Assembly (NCBI RefSeq): GCF_009711525.1
Contig: NZ_SMLV01000436.1
Span: forward strand, 10,680-65,902
Length of the DNA: 55,223 nucleotides
Direction: 5' to 3'
Source of the DNA: Fulvivirga lutimaris
GTDB lineage: Bacteria > Bacteroidota > Bacteroidia > Cytophagales > Cyclobacteriaceae
Shown here: positions 1 to 55,223 of the stretch, one piece after another
How positions within the stretch are numbered: position 1 is the stretch's first letter
How the letters are laid out: every line of letters begins with the position of its first letter
Translations under genes and position numbers: made by a program
The notes under the pieces: generated by a model
Database searches by the model: none
The model's input: only the letters and a program-made list of their open reading frames with translations
Told to the model about the DNA's origin: nothing

Positions 1-1097
1 CTGTCATAGGTGGGGGGCTTGCAGGGCTGGTAAGCGCGATTCTCCTTCAAAAGGAGAAATTAAATGTGGTTCTTGTTGAAAAAAAACAATACCCTTTCCA
101 TCGCGTGTGTGGAGAATATGTCTCCAATGAGGTTGTTGATTTTCTCAAAAGAAACAACATCTACCCGAACTCAGGACACTCCGAACTTAATGAGTTTGCT
201 TTAACATCAATTGCTGGCAAAAAAGCAACCGTACCGCTAGAACTAGGTGGTTTTGGTATAAGCAGATACAATTTTGACTTCTTTCTTTTTAAAAAAGCCC
301 AGGAGGTAGGTGTGCATATTGTAACCGATGCTGTAGACAGTATTTCATACATTGATGATCAGGATGAATTTGTTATTGATCTGAGAAAATCAGGGCAACT
401 CCATTCCAAAATAGCTATTGGTGCTTATGGAAAGCGATCGAATATTGACAGAAATATGAATCGCCCATTTTTTAGCAGACTATCTCCCTACATAGGAGTA
501 AAATATCATATTAAGTATGACCATCCAATAAACCAGGTAGCGCTCCATAATTTTGAAGGTGGATACTGTGGCATAAATGCCATAGAAGAAGGCAAAATGA
601 ACCTTTGTTATCTTGGCGAGAGGTCTGCACTTAAGAAGCATGGCTCAATACCTGAAATGGAAAGAAATGTTCTGCATAGGAATCCTTACTTAAAAAAAAT
701 ATTTATGGAAGCTGAATTCCTGTGGGAAAAGCCTGAGGTGATTAATGAAATATCTTTTGAGACAAAAAAGCCTGTTGAAGGTCATATTCTGATGTGTGGG
801 GATGCTGCTGGGATGATCACTCCACTCTGTGGTAATGGGATGGCTATGGCTATTCATAGTTCTAATATTCTGGTAGAAGATATTTCAAACTATTTTCATA
901 AACACAATGACCGGATGCAGCTTGAAAAGTCATATCGCAGTAAATGGAACAAGCTTTTTAAAACTCGGCTTTCCATTGGCAGAACCATCCAAAATCTATT
1001 CGGATCTGTTTGGTTATCTGAACTGAGTGTGGGTATGTGTAAAATAAAACCACTATCCCGATATCTGGTGTCGCTTACACATGGTAAGCCATTTTAA
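1..1097 (+). CDS. FAD-dependent oxidoreductase (5' end outside window)
   Basis: The reading frame is open from base 3 and has no in-window start. The first codons spell the Rossmann FAD motif VIGGGLAGLVSA, so a start at the GTG at 66 would delete the nucleotide-binding fold. The true start therefore lies just left of the window. About 364 residues are visible. A second FAD motif, GDAAGMITPLCGNGMAMA, sits about two thirds along. This layout fits the geranylgeranyl-reductase/aromatic-monooxygenase group of flavoproteins. The gene converges on the UbiA prenyltransferase gene and their stop codons overlap by 4 bp. Next to UbiA and a type III PKS, it may oxidise the polyketide ring or reduce the prenyl chain; this is inference. 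The family assignment is firm, the substrate is unknown. Confidence 0.85.
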   Translation, partial: VIGGGLAGLVSAILLQKEKLNVVLVEKKQYPFHRVCGEYVSNEVVDFLKRNNIYPNSGHSELNEFALTSIAGKKATVPLELGGFGISRYNFDFFLFKKAQEVGVHIVTDAVDSISYIDDQDEFVIDLRKSGQLHSKIAIGAYGKRSNIDRNMNRPFFSRLSPYIGVKYHIKYDHPINQVALHNFEGGYCGINAIEEGKMNLCYLGERSALKKHGSIPEMERNVLHRNPYLKKIFMEAEFLWEKPEVINEISFETKKPVEGHILMCGDAAGMITPLCGNGMAMAIHSSNILVEDISNYFHKHNDRMQLEKSYRSKWNKLFKTRLSIGRTIQNLFGSVWLSELSVGMCKIKPLSRYLVSLTHGKPF

Positions 1098-1981
1098 TAC
1101 AAAAATAATATTACAAAAAACAGATTCAGGCAAGTTGCTGAAATTGCATTCAATCTCATTGTATTTTCAAAATTCACTACCTCCATATTCTTTCTAGCTT
1201 TAAAGTACCAATAGAAAAAATAACCAACTACAGGTGACATGGACAACACATATAAGAATGCTATATTGAGATTATAGTATTCGATAAAATACAACCCAAA
1301 TAACAATGTAGTGAGAGAGAAAAGGGTCATGGTAAAATGAAAAGTGCCCAAAATTCCAAGTTTCAAACTTAAGGTATTATCACCCCTACTTCTGTCTTCT
1401 TTATGCTGATAAATTTGGGTCATGGGGTATGAGCCCCAGAGCATTACTGAAGTTAAAATAGCGGGGAAAAGCACTTCCTTTTTCAGCAGTTCTTCGGGCG
1501 CAATTCCATTCACACCAAGGTAAACCATTAAAAAAGTAAAGAACCCTTGAAAAACGCCAGCAATAAACCAGCTGGCAAAGGGGTATTTTTTTATCCGAAT
1601 AATAGGGTGGCTATAGGCCTTGGAAACCAATCCATAAACAAAAAACATAACTAGCGTCCAGAAATTAAAAGCAACAAGGACCAATGCTATCAAATCGAAA
1701 ATTAAGGCCAAATAATAAAGCCCCTTATTAACCTTTGGCGGATTTTTCAAACCTCCAATGCTATCTTCATCCTTGTCAAAATAGCTATTATATCCGTTAC
1801 TGGCAGGGTACAGAAATATATGAAGCGCAATAAAAACAATAATGGCATCAGATGTATTAACATTGTCAGATACCGCTAGTGCAAATAAGTAAACGGGCAT
1901 CAGGTAATACGAAAAGGGAATACGCAGATGAAGCCACGCGGATTTAGAAAACATATGAAGTTGTTTTGACCAAGATATCAA
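1094..1981 (-). CDS. UbiA-family membrane prenyltransferase
   Basis: The 295-residue hydrophobic protein has about eight to nine membrane segments. It carries both polar signatures of the UbiA superfamily: N65-xxx-D69-xxx-D73 (NSYFDKDED) and a second acidic site around D196-D201 (EDRSRGD). These bind Mg-diphosphate of a prenyl donor, so the enzyme should attach an isoprenoid to an aromatic or other acceptor in the membrane. It is divergent from the type III PKS gene, with only 22 bp between the start codons, so the two probably share a control region. An alternative start at residue 10 (M, base 1954) would widen that gap and still keep the first membrane segment. UbiA members of menaquinone, heme or ubiquinone synthesis are alternatives, but the neighbours favour a polyketide acceptor. 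Confidence 0.88.
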   Translation of the reverse strand: MISWSKQLHMFSKSAWLHLRIPFSYYLMPVYLFALAVSDNVNTSDAIIVFIALHIFLYPASNGYNSYFDKDEDSIGGLKNPPKVNKGLYYLALIFDLIALVLVAFNFWTLVMFFVYGLVSKAYSHPIIRIKKYPFASWFIAGVFQGFFTFLMVYLGVNGIAPEELLKKEVLFPAILTSVMLWGSYPMTQIYQHKEDRSRGDNTLSLKLGILGTFHFTMTLFSLTTLLFGLYFIEYYNLNIAFLYVLSMSPVVGYFFYWYFKARKNMEVVNFENTMRLNAISATCLNLFFVILFLY

Positions 1982-2003
1982 AATTTGACTATAATTGACC
2001 TTA
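1966..2003. promoter_or_regulatory. Putative divergent control region with TTGAC repeats
   Basis: The short gap between the UbiA and PKS starts, plus the first codons of UbiA, holds three TTGAC words in the same orientation at 1966, 1985 and 1995 (steps of 19 and 10 bp). No clear TAnnTTTG -7 element was found; TATAATTG at 1990-1997 is the closest, but it is too near the PKS start. The words may be an operator or chance in AT-rich DNA. Confidence 0.25.
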
Positions 2004-3080
2004 ATGAACAGTTACATCACATCCATATCTACCGCCAAACCTAAATTCAAGGTTGAACAATCACAAGCACTGGACTTTATGTCTAAAGTAAACGGCATGG
2101 ATAAAGATGAAAAGCATAATTTAGAAGTTCTTTACAGGGCAACAGGTATTGAGAGCAGGTTTTCTGTACTTGAAGATTTTACACTGCCTCCAGATAAATC
2201 CGAATATTTTAACACAACGGGTACGCCAAGCACTGCAGAAAGGCTAGATTTATTTAAGGAAGAGGCTCTAAAATTGAGTTTTGATTCTGCTAAGGATTGT
2301 ATTAGTAAAAGTGGTGTTTCAGGAGAACAAATCACACATATTATTACCGTAAGCTGTACTGGTTTGCATGCCCCAGGATTGGATATCGATCTGATTTATA
2401 AATTAGGACTACAGCATAATGTTGAAAGATTGGCTATAAATTTTATGGGCTGTTATGCAGCATTTAATGCCATTAAAGCTGCCGATGCTATATGTCAATC
2501 ATCTGAGGCAAAGGTTTTGATTATTTGTACAGAACTCTGCAGTATTCATTTTCAAAAAGGCAAAGATGAAGATACGCTGTTGGCCAATGCCTTGTTCGGT
2601 GATGGTTCTGCCGCATTAATGGTTGAATCAATCCCAACAAAATGTAAATCCTTAAAAATAACCTCTGCTCATTGTGACCTATTACCTGCGGGGAAAAGTG
2701 AAATGGCCTGGGGAGTTGGTGACTTTGGATTTGAAATGAAACTGTCATCATATGTGCCAGATGTTATTTCGACAGGAATAAGTACTCTTCTAAAAAATTA
2801 CTCAGAGCATTTTGACTACTATGCTATTCATCCGGGAGGTAAAAGGATTTTAAAGGTCATTGAAGAGCAATTAAACATTACTAAAGAACAAAACATACAA
2901 GCTCACGAGGTACTCAGGCAACATGGAAATATGTCATCCCCAACAATTCTCTTTGTATTAAAGCATATTTTTGATGACTTAACAGAGGCGGATGCCCAGA
3001 AGGACATTCTCGCGATGGCATTTGGCCCTGGACTTACCCTAGAGTCTCTCACCTTTAAAATCACTTTGGATAATGCCTGA
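2004..3080 (+). CDS. Type III polyketide synthase (chalcone/stilbene synthase family)
   Basis: The protein has 358 residues from the ATG at 2004. A TTG at 1995 would add three residues, but ATG is preferred. The catalytic triad of type III PKSs is visible: Cys150 in NFMGCYAAF, His276 in YAIHPGGKR and Asn309 in QHGNMSSP. The enzyme condenses malonyl-CoA onto a starter CoA without an acyl carrier protein and cyclises the chain to a pyrone, resorcinol or naphthol. The product cannot be read from the sequence. The methyltransferase start lies inside its last codons (8 bp overlap), implying translational coupling. With the divergent UbiA and the FAD enzyme it forms a compact cluster for a methylated, possibly prenylated, aromatic polyketide. 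Confidence 0.93.
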   Translation: MNSYITSISTAKPKFKVEQSQALDFMSKVNGMDKDEKHNLEVLYRATGIESRFSVLEDFTLPPDKSEYFNTTGTPSTAERLDLFKEEALKLSFDSAKDCISKSGVSGEQITHIITVSCTGLHAPGLDIDLIYKLGLQHNVERLAINFMGCYAAFNAIKAADAICQSSEAKVLIICTELCSIHFQKGKDEDTLLANALFGDGSAALMVESIPTKCKSLKITSAHCDLLPAGKSEMAWGVGDFGFEMKLSSYVPDVISTGISTLLKNYSEHFDYYAIHPGGKRILKVIEEQLNITKEQNIQAHEVLRQHGNMSSPTILFVLKHIFDDLTEADAQKDILAMAFGPGLTLESLTFKITLDNA

Positions 3081-3780
3081 TTTTAGCCAGAGGTCTGCCG
3101 AAGTTGAGTTGATGGACGATCTTGAAAGTTCAGGAGAGGTCATAGAAATAACCCTTAAAGAGCTGGAGACCATTAATAAATGGCTTGGCGGAAATTTTGT
3201 GACCATCGATGGAATTAGCCAACTTATTAAAAACAAGAAAGGTAAAATTACGATTGCTGATTTAGGTTGTGGCGGTGGGGATATGCTAAAACTGATTGCC
3301 AAATGGGGGAGGAAAATAAAAGTAGATTTTGATTTAATAGGTATAGATGCCAACCCTAGCATCATAGCATTTGCAAAAGAAAACTGTAGCAATTATCCAG
3401 AAATAACCTTTGAGTGTATTAATATAAATGATGAGGCATTCAGGAGCAGAACTTTTGATATTATAACCTCCACCCTTTTCACTCATCATTTTACCAATGA
3501 AGAGCTCAAAGAGTTGCTGTTATCGGCTCATAAACAATCAAAAATTGGAGTAGTTATTAATGACCTTCATCGTCATTGGTTTGCCTATTATTCTATCAAA
3601 TGGCTCACTTCTTTGTTCTCCAAATCTGAAATGGTTAGAAATGATGCAGCGGTTTCTGTTATGAGATCATTTAGAAAAAAAGAACTTAAAACACTGCTTA
3701 GCAAAGCCGGCATTAGGCCTTATTCTATAAAATGGATGTGGGCTTTTAGGTGGCAGCTGGTTATTAAGAGCAATAATTAA
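3073..3780 (+). CDS. Class I SAM-dependent methyltransferase
   Basis: The 235-residue protein has the SAM-binding glycine motif IADLGCGGGDML at residues 61-72 and an acidic motif II ending in LIGIDA (Asp92). A later stretch, DIITSTLFTHHF, is typical of motif IV. It overlaps the PKS gene by 8 bp, so it is very likely co-translated and acts on the polyketide product as an O- or C-methyltransferase. The C-terminal third is basic with several aromatic residues, and I cannot predict the acceptor from it. No signal peptide or membrane segment is seen. The family is certain; the substrate is inferred from context only. Confidence 0.88.
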   Translation: MPDFSQRSAEVELMDDLESSGEVIEITLKELETINKWLGGNFVTIDGISQLIKNKKGKITIADLGCGGGDMLKLIAKWGRKIKVDFDLIGIDANPSIIAFAKENCSNYPEITFECININDEAFRSRTFDIITSTLFTHHFTNEELKELLLSAHKQSKIGVVINDLHRHWFAYYSIKWLTSLFSKSEMVRNDAAVSVMRSFRKKELKTLLSKAGIRPYSIKWMWAFRWQLVIKSNN

Positions 3781-3795
3781 ATTTACTTGAATATC

Positions 3796-3972
3796 ATGTC
3801 CAACTCTCCCAAACTATTGAAAACAAGAAAAGAGAAAATTACTGCCCTGCTTCTAGTCCTTTCCTCCTTGGTTTCAATTTTGTTTTTTATTTATGGGGTA
3901 ACACAAAGTATAGAGGCTCAAAAATTGAATGAAGAATTAATGAAGTGTCGAGGTATTGAAGTATCCGAATAA
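3796..3972 (+). CDS. Small one-helix membrane protein
   Basis: This encodes 58 residues from the ATG at 3796; an in-frame TTG at 3787 is less likely. A basic N-terminus (KLLKTRKEK) is followed by one hydrophobic helix of about 20 residues and a short acidic tail with a single cysteine. It begins 15 bp after the methyltransferase gene in the same direction and is probably the last gene of the PKS operon. I do not recognise a family. It could be a chaperone or anchor for the cluster enzymes, or unrelated. The coding call rests on position, the clear helix and its typical topology. Confidence 0.55.
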   Translation: MSNSPKLLKTRKEKITALLLVLSSLVSILFFIYGVTQSIEAQKLNEELMKCRGIEVSE

Positions 3973-4093
3973 AGCATCTTTAATAAAGTTTTGCTCCTAA
4001 TATTGCCTAAAGAAGCCAATCATCAACTTCTACTTTTTATCCATCAATATAATTACTAGATTCAGTGCACTAACCTATTAAACAGTGCATATC

Positions 4094-7000
4094 ATGAAAA
4101 AAACCATTCTTCTTGCCGTTCTTGTGGCAAGTTCATCTATCCTATTTGCTCAAAGAAAAAATTCAGCACCTGCAGAAATCAAGTCTGAAATTTCACTCTC
4201 AGGTTTAAAATTCAGATCCATTGGTCCAGCCATAACTTCGGGCAGGGTCTCTGATATAGCCGTAAACCCAAATAATTTCAAGGAATATTATGTGGCCACC
4301 TCCGCAGGAGGGGTCTGGAAAACTAATAACTCTGGAACCACATTCACGCCCGTTTTTGACACTCAGGGCAGCTATTCGATTGGCTGTATAACCATAGTTC
4401 CGAATAACCCAAGTATAATATGGGTTGGCTCTGGTGAAAACAACAACCAACGAAGCGTGTCCTATGGAGATGGAGTCTATAAGTCTATTGATGGAGGGGC
4501 TTCATGGAAAAATGTCGGTCTCAAAACCAGTGAACATATTGGCAAAATCATAGTTCATCCTGACAATTCTGATGTTGTTTATGTGGCAGCTATAGGTCCT
4601 GTATGGAGTGGTGGTGGTGAAAGAGGACTTTATAAAACTACCGATGGTGGTAAAACTTGGAAAGCCGTACTCACCATAGATGAAAATACCGGAATTAATG
4701 ATGTGATCATGGATCCCAGAAATCCAGAGGTGCTATATGCCAGTGCTTTTCAAAGAAGAAGACATGTATTCACTTATTTAGGTGGGGGTCCAAAATCAGG
4801 CATTCACAAATCTACAGATGGCGGTTCTACCTGGACTGAAGTTAATAATGGGCTGCCAGGAGTTGATAAAGGGCGAATTGGGTTATCCTTTGCACCTTCA
4901 AATCCTGAAATTATTTATGCTATAGTTGAGGCCGCACAAGGCAAAGGAGGCTTCTATAAGTCAACCAATCGTGGAGCCTCTTGGGAAAAACAAAGTGGAT
5001 ATAGCTCATCAGGAAATTATTATCAGGAAATAATAGTCGATCCGATCGATGAAAACAAGATCTACTCCATGAACACCTGGATGCAAATTTCAACCAATGG
5101 CGGTAAGTCTTTCACCAATGTAGGAGAAGACACCAAGCACGTTGATAATCACAGTTTATGGATAGATCCAACCGATACCGACCATTTGCTAGCAGGCTGT
5201 GACGGTGGGGTTTATGAGACTTATGATAGGGGTAGCACCTGGCAATTTAAAGCCAACCTGCCTGTCACTCAGTTTTACAAAGTGGCAGTAGATAATGCTG
5301 AGCCTTTCTACTGCATTTATGGAGGAACGCAGGATAACTTTAGTATGGGTGGTCCTTCCCGAACAATCAGCGGAAATGGTATCGCTAACTCTGAATGGTT
5401 TATGACACATGGTGGTGACGGCTTTGAATCTGCAGTTGATCCTAAAAATCCAAATATTGTTTACGCACAAGCACAGTATGGCAATCTCGTAAGGTATGAC
5501 AAGCTAAGCGGAGAAGAACTTGGCATCCAGCCACAGCCAAGAAAAGGTGAGGATGCTTACCGCTGGAACTGGGATGCTCCTTTAGAAATAAGTTTCCACA
5601 AAGATGGACGAATCTATTTCGCAGCTAACAAACTCTTTAGAAGCGATGACCGAGGGAATAGTTGGGAAGTGATAAGTGATGATCTGACTGCTCAGATTAA
5701 TAGAAATGAGCTGAAGGTAATGGGTCAGATTTGGAGCACTGATGCTGTTGCCAAGAATGGATCAACCTCCTTATATGGAGCCATTGTAGCATTTGCAGAG
5801 TCTCCGAAAAATGAGAACTTGTTATATGTGGGAACAGACGATGGCCTAATTCAGGTGACGGAAGATGGTGGAGCCAACTGGCGTAAAATCTCATCAGTAA
5901 GTGGTGTACCAGCCAGAACGTATGTTAATGAAGTATTGGCTTCAAAACACAATGAAAATGTGGTATATGCAGCCTTTAACAATCATAAAAATGGAGATTT
6001 CAAACCATACATTTATAAAAGCTCTGACAAAGGTAAAACATGGGTATCTATTAGCAACAATCTGCCTACTAAGGGATCAGTTTATGCCATCGAAGAAGAC
6101 TTTCAAGACCCTAATTTATTATTTGCAGGAACTGAATTTGGAGTATTCTACTCTTCAAACGGAGGCTCAAGCTGGACGCAGCTGAAGTCAGGACTTCCTA
6201 CTATTGCAGTTCGAGACATAGCAATCCAAGAAAGAGAAACTGATCTGGTATTAGGCACATTCGGAAGAGGGTTCTATATACTGGATGACTACTCTTCATT
6301 GAGAAGCGTCAATGCACTGGCCTCAAAATCAGCTGACCTGATGCCCATTAGAGATGCGCTTGCTTTTGAGTACAAATACCCATTAGGTTTACCAGGCAAA
6401 TCATTTCAAGGCGATGACTATTATCTGGGTGAAAATTTAGGATCAGAGGCCATATTCACCTATTATATCAAAGATGAAATAAAGACAAAACATGACCAGA
6501 GGTTAGATAGAGAGAAGAAAACTACTGATGACAGATATCCAACTTACGATGAACTGAAAGCTGAAAAAACCGAGGAAGACCCATACATTCTATTCACCAT
6601 CAAAGATGCATCAGGCAACATTGTAAGAAAATTGACAACCAAACCTTCAACGGGAGTCAATAGAATACATTGGGATTTAAGAACTGCCTCTACTAATCCT
6701 ATTGACTTAAGCACACCAGCGTTTTATAATCCATGGTCAGGAATAACCACTGGTACTATTGTCGCTCCTGGAAAGTATTCTGTAAGTATGTCAAAATTTG
6801 TGGATGGCACTTTTACAGACCTCGCTGGCCCTGTTAGTTTTAATGTCAAATCATTGAATGGTTACACTATGCCTGCTAACGATAGAAATGCACTAGCCGC
6901 CTTCAAAAAAGAGGTGAATGAATTGGCAAGAGTGGTTGGCGGTGCGCAGAATAGCATCTCGGAAGTTAGAAATGAAATGCGCTATGTTAAGGAGGCCATA

Positions 7001-7348
7001 AATAGGAGTTCCGTTGACCAGCAAGCACTCGCAAAAGCTGCCAGTGAGTTAAATACCAAATTGCAGGAAATTGCAACCAAACTAAACGGTGACAGAGTAG
7101 CTGCTGAACTAGATATGGACAGGCCCGCTACTGTAGCCAACAGAATTGGGAATATTCAATATGAGATGTATTATTCTACTTCAGCCCCAACTGCAACACA
7201 TAAAATGAGTTTTGAAATTGCTAAAGAAGAATTTCAGCCCATTTTAGCAGATATTAGAAAGTTGATTACCGAAGATTTAGTAAGGCTTCAAAAGCAGTTG
7301 GAAACTGCAGGAGCACCGTATACACCTAATAGAGTGATGGTGCCATAA
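4094..7348 (+). CDS. Secreted Asp-box (BNR/VPS10-like) propeller protein
   Basis: The protein has 1084 residues from the ATG at 4094, with a signal peptide MKKTILLAVLVASSSILFAQ. The first 700 or so residues hold about a dozen Asp-box repeats of the S-x-D-x-G-x-x-W type, for example SIDGGASWKN, TTDGGKTWKA, STDGGSTWTE, SDDRGNSWEV, TEDGGANWRK and SSNGGSSWTQ. This predicts one ten-bladed or two smaller beta-propellers, as in sortilin-like/VPS10 and sialidase-like proteins. The C-terminal 350 residues contain a beta-sandwich-like part (IRKLTTKPSTGVNRIHWDL) and a helical tail. Members are often annotated as glycosyl hydrolases, but no sialidase Arg triad can be identified here, so an exported binding or peptidase-like role is just as likely. 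Confidence 0.85.
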   Translation: MKKTILLAVLVASSSILFAQRKNSAPAEIKSEISLSGLKFRSIGPAITSGRVSDIAVNPNNFKEYYVATSAGGVWKTNNSGTTFTPVFDTQGSYSIGCITIVPNNPSIIWVGSGENNNQRSVSYGDGVYKSIDGGASWKNVGLKTSEHIGKIIVHPDNSDVVYVAAIGPVWSGGGERGLYKTTDGGKTWKAVLTIDENTGINDVIMDPRNPEVLYASAFQRRRHVFTYLGGGPKSGIHKSTDGGSTWTEVNNGLPGVDKGRIGLSFAPSNPEIIYAIVEAAQGKGGFYKSTNRGASWEKQSGYSSSGNYYQEIIVDPIDENKIYSMNTWMQISTNGGKSFTNVGEDTKHVDNHSLWIDPTDTDHLLAGCDGGVYETYDRGSTWQFKANLPVTQFYKVAVDNAEPFYCIYGGTQDNFSMGGPSRTISGNGIANSEWFMTHGGDGFESAVDPKNPNIVYAQAQYGNLVRYDKLSGEELGIQPQPRKGEDAYRWNWDAPLEISFHKDGRIYFAANKLFRSDDRGNSWEVISDDLTAQINRNELKVMGQIWSTDAVAKNGSTSLYGAIVAFAESPKNENLLYVGTDDGLIQVTEDGGANWRKISSVSGVPARTYVNEVLASKHNENVVYAAFNNHKNGDFKPYIYKSSDKGKTWVSISNNLPTKGSVYAIEEDFQDPNLLFAGTEFGVFYSSNGGSSWTQLKSGLPTIAVRDIAIQERETDLVLGTFGRGFYILDDYSSLRSVNALASKSADLMPIRDALAFEYKYPLGLPGKSFQGDDYYLGENLGSEAIFTYYIKDEIKTKHDQRLDREKKTTDDRYPTYDELKAEKTEEDPYILFTIKDASGNIVRKLTTKPSTGVNRIHWDLRTASTNPIDLSTPAFYNPWSGITTGTIVAPGKYSVSMSKFVDGTFTDLAGPVSFNVKSLNGYTMPANDRNALAAFKKEVNELARVVGGAQNSISEVRNEMRYVKEAINRSSVDQQALAKAASELNTKLQEIATKLNGDRVAAELDMDRPATVANRIGNIQYEMYYSTSAPTATHKMSFEIAKEEFQPILADIRKLITEDLVRLQKQLETAGAPYTPNRVMVP

Positions 7349-7368
7349 ATTTTTATTTCAGGAATTAT

Positions 7369-7437
7369 CGTCATTGAGATTACGGATAATTTTCTTCAGG
7401 CTAATAAAAAAGTCTGAAGAAAATTTCCGCAATGACG
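7369..7437. repeat. Large imperfect hairpin between convergent genes
   Basis: An outer 8-bp stem CGTCATTG (7369-7376) / CAATGACG (7430-7437) encloses an inner 12-bp stem, AATTTTCTTCAG (7388-7399) with CTGAAGAAAATT (7414-7425). A further CGGA/TCCG pair is separated by a one-base bulge. It fills the 91-bp gap between two converging genes and could end transcription from both sides or be a dispersed palindromic repeat. It lacks a long T-run. Confidence 0.6.
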
Positions 7438-7439
7438 TC

Positions 7440-8021
7440 CTATCTCACCCACCTGACTTTATCCTCAATACCTTTTCTTTTTCCTTCTGGCCATTTGTCT
7501 GATTTCATGGTTCCAATGAACAAGAACCCCAACAACTTATCCTCCTCTTCAAGACCAAAGAATGGTTTGGCTTCTTCATAAAACGTTATACCACCAGTGC
7601 TCCAATAGCAGCCAATTCCATAAGCCGAAGCGGTCAGTAACATATTCTGAACTGCACAAGCTGTGGAGCAAATTTCCTCAACCTCCGGTACTACACTATG
7701 CCGCTTCATTCCGATAGCAATAATATGAGAACACTCCAGTGGCTTAGCAGCCAACTTATCAAAAGTGGCTTCATTAAAATTACCATTGCTTTCAGCCCTT
7801 GTCTTATATAATTCAGATTGAAATTTTGCCAGCTTCTTAAGTCCATCCCCTTCAAAGACCACAAACCTCCACGGCTCTGTAAGCTTATGTGTTGGTGCCC
7901 AATTGGCATTTTGAAGCATCCTTTCAATAATCGCATTATCTACTTTCTCACCTGAGAATATTCCTGTAAAAATTGACCTCCTGTTTCTGATTGCCTCATT
8001 TACAACCTCTGCATTGTTCAT
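7440..8021 (-). CDS. Nitroreductase-family FMN oxidoreductase
   Basis: The protein has 193 residues from the ATG at 8021. The frame stays open to 8102, but the extra 27 residues would run into the neighbouring gene's start and are not conserved-looking. The FMN-binding start RNRRSIFTG, the NWAPTHKLTEPWRF segment and the glycine-rich CYWSTGG region match small YdjA-like nitroreductases. These are cytoplasmic dimers that reduce nitro or quinone compounds with NAD(P)H. The gene is divergent from the M14 carboxypeptidase gene with a 37-bp gap. The physiological substrate is unknown. Confidence 0.88.
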   Translation of the reverse strand: MNNAEVVNEAIRNRRSIFTGIFSGEKVDNAIIERMLQNANWAPTHKLTEPWRFVVFEGDGLKKLAKFQSELYKTRAESNGNFNEATFDKLAAKPLECSHIIAIGMKRHSVVPEVEEICSTACAVQNMLLTASAYGIGCYWSTGGITFYEEAKPFFGLEEEDKLLGFLFIGTMKSDKWPEGKRKGIEDKVRWVR

Positions 8022-8058
8022 ATTATTGCTAACTTTATTTCGCACTAAAGATAACCCA

Positions 8059-9795
8059 ATGAAAAGACTTCTTTTGCTATCATTATCATTTGTAGCAATC
8101 AATGGATTCGCTCAAAATTTACAGACCGTTTTTGAACAATCAGAAGGAAGAAAGACAGGCACCTATGATGAGGTAATTAGCTATTATGAAAAGCTGGCGG
8201 CTTCATCAGATTATATAGGCATCAAAACCGTGGGCATGACAGATAGTGGCTATCCGCTACACTTGGTCACGTTGGATTTAGATAAAGATTTTGATTTTAA
8301 AAAATCTTACGATAAAGGCAGGACCATTGTCTTAATCAATAATGGAATTCATCCGGGTGAGGCCGATGGAATTGAAGCCAGCATGATGCTTTTGCGTGAT
8401 TATGCTACACAAGAAGATAAGAAGGCCATGCTAGAGAATACTGTTATTGCTGTTATTCCTATTTATAATATTGGTGGTGCGCTTAATCGAAATTCATTTT
8501 CAAGAGCAAATCAGGATGGGCCTGAAGAATATGGCTTTAGAGGTAATGCAAGAAATTATGACCTAAACAGAGATTTTATCAAGGCTGATACCAGGAATGC
8601 AAAGGCCTTTTATGAGATCTTTCACGAAGTAAACCCTGACATTTTTGTAGATACTCATGTGAGCAATGGTGCCGATTATCAATATACAATTACTCATCTC
8701 ATCACTCAGCATAATAAAATGGGTGGTGCTATGGGCAAATATTTGGAAGATGATTTCAGGCCTCGACTAGAAAAATTAATGGCCGATAAAGGTGCTGAAA
8801 TTACGCCCTATGTTAATGTCTTTAACACAACGCCTGATGAGAGTGGTTTCCCTCAATTTTTGGACAACCCAAGGTATTCCACGGGTTATACCACACTTTT
8901 TGGGACATTAGGTTTCATGATAGAAACCCACATGCTAAAACCTTTTGATGTAAGGGTAAACAGCACCTACAACTTGCTTCAGGCTACTATTCAGATAGCC
9001 AAAGATGATGGCACAAAAATAAGATCGTTGAAATTACAGCGTCAGTCTGATTTTAAAGCTGGTGAGAAGCACCCTGTGGACTGGAGGCTAACAAGAGGCG
9101 AGTCGTCAGAATTAAATTTCAAAGGGTATGTGGGAGAAAAAATCATCAGTAAAGTAACCGGTCAAGAGCGCTTGCTATACGGACATAACCGCCCATTTAC
9201 CAAAGTAATCCCCTATTACAATACCTATGTTTCTACTGAAGAAGTAACCATTCCAAAAGCCTATGTTATTCCGCAAGGATGGTATGATGTGATTGAACTT
9301 TTAAAACTTAACAAGGCACAATTCAAAAGACTTAAACAGGATAGTAGCATCTCAGTTGAAGTGTATCATATTGACAAATTCAATACCTCAAAAACGGCTT
9401 ATGAGGGTCATTACCTTAACAACAATACTAAGGTTATAGTATCTACAGAAACTCTAAACTTCAGAAAAGGAGACTACATTTTTACCACTGATCAACCTGC
9501 TGCCAGGTATATGGTTGAAACTCTGGAACCCACTGCCCCAGACTCATTCTTTAGCTGGAATTATTTTGACACCATCCTTCAGCAAAAAGAGGGTTTTTCA
9601 CCTTATGTTTTTGAGGACAACGCCCAGCAATTACTTGAGGCAGAGCCAGAGTTGAGAAAAGATTTTAATAAAAAGAAAAATGAAGAACTGGATTTTGCAC
9701 AAAACTGGTATGCCCAGCTAGACTTTATTTTTAAACGATCTCCTTACTATGAAGAGGCGCACATGCGCTATCCTATTTTTAGAATTGTGGAATAA
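8059..9795 (+). CDS. Secreted M14-family zinc carboxypeptidase
   Basis: The protein has 578 residues from the ATG at 8059. That start gives the signal peptide MKRLLLLSLSFVAINGFAQ, whereas the longer frame from 8014 would bury it. The zinc ligands are H98 and E101 (NNGIHPGEAD) and H200 (FVDTHVSNG). NYDLNRDF carries the substrate-binding Arg, and the catalytic Glu is probably E289 (GFMIETHML). It should trim C-terminal residues of peptides, or cleave peptidoglycan peptides, in the periplasm or outside the cell. The C-terminal 230 residues are an extra domain of unknown role, usual in Bacteroidota members. It is followed by the photolyase gene 30 bp downstream. Confidence 0.9.
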   Translation: MKRLLLLSLSFVAINGFAQNLQTVFEQSEGRKTGTYDEVISYYEKLAASSDYIGIKTVGMTDSGYPLHLVTLDLDKDFDFKKSYDKGRTIVLINNGIHPGEADGIEASMMLLRDYATQEDKKAMLENTVIAVIPIYNIGGALNRNSFSRANQDGPEEYGFRGNARNYDLNRDFIKADTRNAKAFYEIFHEVNPDIFVDTHVSNGADYQYTITHLITQHNKMGGAMGKYLEDDFRPRLEKLMADKGAEITPYVNVFNTTPDESGFPQFLDNPRYSTGYTTLFGTLGFMIETHMLKPFDVRVNSTYNLLQATIQIAKDDGTKIRSLKLQRQSDFKAGEKHPVDWRLTRGESSELNFKGYVGEKIISKVTGQERLLYGHNRPFTKVIPYYNTYVSTEEVTIPKAYVIPQGWYDVIELLKLNKAQFKRLKQDSSISVEVYHIDKFNTSKTAYEGHYLNNNTKVIVSTETLNFRKGDYIFTTDQPAARYMVETLEPTAPDSFFSWNYFDTILQQKEGFSPYVFEDNAQQLLEAEPELRKDFNKKKNEELDFAQNWYAQLDFIFKRSPYYEEAHMRYPIFRIVE

Positions 9796-9825
9796 ACATA
9801 GACACATTGTTGCTGTTAGTAAGCA

Positions 9826-11316
9826 GTGATCATTGCACTAGTTTACCCGCACCAATTATTTAAAAAAAGCCCACTACTAGACAAGGCTGATGCATTCATT
9901 CTTGTAGAAGATGAGCTTTATTTCAATCAATACAACTTCCATAAAAATAAGCTTATACTTCATAGGGCATCCATGAAGTATTATGCCTCCATACTCGTAG
10001 ACCTGGGTAAGTCTGTCAGTTATATTGACAGAAAAACAAGTAATACAACTTATACAGCGCTTGAAAAAGCCAAGTCAATTGGAGCAACGGAAGTAATTGT
10101 AATTTCTCCTGATGACTATTTATTGACAAGGCGAGTTGACAGGTATGCCAGGCAATTGAGCCTTACGATTAACTGCATTGAAAACCCAGGATTTTTAACT
10201 TCTTCAAATGAGCTTAATACCAGGCTTACAAAAAATAAGACTGGCTATTTCATGGCCTCATTTTATAAGAACCAACGGGTGGCCTTAGACCTACTTATAG
10301 ATAATGGTGAGCCTACCGGAGGCAAATGGAGTTTTGATGAAGACAATAGAAAAAAGCTCCCTAAAAATATAAAGCTCCTTGATATTGAACAGCTCAATGA
10401 AAATGCTTTTGTAAAAGAAGCTAAAGAATATGTTGAAGCAAATTTCAAAACCAATTTAGGCTCACCTGATGCGTTCAACTATCCAATAACACATAAGGAG
10501 GCAAAGCAATGGCTGGATAAATTTCTCATTGAGAGAATGGAAAAGTTTGGTGACTATGAAGATGCCATAGCTAAAGACCAAAGCATCCTCTTTCATTCAT
10601 TATTGACACCCGCTTTAAATATTGGTTTACTAACTCCACAACAGGTTATAGACCGAACAATGGAACTTCATAAAAAGCATGATTTCCCAATCAATAGTCT
10701 GGAAGGTTTTATCAGACAGATCATTGGCTGGCGTGAGTTTGTGAGGGGCATTTATTTAAAGGAAGGTGTCTTCGAACGAACTAATAATTATTTTAATTAT
10801 AGTCGTAAAATACCAGCCTCTTTTTATAATGGAACTACTGGTATTGAGCCTGTAGATCAAACTATTAAAAAGGTATTATCAACTGGCTATTGTCATCACA
10901 TAGAAAGGCTCATGATTTTAGGCAATTTTATGCTGCTCTGTGAATTTGATCCCGATGAAGTTTACCGTTGGTTCATGGAACTGTTTATAGACGCCTATGA
11001 CTGGGTAATGGTGCCCAATATTTATGGCATGACGCAATATGCTGATGGAGGACTGATCACCACCAAACCATACATTTCAGGGTCAAATTATATTCTGAAA
11101 ATGAGTGATTACCAAAAAGGAAAATGGTGTGAAATATGGGATGGCCTCTACTGGAATTTTATTTATCAACATCAGCAGAAATTCTCTTCTAATCAGCGCA
11201 TGAAGTTCAATATCAACATGCTTAATAAGATGAATACTGAAAAATTGACCAGTCATGTCAACAACGCCCAATCGTTTTTAGAAACTCTTGATAATTCGAT
11301 AGTTAAAGAAGGTTAA
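9826..11316 (+). CDS. FeS-BCP-type photolyase/cryptochrome relative with degenerate Fe-S site
   Basis: The protein has 496 residues and a GTG start. An in-frame TAA sits at 9820-9822 and the next ATG would remove 49 residues of the antenna fold, so GTG is required. The N-terminal LVYPHQLF and the C-terminal HHIERLMILGNFML, MVPNIYGMTQYADGG and GLYWNF segments match the photolyase-related (FeS-BCP) family, which binds FAD and repairs UV lesions. Canonical members ligate a 4Fe-4S cluster with four Cys, one before the HHIERL helix and three in MSDYCxxC...CPF. Here the first is absent (GIEPVDQTI), the pair reads MSDYQKGKW and only C435 remains, with the loop shortened. The protein may repair DNA without a cluster or act as a light sensor. 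Confidence 0.85.
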   Translation: MIIALVYPHQLFKKSPLLDKADAFILVEDELYFNQYNFHKNKLILHRASMKYYASILVDLGKSVSYIDRKTSNTTYTALEKAKSIGATEVIVISPDDYLLTRRVDRYARQLSLTINCIENPGFLTSSNELNTRLTKNKTGYFMASFYKNQRVALDLLIDNGEPTGGKWSFDEDNRKKLPKNIKLLDIEQLNENAFVKEAKEYVEANFKTNLGSPDAFNYPITHKEAKQWLDKFLIERMEKFGDYEDAIAKDQSILFHSLLTPALNIGLLTPQQVIDRTMELHKKHDFPINSLEGFIRQIIGWREFVRGIYLKEGVFERTNNYFNYSRKIPASFYNGTTGIEPVDQTIKKVLSTGYCHHIERLMILGNFMLLCEFDPDEVYRWFMELFIDAYDWVMVPNIYGMTQYADGGLITTKPYISGSNYILKMSDYQKGKWCEIWDGLYWNFIYQHQQKFSSNQRMKFNINMLNKMNTEKLTSHVNNAQSFLETLDNSIVKEG

Positions 11317-11371
11317 GTGCATATCACTTCCTCTTTTTTGTTAATTTCACCCCTAGTTTTATGTAATAATT

Positions 11372-11830
11372 ATGAAAAAGCATTTTAGAGATTTATTAAA
11401 ATATAATGAGTGGGCCAACTACAGAATATTGGTCGCTTTGGAAGAACTAGAGTCTCCTGGTGATGAGCTTTTATCCCTGTTTAGCCACGTGCTAACAGCA
11501 CAGATTATCTGGCTCAACAGAATTAAAGGAATACCAACATCGCCTTTTCCATTATGGGAGCAATATAAATTGACCGAGCTCAGAAGTATGACTGAAGAGA
11601 CTTCTAATAATTGGAACACTTATTTAGACAGCCATTCGCTTGATACTTTTGAAGAAATGATTTTTTACACCAATTCAGAAGGTAATAAATACGAAAGTAC
11701 CATTCGTGAAATCATGAACCATATGCTTAGCCATAGCAGCTACCATAGAGGGCAGATCGCAAAAGCAATTAGAAATAAAGGCGTTCAGCCACCTGATACT
11801 GATTACATCATCTACGCGAGGATAAAATAA
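11372..11830 (+). CDS. DinB-family metal-binding protein
   Basis: This encodes a 152-residue four-helix-bundle protein. The expected three metal-ligand histidines are visible: H39 in LFSHVLTAQ, and H121 and H125 in HMLSHSSYHRGQ. DinB/YfiT proteins include thiol S-transferases and damage-inducible proteins of unclear activity. They are cytoplasmic and use a divalent metal. It lies 55 bp after the photolyase gene in the same direction and ends in a strong terminator, so the two may be co-transcribed. The substrate cannot be inferred. Confidence 0.88.
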   Translation: MKKHFRDLLKYNEWANYRILVALEELESPGDELLSLFSHVLTAQIIWLNRIKGIPTSPFPLWEQYKLTELRSMTEETSNNWNTYLDSHSLDTFEEMIFYTNSEGNKYESTIREIMNHMLSHSSYHRGQIAKAIRNKGVQPPDTDYIIYARIK

Positions 11831-11843
11831 TACCTACAAAGAC

Positions 11844-11877
11844 ATGGCTTGCAAGTTGAAATTGCAGGCCATTTTTT
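11844..11877 (+). terminator. Rho-independent terminator after the DinB gene
   Basis: An 11-bp stem, ATGGCTTGCAA (11844-11854) with TTGCAGGCCAT (11862-11872), includes one G-T wobble and a 7-nt loop. It is followed at once by six T residues. It lies 13 bp after the DinB stop codon. Confidence 0.9.
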
Positions 11878-11924
11878 ATTTACTTCCATCCTATTTTTAA
11901 CCGTGCTTTCATACCTTTATAGGT

Positions 11925-14738
11925 ATGAGTACCCCTGAAAAAAAACTATTCCTGCTTGACGCTTATGCGTTAATATATCGTGCGCATTTCGCATTTAGCA
12001 AAACTCCAAGAATCAACTCCAAAGGCATAAATACCGGAGTAATGCTTGGTTTCACTAACACCATGCTGGAGGTTTTGCAAAAACAAAAACCTTCTCATAT
12101 TGCTGTAGTTTTTGATACTTCTGCACCTACTTTCAGGCATGAGCAGTATGCTGAATATAAAGCCAACCGCGAGGAGACTCCGGAAGACATCAAAATTGGT
12201 GTGCCCATAGTAAAGGATATTATCCGGGCATTTAATATCCCTGTGATAGAGAAGGATGGGTTTGAGGCTGATGACATCATTGGTACACTGGCTAAGAAAG
12301 CTGCACGCCAGGGTTTTGAAGTATTTATGATGACTCCCGATAAAGACTTTGGACAATTGGTTGAAGAGCACATATACCTTTACAAACCCGCCTTTATGGG
12401 CAATGGTGTTGATATAATGGGAATTGATGCAGTGCTTAAGAAATGGGACATTGAAAGAATAGACCAGGTTATTGACATGCTAGGCATGCAGGGCGATGCT
12501 GTAGATAATATTCCGGGAATACCAGGGGTTGGTCCAAAAACTGCTTCGAAGTTCCTTAAGGACTATGGCTCTTTGGAAGGGCTGCTTGAAAATACTGACA
12601 AGCTCAAAGGCAAAATGAAAGAGAAGGTTGAGGCCAATGCTGAACTGGGAAGGCTTTCAAAAGAATTGGCTACAATTAATATCAATGTGCCTGTTGAGTT
12701 TAACGAGAAGGAATTAGAATATACAGGTCCCGATGAAGAAAAACTAAAACCAATGTTTGAAGAGCTGGAATTCAGAACATTGGCGAAACGACTGTTCAAT
12801 ACTGATCCCGCAGCAGCTTCACCCTCTTCATCAAGCAGTGGCAGCTCGAGTTCTTCTGGTCAATTAGATATGTTTAGTGCCGCCAGCAAGGAGGCAATTG
12901 ATCTCACTGATGAGGAGCCAAAGAAAATTGAAGATATAAATACTGTGGAGCATAACTATCATCTGGTAGATTCTGCTCCAATGAGAAAGTCTTTAATCTC
13001 CTATTTGCTAAAGCAGGATGAGTTATGTTTTGATACTGAAACAAGTGGAATTGATGCTGTAGAAGCCCAGGTTGTGGGAGTAGCCTTCTCATATATTAAA
13101 GGTGAGGCATACTATGTGGCCATACCGCCAGATTTCGAAGAGGCTAAAGCTATCATTCAGGAATTTGCCGAGGTTTTTAACAATGATAAGATTCTGAAAA
13201 TTGGTCAAAATATTAAGTACGATATTTTAGTCTTGAAAAAATATGGCATCGAAGTAAAAGGGCCCATTTATGATACCATGCTTGCGCATTACCTGATCGA
13301 ACCTGAGATGAGACATGGCATGGACGCTCTATCTGAACATTATCTAAATTATAGGCCCGTACCTATAAGCACCTTGATAGGCTCGGGAAAGCATCAAAAA
13401 AACATGCAGGATCTGGCTCCTGAAGAGATTGTGGAATATGCCTGTGAGGATGCAGATGTAACACTTCAGTTAAAGGAAAAACTGGATAAAGAAATTAAGG
13501 CCAATAAGCTCGAAAAACTACTGAATGAGGTAGAGCATCCACTGGCTATGGTGTTGTCAGAAATGGAATTTGAAGGTGTAAGAATTGATGAGCAAGCCCT
13601 AGCTACCATGTCGAAAGAACTACAGCAATTGAGTCTTGAAGCGCAGGAATCGATTTTTAAAATGGCAGGTCAGGAATTTAACATAGCCTCGCCAAAACAG
13701 CTGGGTGAGATTTTATTCAATAAGCTCAAGCTTGTTGACAAACCGAAGAAAACCAAAACCGGGCAATACGCTACTGGTGAAGAAATATTGAGCAAGCTGG
13801 CGGTTGAGCATGATATCGCAAATAAAATTTTAGAGTTCAGGGAGTACCAAAAGCTGAAGTCTACCTATGTGGATGCCCTTCCAAAAATGATAAGTCCTAC
13901 AGATGGCCATGTACATACAGATTATGGGCAGGCCATTGCAGCAACGGGAAGGTTAAGCTCTAATAACCCTAACCTCCAAAATATTCCAATCCGTACAGAA
14001 AAAGGTCGTGAGATCAGAAAGGCATTTGTGCCACGTGATGAAAACCATGTTTTACTATCTGCAGATTATTCTCAAATTGAACTTAGAATAGCCGCTTCCT
14101 TTGCCAAAGATGAGGTTATGATTGAAGCCTTTAAAAATGGTCGTGATATTCACTCAACCACAGCGGCCAAGGTATTTAATGTGGCTTTGGAAGATGTAGA
14201 TTCGGGTATGCGAAGAAAAGCCAAGGAGGTTAATTTCGGGATTATATATGGCATTTCAGCCTTTGGTCTGGCACAAAACTTAGGCATATCCAGAACAGAA
14301 GCCAATGAAATTATTACAGCTTATTTCAAAGAATTCTCGGCAATCAAATCCTACATGGATAATTGTATTAACACGGCTAAAGAAAATGAATATGTAGAAA
14401 CCATTATGGGCCGCAGGAGGTATTTAAGAGATATCAATTCGGGGAATGCTACCATGCGAGGCTACGCTGAGAGAAACGCCATTAACGCACCAATACAAGG
14501 AAGTGCTGCTGATATCATCAAGCTTGCTATGGTAAATATTCAAAAATGGCTGAAAGCAGAGAAACTGAAAACCAAAATGATTATGCAGGTGCATGATGAA
14601 TTGGTTTTTGATGTTTACAAGGATGAAGTGGAGCTGGTGAAACCTAAAATCATTGATTTAATGATGAATGCCGTTTCTTTAGAAGTGCCCTTGGAGGTTG
14701 AGGCAGGTGTTGGCGACAACTGGTTGAAAGCGCATTGA
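11925..14738 (+). CDS. polA: DNA polymerase I
   Basis: The 937-residue protein has the full three-domain plan. The 5' nuclease (about 1-290) has FEADDIIG, TPDKDFGQ and GDAVDNIPGIPGVGPKTA. The 3'-5' exonuclease (about 350-530) keeps CFDTETSGID, IGQNIKYD and YACEDAD, so proofreading should be active. The polymerase has motif A ADYSQIELR, motif B RRKAKEVNFGIIYG and motif C QVHDELVFD. A low-complexity serine linker (SPSSSSSGSSSSSG, near residue 300) joins the first two domains. The enzyme fills gaps and removes Okazaki primers. The start ATG overlaps a small dyad, ATACCT-TTAT-AGGTAT. It is the first gene of a close-packed run to 18795. Confidence 0.97.
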   Translation: MSTPEKKLFLLDAYALIYRAHFAFSKTPRINSKGINTGVMLGFTNTMLEVLQKQKPSHIAVVFDTSAPTFRHEQYAEYKANREETPEDIKIGVPIVKDIIRAFNIPVIEKDGFEADDIIGTLAKKAARQGFEVFMMTPDKDFGQLVEEHIYLYKPAFMGNGVDIMGIDAVLKKWDIERIDQVIDMLGMQGDAVDNIPGIPGVGPKTASKFLKDYGSLEGLLENTDKLKGKMKEKVEANAELGRLSKELATININVPVEFNEKELEYTGPDEEKLKPMFEELEFRTLAKRLFNTDPAAASPSSSSSGSSSSSGQLDMFSAASKEAIDLTDEEPKKIEDINTVEHNYHLVDSAPMRKSLISYLLKQDELCFDTETSGIDAVEAQVVGVAFSYIKGEAYYVAIPPDFEEAKAIIQEFAEVFNNDKILKIGQNIKYDILVLKKYGIEVKGPIYDTMLAHYLIEPEMRHGMDALSEHYLNYRPVPISTLIGSGKHQKNMQDLAPEEIVEYACEDADVTLQLKEKLDKEIKANKLEKLLNEVEHPLAMVLSEMEFEGVRIDEQALATMSKELQQLSLEAQESIFKMAGQEFNIASPKQLGEILFNKLKLVDKPKKTKTGQYATGEEILSKLAVEHDIANKILEFREYQKLKSTYVDALPKMISPTDGHVHTDYGQAIAATGRLSSNNPNLQNIPIRTEKGREIRKAFVPRDENHVLLSADYSQIELRIAASFAKDEVMIEAFKNGRDIHSTTAAKVFNVALEDVDSGMRRKAKEVNFGIIYGISAFGLAQNLGISRTEANEIITAYFKEFSAIKSYMDNCINTAKENEYVETIMGRRRYLRDINSGNATMRGYAERNAINAPIQGSAADIIKLAMVNIQKWLKAEKLKTKMIMQVHDELVFDVYKDEVELVKPKIIDLMMNAVSLEVPLEVEAGVGDNWLKAH

Positions 14739-14739
14739 T

Positions 14740-15573
14740 TTGAATAATACTAAACCTATTGATAAGCAGCAAAAGAGCACCTTAATAGGGTATTATCTGA
14801 CTCTTACCTCAGTGTTCCTAATTATGTGGCTAATTGATTTATTTTTCACTATTGCACTTACGCCTGATTGGTTTTTACCTTTGTTTGTTGCTCTGCAATT
14901 GATCCAGCTCCTTCTGGCTACAAAAGGATTCAACGCACGTATTCTTACAAATATTAATTTTCTTGAGCTTTTAGGTTTATCGCAAATAGCGCTGCTAACA
15001 ACCGAGAACTATTATCATAATATCGTTTATTGGGTAGCCCTGATCCCTCTGTTGATAGTAGCCACAGCCGTATCAATAAAAGATGCCATTTTTTGGTATC
15101 TGGCTACATTTATGTTCGTAATTATTAATGGCATTTATTTTCATTCCATAACTCCACATTACAAATTTGACATCTATCCATTGCGATTTATTTTTGGAGG
15201 CAGCTTATTTCTAGCACTTTCTACATTTGTCTCACTTACCTACTTTAGAATTAAAGAGCGACAGAAAAAAGTGTTAAAAGCGAAAAATTTAGAAATAGAG
15301 AAAATCAATGATAACCTAGAAAATTTAGTGGTCCAACGAACGGCAACATTAAGTGCTCAGAATGAAAAACTAAATAAATATGCGCATATCAATGCACATG
15401 AAGTGCGTGCACCTCTAGCATCAATATTGGGGCTGATCAGTATTATAGACAAGTCGCAATTCAAAAAAGAAAATCACGAGATTATCGACAAATTAAAAGA
15501 AGCTGGTGAGCGGCTGGATGAGAAAATTAAGTATCAGAACAAAGTTCTTGAAGAGGACTCTGATTTAAAGTAA
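14740..15573 (+). CDS. Membrane protein with stand-alone histidine-kinase DHp domain
   Basis: The protein has 277 residues with a TTG start one base after the polA stop. The next in-frame Met (residue 29) would fall inside the first membrane helix. Residues 15-170 hold about five or six membrane segments. A coiled-coil linker (about 171-208) leads to a DHp/HisKA-type helix with a candidate phospho-acceptor, H220 in YAHINAHEVRAPLASILGL. The protein stops after the second DHp helix. There is no N-box, G1 or G2 ATPase motif here or in the next 10 bp, so it cannot autophosphorylate by itself. It might receive phosphate from another kinase, dimerise with one, or be a truncated sensor. It is linked by position to the ABC genes downstream. 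Confidence 0.75.
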   Translation: MNNTKPIDKQQKSTLIGYYLTLTSVFLIMWLIDLFFTIALTPDWFLPLFVALQLIQLLLATKGFNARILTNINFLELLGLSQIALLTTENYYHNIVYWVALIPLLIVATAVSIKDAIFWYLATFMFVIINGIYFHSITPHYKFDIYPLRFIFGGSLFLALSTFVSLTYFRIKERQKKVLKAKNLEIEKINDNLENLVVQRTATLSAQNEKLNKYAHINAHEVRAPLASILGLISIIDKSQFKKENHEIIDKLKEAGERLDEKIKYQNKVLEEDSDLK

Positions 15574-15582
15574 ACCAACATT

Positions 15583-17061
15583 ATGATTAAGCATTTTTTG
15601 AATCACCAATGGTTACAATTCCGAAGGTCGGCTTCATTTGAGCGAGAGTTGGGAATCACTATTTTCATATGGCTCATGGGTATTTTCGTACTTGTGAGCA
15701 TTATATCTTTGGCTAATGCATTACCTAAAATTCTTTATGAAATTCCACAGATTGACGACCCAATTGCTTTTGTAAATAGTATACTTATCTATTATTTTCT
15801 AGGTGAACTGCTAATGCGCTATTTTATTCAAAAAGTGCCCGCCTTGGACATTCAACCCTATTTAAACCTACCAGTGACAAGAAGCAAAATTGCTAACTTC
15901 TTGATAGGCAAATCATTAATTAGCGCATTTAATATAGTAGCTGTTCTGCTGCTGGCTCCATTCGCATTTCAGGCACTGGAACCTCGCTATGGGCAAATCG
16001 TAATTTTATACTGGCTGGGAAGCATATTTTTCCTGTCCCTTTGCCTGCATTTTTTTAATATTCTATTTAAAAAGAAATTTGAAGAAATGCCTTGGGTTTG
16101 GGCGGTTCTAATTTCTTTGGCAGCCGGCAATTATGTGCTAACGGCATACTTTGACACCAACATATTTGGCCCTATTGGTAGTGTTTTTCAGTCTGCACTA
16201 ACTTCTCCCTTTCTACTCGTTTCAACCATTATTTTATGTGCAGGATTGCTACTGCTAACTTTAAAATACTTTAAAGAAAACCTCTATCTTGAAGAGCTGG
16301 GTGAAGCATCATCTGCTAACGTAGAAACCTATTCTGAAAAGCTAAGCTTCTTAGGAAAGTCCAGTATTTACAACACCCTGATGTTGCAGGAGATCAAAAT
16401 GATATTTCGCCATAAGCGCACCCGCTCGGTAATGTTGCTTTCATTAATATTTGTAGGCTATGGCCTTATTTTCTTTGGAAAAGACAACTATTCTGGCAGC
16501 AAAGGATTTTATATTTTCCTGGGCATATTTATGAGTGGCCTATTCACCATAAATTATGGTCAGTTTTTTTGGAGCTGGAATACCAATCAACTCGATTTCT
16601 TCTTCACCAAACCATTGGCTGTTCAGACATGGCTTAAGTCAAGGTACAGACTCCTACTTATAGCTTGTATAATAACCACCTTTTTATGCATTCCATATGT
16701 CTATTTCGGTTGGGATGTGCTGTTCCTAATATTAGCGGGTAGCCTATATAACATTGGTATCAACATTCCGCTCATGATCAGATTTTCACTTTGGGGGCCA
16801 AAAGCCATTGACTTAAATAAAGGCGCTTTTATGAATTACCAGGGAACTGGTGCCGCTCAATGGCTGATGGGTATTCCTTTACTTGCAGGGCCATATGTTA
16901 TCTATGTTCCTGTAAGCCAGCTTTTTGGATACATGCCTGCTTTAAGCTCCATTGCTATATGCGGCATTCTAGGATTCACCTTACGAGATTATTTCATAAA
17001 ACTCATCGCTCAAAAGCTGGCCAAAGTAAAATATAAACTCATTCACGACTTAACACTTTAA
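15583..17061 (+). CDS. DUF5687-type ABC transporter permease
   Basis: The 492-residue protein has about ten to twelve hydrophobic segments and no soluble domain. The pattern fits the DUF5687 family of Bacteroidota membrane proteins encoded with a single ABC ATPase: an opening MIKHFLNHQWLQFRRS, then VPALDIQPYLNLPV and, later, FFTKPLAVQTWLKSRY. It begins 9 bp after the DHp protein gene and ends 3 bp before the ATPase gene, so the two form one exporter unit in the inner membrane. The transported substrate is unknown. The family name is from memory of the motif pattern, not from a search. Confidence 0.8.
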   Translation: MIKHFLNHQWLQFRRSASFERELGITIFIWLMGIFVLVSIISLANALPKILYEIPQIDDPIAFVNSILIYYFLGELLMRYFIQKVPALDIQPYLNLPVTRSKIANFLIGKSLISAFNIVAVLLLAPFAFQALEPRYGQIVILYWLGSIFFLSLCLHFFNILFKKKFEEMPWVWAVLISLAAGNYVLTAYFDTNIFGPIGSVFQSALTSPFLLVSTIILCAGLLLLTLKYFKENLYLEELGEASSANVETYSEKLSFLGKSSIYNTLMLQEIKMIFRHKRTRSVMLLSLIFVGYGLIFFGKDNYSGSKGFYIFLGIFMSGLFTINYGQFFWSWNTNQLDFFFTKPLAVQTWLKSRYRLLLIACIITTFLCIPYVYFGWDVLFLILAGSLYNIGINIPLMIRFSLWGPKAIDLNKGAFMNYQGTGAAQWLMGIPLLAGPYVIYVPVSQLFGYMPALSSIAICGILGFTLRDYFIKLIAQKLAKVKYKLIHDLTL

Positions 17062-17064
17062 TAA

Positions 17065-17793
17065 ATGTTGTTGATAAAAGACTTAAAAAAATCATACAAG
17101 AAAAACGAAGTACTAAACATTGAAAAGCTGGAAGTTCCTCAAGGGCAATCCTTCGGTTTGGTAGGTAATAATGGTGCTGGTAAAACCACACTATTCAGAA
17201 TAATTTTAGACCTGATAAGGGCTACTTCTGGTCATGTTGAAATTGAAGGTAATGATGTGAGCACTACTGAAGAATGGAAAAGATTTACTGGCTCTTTCAT
17301 CGATGAAAAGTTTTTAATTGACTACCTAACTCCCGAAGAGTACTTTGATTTTCTGGCCAAAATCTATGGACTGAGCCAGTCAGATTTAGATGCCTTTTTA
17401 GCACAGTTTGAGCAGTTATTTAATGATGAGGTGTTGGGTCATAAAAAATACATCCGCGACTTGTCAAAAGGAAATAAGAAGAAGGTAGGTGTGGCTGCCG
17501 CACTTATCGGCAACCCATCAATTGTGCTTTTAGATGAGCCATTTGAAAACCTTGATCCAACCTCCCAGATAAGACTTAAGAAAATTATTGATGCTTTCAA
17601 GAAAGATCGGAATGTTACGTTTCTAATTTCCAGTCATGACCTCAACCATGTAACCGAAATATGCTCTAGAATTGTACTTCTTGAGAAGGGTCTTATTAAA
17701 ATGGACGAGGCGGTTAACGAACAAACACTTTCTCAGCTGAACGCTTACTTTGGTGGTAACGCAGTTGAAGATGTTATTGAAAAAGGAGAATAA
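17065..17793 (+). CDS. ABC transporter ATP-binding protein
   Basis: The 242-residue nucleotide-binding domain has Walker A GNNGAGKT (residues 34-41), signature LSKGNKKKVG, Walker B IVLLDEPFENLDP and H-loop ISSHDLNHV. The signature has K for the usual Q, as in many Bacteroidota DUF5687 partners. It should energise the permease encoded 3 bp upstream as a homodimer. The ABC-2 style layout suggests export. The gene lies in the polA-to-18795 run. Confidence 0.93.
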   Translation: MLLIKDLKKSYKKNEVLNIEKLEVPQGQSFGLVGNNGAGKTTLFRIILDLIRATSGHVEIEGNDVSTTEEWKRFTGSFIDEKFLIDYLTPEEYFDFLAKIYGLSQSDLDAFLAQFEQLFNDEVLGHKKYIRDLSKGNKKKVGVAAALIGNPSIVLLDEPFENLDPTSQIRLKKIIDAFKKDRNVTFLISSHDLNHVTEICSRIVLLEKGLIKMDEAVNEQTLSQLNAYFGGNAVEDVIEKGE

Positions 17794-17808
17794 CTAACCT
17801 TTACTATC

Positions 17809-18795
17809 TTGCTGAAAAAAGGAGTATTACTTATTGTCTTAAGTGGCCCTTTTCAATGGAATGCTGTGGCTCAGACTGTGAACAACGACATGACTGAAGC
17901 GATAGAATTACAAATTGACCAGCCTTTCACATCAAAGACCGATGGCAATACTGTACAATATGCCTGTATAGATCAGCAATTGACAGGCAAGTGCATTCAA
18001 TATCATAATGATCAGTGGTTTACATTTACCAATACCAATTACGACACACTTTATATTAATATTGGTAATCAGCAATGCCGTGATCTTAGAGGTGTGCAGC
18101 TAGTAGCATTTGAGGGTGAGCTATGTGCTCCTGATACCTACAAAATACTCGATTGTATATCATTAGCAACACAAGATGATATCTATGCCACCATTAGTCC
18201 ATTAAAGCATGACCAAAAATATTGGCTCAATATTGATGGCTATTTGCATGACTACTGCCAGTTTGAGCTGGAAGTAAGCCTAAGGCCAAAAGGCGTATCG
18301 GCCAAGCCTATTGGCCTCATAAAAAAAGTTAGCCAACAGAAAAAGAAAAGTGTCATTCAACTAAATTGGAGCATCAATGATAGTCTTGCCCAATCACTTC
18401 AGAATTTCATTATAATGCGTAGAGAAGATTCGGCATTTTCCTTTGATTCATTGGCAAGCGTGCCAGTAGAATTCAACACTTTTGGTGCTTACCAACCAGA
18501 CTATATTTTTACTGATCAACTCTATGAACCTGGTGTCTATTGGTATAGAATTATTGCTCAGAACACTGAAGGTCATAAATTAATTACCGAAGAGCTTTCG
18601 TTTCAAATTAATTCCATTGACCTATCAAAAACAGTACTTTTTTTGGACTATGAAGAAAATGATGATATAGTCATCAGTGTTTATAGTGATAACAATAAGT
18701 TATTAGATACTATCAAATTGCGTTATAAAAGCCGTGAGCATCGTAACTTCCCATTGTATCTCGATAAGTACAAAAAAAGGCTGTTAAAGCATTAA
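17809..18795 (+). CDS. Secreted protein with PPC-like and fibronectin III-like regions
   Basis: The protein has 328 residues from a TTG start 15 bp after the ATPase gene. The signal peptide ends near WNAVAQ. Residues 25-150 resemble a PPC-like beta-sandwich (NNDMTEAIEL at the start, later DQWFTFT) and contain several cysteines, which suggests an exported, disulfide-bonded fold. Residues about 160-272 look like one fibronectin III repeat (IQLNWSINDS...GVYWYRIIAQN). The basic tail (KKRLLKH) may be a C-terminal anchor or just the end. No catalytic motif is seen and I do not recognise a specific family. It may be exported through, or work with, the neighbouring ABC system. Confidence 0.7.
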   Translation: MLKKGVLLIVLSGPFQWNAVAQTVNNDMTEAIELQIDQPFTSKTDGNTVQYACIDQQLTGKCIQYHNDQWFTFTNTNYDTLYINIGNQQCRDLRGVQLVAFEGELCAPDTYKILDCISLATQDDIYATISPLKHDQKYWLNIDGYLHDYCQFELEVSLRPKGVSAKPIGLIKKVSQQKKKSVIQLNWSINDSLAQSLQNFIIMRREDSAFSFDSLASVPVEFNTFGAYQPDYIFTDQLYEPGVYWYRIIAQNTEGHKLITEELSFQINSIDLSKTVLFLDYEENDDIVISVYSDNNKLLDTIKLRYKSREHRNFPLYLDKYKKRLLKH

Positions 18796-18845
18796 GAATT
18801 GTTTTGTACAACAAAGACAATGATCACACCAAAGAGGTGTTTGTA

Positions 18846-18866
18846 GGGCTGTAAATACTACAGCCC
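18846..18866. terminator. Hairpin between convergent genes, probable terminator
   Basis: There is a perfect 8-bp stem, GGGCTGTA (18846-18853) and TACAGCCC (18859-18866), with a 5-nt loop. It lies in the 83-bp gap between the polA-run end and the PepSY gene end. No long T-run follows on either strand, so termination efficiency is uncertain. Confidence 0.55.
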
Positions 18867-18878
18867 AATCTCATATTC

Positions 18879-19394
18879 TCAAATAAACAATAATATCAGG
18901 GTAAGCACTACCCCTCCAGCAGTAAAATACATTCCCTTTTTAAAGACTGAAGTTTTCGGCATAAACATCCAGAAAGAGCTTAGAACAAAAAAGAACAAGG
19001 ACAGACCAAAGAAAATATTCAAAAAGAACAAAGCATCTCCAGATTTGGCCTTGTGCATATGCGTCATTTTATCCAATACATAAGGTAATGATTTGACAGT
19101 GATATTTGCCTCGCCTGTACTTTTGTCGTAAGTACCGTTGCCAAAGTATACAAGGTTACCTTCTTCTTTCTCAATACTAAACCTTTTTATACCAAGCTTC
19201 TGGCCAATCTCTTCTCCATTGACATTTGGTTCAATACTTTTAGTAATTACTTTTTCCTGCTTAAGGAAATCGGTATCCCTAAAAATCAAAACAATACCAC
19301 TTAAAGAATACACCGCCATTATACCCGCCAGGAAAAAACCCAGGTATCGGTGAACCACCCTCATCTTAAAACCAAAATCCCCTTTTACAGCCAT
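18879..19394 (-). CDS. PepSY-associated membrane protein
   Basis: The 171-residue protein has an N-terminal VVHRYLGFFLAGIMAVYSLSG helix typical of PepSY_TM proteins. A short soluble PepSY-like region follows (about 45-110), then two more membrane segments at the C-terminus. HRYLGF and the later MTHMHKA carry the histidines often found in the iron-reductase/PiuB-type branch. It is shorter than the usual 370-500 residue PepSY_TM proteins. It is divergent from katG across 341 bp that contain PerR/Fur-like boxes, so a role linked to iron or heme is plausible but inferred. Confidence 0.75.
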   Translation of the reverse strand: MAVKGDFGFKMRVVHRYLGFFLAGIMAVYSLSGIVLIFRDTDFLKQEKVITKSIEPNVNGEEIGQKLGIKRFSIEKEEGNLVYFGNGTYDKSTGEANITVKSLPYVLDKMTHMHKAKSGDALFFLNIFFGLSLFFFVLSSFWMFMPKTSVFKKGMYFTAGGVVLTLILLFI

Positions 19395-19451
19395 TTAATC
19401 AATACTTTTTTTATCAGTTTGCAATAATAAAAAAACATCACGACATCTTAT

Positions 19452-19466
19452 TTAGAATTAGTCTAA
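19452..19466. promoter_or_regulatory. PerR/Fur-like 7-1-7 box upstream of the PepSY gene
   Basis: The sequence TTAGAAT-T-AGTCTAA is a 7-1-7 inverted repeat with one mismatched pair. It matches 11 of 14 fixed positions of the Bacillus PerR consensus TTATAATNATTATAA, counted by eye. It lies 58 bp upstream of the PepSY gene start, so it could control that gene. In AT-rich DNA such matches can arise by chance. Confidence 0.35.
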
Positions 19467-19633
19467 TTTTATTTAAAAGGTTTTCAGGAAGGATTCATCT
19501 GCCAATAATGACTTCATTGGTATCTCAAAGATTAAGAAAATCATACTCAATTCTTTCTATGTTGTGATATTCTAAAGACTGTTATAATGCCTTTTTAAAG
19601 GGACATGAATTCGTTAAATTAAAGGGATATCTG

Positions 19634-19659
19634 AGCTCAACGATTCAATAAGTTGAGCT
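19634..19659. promoter_or_regulatory. Dyad AGCTCAAC-N10-GTTGAGCT upstream of katG
   Basis: Perfect 8-bp arms are separated by 10 nt, ending 76 bp before the katG start. No T-run follows, so a transcription-factor operator is more likely than a terminator. The rest of the 341-bp gap (19395-19735) is AT-rich, and I see nothing in it beyond this dyad and the two PerR-like boxes. Confidence 0.35.
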
Positions 19660-19666
19660 AATGACT

Positions 19667-19681
19667 AAATAATAATTATAA
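19667..19681. promoter_or_regulatory. PerR-like box upstream of katG
   Basis: AAATAAT-A-ATTATAA matches 12 of 14 fixed positions of the PerR consensus, with one perfect half-site. It ends 54 bp before the katG ATG, where a repressor site would be expected. KatG genes are classic PerR or OxyR targets. No PerR gene is in the window. Confidence 0.4.
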
Positions 19682-19711
19682 ATAAAGATTATAGCATATT
19701 TACAGAAATAG

Positions 19712-21946
<2,235 letters not shown>

Positions 21947-21974
21947 TATTTATAGAGTGATAATTTAGTTTGAG

Positions 21975-22002
21975 AAGTGGCCCAGAAACGGGTCACTTTT
22001 TT
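21975..22002 (+). terminator. Rho-independent terminator of katG
   Basis: A 9-bp stem, AAGTGGCCC (21975-21983) with GGGTCACTT (21990-21998) and one G-T wobble, has a 6-nt loop and runs into six T residues ending at 22002. It starts 29 bp after the katG stop. Confidence 0.9.
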
Positions 22003-22122
22003 ATTTCCATAGGGTTAGAAATTTGTAAATTTTGCAATTAGTCGTTTAAATCTATATGAAAGCATTTCATTGAAATAGTTGTTTCAAATGACTATCTTAA
22101 CTGCTTCCAATTTTTTTAAACT

Positions 22123-25100
22123 ATGTCTATAGGCAGAGTATTAGTTGCTTTTTTTCTGTTTTGCACCCTTAATTCGTTTGGTCAAAACCAGATTCGTTTT
22201 GAGAGAATAACTGTGGAAGATGGTCTTTCTCAATCTTCCATTAAATCCATGGTACAGGATAAATATGGTTATTTATGGGTCGCTACACTTGACGGCATCA
22301 ATAAATATGACGGCAATAGGTTTTATCAGTATCATCATATTGATGACGACCCAGCCTCGATACCCAGAAATAATATTCATAGACTTTTCATTGATAATAA
22401 TCAAAACCTTTGGGTCTCCTCTGAAGGATCTTTAAGTCAATATATTCAGGAAGAAAACAAATTTGTTTCTTACAATTTGATCGCTGATGAAGTCAATGAC
22501 TCCGAAATACTCGTACATGACATGTTTCAGCAGTCGGATAGCATTTTTTTAATAGCTTCTAATCTGGGTATGTGGGCATTTAATATTAACAATGAAAAAC
22601 TGATAAGAACCCCTCAATTCTTCAATTTTAGTAATCAGGAAGTAAGAAACTTTGTCTTCAATGAGGATGGAAGTATTTGGGTAGCCACAGATAGGGCGGT
22701 GTATCATAAAAATACCTCAGACAATGACTTCAATGAATTATTGGAGCATGACTCAAGAATTACATTTTACTATAGTAAACAAACTAACGAAGTATATATT
22801 CATGGCCGTGATAGTTTGAGTAAGTACAATCCCATAACCAATAGATTTAATTCCATCTACAATTTCTCGGATTCCGAAAAGATTGGAGAATTCCGAATGC
22901 CCATAATGCAACTAAGCAATGGCGAGTTATGGGTATTAAGAAGGGATGCTTTCATTTTTGACTCACAGGGTAAGCACAAAAGAACGCTTAAATATGTGCA
23001 TCAGGATCCGTTTGCTTTATCTAGTGATTATCTGTCCTGTATTTATCAGACCAAAGATGAAGTGGTTTGGATTGGAACCAACGGCCTGGGCTTGAACAAA
23101 TACAGCCCTCAATTTTCTGTGTTCAACTACTATGGGAGTTTTGCTGGTGCTCCAATCTCTTTGTCAAGTAATTTTGTAACCGCAGTTACTACTAAAGATG
23201 ACAATACCATTTACGTGGCAACCATGGAAGGGCTGGATATTATAAATCAAAATGAAAATAATACATTTCACATTAACATTAACTCAATCGATGGTGATAA
23301 GTCTCGGATAAATTCGATACTTCTCGAAGAGGATAATGATCTATGGTTAGGAACATCACATGGGCTAAGAAAATGGGATGGCCATGAAATCGAATACATC
23401 GAAAATAATGATAAAATAGGTGCAACTAACACTACCATAAATGAACTTTTGAAGGTTTCACCAAGCAGCTTTTTAGTTGCTACTAACACTGGGGTTTATT
23501 TGTTTAATACCAATACTTATAAATCCAAAAAGTTATCAGCAACCAGCACATCGGTTATGATGATTTTCGAGGGTAAGCTTTGGGCTGAAAAATTCAATGA
23601 TATTATTAAGTATGATACTAGCGATTATTTAATTTCTGAAGAAATAAAAATAGGTGCTAGTGGCAATTCAAGCTTTCCAGATGCCAGCATTAAGTGCTTC
23701 TATAGTGACACAGAAGGAGCAGTCTGGGTAGGTACAGCAGGCGGAGGACTCGTTCATTATGATATTCAAAAGAACCATTTTCAAACTTTTACGGAAAAAG
23801 ACGGCCTGCCCAATAGCGTGATATATGGCATCTTAGAAGATGATCAAAACAACCTATGGTTAAGTACTAATAAAGGGATAGCTGTATTCAGCAAAACAGA
23901 GATGCGATGCATTCGTAGTTTCAATACTACGCATGGATTACAGGGTAACGAGTTTAATACAAAAGCCTTTTATCAATCACCTTCTGGTAAAATGTACTTT
24001 GGTGGTGTAAATGGGCTGACCTCTTTCAATCCTAAGGAAGCTAATGCTCTTATCAGCGACATACCCAAATGTATTGTTACGTCTTTATTGATAAATGGCG
24101 TTCGGAAAGAGGAAATTGGAAACGGTACATCACTAAATCAAATCCTTACTAATAGGAAAATGGAATTGGCCTGGAATGAGAGAAATTTTGGCTTTGAAAT
24201 CAGTAGTTTAGGATTCTCCTACCCAGCACATACTTCCTATCAATACACTTTAGAGGGCTATGAGAAAAGTTGGAATCTGTTGGAAAATGAACGTAGAATA
24301 CAGTTTACAAATATTCCTCCCGGAAAATACACCCTGCGCGCCAAAGCTTCCAACTCTTTTGGCGAATGGGAAAAGGAAGGACTTGAGTTAGTGATTACTG
24401 TTACTCCCCCTTTATGGCGAACCCCATGGTTTATAATTCTGATAGTTGGAATGATTACACTTTTCATTTACTCCATTTTTCAATGGAGAACCAGAAGGCT
24501 CAGACTTCAAACTGCACTTCTCGAAAAACTAGTAAATGAACGGACACAAAAACTTCAAATCCAACAGGAGGAAATTCAGGCAGCCAATGAAGAGCTTACT
24601 GCCCAGTCTGAACTAATGGATGAACGCAATACGGAATTAGAAAGAGTAAAGGATTCTTTAGAAGAACGTGTGGAAGAAAGGACAACAACTCTGCAAAAGG
24701 TTAATGAAGAGCTAGTCGACCAAAATACAAAACTCGAACAGTTCGCATTTATAACTGCACATAATATAAAAGGGCCCGTTGCTCAGGTGAAAGGACTTAT
24801 CAATTTGCTTAAAATAGATGACTCAGAAGTTTTGCAACTCCTTAGCTCTAGTATTAACGATCTTGATCAGGTAATATCTGACTTAAGCATTGTCTTGAGT
24901 ATCCGTAAAGGGATGGGAAACTTAATTGAACCTGTGGAGTTAAAAGAACAGCTTACTCTTGCCTTAAAAATGCTCACTGAAGACATTAAGAAGGTCAATG
25001 GAACAGTTAATATTAACGAATTCAAGGAAGTGCACATTGAAGGTTTGCGTCCTTATGTCTACAGTATATTCTATAACCTTATTCATAATGCATTAAAATA

Positions 25101-25404
25101 TAGAAGTGAAGAGCGTGATGTAGTGATTAACTGCTCAAATATTTTGATTGAGGGTGAAAAGATTAAAATCATGATAGAGGATAACGGCATAGGAATTGAC
25201 ATGAACTATGCTGAAAATAAAATATTTAATCTTTATCAGCGATTCCACCCCGAAAGAATCGGTAAAGGATTTGGTCTATTTCTTACCAAGGCCCATGTAG
25301 AAGCTATGAAAGGTACTATTACTGTGGAAAGCGAAGTAGATCGAGGAACTCGCTTTACGATGGAATTCCCAGTATGTAAAGAGGTGATAATAAAGACTGA
25401 TTGA
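22123..25404 (+). CDS. Two-component-propeller sensor histidine kinase
   Basis: The 1093-residue protein has a signal peptide (MSIGRVLVAFFLFCTLNSFGQ), then a periplasmic propeller of Reg_prop repeats such as DGLSQSSI, GYLWVATLDGINKYD and NNLWLSTNKGIAVFS. A Y_Y_Y domain follows (about 690-760, YQYTLEGYEKSW, NIPPGKYTLRAKA), one membrane helix near 768-788 and a long coiled coil. The DHp has H880 in FITAHNIKGPVAQ. The HATPase has an N-box with LIHNALKY, G1 EDNGIGID and G2 GKGFGLFLTKAH. It is a classical kinase: unlike many hybrid systems of this class it has no receiver or HTH domain. No response regulator is adjacent. It probably senses an extracellular ligand, perhaps a glycan fragment. Confidence 0.93.
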   Translation: MSIGRVLVAFFLFCTLNSFGQNQIRFERITVEDGLSQSSIKSMVQDKYGYLWVATLDGINKYDGNRFYQYHHIDDDPASIPRNNIHRLFIDNNQNLWVSSEGSLSQYIQEENKFVSYNLIADEVNDSEILVHDMFQQSDSIFLIASNLGMWAFNINNEKLIRTPQFFNFSNQEVRNFVFNEDGSIWVATDRAVYHKNTSDNDFNELLEHDSRITFYYSKQTNEVYIHGRDSLSKYNPITNRFNSIYNFSDSEKIGEFRMPIMQLSNGELWVLRRDAFIFDSQGKHKRTLKYVHQDPFALSSDYLSCIYQTKDEVVWIGTNGLGLNKYSPQFSVFNYYGSFAGAPISLSSNFVTAVTTKDDNTIYVATMEGLDIINQNENNTFHININSIDGDKSRINSILLEEDNDLWLGTSHGLRKWDGHEIEYIENNDKIGATNTTINELLKVSPSSFLVATNTGVYLFNTNTYKSKKLSATSTSVMMIFEGKLWAEKFNDIIKYDTSDYLISEEIKIGASGNSSFPDASIKCFYSDTEGAVWVGTAGGGLVHYDIQKNHFQTFTEKDGLPNSVIYGILEDDQNNLWLSTNKGIAVFSKTEMRCIRSFNTTHGLQGNEFNTKAFYQSPSGKMYFGGVNGLTSFNPKEANALISDIPKCIVTSLLINGVRKEEIGNGTSLNQILTNRKMELAWNERNFGFEISSLGFSYPAHTSYQYTLEGYEKSWNLLENERRIQFTNIPPGKYTLRAKASNSFGEWEKEGLELVITVTPPLWRTPWFIILIVGMITLFIYSIFQWRTRRLRLQTALLEKLVNERTQKLQIQQEEIQAANEELTAQSELMDERNTELERVKDSLEERVEERTTTLQKVNEELVDQNTKLEQFAFITAHNIKGPVAQVKGLINLLKIDDSEVLQLLSSSINDLDQVISDLSIVLSIRKGMGNLIEPVELKEQLTLALKMLTEDIKKVNGTVNINEFKEVHIEGLRPYVYSIFYNLIHNALKYRSEERDVVINCSNILIEGEKIKIMIEDNGIGIDMNYAENKIFNLYQRFHPERIGKGFGLFLTKAHVEAMKGTITVESEVDRGTRFTMEFPVCKEVIIKTD

Positions 25405-25412
25405 TAAAATCT

Positions 25413-26411
25413 TTACTCCTCGTATTTTTGTAGTGCCAAAAATTTGAGCTCAGTATCTCCGACATTTTTGATGCCATGCTCAATATTAGGGGGGCAATAA
25501 AAGCTAGTATTAGGTCCGGCTACTCTTGTTTTTCCATCAAGATAAAACTCTGCAGTACCTTCTAAAACGTAAAAGAACTCATCCTCTGAGTGCTTATGGG
25601 GTTGATGTGTTTGAGAACCTGGAGCTACAACACTCATCTTCATCGTTCTGCCAGCTAAAAATTCCTTATCAACAAACCAAAACTGATATCCTGCCTTTGT
25701 TTTGATGGTTTCATCCATTGAAAACTCAGACACACAGTTTTCTATTGTAAACTGCACATCCTTTTGTGCAACAGGAGTTTTCTTTTGTTTTGTAAAAGTT
25801 CCGTCATTCCAAACCAATTCAATTGTTGAGCCCAAATCATACTTTTGATACTCTTCAGGTATTTTACCAAATCTATGTGTCTGTGATTCAACTTTAATAT
25901 TCTCACCGTCAATAGGCAGATGAAATAAAAACCCAAAAAATCTGGCAAATACCTCTCTGCTGATTGGCTTTACGCCATCCTTCTTCATTTGTTCCGTATC
26001 AAAAAAGTCTGCAATCGTAATTTCAGGAACAACGTAGCTAGCTGGAACTTTAGAAGTCTTTTTATCAGTCTTTATATAAAAAAACAGATCAGTATCACAA
26101 GGACCTTCACACTCAGTATAAGTTACACCGACAAGCTGACTACCATTAGACACCTTCCAACATTTCAGTGTTTCATAGCCTTCATAAGCCCCGGAAAAGG
26201 CTACGTAATAATTCTCAGGACGATAGTCTATAAGATATGGTCTTTCTTTCTCGGCTCCTTCCTTATAATTTAAAAAATTGTTAATCATAAGTTCTTTTTG
26301 ACCAAGTGACAACCCGCCAAGTGGAAGTTCAAAAAAGATTTCCTTGATTGTTTGACCAAAAGATATCTGTGTCAGAAATAATAAAGCAACTATAAAAAGC
26401 CTGTATCTCAT
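25413..26411 (-). CDS. Secreted cupin-domain protein
   Basis: The 332-residue protein has signal peptide MRYRLFIVALLFLTQISFGQ. The N-terminal two thirds has no motif I recognise, apart from two nearby cysteines (TECEGPCD). The C-terminal 90 residues are a cupin barrel with PGSQTHQPHKHSEDEFFYV, then a Gly, and FYCPPNIEHGIKN. These supply the usual three His and one Glu metal ligands. It may bind or isomerise a sugar-acid-like ligand in the periplasm. It converges on the sensor kinase gene with an 8-bp gap and lies upstream of nothing obviously related. The following minus-strand genes handle amino sugars. Confidence 0.75.
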   Translation of the reverse strand: MRYRLFIVALLFLTQISFGQTIKEIFFELPLGGLSLGQKELMINNFLNYKEGAEKERPYLIDYRPENYYVAFSGAYEGYETLKCWKVSNGSQLVGVTYTECEGPCDTDLFFYIKTDKKTSKVPASYVVPEITIADFFDTEQMKKDGVKPISREVFARFFGFLFHLPIDGENIKVESQTHRFGKIPEEYQKYDLGSTIELVWNDGTFTKQKKTPVAQKDVQFTIENCVSEFSMDETIKTKAGYQFWFVDKEFLAGRTMKMSVVAPGSQTHQPHKHSEDEFFYVLEGTAEFYLDGKTRVAGPNTSFYCPPNIEHGIKNVGDTELKFLALQKYEE

Positions 26412-26496
26412 ACTTCCTTTTCTCTATCCTAACAATAGAGTTATTATAACGTAAAATTTAATTATGCTAAGCTATGTACTTATATATCAATAACTT

Positions 26497-28065
26497 TTAT
26501 TCAGTAACCCACTGCACTTTTTTAGACGCGTAATAATCCACTTGCATTAATTTCAATCTTTCAGCCTGCGCAGCTAACCGTGCTTTATAGGTATCCCACT
26601 TTCTCAAAACTTTGGGTGACCATCCAATCTCCGCATAACCCATAATTCTAGGAAACATCATATACTCTAGATCATCAATGGTTTCCATAGTTTCAGTCCA
26701 AAGTGGAGCCTCCACTCCTATAATATTTGCTCTTTTTATTTGCTCATTAAGTTCTGCCGGATCCCATTGATAGCCTTCATCAACTTCTATGTAAGCCGCC
26801 CAATTCTGACCCAATCTGGTCGCAGAATCGTACTGCATGTCTAAATACGCCTTGTAAGCAGGTGACATAATAACCTTCGCGCCTTGACTAAGGCCCATGA
26901 TAATATTGTCTGCCTCAGACCAATACTGAATAATCGAACTACTGTCCAGCTCAGCATTGGCCACCTCATCCCAGCCAATCATCCTTTTATTGTGCGATAA
27001 AACAATCTCCTGTACTCTGTTGATAAATGGAATATAATCTTCCATGGGTGTAACATGAGACTCATCTCCACCAATATGAATGTAGGGGCCAGGAGTCAAA
27101 ACGGCCAATTCACCAATAACATCATCAACAAACTGGTAGGTAATTTCCTTATCCGTGCAAAGTGTGCTGAAGCCTACTTCTGTACCAGTATATAATTCTG
27201 GAGCTTCACCTGAACAGTTTAATTCTGGATAAGACGACAATGCAGCATTGGTATGACCTGGCATGTCAATCTCTGGAATTATCATGATGTATCTTTCTGC
27301 TGCATATTGAACAATCTCCTTATAATCCTCCTGAGTATAAAATCCTCCATCTCCTCCACCAACCTCTGTCTTACCTCCATGAGCTGTCAAGTTTGGCCAA
27401 GATTTGATCTCTATCCTCCACCCCTGATCATCTGCCAAATGTAGATGCAGCCTGTTCATCTTATAAGCAGCAATCAAATCAATATACCTTTTGACATCTT
27501 CCTTACTAAAAAAGTGTCTTGATACGTCTAGCATTGACCCGCGGTATTCATATTCCGGATAATCAACTATTTTTCCTGTAGCCACTGTCCATTGTTGATC
27601 TTGAACGGATTGGGCCTCAATTTTAGCCGGCAACAATTGCCTCAAAGTTTGAATTCCTCTAAACAAACCTTCTGGCTGCCTAGCTGAAAGTTTTATTATA
27701 TCTTCTGTTACTTCTAATTCATAACCCTCAGCCTTATCAACACTTTCAGGGATCAACGCTAAATATATACCTGCGGCTGGTTCTGTATCAACCACTTCTA
27801 TTATAAAATCAAACCCAGTAGCAGTATGTAGGAAGTTGCTCAGGTAAGCAGAAACATTTTTAGTTTCATCATTGCTTTCTGAAATGTATATGACTGTTTC
27901 ATTGGTAATAGTATGAGTAGATCCTGTTGCCGAAACGGAAACCGGAACAGGTATCATACTAACCTTTGTAAGATCAGTAGGCTCAGGCTTAGCACATGAA
28001 AATATTAGAATAGGGAAAAGAAATATGATGAGATATTGCTTCAATTTTTCCGCTACAGAATACAT
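26497..28065 (-). CDS. GH20 beta-N-acetylhexosaminidase lipoprotein
   Basis: The 522-residue protein has a lipobox FSC (Cys24) after a hydrophobic leader. A GH20b-like N-terminal domain (about 35-165) is followed by the GH20 barrel. The catalytic Asp-Glu pair of substrate-assisted hexosaminidases is D334-E335 in IHIGGDESHV, and HLHLADDQGWR and the MPGH segment line the active site. It should release terminal GlcNAc or GalNAc from chitooligosaccharides or glycoconjugates at the cell surface or periplasm. It lies 33 bp downstream of the NagX-like acyltransferase gene in the same direction, so the two likely form an amino-sugar operon. Confidence 0.93.
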   Translation of the reverse strand: MYSVAEKLKQYLIIFLFPILIFSCAKPEPTDLTKVSMIPVPVSVSATGSTHTITNETVIYISESNDETKNVSAYLSNFLHTATGFDFIIEVVDTEPAAGIYLALIPESVDKAEGYELEVTEDIIKLSARQPEGLFRGIQTLRQLLPAKIEAQSVQDQQWTVATGKIVDYPEYEYRGSMLDVSRHFFSKEDVKRYIDLIAAYKMNRLHLHLADDQGWRIEIKSWPNLTAHGGKTEVGGGDGGFYTQEDYKEIVQYAAERYIMIIPEIDMPGHTNAALSSYPELNCSGEAPELYTGTEVGFSTLCTDKEITYQFVDDVIGELAVLTPGPYIHIGGDESHVTPMEDYIPFINRVQEIVLSHNKRMIGWDEVANAELDSSSIIQYWSEADNIIMGLSQGAKVIMSPAYKAYLDMQYDSATRLGQNWAAYIEVDEGYQWDPAELNEQIKRANIIGVEAPLWTETMETIDDLEYMMFPRIMGYAEIGWSPKVLRKWDTYKARLAAQAERLKLMQVDYYASKKVQWVTE

Positions 28066-28098
28066 AGAAGTTGGATTAATTTGAATTTATTTTTTGGC

Positions 28099-29214
28099 TT
28101 AAACCTTAATATATATCTTCTTTTTATCCATTACATACCCTATAAACCAATTAAGCAATGTGAATAAAATGGCGAAAAGCAATGAGGCATTAGCCGGAGT
28201 CATGTAAGATTTAAGACCTTCAATGATTGCTCCATTTAGGCTTCCATCTCCAACTCGTATGGTATAATAGAAAGTTGCAAGCACCCACGATACAATATAA
28301 ATAAATAATGGATTCTTACCGAAAACCTCAAAGAAATAAGTCCAGTGTTTAATCTGCTTCATTTCTATTAGATAGATAAGCATCGCCAGAATAGACATAC
28401 ATATACCTGAGGTAATGATTGTATAGGAGCTGGTCCAAATCTTTTTATTAATAGGGAAGAACAGATCCCAAAATAGAGCTACCAAAATCATAGCTCCCCC
28501 TGCCAACATCAGCTTGGCTATTGTCTCATATGAGTTGTTTTGTTTTCTGATGTACATTCCCGTAAAATATCCAAGCACAACATTTACAACGGCAGGTAAT
28601 GTGCTTAACAGCCCTTCTGGATCAAAAGGAACACCTTCTCCATTATAGATACGCTCTGCTCCGAAAATTGAGATGTCAATGGCATTACCAACGTAGCTTG
28701 TTATGCTAAATGGATCAGGAGCCATACCAAAAAAATATAGAATACACCAATAGCCCAATAATATAAACAAGCTGGTACCAATAACCTGTTTTCTGGTGCA
28801 ATAATGTATAAGTACAGATGCCAATAGATAACATAAAGCAATCCGCTGTAGTACACCTGGAATTCTAACTGCCGAAATTGGAATAACAGAGCTTGAGCCA
28901 AAATCATAAAAAGGAAACCATTGTAGCAGGTAGCCGATCAGAAAAATAAGAAAGCTTCGTTTCAATATTTTTCCCCAAAAAATCGTATTACCCTGCTGCT
29001 CATACTTTCCCATCGCGAATGCCATGGCATTACCAACGGCAAATAGAAAGGCAGGAAAGACCATATCGGTCAAGGTCAGCCCATGCCATCGTGCATGTTG
29101 TAATGGCCCATACTGAATACCCCATTCTCCAGGATTGTTGACAGTGATCATCAAACAAACTGTAGCTCCACGAAAAACATCCAGGGAAAGGTATCTGGGT
29201 TTTTGATCAGACAT
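28099..29214 (-). CDS. NagX/HGSNAT-like membrane acyltransferase
   Basis: The 371-residue membrane protein has about ten helices. The opening RYLSLDVFRGATVCLMI and the luminal loop LQHARWHGLTLTDMVFP, with H44 as candidate active-site His, match the heparan-alpha-glucosaminide N-acetyltransferase/NagX family (DUF5009/YeiB-like). Human HGSNAT moves acetyl groups across a membrane to glucosamine. In bacteria the gene often travels with GlcNAc-use genes and may act as a sugar transporter or acetylase. Its pairing with a GH20 hexosaminidase 33 bp downstream supports an amino-sugar role. Confidence 0.85.
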   Translation of the reverse strand: MSDQKPRYLSLDVFRGATVCLMITVNNPGEWGIQYGPLQHARWHGLTLTDMVFPAFLFAVGNAMAFAMGKYEQQGNTIFWGKILKRSFLIFLIGYLLQWFPFYDFGSSSVIPISAVRIPGVLQRIALCYLLASVLIHYCTRKQVIGTSLFILLGYWCILYFFGMAPDPFSITSYVGNAIDISIFGAERIYNGEGVPFDPEGLLSTLPAVVNVVLGYFTGMYIRKQNNSYETIAKLMLAGGAMILVALFWDLFFPINKKIWTSSYTIITSGICMSILAMLIYLIEMKQIKHWTYFFEVFGKNPLFIYIVSWVLATFYYTIRVGDGSLNGAIIEGLKSYMTPANASLLFAILFTLLNWFIGYVMDKKKIYIKV

Positions 29215-29277
29215 TAGTTCTATTTTAAATCAAAGAACCAATATACAAAATGATCCTAATTATGTGCCCTTCATTTT

Positions 29278-31875
29278 CTATTCAATCCTCAGCGTATCTA
29301 CTGGATTGCTATTCTTAACTTTCACTAGCTGCATACTAACGGTGAGCAAAATGACAATTAGTAAAAATGATATGGCGAAGAACAATGGCAAGGCTCCTAC
29401 TCCAGAATGAAACGAATAAACTGAATCTAGTAAAGCTCCAATGGCCATACTTCCTAGAAGGCCACCAATAAGGCAGCCTATTGCCCAAAGAATAACGATT
29501 CTTTTAACAATGATTTTTGAAAGTTGAAACATTGTAGCTCCCAGAATCTTTCTAATACCAAAGTCTTTCATTTTGTTGTTAATATTTAACGAAACAAGCC
29601 CGAAAAGTCCCATGGCAGAGAGTATAACAGCCAGTGTAGCTGTAAAAAGCATTGTATTTCTGAGGCCCTTCATTTCGAAAAAGTACATATCAAACATCTC
29701 TGCTTGAACAATACCATTATAAATATCATTATCCACCTTTTCATGCCACAACTCTTTTACAAACGTAGCCATGACCTCAGTCTGGTCTTCTGCAACTTTA
29801 ATAGTAAGATAATGCATATTACTATCTGGCAAAGCGCTTATGACCACCGGGTTGATTGAGAAAGCGAAATTCTCAGCATGAAAATCTTCCACTATGCCAA
29901 TAATGTTCATTTCATTACTATCAATAGTAACGGTTTGTTCAACTGGAAACTCTAGGTTATACCAGTCCATAAATGTGCGATTGACTATTATACTATTTGT
30001 AATATCAGTGGCCATAGCCGAATTAAATAACCTACCCTCAGATAGTCGAAAACCCATAATATCCGGATAATTAGCAGTTGCTCGTATAAAATCCACTTCC
30101 ATTTCCTCCTCACCTATTTTAACAGTTGTTTCAGAAATATTTCGTCCTACAAGGTCCATACTTCCTGCAGTACCAAGTACTTGGCTTTGCTGAAGCAACT
30201 CGTTTTTAATCTCCTTATATTCCTTATCACTAGGTAGATTCACTACTATTTTGGATGAGTTGTCATATCCCCAATCACGATTATGATTTATATTATTGGT
30301 CTGAACAAAAGCAATTCCTGATATTATGGTAATAATTGCCAACACAAATTGAAAAGTTAGTAATACACTGGTAAAAACACTTTTGCTACTCATACGCTGC
30401 TTACCTGAAAATATATCCACTGGCTTAAATGAGCTAATATAAAAAGCTGGATAAGCCCCTGAAGCAAGTGTAATAAAAACCAGCAGGCCACCAAAAAACA
30501 GATAAATATATGGGTCATTAAGTAGGTCAACTTTAAGATTGGTAGTAGCCATATCATTAAACCACGGAATGAAAAGCGTAATGGCAATCAGTACTCCCAG
30601 GGTAATTGAGATAAGACAAGTAATTAGGTTTTCAGTTAGAAATTGGAATACTAGCTGACTTCTTTTTACTCCAATAGCCTTGCGAACACCTATTTCTTTA
30701 ACTCGTTTAGTCGCCATTAAAATGGCAATGTTGATATAATTGAAAATCGCCAAAGTCAGCATAAAAATGCCAATGGCGGCTAATACAATTTGTGGTGCCA
30801 AATTCGCTCCGTTTGCTGCCCCACCTTCAATTTGCTCAGCCATTCTGGAGAGCCCCATCATTGGTTCCAGTTGAATGCCAAGGTATTTATTATCTTGATC
30901 CATCTCATTATGGATATCTACCAACCTTTTCAAACCAGCCAATAATTCGACTGAACTACCTTCTTCTTCTATTTGCAAAAATGTCCAAGAAGACTTCTCC
31001 CAATTTTCATCTAAAGAAGTAGTGGAATTAAGCAATTGATTATTAAGCAGTATATCGAAATTAAACATGGCAACATTGGACAAGTCTTCCATGACTGCAC
31101 CTATGGTGACCGCCTTCGCCTCTCCGTTTATATACACTCTGATTTCCTCTCCCACAGGAAATTCATCTCGAAAGAATTTCTGAGCAACAGACTCAGTAAC
31201 AATAACTTGATTAGGATCATCAAGTGCTTGAGCAGAGCCATAAAGTACATTATATGTAAACATATCCATGTATTGAGAATCTACATATTGTACAAACTGT
31301 GAAAAATTCTCGTTCTTACAATTGACAACAACCCTCGCATTATTGATTCGTGATACATACTTTACAGAAGGAAAATTCTCCTTTATGACATTTGCTAAAG
31401 GAGATGACAGGTACCCAAATTGAGTAACCTCATCATTTTCAGTAGCTGTATGTGTGATCATATAAATATGATCTTTGTTTTCATGATACATACCCTTTAG
31501 CCAGTTGCCTTCAATAAAAAGATAAGCTACAATACAGCAGGCTATGGCTATTGCCAACCCTAGTATATTGATAAGTGATGGCTGTTTTTGTTTGAGTAAA
31601 TTTCTCCAGCCGATTTTGAAATAATTTTTGAGCATGCCTGTTGAGTTAAATTGTTGTTGTTGAGTTGTTGATCTTTTTATATTTCTCCATCTGAAAAAGC
31701 GAATGATGTCCCACCAAAATGCCCATTTTGCTTGCTTCTCCCCTTTTTCACTGAGCCTCCAATAGTATAATTCATGCACATCGCCCTGGATTTGCTCCAG
31801 TAGTCTGGGGTTGCAGTAAAATTCAAGTAGACGATCGGCCCACCTTGGCGGTGAAGTTGGCTTTTGACTTTTCAT
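29278..31875 (-). CDS. FtsX/MacB-type ABC permease with N-terminal prefix domain
   Basis: The 865-residue protein has about 80 N-terminal residues (PPRWADRLLEFYCNP...GDVHELYYWR) typical of permease prefix domain 2. They are followed by two halves, each made of a periplasmic MacB-like core and FtsX helices (for example VKEIGVRKAIGVKRSQLVFQ and MKDFGIRKILGATMFQLSK). Membrane segments sit near 105-125, 370-460, 510-530 and 740-860. No ATPase gene is adjacent, so the partner is elsewhere. Such mechanotransmission permeases often export lipoproteins, peptides or drugs. The start overlaps the padR stop by 4 bp (ATGA-like), so expression should be coupled to the PadR repressor. Confidence 0.88.
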   Translation of the reverse strand: MKSQKPTSPPRWADRLLEFYCNPRLLEQIQGDVHELYYWRLSEKGEKQAKWAFWWDIIRFFRWRNIKRSTTQQQQFNSTGMLKNYFKIGWRNLLKQKQPSLINILGLAIAIACCIVAYLFIEGNWLKGMYHENKDHIYMITHTATENDEVTQFGYLSSPLANVIKENFPSVKYVSRINNARVVVNCKNENFSQFVQYVDSQYMDMFTYNVLYGSAQALDDPNQVIVTESVAQKFFRDEFPVGEEIRVYINGEAKAVTIGAVMEDLSNVAMFNFDILLNNQLLNSTTSLDENWEKSSWTFLQIEEEGSSVELLAGLKRLVDIHNEMDQDNKYLGIQLEPMMGLSRMAEQIEGGAANGANLAPQIVLAAIGIFMLTLAIFNYINIAILMATKRVKEIGVRKAIGVKRSQLVFQFLTENLITCLISITLGVLIAITLFIPWFNDMATTNLKVDLLNDPYIYLFFGGLLVFITLASGAYPAFYISSFKPVDIFSGKQRMSSKSVFTSVLLTFQFVLAIITIISGIAFVQTNNINHNRDWGYDNSSKIVVNLPSDKEYKEIKNELLQQSQVLGTAGSMDLVGRNISETTVKIGEEEMEVDFIRATANYPDIMGFRLSEGRLFNSAMATDITNSIIVNRTFMDWYNLEFPVEQTVTIDSNEMNIIGIVEDFHAENFAFSINPVVISALPDSNMHYLTIKVAEDQTEVMATFVKELWHEKVDNDIYNGIVQAEMFDMYFFEMKGLRNTMLFTATLAVILSAMGLFGLVSLNINNKMKDFGIRKILGATMFQLSKIIVKRIVILWAIGCLIGGLLGSMAIGALLDSVYSFHSGVGALPLFFAISFLLIVILLTVSMQLVKVKNSNPVDTLRIE

Positions 31876-32207
31876 ACTGAGAAATTGTATGATAGTGGAG
31901 GAAGTTGACTGTATAGCTTATCTCTCATGGCTTTCATTTCATCCACCACTGACCGGCCAGAGGCTGACAATGTGTAAACCCTTTTTCTCCTGCCACCTCG
32001 CTCATTGGTTGCACCCCCCATTTGAGAGTTTAAAAAACCCTTTTCTTCAAGTCGATTGAGTACTGCATGAATAGCACTGATGTTAACTGATCTCCCGGTT
32101 TGATCTGACAATTCCTTCAAAACCGCTACACCATAGGCCTCCGTTTGCAAAATGCCAACGGTCAGTAATATGAGCTCTTCCAACTCACCGATATGATTTC
32201 CTTTCAT
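31872..32207 (-). CDS. PadR-family transcriptional regulator
   Basis: The 111-residue winged-helix protein opens LGELEEL-style (HIGELEELILLTVGIL) and has the wing GGRRKRVYTLSASG that marks PadR/YtcD members. These repress a linked gene and release DNA when a ligand or stress is sensed. It is the first gene of a two-gene operon with the prefix-domain permease. Its start lies 9 bp from a perfect 21-bp inverted repeat that contains the likely promoter, so autoregulation is probable. Confidence 0.92.
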   Translation of the reverse strand: MKGNHIGELEELILLTVGILQTEAYGVAVLKELSDQTGRSVNISAIHAVLNRLEEKGFLNSQMGGATNERGGRRKRVYTLSASGRSVVDEMKAMRDKLYSQLPPLSYNFSV

Positions 32208-32215
32208 CTGAAATT

Positions 32216-32269
32216 ATTTCATTTACAAATATAGATCAAATATATATAATCTATATTTGTAAATGAAAT
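32216..32269. promoter_or_regulatory. 21-bp inverted repeat with outward -7 motifs (PadR operator/promoter)
   Basis: The arms at 32216-32236 and 32249-32269 are perfect reverse complements of 21 bp, separated by 12 nt. Each arm contains TATATTTG reading outward (minus strand 32233-32226; plus strand 32253-32260), a full match to the Bacteroidota -7 consensus TAnnTTTG. The minus-strand copy lies 18 bp before the padR start codon. A clear -33 TTG element at the usual spacing was not found. The simplest reading is an operator overlapping the padR promoter. The other copy could drive transcription toward the M28 peptidase gene at 32473. Confidence 0.6.
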
Positions 32270-32472
32270 GTAATCTTGAATTATCTATTCTGACCAATGA
32301 GTATTTGGCGAGCCTTGGAAATGACACCTTGTATTTCTCAACCACTTAACCTGTCGTGTAAACCTTTAATAGGATTCTTGTGAAAAAAATTAGCTCAAGA
32401 TTAAGTTCAAAGGTTAATTTTTCCTTCTTTAACGGCCTATTTAAGACGATTTTAACCTAACCCATTTGAATT

Positions 32473-34026
32473 ATGAAACAGATTTACTCCATCCTTTGTA
32501 TCGGATTACTTCTTATTGGCAATACAGCCTTTGCCCAAAATGTCGAAGTCCCTATTGTCAAGGACATCGTAAAAGAAGCCAATGAAAATTCTGAGTTAGA
32601 ACGATTGGCTCATGAGCTTATGGATGTTATTGGTCCACGGTTAGTAGGAACTCCGCAAATGAATAAGGCCAATGACTGGGCTGTCGTGCAATATGGCAAA
32701 TGGGATATTTCAGCCAAAAATGAGCAATGGGGCGAATGGCGTGGTTGGGAAAGAGGCATTACCCATATCGACCTTATTCACCCAAGAGTGCAAACATTAG
32801 AAGGCACTCAATTGGCATGGAACCCAGGCACGTCAGATAAAGGGGTAACTGCTGAGGTTATTGTTTTACCAACGGTTAAAGATTCAATGGAATTCCAGGC
32901 CTGGCTACCTAAGGTAAAAGGCAAAATAGTACTGATATCAATGAAGCAAGCCACTGGGCGCCCTGACTACAACTGGGAAGAATTTGCCACTGATGAGTCT
33001 TTCGAGAAAATGAAAGCTGAACGTGATGCCGCAGAAAAAGAATGGAATGAAAATATGGATCGCACTGGTTATGACAGGCGATCTATCATTGGGGCACTAG
33101 AAGATGCCGGAGCTGCTGCGCTAGTATCATCATACTGGAGCAAAGGATTTGGCGTAAACAAAATCTTTAGTGCCAGAACTAAGAAAATACCTACCATCAG
33201 TATGGCATTAGAAGATTATGGGATGATCTACCGCATGGCAGAATATGGTGATAAGCCACAAATCAAAATAGTGGCAAAATCAAAAGAGCTGGGCAATGTG
33301 CCTACTTTCAATACGATCGCAGAAATAAAGGGTACTGAAAAACCAGAGGAGTATGTGATTTTATCAGCGCATTTTGATTCTTGGGACGGTGGCACAGGAG
33401 CTACTGATAACGGCACTGGTACTCTTGTGATGATGGAGGCCATGAGAATTCTTAAAAAGCTTTATCCAAACCCAAAACGCACAATTTTAGCGGGGCACTG
33501 GGGTAGTGAGGAGCAAGGACTTAATGGGTCAAGAGCATTTGTTGAGGACCATCCTGAAATTGTAGAAAACGTTCAGGCTTTATTTAACCAGGATAACGGT
33601 ACAGGCAGAGTAGTGAGGTTATCCGGTGGCGGATTCTTACACTCTTATGAATACTTAACCAGATGGCTGGATGCTGTGCCAAGTGATGTTTCAAAACACA
33701 TCGAGACGGAATTTCCAGGAATCCCTGGTGGTGGCGGATCAGATTATGCTTCTTTTCTTGCTGCTGGTGCACCTGCCTTTAGCTTAAGCTCATTAAGCTG
33801 GTCTTACTGGAATTACACATGGCATACCAACCGTGACACTTACGATAAAATAGTTTTTGATGATGTGCGTAATAATGTAATACTAACAGCAGTATTAGCC
33901 TACATGGCTAGTGAAGATCCTGAAAAGACTTCTAGAGAAAAAATTGTTTTGCCAATAAACCCAAGAACAGGTGAACAAAGAACGTGGCCAACACCACGAT
34001 CACCAGAAAGAAAAGGAGGCCAATAA
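32473..34026 (+). CDS. Secreted M28-family metallopeptidase
   Basis: The 517-residue protein has signal peptide MKQIYSILCIGLLLIGNTAFAQ. A PA-like insert (about 120-270) precedes the catalytic domain. The two-zinc ligands are H300 (LSAHFDSW), D312 (GATDNGTG) and the E346-E347 pair (WGSEEQGLNG); then come the Asp of NQDNGTG and a late His in WHTNRDTYDK. It is a periplasmic or secreted aminopeptidase/carboxypeptidase of the Q-type group. It stands alone, with 265 bp upstream that include the PadR palindrome. A hairpin terminator separates it from the convergent fusion gene. Confidence 0.92.
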   Translation: MKQIYSILCIGLLLIGNTAFAQNVEVPIVKDIVKEANENSELERLAHELMDVIGPRLVGTPQMNKANDWAVVQYGKWDISAKNEQWGEWRGWERGITHIDLIHPRVQTLEGTQLAWNPGTSDKGVTAEVIVLPTVKDSMEFQAWLPKVKGKIVLISMKQATGRPDYNWEEFATDESFEKMKAERDAAEKEWNENMDRTGYDRRSIIGALEDAGAAALVSSYWSKGFGVNKIFSARTKKIPTISMALEDYGMIYRMAEYGDKPQIKIVAKSKELGNVPTFNTIAEIKGTEKPEEYVILSAHFDSWDGGTGATDNGTGTLVMMEAMRILKKLYPNPKRTILAGHWGSEEQGLNGSRAFVEDHPEIVENVQALFNQDNGTGRVVRLSGGGFLHSYEYLTRWLDAVPSDVSKHIETEFPGIPGGGGSDYASFLAAGAPAFSLSSLSWSYWNYTWHTNRDTYDKIVFDDVRNNVILTAVLAYMASEDPEKTSREKIVLPINPRTGEQRTWPTPRSPERKGGQ

Positions 34027-34036
34027 AACTTAATTT

Positions 34037-34074
34037 AAGGCTGTCGCAAATACTAATCATTTTGAGACAGCCTT
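34037..34074. terminator. Bidirectional terminator hairpin
   Basis: AAGGCTGTC (34037-34045) pairs with GACAGCCTT (34066-34074). One mismatch past this, the stem continues as CAAA (34047-34050)/TTTG (34061-34064). It lies between the M28 stop and the stop of the convergent fusion gene, which it touches. Confidence 0.7.
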
Positions 34075-36334
34075 ATCTACTTTTCAATACCTTCTCAATA
34101 CTCTCCACCACTAACTCGGCATTTTCCTTTGTAAAGCATAATGGCGGTTTTGTCTTCAGCACACTGTCATCCGGACCATCTGTACTGATTAGAATATTGT
34201 TGTTTCTTAGTTCGTTTTTGATCAAATGCGCCAGCTGAGTATCCGGATTAAGGCTACCTTCTTGCACTATTTCCACACCTAAAAACAAACCTGAACCACG
34301 TACATCTCCAATGCAAGGATAGTTTTTCTGCAAGCCTTTAAGAAGCGACATATAATATTCACCTACATCTTTTGCAATCTGTTGGAGCTGCTCTTCTTCT
34401 ATGACATCCAACACAGAAAGTCCAATAGCACAAGACACAGGGTTGCCCCCAAAAGAGCTGAAAAACTCTACTCCCTTACCAAATGATGCAGCAATTTCAT
34501 CGGTACAAACCACGGCACCCATTGGGTGGCCATTGGCCATTGGTTTACCCAATATTACAATATCAGGCACAACACCCTGAGCTTCATAACCCCAGAAATG
34601 ATCTCCCATCCTGCCAAAACCAGTTTGAACCTCATCACTAATACACACGCCTCCTTGCTTTCTTACAGCCGGATAGATTTCTTTTAAATAGCCCTTAGCC
34701 AAGGGCACTTGTCCTCCACAACCTACAATTGGCTCAGTGATAAAAGCAGCCAGCGGCATACCTGACTTTTCCATAATTTCAATGGCTTCTTTGGCATAGG
34801 CCTTACCCGCACTGCCATCATTATTGGTGTGCGGCCCCCTATAAGTATCTGGTATTGGTGCCTTTAGGATATATTCCTTTTGGCCCTGCCCTTTTTTATT
34901 ATTGAACTTATAGTCACTTACATCTATCCCGATCTGGGTATTGCCATGATACCCATGCTCCATCACCATAATGTTTTTACGACCTGTATGTGCGGCAGCC
35001 AATCTTATCGCCAAGTCAGTAGCTGCACTACCAGAATTTACAAAAAAAACTTTGCTGAGCGAGTCAGGAAACTTCGCTAACAGCCGCTCCGCATAGGTTG
35101 GCAATAGATCATAGAAATACCGGGTATTAGTATTTAATAGTGCCATTTGCCGCTGACCGGCAGCCACAACTTTCGGGTGCGAATGACCAACATGTGGGAT
35201 GTTATTGTAAGCATCTAAAATAGCATTCCCTTCATTATCATACATGTATTGAAAGGCAGCGTGAGTCATTGATATTGGCCTTTTATAGCTCGTTGACAAT
35301 ATCGGGCTCAATACATGATGCCTCCTTGTTAATTGATCTTCAGTAGTTGGTATTGGGCTTAAGGGCATACCCAATGCTTCTTTAAATGTCATTTCCACAC
35401 CCAGTGGGCTAATCTTGAGCCATTTGTGCAACATCGACCAGGCCGCATCTTCACTAACAGTGGCATAATTATTATCAGGATCGGTCTGACGGGCATGTGC
35501 TGAATTGCAAACACTAATGCACAGTCTTGCCGCTATCAAATAATACAGCACCTCCACTTCATTTTCCTTTAATGGCAACACACTATGATAGGCTTTCAGC
35601 ATAGTAGTAGCCCAGGGCAATGGATCAGTTTTATCATAACACAAATAAACAATAGCCACTGCCAGCTCATTGATTAAGTAGGTATGAGCAAGGTCTCCAA
35701 AATCTATAATGCCATTAACTTGCCCTTCATTTACTAAAATGTTCCACTCGTTAGGGTCATTATGGATGATCTGCTTTCTGAGCTCGAGTGATTTAGGGAC
35801 AACATGCTCTTCGAACTGAAGCATAAAGTGATTGACTATATTTCTATTATGGGCATTTGGAATATCATTCAGGTATTTCTTGTTAAAATGAAGGAATTGA
35901 ATGTCCCATTCCCACTGACGCGCTCTAAAGACATAACTATCAAACTTTTGAAGTTTTAGATCTAGCTTGGCCAGAAAAATACCAAGGGACTGCGCCAGTT
36001 CTTCAGTGGCTGGTACCTCTCCCAGAAAATCACCTGCCAGAAAAGATAGCATCCTGCAGATAGTAGGCTGACCATCTAAGGGTATGACCTTGACAAATTG
36101 ACCATCTTTAAACGCTATAGGCTTTGGATATGCTGAAGTAGCAGGGTTGTGAAGATCAATAAGTGTTTCACTTTCTGCTTCGGCAATGGCATGCTGCTCT
36201 TTATCATATTCATAGGTTTTGATGATGTATTTAAGGCCATCACTCTCGACTAAATAATTAGCATTAATATAGCCATTTAGCTTTTTAACTATTGGCGATT
36301 GAAATCCGAAATGCTCCAATAATATTTCTTTCAT
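34073..36334 (-). CDS. Kinase/PLP phospho-lyase fusion (APH domain + class III aminotransferase fold)
   Basis: The 753-residue protein has two parts. Residues 1-315 form an aminoglycoside-phosphotransferase-type kinase with Brenner motif [11 protein letters not shown] and the metal site [10 protein letters not shown]. Residues 335-753 are a class III aminotransferase fold with [33 protein letters not shown] and the PLP lysine in [13 protein letters not shown]. The two halves resemble human hydroxylysine kinase and the phospho-lyases AGXT2L1/PHYKPL, which act in sequence on hydroxylysine or phosphoethanolamine. The fused enzyme could therefore phosphorylate an amino alcohol and eliminate phosphate and ammonia. 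Some family members carry an M23 domain between the halves; it is absent here. Plain transamination is the alternative. The 175 bp upstream show nothing clear. Confidence 0.87.
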
Positions 36335-36509
36335 CCTGTTGATTTGAATATGTGCTACCGCTTAAAAAAGTATCAGATATCTAAAAGCTGAAAGTAATAT
36401 TTTAAGCAGGTTAAACCAACTTTAAGATGATTCATATTGACAAGAAAGCACAGATGAATTTTTGGAATACCTAATGATAACTTAATGGCATATTCGTTGC
36501 TACCTAATA

Positions 36510-36986
36510 TTAAGCTGCTACTTTCATCGCAATCCGTTGGTCCAGAAGTGCTTTGATCGTTTTAAAGTCTCTTAGCAACTCAAACTTAAATTTGGCATTA
36601 TAATGAGTTGTATTAATGTGTATGACACGTTTTGATGAGTCAGCTCTCAAAATACTTAAGATAGTATCAAAAGGTATATTAACTGATTTCTTACCAACTA
36701 GGTCAATGCATTCGTTATCAAACTTTAATTGCCCTCTTCTCCAACTCAGTTTGTCAAGAAAATGACCTGTCAGAGTCGAAAATATTCCTATGGCCAATAA
36801 ATGAAGAGTAAATTCACCTATAATTTCAAACAGATAAACAACTAATAAATCTAATGGTAAAAATGTACTAATTGAGATAATAAGAAAAACTAACAATAAT
36901 AGAGTTATCCCAAACCAGTATGGCCATTTGGCTATTTGTTTTAGGTCTGTAGGTTCATACTTCAATTCAAATTTGACCTGATACAT
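36510..36986 (-). CDS. YcxB-like membrane protein
   Basis: The 158-residue protein has two membrane helices near residues 24-50 and 55-78, then a cytoplasmic beta-rich tail with LKFDNECIDLVGKKSVNIPFDTILSI. This layout resembles YcxB-like/PH-like hypothetical proteins of Bacteroidota. It is a single gene with no functional neighbours. The role is unknown; the coding call is supported by the coherent topology. Confidence 0.6.
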   Translation of the reverse strand: MYQVKFELKYEPTDLKQIAKWPYWFGITLLLLVFLIISISTFLPLDLLVVYLFEIIGEFTLHLLAIGIFSTLTGHFLDKLSWRRGQLKFDNECIDLVGKKSVNIPFDTILSILRADSSKRVIHINTTHYNAKFKFELLRDFKTIKALLDQRIAMKVAA

Positions 36987-37058
36987 TCCTTCTCATTAAC
37001 GCCACTGTATGAATTCGTGGCTGATTAAAAGTATAAAAAATTCAATTAACTACCGAGG

Positions 37059-37117
37059 CAATCCGCAGGATTGGCTTATTAAATTAAGTTCGACCAATAA
37101 GTCAATCCTGCGGATTG
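37059..37117. repeat. 22-bp inverted repeat, REP-like hairpin
   Basis: CAATCCGCAGGATTGGCTTA (37059 onward, arm to 37080) pairs with the arm 37096-37117 with a single G-T type mismatch around a 15-nt loop. Each arm contains a near-palindrome, CAATCC-GC-GGATTG-like, so it can also form two small hairpins. It lies in the 208-bp gap between the YcxB-like gene start and the DUF3885 gene end. A terminator or a mobile palindromic repeat are both possible. Confidence 0.6.
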
Positions 37118-37194
37118 ACGGGCTATCTACGAAGAGCCAAAGAAACAGTTACTAACTGAACAGCCATGATTTATACAGAATGTTGGCAATCGTT

Positions 37195-37827
37195 TCATTC
37201 GAATTGTTTGGCCATTTCTAGGCGTTGAACCTCTACAATCCAACCGTCAAATTTTCGGTAGTTGTTCAGCAAATCTGTTGGTTCGTTCGAGAACATTAAG
37301 CAGCCTCGATCATCATACATCCAAAACCAGCGATTGGTATTGGGCTGGAAAAAGTAAACCAGTTGATGAATTGTCGGAACGAATCCCATTTCTGTATTCG
37401 CAATTCCGTTAAATATGGACTTGTAATCAAATGAACTTCTGCTCCCGTGGTAAATGTTTAGTTGTCCGTTCTCCCGTTCGACCTCTTCACCAACAAAATA
37501 TCGAGTTGCCAGGCTTTCTTGGAATTCCTCTTTTTTGAGTTCGGATTTGTTCAGTAGTTCGTATATATATGCTGGAGTTCTGGCAAACATGTCATCTCCG
37601 AAATCATAAGTTAGGATATAGAGTTCAGAGTCTTCGATGTGATTTTCAAAGAGTTCAGTTGCTCTGTTTGTAGCCTGTTCAACCCGTTCGGGAGTTTCGT
37701 TATCAAATGGGTCACCGAGTTCAAACCTCAAATGAAATTTCAAGTTGCGTTCGATAGTGTTAAAGTCAGTCAGGTCCAATTGACCGTCCTCCATGTATTC
37801 AAGATCTTTTTCTAATTGCTTCCTCAT
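37195..37827 (-). CDS. DUF3885-domain protein
   Basis: The protein has 210 residues from the ATG at 37827 (MRKQLEKDL). The frame stays open to 37869, but those extra codons lie inside a CGGATATCA palindrome, so the downstream ATG is preferred. The pattern HLRFELGDPF, QATNRATELFE, MYDDRGCLMF and FDGWIVEVQR matches the DUF3885 family, soluble proteins of unknown function with patchy distribution. No signal peptide or catalytic motif is seen. It follows the MepB-like gene in the same direction with a repeat between them. Confidence 0.75.
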   Translation of the reverse strand: MRKQLEKDLEYMEDGQLDLTDFNTIERNLKFHLRFELGDPFDNETPERVEQATNRATELFENHIEDSELYILTYDFGDDMFARTPAYIYELLNKSELKKEEFQESLATRYFVGEEVERENGQLNIYHGSRSSFDYKSIFNGIANTEMGFVPTIHQLVYFFQPNTNRWFWMYDDRGCLMFSNEPTDLLNNYRKFDGWIVEVQRLEMAKQFE

Positions 37828-37840
37828 AATTGCCAACAAC

Positions 37841-37866
37841 CGGATATCAACAATTAATGATATCCG
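37841..37866. repeat. CGGATATCA-type palindrome, copy 1
   Basis: Perfect 9-bp arms CGGATATCA (37841-37849) and TGATATCCG (37858-37866) flank ACAATTAA. It lies 14 bp before the DUF3885 start. Related copies occur at 40404-40429 and 46274-46299, each just before a minus-strand start codon. Confidence 0.65.
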
Positions 37867-37916
37867 CATACTAATTTATAGAAATTTAAATTAGATCAAC
37901 AGTGTCTATAATTTCT

Positions 37917-38423
37917 TCAACTGTTGTCATACCTATATAACAATTTTACCTTTTCAAAATCAGTGGTTGTACCAATCTTGTAAAAATAATCCAGCTGCCA
38001 TTTTTGAGTGCGCTCAGCTTGTTTGTTATTGGCAGTATCCCAGGGTGGATAAACACGGAACGCTCTCTTGCCTTCCTTTTTGTCTGTCGAGATAATGCCT
38101 TTTTTGATCAGCACTGATTTAGGAAAAACAAATTGGCCAAGCTTATCATCAGTCCGCAGGTTAACCACATAAAAATCAAATGCGTCAGTTTCGTGAAATG
38201 GCGCTATTGGCCCATTCCCTTTTCTTTTCCAGAAGGTTACAAACTGACCGCCCTTTTTAGGTGTGATTTTAGCGCTTCTGCTAATGATTTTAAGACCATT
38301 TAACACAAATCTGCAGGCATCATATTCTTTGCTCTCAGTCTCAATTGTGAAATCTGAAATCTCAAAATCGATTGGCTTATAAACTTGAGCTTGGATTTGT
38401 TTTAGAGTATTGTCCATGCACAA
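37917..38423 (-). CDS. MepB-family protein
   Basis: The 168-residue soluble protein may instead start at an ATG two codons later (38417). The segments DACRFVLNGLKIISRSAKITPKKGGQFVTFW, DFYVV, FPKSVLIKKGI and KRAFRVYPPWD match the MepB family, named for the third gene of the Staphylococcus mepRAB operon, whose biochemical role is unknown. The basic aromatic-rich core may bind nucleic acid or peptide, but this is only a guess. The DUF3885 gene follows 90 bp downstream in the same direction. Confidence 0.8.
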   Translation of the reverse strand: MCMDNTLKQIQAQVYKPIDFEISDFTIETESKEYDACRFVLNGLKIISRSAKITPKKGGQFVTFWKRKGNGPIAPFHETDAFDFYVVNLRTDDKLGQFVFPKSVLIKKGIISTDKKEGKRAFRVYPPWDTANNKQAERTQKWQLDYFYKIGTTTDFEKVKLLYRYDNS

Positions 38424-38505
38424 TACTCCAAAAAAATCTATAGACTAAACCTAATTTTAAAGCACTTTCAACTAAATAAATACTGAACCATAAATTGGTG
38501 AGGTA

Positions 38506-39696
38506 TTAAAATAATTTAGGAGCAAATTCTGATAGATAGATTCTCCAATTCCTCCAGATGTGTCCGCCATCAGTTTCCACGTACTCGTACTTCATGCCCA
38601 TGTCATCAAGTTTCTTTCTAAAATCCGTGTTGTTTTTATATAAGAAATCGGTTTTACCAATGCCTATCCAGTACAGCTGATAGCCATTTTTCATTTGGTT
38701 GGCCAGGGTGCTGTCAAAATCAGAATAAACCTTTCCGGTGGCATCTTCTCTTGGCATTATGGCTGCAGAAAACAACCCTACATAATCAAAGGTATTAGGG
38801 TAATATCTGGAGATATGCAAAGCATGGTATCCACCCATTGAAAGACCAGCTATCGCCCTATTGGCCTTGCCGACTTTCACTCGATAATTGCCTTCAACAA
38901 ATTTTACAATGTCCATAAAATTAGCTTCATATTCGCCATTCATGGTTCTTGGCGCCATAAATTGTGGCTTGTAATACCCATCAGAACCTTTGCCTGGCGC
39001 AGCATCTTGTGTTACATTGCCGTTAGGCATGGCAACGATCATTGGCTTCACTTTGCCTTGTGCAATCAGGTTATCCATGATTTGGGCTGTTCTTCCCAAG
39101 TCCATCCAGGCCTCCTCATCACCACCAGCACCATGAAGGAGATATAGCACAGGATATTTTTCATTAGACTTCTCATAGCCTGGAGGAGTATAGATGGTAA
39201 TTCTTCTATCCATTTTAAGACCAGGAGATTGATACCAGGTTTTAGCCACTGTACCATGAGGAATATCATTAACCTTATACAGATCAGCATGGCCGCCACC
39301 GATAATGAAGATGTTGGTAATTGAGGCCACATCTCTTATTAAAAATGGGTTGCTAGGGTCTGTGGTTCTAAGCCCATCAACTATAAAAGCATAGCTGTAT
39401 AACTCAGGTTTAAGTGGCTCGGTTTTATAGGTCCAAACACCTTTATCATCTTTTACCAAAGCTGCACTGCCAGGTGCATCCACCTCTCCAAAAGGCGACT
39501 GAACTTTTATGGTAGGTAAAAAGTCTCCTGTTACTTTAACAGAATCTGCTGCTGGAGCAAAAAGACGAAAGGTTACGGCATTGTCATCATGAATCTCTGG
39601 TGAGACAATTTGCTGAGCATTAAACAACGCCTCCTGACCATAAGAATGGCTAAAGATGATTACTGATAAAAATAGAAGTGCCAGATACTTTTTCAT
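38506..39696 (-). CDS. Secreted CE1/esterase D-type carbohydrate esterase with E-set domain
   Basis: The 396-residue protein has signal peptide ending FSHSYGQ. Residues about 30-130 form a CBM48/E-set domain (VTFRLFAPAADSVKVTGDF). The alpha/beta hydrolase follows with LYLLHGAGGDEEAW as oxyanion region, nucleophile S286 in AGLSMGGYHA and H379 in DGGHIWRNW; the acid is probably in the GKTDFLY segment. This is the plan of feruloyl- and acetyl-xylan-esterase-like enzymes of family CE1, which remove acyl groups from plant or algal glycans. It is a single gene; the GH3 enzyme nearby could act on the same polymer. The 205 bp after its start side hold no gene. Confidence 0.88.
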   Translation of the reverse strand: MKKYLALLFLSVIIFSHSYGQEALFNAQQIVSPEIHDDNAVTFRLFAPAADSVKVTGDFLPTIKVQSPFGEVDAPGSAALVKDDKGVWTYKTEPLKPELYSYAFIVDGLRTTDPSNPFLIRDVASITNIFIIGGGHADLYKVNDIPHGTVAKTWYQSPGLKMDRRITIYTPPGYEKSNEKYPVLYLLHGAGGDEEAWMDLGRTAQIMDNLIAQGKVKPMIVAMPNGNVTQDAAPGKGSDGYYKPQFMAPRTMNGEYEANFMDIVKFVEGNYRVKVGKANRAIAGLSMGGYHALHISRYYPNTFDYVGLFSAAIMPREDATGKVYSDFDSTLANQMKNGYQLYWIGIGKTDFLYKNNTDFRKKLDDMGMKYEYVETDGGHIWRNWRIYLSEFAPKLF

Positions 39697-39901
39697 GGGT
39701 TTATATTCAATTATTGTTAGTTCGAATACTTAATGTGTCTATATGACGCATTGAAATTAGCACATTATTTTTTCTCAGGCAAGTAGTGGAAAAGAAAGCA
39801 GGAGTATTTAGGTTGATCAGTATTGGTTTTTCCAATGGAATTCCTGCGGGAAAAACGAGCCTAGCTGGGATATATGCTGCTGGCCTTTGTTACATCACGT
39901 T

Positions 39902-40378
39902 TCAAATATCCGACTGTACGTCCTTCAACATTAATTGCTTTAATCCATCTCTGAATTTTATTATTTCTAGCTGTTCAGGGTTTAATTCAAGTGATTTATT
40001 AAGATATTTCAATTTAGTAGAGTCATCATAGAGTATGAATAAAGCAGCATTTCTATATGCTTCATCAGTTCTGTAATCCAATTCAGCCGCTTTGACAAAA
40101 AATTTAACGCTAGGATGTTCAATGAAAAATGTGTCCAATTGAAGTTCTCCAATTGAGTAGCCAAGTTTATAGTAAACCTCACCTATAGTTGTATCCACTT
40201 TTAAGATAGACTCATATGCTAACCTAGCTTCTTTATATTTATCTAGTTCGTAATACTTGTTAGCTTGTATTAGGATAGAGTCAATATTTACTGTTTCGAT
40301 TGCGACATTCAAGTTTTTACTGCTGTCAGATTTGCTAGAGCAGGAAGCCAAGATTAATATTAAATACAAGAATCTCAT
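39902..40378 (-). CDS. TPR-repeat lipoprotein
   Basis: The protein has 159 residues from the ATG at 40378, which gives the leader MRFLYLILILASC with lipobox Cys13. The frame stays open to 40402, but those codons overlap a palindrome. Tetratricopeptide-like helices follow: ANKYYELDKYKEARLAYESIL, VYYKLGYSIGELQ and a third around DEAYRNAALF. It is probably anchored in the inner or outer membrane and binds a protein partner. No partner is evident. The 205 bp between its stop and the esterase start show no convincing gene. Confidence 0.7.
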   Translation of the reverse strand: MRFLYLILILASCSSKSDSSKNLNVAIETVNIDSILIQANKYYELDKYKEARLAYESILKVDTTIGEVYYKLGYSIGELQLDTFFIEHPSVKFFVKAAELDYRTDEAYRNAALFILYDDSTKLKYLNKSLELNPEQLEIIKFRDGLKQLMLKDVQSDI

Positions 40379-40390
40379 GGTAGTAATGAA

Positions 40391-40429
40391 TGGATGTAAC
40401 ATCCAGCTATCAGCAATTGCTGATATCCG
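40391..40429. repeat. Palindrome pair, including CGGATATCA-family copy 2
   Basis: TGGATG-TAA-CATCCA (40391-40405) is followed by a perfect 18-bp palindrome TATCAGCAATTGCTGATA (40408-40425) that ends in ATCCG. The second shares its core, CAATTGCTGAT, with the copy at 46274-46299. It lies between the GH3 stop and the TPR lipoprotein start. Confidence 0.6.
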
Positions 40430-40437
40430 TAACCAAA

Positions 40438-42945
40438 TTAATTACCATCGCATCCTGGCTTAGCATCGAGGTCAGACCCTAATCGAATATTACTAAGTCC
40501 TATATCTGTACCTTCACCTGCTTTGATCATGAATGCCGAGCTGATGTTGGTCATATCAACGCCAAGATTAGCAAAGCAGCTTAGGCTTATTCTATATTCT
40601 CGCCAGTCCGTAGCTTCTATATTAATATCAAGGGTGAGGTTGCAATCAGTATCAGGATTACACACACCAATTTGAACCACTGAATTAGCAGCAAATGATT
40701 TTGCAAAGAACGCCAATTCCATGGCGCCATTGGCTTGTCGGGCCATATCGCTGGTTGAAGATGCACTGATTTGCAATTGGTTCTGATCTGCTTTAGTCCA
40801 TTTTAATCTTAATGCATCTTCCTGCGCCTGATGATCTGTTTTGCTAACAATCAACCCTCCCACTGATGATGGAAAGCTTGCTATTTGCTTGTTCAAATCA
40901 CCTGATCTCAACCATATTTCCCAAGGTGCAACAGGAGCGCCTTTAATGAAAAATTCCCCTGTAGATACTGCCGCACTATTGTCTATACCTGAGTCTTCTG
41001 AAAGAGGATCAATAGTTGATTGATCTTTATAGGAAAGACCATAACCCAGTTTAAACAAAGGTTCAGCATCAGCAGATGCTACAGCCGTAGATGGCCATGA
41101 GAATGATAGTCGACCTTTAAAATCATAAGACGGATCACGTTGAAATAACATGTCTGATATACCGCCTCCTTCACTGCCAGGCAACCATGCAGCAATAAAT
41201 GCTTCAGAATTGTTTATTTCTGGATTGGTCCACAATGGACGACCTGATAGAAAAACTGACACTACAGGAATACCTTTCTCTTTAAAAGCTGCGAGGGTGT
41301 TAACATCAAAACCATTAGGAACAAAGTCAAGATTTTCACGATCGCCCTGAAATTCAGCGTATGGATCCTCCCCATAGACCGCTATCACAACATCTGCTGC
41401 TACATTTGCATCGGCATTAGCTGAGTAAATTACCTTGCCACCTGCTGCATCTACCGCTTCTTTTATACCGTCTAGTATTGACATACCATTAGGAAATTCA
41501 TCATTGGTGTGACCTGTACCTTGCCATGAAAGTGTCCACCCACCACAAGCTTTTGAGATGCTTTCGGCACCATCACCTACTACCAAAATGGTTTTTGAGG
41601 GATCAATAGGCAAAACACCATTATTATTTTTGACCAGTACCAAAGACTCACGAACAGCCTGGCGTGCAATGGCCCTATTTTTAGGAAGACCTAACTGACT
41701 TTCATCTCCAGCGTTTTTACGGGTGCTTGGAGCACCTTTAGTAAATATACCTGATGCTAATTTTACCCGCAGAATCCTGCGTACGGCATCATCCAGACGG
41801 GCCATAGGAATCGTTCCGCTCTTTACATGTTTTAATGTGCTTTCATACAATCCCCTCCAGCTATCTGGCGCCATATACATATCCAACCCGGCATTAATTG
41901 CCTGCGGGCAGTCCGTGTTTGTACAACCTTCAACCTGACCATGACCATTCCAATCACCTACCACGAAACCATTAAAACCAAGTCGCCCCTTTAACACATC
42001 CGTTAAAAGTTCTTTGTCACCGTGTAGTTTTCTTCCTTGCCAACTAGAAAAAGACGCCATCACCGTTTGAACACCTGCAGGTATGGCACCGTAGTAACCT
42101 GCAGCATGTATATTGCGCAATTCAGCCTCGCTAATAAGTGCATCTCCCTGATCAACACCCTTTTCTGTCGCTCCATCTGCAAGAAAGTGTTTGGCACTGG
42201 ATATCACGCGACCATCACCCATAAAATCAGCTTCTCCTAAATGACCTTGCAGCCCATAAACAACACGAGGCGCATATGCTTTCACTATTGTGGTATCTTC
42301 AGAAAACCCTTCATAACTTCTGCCCCAGCGAGTATCTTGAGGTAATGCCAAGGTAGGTGCAAAGGTCCAATCATGACCAGACACTGTAAGTTCATGGGCA
42401 GTTACTGCTGCAATCTGCTCTATTAAATCAGGGTTGTTCATAGCACCAAGACCTACATTATGTGGAAAAATGATGGCTCCTTTAAGATTGGCATGACCAT
42501 GTACTGCGTCTATCCCCCATATACTAGGAATGGCTACTTCTACTCCTTCATCATCGATGGATGCATTGTAGTATTTATCAGCCATCTCCAACCACGACTT
42601 GGTGTCTGAATAAGACAAAGGCCCGGGTGCTGAATTTCCTCCACTCAGCACAGAGCCTATACGATATTTTTTTACCTCCTCAGGAGTGATAGATTCACTG
42701 TCTGCCTGAATTACCTGCCCTACTTTTTGCTCTAGGGTCAGCTTCGGTAATATTTCATCTATCTGAGCTTCAATAGCAGGATCTAATGGCAGCGGTTTAA
42801 TGGCACGCCACTCTTCAGGATTGACCATATTTGATGATTTCTCTGCTGCAGGGGCTTCGTTCTTTTTTTCAGAACATCCTACAATCAGAAATGAAATAAT
42901 AAAAGATAGAGCGATAGTTGAAATAAAATATTTGACAGTACTCAT
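40438..42945 (-). CDS. GH3 beta-glucosidase lipoprotein with C-terminal ExoP-like domain
   Basis: The 835-residue protein has lipobox IVGC (Cys24). The N-terminal GH3 barrel contains KHFLADG and the nucleophile D331 in GFVVGDWNG. The GH3 C-terminal domain has LVVGDGAESI and GYGLSYKD. From about 670 a beta-sandwich follows with paired cysteines (VCNPDTDC), like the galactose-binding-type domain of ExoP from Pseudoalteromonas. This plan suits an exo-beta-1,3/1,4-glucosidase acting at the cell surface on oligosaccharides. Upstream lies copy A of a 117-bp repeat, the same block found upstream of the amidohydrolase gene, so the two genes may be co-regulated. Confidence 0.92.
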   Translation of the reverse strand: MSTVKYFISTIALSFIISFLIVGCSEKKNEAPAAEKSSNMVNPEEWRAIKPLPLDPAIEAQIDEILPKLTLEQKVGQVIQADSESITPEEVKKYRIGSVLSGGNSAPGPLSYSDTKSWLEMADKYYNASIDDEGVEVAIPSIWGIDAVHGHANLKGAIIFPHNVGLGAMNNPDLIEQIAAVTAHELTVSGHDWTFAPTLALPQDTRWGRSYEGFSEDTTIVKAYAPRVVYGLQGHLGEADFMGDGRVISSAKHFLADGATEKGVDQGDALISEAELRNIHAAGYYGAIPAGVQTVMASFSSWQGRKLHGDKELLTDVLKGRLGFNGFVVGDWNGHGQVEGCTNTDCPQAINAGLDMYMAPDSWRGLYESTLKHVKSGTIPMARLDDAVRRILRVKLASGIFTKGAPSTRKNAGDESQLGLPKNRAIARQAVRESLVLVKNNNGVLPIDPSKTILVVGDGAESISKACGGWTLSWQGTGHTNDEFPNGMSILDGIKEAVDAAGGKVIYSANADANVAADVVIAVYGEDPYAEFQGDRENLDFVPNGFDVNTLAAFKEKGIPVVSVFLSGRPLWTNPEINNSEAFIAAWLPGSEGGGISDMLFQRDPSYDFKGRLSFSWPSTAVASADAEPLFKLGYGLSYKDQSTIDPLSEDSGIDNSAAVSTGEFFIKGAPVAPWEIWLRSGDLNKQIASFPSSVGGLIVSKTDHQAQEDALRLKWTKADQNQLQISASSTSDMARQANGAMELAFFAKSFAANSVVQIGVCNPDTDCNLTLDINIEATDWREYRISLSCFANLGVDMTNISSAFMIKAGEGTDIGLSNIRLGSDLDAKPGCDGN

Positions 42946-43007
42946 GTTGGAATTGATATAAGGGGTGATTTATGATAGATTAGATTAACTGCGATAATTA
43001 GCTAAGA

Positions 43008-43124
43008 TTCTAACGAAAATATCTTTAATTAATCAATAAATACGCATTCAGGGGTATTTTTTTATCCTGCTAAGCTATTAATTGATTGTTGGTAACTTAT
43101 CTCGTCCTCGTTACAAACGAGGAC
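43008..43124. repeat. Duplicated upstream block, copy A, ending in a REP-like hairpin
   Basis: This 117-bp block is about 90% identical to 44928-45045 (about ten substitutions and one indel by eye). Shared features on the minus strand are AAAAATACCCC-GAATGCGTATTTATTG, an AAAGATATTTTCGTTAGAA box and the hairpin GTCCTCGT-TACAA-ACGAGGAC (43104-43124). The hairpin is followed by TAGTTAGG up to 43132, next to the amidohydrolase stop. It starts 63 bp upstream of the GH3 start codon. Confidence 0.8.
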
Positions 43125-43133
43125 TAGTTAGGT

Positions 43134-44822
43134 TTAATTTATGCTATGGGCATTTTTCCACCCTGGACCTCTTACAACTTTCCCTGCTAATGCTCCTGTA
43201 TGTTCTCCTTCCTTGATTACCTGGACTCCATTAACAAAAACATGGCTCATACCTGTTGAATATTGCATGGGATCTTCAAATGTCGCGTGGTCTTGGATTT
43301 GGTTGGGATCAAAGAGTACTATATCAGCATAATACCCTGTTTTTAGTGCTCCTCGTTTTTTGATTTTCAAATTGGTGGCGGGTAAAGTAGTTAGTTTATA
43401 TATAGCTTCTTCCAGCGAAATCACATTTTCGTCTCGAACGTATTTGCCTAGTAACCTGGAAAAATTACCATATGCGCGAGGGTGTGTACTCGATTTAAGG
43501 AAAACACCTTCAGGGGCTGAAGATTCAGCATCTGACCCAAAGCTCATGTAAGGTAAAGCTATTTGCTTCTTCACATTTTCTTCTGACATCAAGAAATACA
43601 CCGTTCCTACTCTGCTACCATCTTGAATCACAAGATCCATTGCGGTTTCTTCGGGAGATTGGTTTCGCATTTTGGCCACTTCAGCAAGTGTTTTTCCCGT
43701 CAAGTATTTTAAACTGTCATTTTTAAAACCTATTAATAAAACTTTATCGGCAGAGCCAGTCATCTGCATCAGGTTTTCCCATTCTTCAGATGGAGTTGTC
43801 ATTTCCTTTAGTACTTTAGCTCTAATTTCAGGGTCTTGCAACCGTTCGGCCCATTTATCATAACCACCTTCCTGCACCCATGGTGGCATTGCAGCATCTA
43901 ATCCCGTAGCACCTGCAATGTAATTGTACATATCGGTTGTGATCTGTAATCCCGCCTCTCGAGCCGAATCAATTTTTGCTATTACATCATCGTACTTATT
44001 CCAATTTTCCTCACCACTTAGCTTGAGGTGATAAACCTCTGCTCTTATATCAGCCTCATGAGCTATTCTTATTAATTCATCCAAGCTTTCTAAGATTTTA
44101 CCCCCTTCACTTCTCATATGCGATATATACATGCCGTCATATTCAGAAGCCACTCTACATAATTCAATCAATTCTTCTGTACTAGAGTAAAATGCAGGTG
44201 CATAGATCAACGAAGACCCGATACCCAATGCACCTTCTTGCATGGCATGTCGAACCATAGATTTCATAGAGTCAAGCTCTTCAAATGTAGGAGCTCTATC
44301 TTCATATCCGACAGTATGTATTCTAAGCGTTGTGGCACCTACAAAAGAAGCTACATTGGGTGATATGCCTTTTTTAACTATGAAGTCAAGATATTCACTT
44401 AAGGAAGTCCACTCAATATCGAATTTGATATCACCCTGACTCTCCAATTCTTCCTTTTTCATTTTCTCATTCAAAGGACCCATAGACCAACCTTCTCCAA
44501 ATACTTCCAACGTCACACCTTGTCTTATATCACTTTGAGATTTACCATCTTCAATCAAAGAATTCACTGCCCAACTTAGCATATTTATAAAACCAGGGGC
44601 AACCACCAAACCTGAAGCATCAATTTCCAATTCGCCTTTTGCCCCCTGCAGGTCTCCTATGGCTGCTATCGTGTCGGCAATAATACCAACATCACCTACA
44701 TAAGAAGCGTTGCCAGAACCATCAACGATCTGACCGTTTTTGATAAGAACGTCAAACGTTTGAGGAGAGGAGCATCCTGTCACAAGGATGAGCATAATGA
44801 TTTTAATTGTTTTCAATTTCAT
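43134..44822 (-). CDS. D-aminoacylase-like amidohydrolase lipoprotein lacking the HxH motif
   Basis: The 562-residue protein has lipobox VTGC (Cys17). The frame FDVLIKNGQIVDGSG...VAPGF and the C-terminal GYYADIVLFDP are typical of N-acyl-D-amino-acid deacylases. Usual members follow PGFID with HxH and later have GNCG, supplying metal ligands. Here the text reads APGFINMLSWAVNS and EVFGEGWSMG, so both the His pair and the Cys are missing. The other ligands remain: YISHMRSEG, EVYHLKLSG and SFGSDAES, as does HPRAYGNFSR. It may use one metal with Glu replacing Cys, or have changed activity. The same text occurs in a branch of secreted amidohydrolases, as far as I recall. Confidence 0.82.
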   Translation of the reverse strand: MKLKTIKIIMLILVTGCSSPQTFDVLIKNGQIVDGSGNASYVGDVGIIADTIAAIGDLQGAKGELEIDASGLVVAPGFINMLSWAVNSLIEDGKSQSDIRQGVTLEVFGEGWSMGPLNEKMKKEELESQGDIKFDIEWTSLSEYLDFIVKKGISPNVASFVGATTLRIHTVGYEDRAPTFEELDSMKSMVRHAMQEGALGIGSSLIYAPAFYSSTEELIELCRVASEYDGMYISHMRSEGGKILESLDELIRIAHEADIRAEVYHLKLSGEENWNKYDDVIAKIDSAREAGLQITTDMYNYIAGATGLDAAMPPWVQEGGYDKWAERLQDPEIRAKVLKEMTTPSEEWENLMQMTGSADKVLLIGFKNDSLKYLTGKTLAEVAKMRNQSPEETAMDLVIQDGSRVGTVYFLMSEENVKKQIALPYMSFGSDAESSAPEGVFLKSSTHPRAYGNFSRLLGKYVRDENVISLEEAIYKLTTLPATNLKIKKRGALKTGYYADIVLFDPNQIQDHATFEDPMQYSTGMSHVFVNGVQVIKEGEHTGALAGKVVRGPGWKNAHSIN

Positions 44823-44863
44823 AATTTGTCTGATTATTGGCTGAACAGAGAATGATATGCTGC

Positions 44864-44923
44864 CGCGCGATTGTATCGCGTGACTATAAAACGATAGGCA
44901 CTCGTTTAAAACGAGCGCTAGCG
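44864..44923. repeat. Cluster of short palindromes upstream of the amidohydrolase gene
   Basis: CGCGAT-TGT-ATCGCG (44866-44880), the 15-bp palindrome CTCGTTTAAAACGAG (44901-44915) and CGCTAGCG (44916-44923) follow each other. CTCGTTT...ACGAG resembles the stem of the nearby REP-like hairpins, so these are probably diverged members of the same family. Confidence 0.5.
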
Positions 44924-44927
44924 GAGT

Positions 44928-45045
44928 TTCTAACGAAAATATCTTTAAATAACCAATAAATACGCATTCGGGGGTATTTTTTTGTGCTGCTATGCTATTA
45001 TTTGAATGTTGGTTAACTTATCTCGTCCTCGTTTGAAACGAGGAC
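44928..45045. repeat. Duplicated upstream block, copy B
   Basis: This is the partner of 43008-43124 in direct orientation, 1.9 kb apart. Its hairpin is longer: GTCCTCGTTT-G-AAACGAGGAC (45025-45045), 10-bp arms and a one-base loop. It starts 106 bp upstream of the amidohydrolase start and ends 28 bp from the transposase stop. The two copies bracket the amidohydrolase gene. Confidence 0.8.
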
Positions 45046-45052
45046 GCTTGGA

Positions 45053-45073
45053 ATTTGCGTTTTCAACGCAAAT
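45053..45073. repeat. Hairpin at the transposase stop codon
   Basis: ATTTGCGTT (45053-45061) and AACGCAAAT (45065-45073) are perfect arms with a 3-nt loop that touch the stop codon of the RAYT-like gene. It may end or protect its transcript, or be a recognition hairpin for the transposase. Confidence 0.55.
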
Positions 45074-45618
45074 CATACAACCGTGACATTAACCATACCC
45101 TTCCCTCCAGCATAATCGGTGGCACTACTATAAACATATTGATCAGGCTCATGTACTAATCCTGCTCGCACCGGATTATCATGTATATAGTCAATTTTAT
45201 TCATCATATCTATTGTACTCATGTCAATAGCATGGTTGTCGTCCTTCCATAATTTATAATTTTCCGCTCGACCCGTTCTTCTTGCCTCAAAGGAGAATTT
45301 ATCTAAAAGCCAATCCCTTCTACTCTCAGGAATTTCCTGAATTAATTCCACAATCTTTTTTGATGTAAATTTTTTGAAATCCCTCAAGAAACCAGACATC
45401 CCCAATTCCGTATCCACCTTGCCTACTATATGAATATGGTTGGACATGATAACCCAGGCATATAAGTTCAATCCTTTATTTGCTATGCAATAATTTAGCG
45501 ATTCAACTATAACATCTTTGTAATCCCTTCGGCTAAATACATCAATCCAATACACGACCGTCATGGTTATGAAATAACATGCCTGCTGATCCTGTATTTT
45601 GTATCTATCGCCTGACAC
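45073..45618 (-). CDS. REP-associated tyrosine transposase (RAYT, Y1/HUH type)
   Basis: The 181-residue protein has the HUH metal motif H61-I-H63 in VIMSNHIHIVGK. The segment NKIDYIHDNPVRAGLV follows, where Tyr144 is the likely nucleophile, then YVYSSATDYAG. These match the single-domain IS200-related RAYT family, usually found once per genome and tied to REP palindromes that it can cut and join as single-stranded DNA. It has no transposon ends of its own. REP-like hairpins with the core CCTCGTT...AACGAGG lie on both sides (43104, 45025, 45674, 45734), which supports the assignment. Confidence 0.9.
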   Translation of the reverse strand: MSGDRYKIQDQQACYFITMTVVYWIDVFSRRDYKDVIVESLNYCIANKGLNLYAWVIMSNHIHIVGKVDTELGMSGFLRDFKKFTSKKIVELIQEIPESRRDWLLDKFSFEARRTGRAENYKLWKDDNHAIDMSTIDMMNKIDYIHDNPVRAGLVHEPDQYVYSSATDYAGGKGMVNVTVV

Positions 45619-45673
45619 TAATCTATTGATTCATTTTTCTTATTTATCGAATTAGAAATGCTTATTTCATAAA

Positions 45674-45762
45674 TCCTCGTTACAAACGAGGACTAGTTAG
45701 GGCTTTATATATCCTAGACATACGGAATCTAGGTACAAACGAGGACTAGTTAGGGTCCGTAT
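45674..45762. repeat. REP-like repeat cluster upstream of the transposase gene
   Basis: The hairpin TCCTCGT-TACAA-ACGAGGA (45674-45692) is followed by CTAGTTAGGG. A second copy keeps the right part, TACAAACGAGGACTAGTTAG (from 45734), an exact direct repeat of 45681 onward. Between and around them are CCTAGA/TCTAGG (45713/45728) and ATACGGA/TCCGTAT (45720/45756), which nest the second copy in a larger fold, like a bacterial interspersed mosaic element. It fills the gap between the VOC gene end and the transposase start. Confidence 0.7.
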
Positions 45763-45772
45763 ATGCACTGGC

Positions 45773-46228
45773 CTATTTGGAGCTTATAACTTCTATCCAG
45801 TTCTCATCAAGATCCTTAATATATACTTTTCTAATTCCTCCAGGCCTAACGATAACACTACCTGATTGAGCTGATGGATAGCTGTATAGTTTAAGTTCTA
45901 GTTTGTCTACATTTTTGAGAAATGAATCAAAATCAGGTACGAACAAAGCAAAGTGCGTGGCCATATGTGTTAGCGTATTTTCTTTATCAACTGTTTGTAG
46001 ATGTAATTCTTTACCTTCACTCAATGAAAGCCATATTACCCCTTCCCTTCTATTAGCATCAGGAATTCTTTCAAGACCAAACAATTGTTCGTAAAAGTCA
46101 GATGCCTTATTAACATCTTTGACTGATAATCCAATATGTCCCAGTGTTACTCCACTGGCTTCAATTTCCTGTCCAAACAGATGGCATGACCAAAGGACAA
46201 TAACCAATATTAAAGTGATCTTCTTCAT
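45773..46228 (-). CDS. Exported VOC/glyoxalase-fold protein
   Basis: The protein has 151 residues from the ATG at 46228, which yields signal peptide MKKITLILVIVLWSCHLFGQ. The frame opens at 46267, but that adds 13 residues before the signal. The core GHIGLSVKDVNKASDFYEQLFGL is the beta-alpha-beta start of a VOC half, with later HFALFVPDFDSF and VYIKDLDENWIEVIS. Possible metal ligands are the His of GHIGLS, the His of THFALF and the terminal Glu. Substrate is unknown; secretion is unusual for glyoxalases but common for Bacteroidota VOC proteins. A CGGATATCA palindrome precedes it. Confidence 0.8.
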   Translation of the reverse strand: MKKITLILVIVLWSCHLFGQEIEASGVTLGHIGLSVKDVNKASDFYEQLFGLERIPDANRREGVIWLSLSEGKELHLQTVDKENTLTHMATHFALFVPDFDSFLKNVDKLELKLYSYPSAQSGSVIVRPGGIRKVYIKDLDENWIEVISSK

Positions 46229-46273
46229 TTCAAATTGAATTTTTGTTTTCAAAAGAGGTCTGCGCACAACGCC

Positions 46274-46299
46274 CGGATATCAACAATTGCTGATGTCCG
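46274..46299. repeat. CGGATATCA-type palindrome, copy 3
   Basis: CGGATATCA (46274-46282) and TGATGTCCG (46291-46299) flank ACAATTGC, giving a 9-bp stem with one wobble pair. It lies between the M28 stop (46327) and the VOC start (46228), as the other two copies lie between minus-strand genes. Confidence 0.65.
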
Positions 46300-46326
46300 A
46301 ATCCCAATTTATTGATAAAGCACTTA

Positions 46327-47682
46327 TTACTCCCTCCTATACACGCCAGAAGGAAATACCACTTGGCTTTCAGTGCCATCTTTAGCTACTGCCGCTACTC
46401 CAAACAGGTAGTTGTCAATCACAATGCCCTCTAATAAAAACTCATTGACCTTACCCACAAACCTTGAGTATTGCCATTGCGGCTCGGTGGTGTCTCTCCA
46501 GTAAATTCTGTACCCAGCAAGGTTATCATCCTCTACAGTAGTCCACTTTAATGAAGTAGATGGTGCCACTACTCCGGCAATCTCTACTTTAGCAGGTGCT
46601 GGTGGTGCCCATGCCAATCCGGCAAGGTTAATGGCATTAACCGCAGTTAGTTTGGCGGCATAGTCAAAGTTTACGCCTGATATCACATCACCATATTTTA
46701 TTCCTCCTTCTTCTCTTATATCCTGGTGCTGGCGGTTGTAGTTTTCATTAGTTTCCATAATTCTGATGCCTGCAAAACCGGCATCATTAAATGGTCTGTG
46801 GTGACCACCTCTTCCAAATCTGTCCAGCCTGTAAATCATAGTTGGGTTCATTTCAGGCATGTATTTAGAAGTCATTTTATGGACATAGCGCGCCAATTGC
46901 CTGGAAATACCATCTACTTCTCCACCATAAAATCTTCTGCGGCCACGCTCCTGCTCAGTTTCTGTAACCGGTGTAGGCTCAGAAAATATTCTAAAGCTTC
47001 TATTGTCAATCACACCATTAACCCCTTCAATATTGCCAATCATATCGTTGTTCAACACCCCAATAATCTCCCAGCCTTTTTCTTTCGCCACTTCAGCCAT
47101 ATACTTACCGCCATACAGTCCCTGCTCCTCTCCAGCAAGTCCTACGAAAATGATACTAGACTCAAAGTCATACTTAGAAAGCACCCTTGCCGCTTCTATT
47201 GCACCTGCCATTCCTGAAGCATTGTCATTAGCTCCGGGAGAGTCCGATGTTGAATTTAAAGGATCGCTCACACGACTATCAATATCCCCTGACATGATGA
47301 TATATCTATTTGGGTACTTTTTCCCTTTTTTAACCGCCATCACACTCACTATTTCAGCATCCTTCTGGATTCTGGTTTTAGGATCGCCTTTTACAATATT
47401 TCTCAAATAGCTCACCTCAAGACACTTGTTACAATCTTTTGAAATTTTATTGAACTCTGACTTTATCCACCTTCTGGCAGCGCCAATTCCTCGCGTTTGA
47501 GAAACGGTGTCAGACAGCGTGTGTCGGGTGCCAAAAGAAACCAGCTTTTCAATGTCTTTTTGAATGCGGTCTGCCGAAACAGCATTAATAATATCATAAT
47601 ACTTTTGGTCTCCTGAATCGGCCGTCTGGGCAGATAGAGAGAAAGAAATTAAAACGGCACTTAGGGTTGAAAGTAACTTCAT
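46327..47682 (-). CDS. Secreted M28-type peptidase with altered first zinc ligand and C-terminal FnIII-like domain
   Basis: The 451-residue protein has signal peptide ending FSLSAQ. The M28 core has SPGANDNASG (D153), LAGEEQGLYG (E185-E186), GVLNNDMIGN and GGHHRPFNDAGF. The usual first ligand, the His of HxD, is replaced: the text is MSGDIDSRV with D133 at that place. Residues about 365-451 form a fibronectin III-like module (LKWTTVEDDNLAGYRIYWRD). It should be an exported aminopeptidase-like enzyme unless the Asp has abolished one metal site. It is a single gene, divergent from the dehydratase gene across 123 bp. Confidence 0.87.
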   Translation of the reverse strand: MKLLSTLSAVLISFSLSAQTADSGDQKYYDIINAVSADRIQKDIEKLVSFGTRHTLSDTVSQTRGIGAARRWIKSEFNKISKDCNKCLEVSYLRNIVKGDPKTRIQKDAEIVSVMAVKKGKKYPNRYIIMSGDIDSRVSDPLNSTSDSPGANDNASGMAGAIEAARVLSKYDFESSIIFVGLAGEEQGLYGGKYMAEVAKEKGWEIIGVLNNDMIGNIEGVNGVIDNRSFRIFSEPTPVTETEQERGRRRFYGGEVDGISRQLARYVHKMTSKYMPEMNPTMIYRLDRFGRGGHHRPFNDAGFAGIRIMETNENYNRQHQDIREEGGIKYGDVISGVNFDYAAKLTAVNAINLAGLAWAPPAPAKVEIAGVVAPSTSLKWTTVEDDNLAGYRIYWRDTTEPQWQYSRFVGKVNEFLLEGIVIDNYLFGVAAVAKDGTESQVVFPSGVYRRE

Positions 47683-47805
47683 AATTCTGATGATTTAAAT
47701 ATTTTAATCCTTTAACAAGGTAGCGTTAATTATGTCTTTAACTATTCGTTAATTTATGATTTAATAAGCTATGGTATAAATACAATTTGATAAACGGAAC
47801 AGTAA

Positions 47806-48759
47806 ATGTCAAACCTCCCAACTTTAGAAGCACTTAATGAAGCTCACACAAGAGTAAAACCGCATGTTCATAGAACACCAATTTTAACATCGGAAAGCAT
47901 CAATGAAATAGCCGGTTGTGACATCTATTTTAAGAGCGAGAATTTTCAGAAGGTAGGTGCCTTCAAAGCTCGCGGTGGTGTTAATGCCATTCTTAGTTTG
48001 GATGAGGAGACACTAAAAAAGGGTGTGGCCACACACTCTTCTGGTAATCACGCTCAAGCTGTAGCATTAGCTGCAAAAATAGCTGGAGCTAAAGCCTATA
48101 TTGTAATGCCAAATAATGCACCTCTGGTTAAGAAGAATGCCGTTATCGGTTATGGCGCTGAGGTGATTGAATGCGACCCTACCTTAGATGCCCGCGAAAT
48201 AACCTTAAATGAGGTGATAGAAAAGACTGGTGCTGAAATGATCCATCCGTACAATGATATAAGAATTATTATCGGCCAGGGCACTGCAGCGAAAGAACTG
48301 ATTGAAGATACGGAGGTTAATCTGGAATATATCTTAACCCCTATTGGTGGTGGCGGATTGATCAGTGGCACCTTAACTGCAGCTCATTATTTGTCGCCAA
48401 ATACTAAAGTAATTGGCTGTGAGCCAGAGGCAGCTGATGATGCTTACAGGTCATTCAAATCAGGTACTTTGCAGAAAAACCCAGCGCCTCCAAAGACCAT
48501 AGCAGATGGCCTTCTGACCAATTTAGGAGAGCTGAATTTCAGTATTATTAAAGATCACATTCATGATATTTTGACTGTGAATGACGATGAAATACGCCAC
48601 GCCATGAAGCTGATCTGGGAACGTATGAAGATCATTATTGAGCCCTCATGCGCGGTGCCCTTTGCTGTCATCTTGAAGAACAAAGAAGTTTTCAAAGGCA
48701 AAAAGGTAGGCGTGATTTTGAGTGGTGGCAATGTTGATTTTGATAAGGTGAAGTTTTAG
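47806..48759 (+). CDS. Threonine dehydratase/serine racemase-like PLP enzyme
   Basis: The 317-residue fold-type II PLP enzyme has the cofactor lysine K54 in VGAFKARGG. SSGNHAQA binds the substrate carboxylate, GGGGLISG the phosphate, and SGGNVD lies near the end. There is no C-terminal ACT domain, so it is the catabolic, short form like TdcB or eukaryotic serine racemase rather than biosynthetic IlvA. It converts threonine or serine to oxoacid and ammonia, or racemises serine. No amino-acid pathway genes are adjacent. A palindromic hairpin follows the stop. Confidence 0.9.
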   Translation: MSNLPTLEALNEAHTRVKPHVHRTPILTSESINEIAGCDIYFKSENFQKVGAFKARGGVNAILSLDEETLKKGVATHSSGNHAQAVALAAKIAGAKAYIVMPNNAPLVKKNAVIGYGAEVIECDPTLDAREITLNEVIEKTGAEMIHPYNDIRIIIGQGTAAKELIEDTEVNLEYILTPIGGGGLISGTLTAAHYLSPNTKVIGCEPEAADDAYRSFKSGTLQKNPAPPKTIADGLLTNLGELNFSIIKDHIHDILTVNDDEIRHAMKLIWERMKIIIEPSCAVPFAVILKNKEVFKGKKVGVILSGGNVDFDKVKF

Positions 48760-48769
48760 TTTTCACCAT

Positions 48770-48788
48770 TGCCGGATATATTCCGGCA
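48770..48788 (+). terminator. Hairpin after the dehydratase gene
   Basis: TGCCGGA (48770-48776) and TCCGGCA (48782-48788) are perfect 7-bp arms with a 5-nt loop, 10 bp after the stop codon. The following bases are only mildly T-rich, so it is a probable but not ideal terminator. Confidence 0.55.
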
Positions 48789-48910
48789 CCTCTTGATTGC
48801 ATAGAGACCCCGGAATAACTCCAAGGAGAAATCCTTTTTGTGACAAAGATGCCTAACGGCATGACTTAGAGGGGTGTTATAAAAGTGTATAACGCTCAAA
48901 TCTGAACGTC

Positions 48911-48959
48911 ATTCCTGAGAGCCTGCCTGTCCGGCAGGCAGGCGTAGCGAGTCAGGAAT
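48911..48959. repeat. Nested palindromic repeat
   Basis: The outer arms ATTCCTGA (48911-48918) and TCAGGAAT (48952-48959) enclose an inner GC-rich hairpin, GCCTGCCTG-TCCGG-CAGGCAGGC (48921-48943). It stands out from the AT-rich surroundings. Such nested palindromes are dispersed in many Bacteroidota genomes; here only one copy is in the window. It lies in the 220-bp gap between the dehydratase and M1 peptidase gene ends, which holds no gene. Confidence 0.65.
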
Positions 48960-48979
48960 CTCAATGAAAGCTACTATCG

Positions 48980-51100
48980 TTATAGCTTAAAAACATTATT
49001 CCTGGTATTAATATCACCAGTTTTATCGAAAGGATCTAGCTGAACAGACTTAAGTACTTTATCAAAGTAAAATACCTTAGTCACTTCACTTTCGGAATAG
49101 CGCCAGATCTCGGCAGGGATAGTCTCTGAAACTGTACTATTATCATCAAAAGTAAATTGCAAAACCAAAGGAGAAACAAGGCCACCTACATTTTTAAAAG
49201 TAATCTCATAGAAGTTTTTGCCCTTAAAATCCACCTTAATTTTCTGATCATCAACACGGTTCATAAACTCTCTGTAGGAGGCTTCTGGCGTTCCTGTCAA
49301 TGAAAAAGAAATAGGCTGAATACCATACTTCTGTTTTGGCTGAAAATTATCGTCTCGAAGTCTGTACCATTTTACCTCTTCAATAGCCACATCTACTGGT
49401 GCGGTTTTAAAAAACCATCCTTTCCAGAACCAGTCCAAGTCAGTGGCTGAAGCATCTTCCATAACCCTGAAAAAGTCCGCAGGCTTCGGTCGCTTAAACT
49501 TCCATAAATTAGTATAGGCCTTAAATGCTTTGTCAAATAGTTCAGGCCCCATGATCACATTTCTCAGCACATTCATAGCAGCTGATGCTTGTCCGTAATC
49601 TGAATACCCGGAGAAATTAGTGATGTCAGGATTAGTCATTGGCGGGTCCAGCCATTTGTCAAACCTTATGTGATATACCGTCATGCTTTTAGGGCTGCCC
49701 CAAATTGTATCAAGATTGGGGTATCTTTCCCTTTTGGTCTCCAGTTCAAGGAAGGTATTGAGTCCTTCATCCATCCAGCCATACATGCGCTCATCAGTAT
49801 TCACAATCATAGGGAAGTAGTTGTGCCCCACTTCATGCACCACCACATCTACTAAATCAGAAACATGGCGCTGACTATATTTACCATTTTTATTCGGACG
49901 GCTACCATTAAAGCATATCATCGGGTATTCCATGCCTTGTTCGGCAGCATTTACTGCTATGGCCACCGGATATGGATAGTCAAATGTCCTAGAAGAATAC
50001 ACTTCAAGCGCATTTTTAACAGCCTTAGTGGCATGATCACTCCAAAGTGTATTGGCCTCTTTAGGGTAAACTGACATGGCCATCACTGTATTGGTTGGAA
50101 GCTTAACGGCCTGTGCCTCCCAGATATATTTTCGAGATGTAGCGAATGCAAAATCACGCACATTCTGAGCTTTATAGTGCCATGATTTAGTTTCTGCACT
50201 TTTAGTTTTTTCTCTTGCCTCAGCTTCTTCCTTTGAAGCTATAATCACCGGTTTGTCAAAAGATTTTTTAGCCAAAGTCCAACGCTTTTGCTGGTCAGCA
50301 GTTAAAACAGCTGCGCTATTTTGTAGCTCTCCGGTTGCGGCCACAATGTGATCAGCTGGTACAGTAATCTCTACATCAAAATCTCCAAATTCTAATGCAA
50401 ACTCTCCATCACCTATGAATTGTTTGTTTTGCCAGCCTTCATAATCATCATAAACACAAAGCCTTGGGTACCATTGCGCTACCGTATAGGCATAATTTTT
50501 ATCTTCAGGGAAATACTCATAGCCACCGCGACCATCAATGATCATCCGGTCATAAAGGTTATAGCTCCAGCTCATACTAAACTCAAAGGCCTCTCCTGAC
50601 TTTAGTGGTGCTGGCAAATTGATACGCATCATAGTACGATTGATAAAATAGTCAAGACTTTCTCCTGTTGTAGTTTTTACCTCTCCAATCTTAAAGCCAC
50701 CATCATAGTCATAAGCACCCAGCTCCTGGACAATATTTTTGGTAGACATTTTTGGTGCTATGCCGGTGATGTTAGTGACATCTTTAATGTTGCCTTCTTT
50801 TCTTACATTTTGATCAAGTTGGACCCAAAGGTAGGTCAGTACATCTGGAGAATTATTATGATAAGTAATAACCTCAATACCTGTAAGCACCTGCTTTTCA
50901 TCATCAATACTTACTTTGATTTTATAATCTACTTGCTGCTGCCAGTAAGCCTCTCCGGGAGCACCAGAGCCGGTGCGATAGGTATTTGGGGTGGGTAATT
51001 GTGAACCTAATTGCTCAAAACTAGCGGGCCATTCCTGGGCGTTGGTGACAAAAAAAATAAAGCTAAATAGAAAGACAATTAATCCCCTGCTACAATTCAT
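48980..51100 (-). CDS. Secreted M1-family metallopeptidase (downstream paralogue)
   Basis: The 706-residue protein has a signal peptide ending VTNAQ. The zinc motif is H422-E423-xx-H426 with E445 (HEVGHNYFP...WMDEGLN), and the exopeptidase-type GMEYPMI segment precedes it. It should be a gluzincin aminopeptidase acting outside the cytoplasm. It is a clear paralogue of the next gene upstream: AYWQQQVDYKI, GYEYFPEDKNYAYTVAQWYPR and the C-terminal FYFDKVLKSVQLDP have direct matches there. The spacing of 57 bp suggests a tandem duplication in one operon. It lacks the polar insert near residue 575 that its partner has. Confidence 0.92.
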   Translation of the reverse strand: MNCSRGLIVFLFSFIFFVTNAQEWPASFEQLGSQLPTPNTYRTGSGAPGEAYWQQQVDYKIKVSIDDEKQVLTGIEVITYHNNSPDVLTYLWVQLDQNVRKEGNIKDVTNITGIAPKMSTKNIVQELGAYDYDGGFKIGEVKTTTGESLDYFINRTMMRINLPAPLKSGEAFEFSMSWSYNLYDRMIIDGRGGYEYFPEDKNYAYTVAQWYPRLCVYDDYEGWQNKQFIGDGEFALEFGDFDVEITVPADHIVAATGELQNSAAVLTADQQKRWTLAKKSFDKPVIIASKEEAEAREKTKSAETKSWHYKAQNVRDFAFATSRKYIWEAQAVKLPTNTVMAMSVYPKEANTLWSDHATKAVKNALEVYSSRTFDYPYPVAIAVNAAEQGMEYPMICFNGSRPNKNGKYSQRHVSDLVDVVVHEVGHNYFPMIVNTDERMYGWMDEGLNTFLELETKRERYPNLDTIWGSPKSMTVYHIRFDKWLDPPMTNPDITNFSGYSDYGQASAAMNVLRNVIMGPELFDKAFKAYTNLWKFKRPKPADFFRVMEDASATDLDWFWKGWFFKTAPVDVAIEEVKWYRLRDDNFQPKQKYGIQPISFSLTGTPEASYREFMNRVDDQKIKVDFKGKNFYEITFKNVGGLVSPLVLQFTFDDNSTVSETIPAEIWRYSESEVTKVFYFDKVLKSVQLDPFDKTGDINTRNNVFKL

Positions 51101-51149
51101 GCCGCAAGTTAAATCCTTCTATTTAGCTTTAAAAATATTGCCTGAAATC

Positions 51150-51169
51150 AGCGGAAATTATTTTCCGCT
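51150..51169 (-). terminator. Hairpin at the stop codon between the tandem M1 genes
   Basis: AGCGGAAA (51150-51157) pairs with TTTCCGCT (51162-51169). The loop contains the stop codon of the upstream M1 gene. No T-run follows on the minus strand, so attenuation or RNA stabilisation between the two genes is more likely than full termination. Confidence 0.4.
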
Positions 51170-53383
51170 TTTTCCTTTAAATTCATCAAACTTAGATACC
51201 TCCCTTTTTCTTGGAAACACGTTGTCAGAAACATCAGTATCTGCTGTTTCAAGATTTGGATCTAAGACCACATTAGTCACTTCTTTGTCAAAGTAGAATA
51301 CCTTAGATACTTCCTTCTCATTCTTTCTCCAGATTTCAGCAGGTATTTTTTCAATGGTTTTGGTGCCATCAGCAAAAGTAAATTCAACAATAATTGGCAT
51401 TACCAAACCACCTTTGTTTACGAACTTAATTTCATAGAAATTTTTGTTCTCAAACTTCTGCATAATGGCCTTATCATCCAATCTGTTTTGGAACTCTCTG
51501 TAAGCGCTCTCTTCAGTATCAACCAATGAGAATGGCTGAGGTCCACCACTGAAATCCATCATTTCTGAATTATCAGCACTAGCACTCAAGTCACCCTTTT
51601 TCACTTTTTTACTTTTGTTCTCAATCTGAACATCTTCTGTTCTCATTTTGAACCATTTTACCTCATCTACGGATATGTTTACATTATCGACTGTATAGAA
51701 CCAACCGTTCCAGAACCAGTCAAGATCCACAGCAGAAGCATCTTCCATAGTTCTGAAGAAATCTGCAGGCTTAGGGTGTTTAAACGCCCATCTGCTAGCA
51801 TATTCTTTAAATGCTGCATCAAATAATTCAGGTCCCATTACGGTTTCTCTAAGGATATTCAAGGCAGTAGCAGGTTTTGCATAAGCATTGTTACCAAACT
51901 GAGTAATCTGCTCTGAGTTGGTCATGATAGGTCTGATATTTTCCTTATCGCCTTTCATGTAATCTACAATCTTAGAGGCAGGCCCTCTTCTTGATGGAAA
52001 GTTATCATACTGTTCCTCTTCTGTTCTATACTGCACGAAAGTGTTCAAGCCTTCGTCCATCCATGTCCACTGACGCTCATCAGAATTGATGATCATGGGA
52101 AAGAAATTGTGACCTACTTCATGAATAATCACACCAATCATTCTGTATTTAGTTCTATCAGAAAATGTTCCATCAGGGTCAGGTCTTCCAAAATTAAAAC
52201 AGATCATTGGATATTCCATACCAATAGAAGCAGCATGAACTGATATTGCCACCGGATACGGGTAATCAATGGTATATTTAGAATAAGTTTCCAAAGTTGC
52301 TTTTACAGCTTTAGTAGATTCTTGCTCCCACAGTGGGTTTCCTTCTTTAGGATAAAAAGACATGGCTAAAGGAGTTTTATTACCCACTTTAACGGCCTGA
52401 GCATCCCAGATAAATTTTCTAGAAGTTGCGAAAGCAAAGTCTCTAACATTTTCAGCTGAATAAGTCCAAGTAGAAGTTTTTGAAGATTTAGTTTTTTCTT
52501 TTGCTTCTGCTTCTGCCTGAGTAACAATAATCACCGGCTTATCGAATGACTTTTTAGACTGCTCAAATCGCTCTATTTCGGTTTTTGTCAATACATCTTT
52601 AGCATTCTGTAAAGTACCAGTTGAAGCTACAATGTGATCACTTGGCACTGTGATGTTTACTTTGTAATTACCAAATGTTAAAGTAAACTCTCCTCTACCT
52701 AAAAATTGCTTGTTTTGCCATCCTTCATAATCATCATAAACGCACATTCTTGGATAAAACTGAGCGATGGTATAGACATAATTATCATCTGCTGGAAAGT
52801 ACTCAAAACCACTTCTACCGCCATCTTCCATTCTGTCATTGATATTATAATTCCATTCCACATTGAAAGAAAAATTCTCACCCGATTTCAATGGCTCTTC
52901 AAGATCAACACGCATCATTGTTTTATTGATGATATAAGGTAGTTTTTTACCTGCACCATCTGTAATTGACTCTATTTTGAATCCGCCATCAAAATCATAC
53001 ATCGCAAATCTACCTGCCGCACTTTTTGTGGATAAAGAGTCTTCCATGCTGTTGGTGCTCGTTTTCTGGGTATTAGTTTCTTGCTCTCTAACATTCTGAT
53101 CTAACTGTAACCACAAATAGGTAAGTGCATCAGGCGAGTTGTTAAAGTAAGTGATCGTTTCTTTACCAGTAATTCTCTGATTCTTGTCATCGAGAGTAAC
53201 ATCTATATCATAGTCAGCACGCTGCTGCCAGTATTTAGGCCCTGGTGCTCCAGATCCTGTTCGATACTCATTCGGAGTAGGGAGCATTTGTCCCAGCTGC
53301 TCAAATTTACCTTTAAAGGTCTCTTGTTGTGCATAGCCTGTGGTTATGACACCAGCACAGAGTAATAATAAAAGCTTTTTCAT
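51158..53383 (-). CDS. Secreted M1-family metallopeptidase (upstream paralogue)
   Basis: The 741-residue protein has signal peptide MKKLLLLLCAGVITTGYAQ. The zinc site is H421-E422-xx-H425 with E444 in HEVGHNFFP...WMDEGLN, and GMEYPMI is kept. It differs from its tandem partner by a lysine/serine-rich insert near 610 (KSKKVKKGDLSASADNSEMM) and a longer basic tail. Two copies suggest different substrate ranges for peptide use. The HupE/UreJ-like gene lies 10 bp upstream in the same direction, so a three-gene operon is likely. Confidence 0.93.
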   Translation of the reverse strand: MKKLLLLLCAGVITTGYAQQETFKGKFEQLGQMLPTPNEYRTGSGAPGPKYWQQRADYDIDVTLDDKNQRITGKETITYFNNSPDALTYLWLQLDQNVREQETNTQKTSTNSMEDSLSTKSAAGRFAMYDFDGGFKIESITDGAGKKLPYIINKTMMRVDLEEPLKSGENFSFNVEWNYNINDRMEDGGRSGFEYFPADDNYVYTIAQFYPRMCVYDDYEGWQNKQFLGRGEFTLTFGNYKVNITVPSDHIVASTGTLQNAKDVLTKTEIERFEQSKKSFDKPVIIVTQAEAEAKEKTKSSKTSTWTYSAENVRDFAFATSRKFIWDAQAVKVGNKTPLAMSFYPKEGNPLWEQESTKAVKATLETYSKYTIDYPYPVAISVHAASIGMEYPMICFNFGRPDPDGTFSDRTKYRMIGVIIHEVGHNFFPMIINSDERQWTWMDEGLNTFVQYRTEEEQYDNFPSRRGPASKIVDYMKGDKENIRPIMTNSEQITQFGNNAYAKPATALNILRETVMGPELFDAAFKEYASRWAFKHPKPADFFRTMEDASAVDLDWFWNGWFYTVDNVNISVDEVKWFKMRTEDVQIENKSKKVKKGDLSASADNSEMMDFSGGPQPFSLVDTEESAYREFQNRLDDKAIMQKFENKNFYEIKFVNKGGLVMPIIVEFTFADGTKTIEKIPAEIWRKNEKEVSKVFYFDKEVTNVVLDPNLETADTDVSDNVFPRKREVSKFDEFKGKSGK

Positions 53384-53393
53384 AGTTTAAGGT

Positions 53394-53978
53394 TTACCAA
53401 AATTTTGTTTCTAACATTAACATGACAGCCATACCAGCTATCGCAGAGGAGATGACCATTTTCCAATCCCTTCTGGTCACTCCAAATATATCAATCACAA
53501 CAAAGGATATTATCATGAATATAAATACAATGATTATCTGCCCTATCTCTAAACCAACATTGAAGGCAAAAAGTTGAAATATAATGTCTGCATCTTTACC
53601 TAATAAGGCCCTCAGGTAATTAGAAAATCCTAATCCATGGATAAGACCAAATACCAGGGCAATTACATAACTCAATTGGATCTTGCGGCCGTACATCGGT
53701 CTGTCCTTTCTAAACAGGTTTGTAAAAGCTGTAAGAAAGATGGTCAATGGAATGAGGAACTCAATCACTGAAGAATCAAAATTGACCAACCTTAAAGTAG
53801 ACAGTGCCAATGTGAGCGAATGCCCAATAGTAAAGGCTGTAACTAATACCAGCAATTTTTTCCAATCTGACATCACATAAGTGGCGCAAAGTGCCACCAC
53901 AAACAGCATATGATCATACCCATTTAAATCTAAAATATGATCGAAACCTAGGTCAAAATAAAGGAGGAATTCAGACAT
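53394..53978 (-). CDS. HupE/UreJ-like membrane protein
   Basis: The 194-residue membrane protein has about six or seven helices. Conserved histidines are in FDHILDLNGYDHMLF, TIGHSLTLAL and GLIHGLGFSN, the pattern of the HupE/UreJ_2 family. HupE and UreJ are proposed metal (nickel or cobalt) permeases, but this branch in Bacteroidota has no known cargo. It sits 10 bp upstream of the zinc-dependent M1 peptidase genes and is divergent from the DUF6702 gene, a neighbourhood I recall from related genomes. A metal or protein-folding link with the peptidases is inference. Confidence 0.85.
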   Translation of the reverse strand: MSEFLLYFDLGFDHILDLNGYDHMLFVVALCATYVMSDWKKLLVLVTAFTIGHSLTLALSTLRLVNFDSSVIEFLIPLTIFLTAFTNLFRKDRPMYGRKIQLSYVIALVFGLIHGLGFSNYLRALLGKDADIIFQLFAFNVGLEIGQIIIVFIFMIISFVVIDIFGVTRRDWKMVISSAIAGMAVMLMLETKFW

Positions 53979-54043
53979 TTACATTTTTATATATCTTGGC
54001 AAGATAAGTGATGTTAATGACGAGGAATCCTAATTTTATATAA

Positions 54044-54541
54044 ATGAGCACATATATTGTTTCAGTGGTGTTTTTATTCACCACATCCTTTCTGCACCCT
54101 ATTCATATCACAGTTACTGACATTAATTTCGATCAGGAAAGAGATGCTTTGGAGATAGTAAGCAAGGTTTTTCTAGATGATATAGAAAAGGAAATTCGCT
54201 CGATTAAAAAAGAAGAGTACCTGGATATTACAAAGCCAGGCAAAAAAAGAACTACTGATGATTTACTGCGCCCGTATATCAAAGAGCGATTTAAGGTAAT
54301 GGTAAATGGCAAGGAAGTGGAATGCGTATACCTTGGTCATGAGATAGAAACGGAAGCCATTTATCTGTATTTAGAAGTAGAAAAAGTTAGAAAGCTTAAA
54401 AGCATTTCAGTTGAAAACACAGTGCTACTTAATTACTTTGATGATCAGGTGAACATGGTTCATGTTAAGGTTGATGGCAAATTGAGAAGTATGAAAATAG
54501 AATCTGGTGAAGAGGTAGGTACCCTGGAGTACGACAACTAA
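54044..54541 (+). CDS. DUF6702-family protein
   Basis: The 165-residue protein has a hydrophobic N-terminus (YIVSVVFLFTTSFLHPIHI) that serves as signal peptide or anchor. The sequence HPIHITVTDINFD and the C-terminal VLLNYFDDQVNMVHVKV are characteristic of DUF6702, exported beta-rich proteins of unknown function. It is divergent from the HupE-like gene across 65 bp, so the two may share a promoter region. Its stop overlaps the convergent phosphoesterase gene by 4 bp. Confidence 0.82.
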   Translation: MSTYIVSVVFLFTTSFLHPIHITVTDINFDQERDALEIVSKVFLDDIEKEIRSIKKEEYLDITKPGKKRTTDDLLRPYIKERFKVMVNGKEVECVYLGHEIETEAIYLYLEVEKVRKLKSISVENTVLLNYFDDQVNMVHVKVDGKLRSMKIESGEEVGTLEYDN

Positions 54542-55098
54542 TTTCTAAATGAGAACGCTTTAAGCACCTGCCACTTTTTGCCATCATGCTTGAGCAGTCC
54601 TAGCGAAGACACATCAAATGACTTTTTATAAGTAGCATTTTCAAACTCAGGCCATGCTTGCTTAAATGCCTCTCTTTTTAAATCCCGAAAGGCAAGGGTG
54701 ATGTGTGGATTAAACCCCCTGTTTTTATAATCAGCATTAAAAATATTGAAGTTAACCTTCATCATTTTTCTGATTTCCAGAAATAGGTTGAGCAAAGGTT
54801 CTGAGTCTTCTACCATGACATAGATCACCCGCTGCCCAAAATGATCATAGCCATTTAGTTGAAGTTGAAATGGCTCAATATTGGCAATAGTATTATCAAC
54901 CTCATCTATAAGCTGCGGCTCCTTTACCTCTTTGAGCTTAAAAGGCATATGTACCGTCACATGTGGAGGTGAATTTAAAGACGCCTTTGAGTTATACTTC
55001 TCAAAAAAATGGTCTTTATGTGCCTGGCATTCACTCAATATTGGCTCTGGAGGAATGACTGCTAAAAAATATAAATTGGCTTCGTTACTGTTTTTCAT
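54538..55098 (-). CDS. 2'-5' RNA ligase-like (2H) phosphoesterase
   Basis: The protein has 186 residues from the ATG at 55098 (MKNSNEANLYFLAVIPPEP). The frame continues to an ATG at 55191, adding 31 charged residues not expected for the family, so the shorter start is preferred without certainty. The two signature HxT motifs are PPHVTVHMP and FNPHITLAF. 2H enzymes open cyclic phosphates or ligate RNA ends; the bacterial role of this branch is unclear. It is the last gene in the window. The remaining 125 bp up to the edge show no other gene. Confidence 0.85.
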   Translation of the reverse strand: MKNSNEANLYFLAVIPPEPILSECQAHKDHFFEKYNSKASLNSPPHVTVHMPFKLKEVKEPQLIDEVDNTIANIEPFQLQLNGYDHFGQRVIYVMVEDSEPLLNLFLEIRKMMKVNFNIFNADYKNRGFNPHITLAFRDLKREAFKQAWPEFENATYKKSFDVSSLGLLKHDGKKWQVLKAFSFRN

Positions 55099-55223
55099 TG
55101 AGGTACTAGATAAAGGATCGTCATCTCGGAAATTATATTCATTTCTTTTTTCAAAATGAATATAATTATCCGTGATCTCCGCTGCTTTCATAAAGAGATA
55201 CCGGATAAATAAAGGTTTTAAAA

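Follow-up and report, generated by a model that had tools for sequence, protein, structure and literature searches.

A type III polyketide synthase linked to an uncharacterised UbiA subfamily in Cytophagales: a candidate route to prenylated resorcinol or hydroquinone lipids

Gene content and layout of the locus

The window, a 55,223-nucleotide stretch of Fulvivirga lutimaris DNA, is part of a 4.9-Mb draft genome and opens with genes for a FAD-dependent oxidoreductase (FMO), a UbiA-superfamily membrane prenyltransferase, a type III polyketide synthase (PKS) and a methyltransferase (MT) (Table 1). The nearest named relatives of the UbiA protein are found in a Flammeovirgaceae MAG and in Fulvivirga species. 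An earlier note, made from the sequence alone, had reported four enzyme families in less than 4 kb with overlapping codons at two junctions, and both observations hold: domain profiles recover all four families between positions 3 and 3780, the FMO stop codon overlaps the stop codon of the convergent UbiA gene, and the end of PKS and the start of MT share 8 bases. PKS, UbiA and MT receive clear domain calls and FMO a general one; the score of MT against NCBIfam PRK06202 (146 bits) lies below the cut-off of 243. The genome record contains a run of N directly upstream of the window, and the first residues of FMO are unreadable.

The cluster described in the note is compact in that its genes adjoin, but the four genes form no single operon in this genome. 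The layout is FMO> <UbiA PKS> MT>, where UbiA lies on the minus strand, convergent with FMO and divergent from PKS, a strand switch that the note had missed. The 58-residue membrane protein with which the note closed the cluster exists as an open reading frame. It finds no family match among Pfam and NCBIfam profiles, and its single, weak homologue occurs in the nearest relative (L035, 8006-8125, 37.5% over 40 aa), so it was rejected as a member of the pathway.

Table 1. Features at the start of the window
Feature	Position	Strand	Basis and remarks
FAD-dependent oxidoreductase (FMO)	3..1097	+	364 readable residues, N-terminus cut by window edge; FAD_binding_3 over cut-off; predicted ring hydroxylase
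UbiA-superfamily membrane prenyltransferase, uncharacterised subfamily	1094..1954	-	motifs NSYFDKDE and TQIYQHKEDRSRGD; Pfam UbiA
Type III PKS	2004..3080	+	Pfam Chal_sti_synt_N and _C over cut-off; triad; tree
Class I SAM-dependent methyltransferase (MT)	3073..3780	+	Methyltransf_25 and others over cut-off; synteny
58-aa membrane ORF	3796..3972	+	adjacent to MT; outside conserved unit; without family match

Synteny and co-occurrence in related genomes

The full four-gene block is present in 20 of 41 sampled loci, the window included, and is kept in most sampled relatives of the family. UbiA adjoins PKS in 27 of the 41 loci, and five display FMO>PKS>MT> without UbiA nearby. In a species-genome collection scanned with UbiA alone, PKS is the next gene in 69 of the 80 best UbiA loci. 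Other orders and a single Cytophagales family have collinear operons of the form UbiA>PKS>MT>FMO> (L115, L223-L225, L227, L231 and L232); in locus L222 UbiA is divergent. The note had proposed a comparison of synteny across Cytophagales; the genes do adjoin in related genomes, and since their arrangement is kept in different genera, families and orders, it is not due to chance. No fifth gene recurs widely when unrelated split loci are compared.

Homologues of PKS were found in 224 of 291 Cytophagales genomes, and in 206 of the 252 good ones. PKS and UbiA occur together in 218 of the 291 and are both absent from 63, leaving six genomes with PKS only and four with UbiA only after the exceptions were rechecked (Fisher p about 1e-51, uncorrected for shared ancestry). 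The co-occurrence includes genomes where the two genes are unlinked. Exactly one UbiA of this subfamily is present in each of 22 examined PKS-bearing genomes, most of them picked for a UbiA not adjoining PKS, and it is mostly unlinked to PKS; among 13 PKS-free genomes, only one (G164) contains it. FMO is present in 18 of 20 PKS-bearing genomes against none of the 13 without PKS. Across the phylum, all 23 genomes with a UbiA above 240 bits have a PKS of at least 440 bits, and a single further genome (G470) reaches a PKS score of 440 bits. One family outside the class (f42) has a distant UbiA of about 150 bits, unlinked to its PKS.

Three of the PKS-only genomes (G029, G059 and G266) were assigned to a different PKS type by low scores, with sequence confirmation for G029 alone; G266 contains a UbiA fragment only. 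The other three (G151, G213 and G223) belong to one genus that kept PKS, with UbiA absent at the locus. Two of the four UbiA-only genomes are less than 85% complete, and G075 is a genuine case of UbiA with no PKS. In G164, PKS, FMO and MT are lost and UbiA remains at the same place with neither catalytic motif, as would be expected if UbiA is useless without the pathway.

The synteny, the collinear operons elsewhere and the co-occurrence of genes even when unlinked make the grouping of the four enzymes into one pathway well supported. The same evidence backs the earlier proposal of a route to a methylated, prenylated and oxidised aromatic.

A candidate pathway and its alternatives

We consider that the four genes probably act in one pathway and that its end product is a prenylated lipid of resorcinol or hydroquinone type, soluble in the membrane; the individual reactions and their sequence, the starter, the length of the prenyl chain and the final structure are inferred. 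PKS would extend an acyl starter with malonyl-CoA to a tetraketide and close it to a resorcinol-type ring, on which the membrane-bound UbiA would put an isoprenyl chain from a prenyl diphosphate in a Mg2+-dependent reaction. MT would add a methyl group to a ring carbon or oxygen, and hydroxylation of the ring by FMO would yield a hydroquinone- or quinone-type head group. The most likely product is a resorcinol or hydroquinone lipid that carries methyl, hydroxyl and prenyl groups. Several observations weigh against a prenylated lipid: the Gln at a metal-binding Asp of UbiA motif 2, the sharing of PKS Trp236 with the pyrone-forming PKS11 (both below), the three genomes of one genus with PKS and no UbiA, and G075 with UbiA and no PKS. 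Prenylation is also not obviously needed, since UbiA-free relatives of the PKS already yield lipid-tailed products.

Both Pfam chalcone/stilbene synthase domains and the Cys150/His276/Asn309 triad, intact as the note had stated, identify the type III PKS. In a tree of 61 rows, with the HidC, ArsB and SrsA sequences left out, the UbiA-linked enzymes form one clade (support 82/93) that includes a Psychrobacter plasmid enzyme. A larger group (95/86) unites them with cassette enzymes of Paludisphaera, Deinococcus and alphaproteobacteria and with PKS18, Ectocarpus PKS1 and Steely1. In this phylogeny, of the kind that the note had suggested for narrowing the product class, THNS, PhlD, BpsA-type and Flavobacteria-type PKSs fall outside the larger group, several of them on long branches; a tetrahydroxynaphthalene- or PhlD-type PKS is not favoured, subject to the length of those branches. 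Trp236 and Met245 occupy the positions of CHS residues 256 and 265. Trp236 is invariant in 20 aligned members and matches Trp281 of ArsB, as judged from the nine-residue spacing to Met and from THNS Tyr224; the ArsB residue steers resorcinol versus pyrone formation (PMC6274091). The same Trp is also found in the pyrone-forming PKS11.

Two active-site columns completely separate 30 UbiA-linked PKSs from 15 UbiA-free relatives, in a comparison uncorrected for ancestry. Position 121 is Met or Leu, and once Ser, in UbiA-linked enzymes against Phe in UbiA-free ones, and position 146 is mostly Asn against Gly. In Ectocarpus PKS1 the residue equivalent to position 146 is Gly190, which is reported to open an extra cavity. 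This suggests that the gain of UbiA was accompanied by a change in PKS substrate or product. The split would also fit a ubiquinone-like variant of the pathway, where a short starter gives a small ring of the orcinol, orsellinic or phloroglucinol type, the whole lipid tail comes from UbiA, and the steps by MT and FMO complete a benzoquinone; in Flavobacteria-type clusters, fatty-acid-type enzymes encoded there would furnish an acyl tail instead, for a comparable molecule. Consistent with such a variant, SDR, hotdog, ketosynthase and PPTase-like genes take the place of UbiA in clusters with orthologous FMO and MT. The closest enzymes to the PKS clade, however, are ones associated with long-chain starters (tree; PMC10896814), and small residues (Cys118 and Cys179) are kept at the PKS18 tunnel positions S143 and C205. 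We regard this variant as unlikely.

The modified metal-binding motifs of UbiA raise the question of its activity. The note took both motifs to be intact; both depart from the canonical NDxxDxxxD and DxxxD, with most acidic residues retained. Motif 1 reads N-S-Y-F-D-K-D-E instead of NDxxDxxxD, lacking the second Asp, and motif 2 reads Q-H-K-E-D, with Gln at the first Asp of DxxxD. The subfamily consensus is NSYFDKDExSIG for motif 1 and TQxYQHxEDxxRGD for motif 2; every intact member has the Gln, and members from other orders differ in the ED..RGD part. A hierridin-like alkylresorcinol cluster with a UbiA-fold protein in some other role than prenyl transfer (e.g. lipid binding, transport or cyclisation) would agree with these changes in all intact members, and with the many bacteria in which PKS, MT and FMO function without UbiA. 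Yet the acidic residues Asp61, Asp63 and Asp188 are kept, as is the fold: the structure model (pLDDT 93.6) finds its best matches in the solved UbiA enzymes UBIAD1, AfUbiA, DGGGP synthase and ApUbiA. The two motifs are degraded only in the absence of the pathway. A role other than prenyl transfer therefore appears improbable.

The best NCBIfam score of FMO is indeed to a geranylgeranyl reductase subfamily, a resemblance the note had remarked on, but it amounts to 87 bits against a cut-off of 159. The role derived from it, reduction of the prenyl chain with no oxidation of the ring, is not supported. The reductase motif YxWxFP is absent from 15 of 15 FMO members, no geranylgeranyl reductase is found among the 50 best fold matches, and the closest folds are aromatic halogenases and hydroxylases. 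Orthologues of FMO (about 480 bits) and MT (about 260 bits) are also found in Flavobacteria-type clusters with no UbiA (L247, L249 and L250), whose PKS, at about 205 bits, belongs to a different clade. UbiA-free FMO/MT clusters occur in the Cytophagales genome G029 as well, again with a different PKS; the SDR, hotdog, ketosynthase and PPTase-like functions in such clusters were read by eye from sequence. The presence of homologues in UbiA-free clusters implies that FMO and MT follow the ring and not the prenyl chain. Prenyl-chain reduction is accordingly rejected as highly improbable. A halogenase role is rejected on the same orthologues and on the absence of the motif WxWxI(P), again from 15 of 15 members. 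With neither motif present and with orthologues in UbiA-free clusters, FMO more likely oxidises the ring.

The Pfam UbiA profile is matched at 65 bits (cut-off 34.2), and no curated NCBIfam subfamily model is matched over its cut-off. The score stays below those of MenA and heme O synthase (the best MenA model gives 15 bits against 346), and the EboC model has no match at E 0.1. Separate paralogues of MenA, CtaB, PRK12872 and decaprenyl-phosphate-phosphoribosyltransferase type score above cut-off in the same genome, which also holds a weak LA_0991-like UbiA paralogue. In the UbiA tree these paralogues lie on saturated branches that make their distance visible and not their exact placement. A sequence search of PDB and a tblastn search of plasmids with the window UbiA found nothing. 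By these profile comparisons the protein is assigned to a separate subfamily of uncharacterised type, neither MenA nor heme O synthase. The note had named as its refutation a UbiA that groups with menaquinone or heme enzymes and genes that lie apart in related genomes; neither is the case. Common as such roles are in the superfamily, a menaquinone, heme O or archaeal-type lipid enzyme placed beside PKS by chance is barely conceivable and is rejected, given the dedicated paralogues, the unmatched models and the tracking of PKS by UbiA even when the two are unlinked.

Significance and comparison with known systems

Type III PKS clusters in Bacteroidota genomes are often reported without a product, and a literature search of incomplete coverage found no account of a pathway combining UbiA and a type III PKS in Bacteroidota or Cytophagales. 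Here a dedicated prenyltransferase accompanies PKS in about 75% of sampled Cytophagales genomes, and so wide a distribution is more in keeping with a core lipid than with a sporadically occurring antibiotic. It is possible, and we offer it tentatively, that a class of polyketide-derived prenylated quinol lipids has gone unrecognised in most of a bacterial order, where it is made by means of a new UbiA subfamily with Gln for Asp in the second metal motif, and that Flavobacteria-type clusters reach an equivalent molecule, with a fatty tail for the terpene tail, through the same ring-modifying enzymes. If true, the pathway would give bacteria a counterpart to the prenylated resorcinols of plants and fungi, would add a UbiA subfamily, and might supply a second redox or protective lipid beside menaquinone-7. 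The most interesting point is whether the UbiA tail is added to an alkyl tail or replaces it. The presence of this UbiA in the cultured genera Fulvivirga, Roseivirga and Algoriphagus makes the pathway directly testable.

The srsABC genes of Streptomyces griseus encode an alkylresorcinol pathway with a methyltransferase and a hydroxylase. Like the present locus they combine a PKS with a methyltransferase and a flavin hydroxylase, but they have no UbiA; the likeness drawn here is one of enzyme kinds. With PKS, MT and a FAD oxidoreductase in one locus, the window contains a hierridin-like PKS-MT-FMO cassette, and the same three kinds of enzymes make up the cyanobacterial hidABC cassette (hierridins) and a planctomycete operon. 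The methyltransferase-oxidoreductase-type III PKS operon of planctomycetes (Milke et al. 2024) makes pentadecyl- and heptadecylresorcinols, to which co-expression of MT and FMO adds one methyl group, probably on carbon (PMC10896814). The Paludisphaera cassette PKS falls in the same larger clade as the window PKS; the planctomycete operon differs in having no UbiA, in gene order and in PKS residues 121 and 146. A hierridin-like cluster of Raphidiopsis (Larsen et al. 2021, PMC8086630) carries a prenyltransferase gene besides PKS, MT and oxidoreductase, as here; it is a single cyanobacterial case without a product, likened here by gene content. The Flavobacteria-type FMO-MT-type III PKS cluster shares orthologous FMO and MT with the window, and differs in its PKS clade, its lack of UbiA and its own SDR, hotdog, ketosynthase and PPTase-like genes.

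Among UbiA enzymes, the UbiA-297/EboC prenyltransferases of marine Bacteroidota, including Algoriphagus, are sited in the ebo operon, unlike the window UbiA. The accessible part of the survey that describes them (PMC9235831) lists MenA, EboC-like, GGGP-like and heme O groups, and none of the groups described in that part matches the present subfamily. The plant and fungal prenylated resorcinols (cannabigerolic and grifolin-type) likewise arise when a UbiA-superfamily enzyme prenylates a polyketide ring (PMC8309193), in unrelated organisms and with unrelated gene sets, so that the likeness is at the level of the superfamily. The locus is a variant of the bacterial PKS-MT-FMO cassette and is not classed with the prenylated-resorcinol pathways of plants and fungi, though it may operate like them.

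A plasmid-borne PKS and a UbiA relic

The type III PKS of Psychrobacter urativorans plasmid 5 is placed within the clade of UbiA-linked PKS of Bacteroidota. FMO and MT accompany it on this gammaproteobacterial plasmid, with no UbiA near the three genes, and the combination suggests horizontal transfer. The Cytophagales genome G164 carries a UbiA relic at the site occupied by the full cluster in its relatives; both catalytic motifs are gone from the relic, yet its reading frame has stayed open.

Coordinates of the loci
Locus	Source	Position	Content
L233	Psychrobacter urativorans plasmid 5, NZ_CP012711.1	7001-9824	PKS, FMO, MT
L249 (likewise L247, L250)		2732-9385 (L249)	Flavobacteria-type cluster
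L136	G164:C1	5000-24500	UbiA relic
L272		6838-12430	FMO relative, 417 bits
L235	Deinococcus radiodurans DRR11 plasmid 3	5001-10714	PKS, MT, FMO

Assembly edges

The first codons of the window's FMO are missing owing to a run of N that immediately precedes position 1 in the genome record. In many draft genomes of family f42, a group with a distant UbiA located elsewhere than the PKS, the contig starts ~11-13 kb from the PKS, as if ended by a fixed repeat or rRNA operon.

Related gene sets

Flavobacteria-type clusters hold high-scoring FMO and MT homologues beside a type III PKS of another kind, together with SDR, hotdog dehydratase, ketosynthase and PPTase-like genes. The FMO relative of L272 adjoins carotenoid-type genes, with a C-terminal UbiA fragment immediately upstream. 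In the Deinococcus plasmid, glycosyltransferase and phospholipase D-like genes follow the three enzymes, and this set is another variant of the PKS-MT-FMO cassette.
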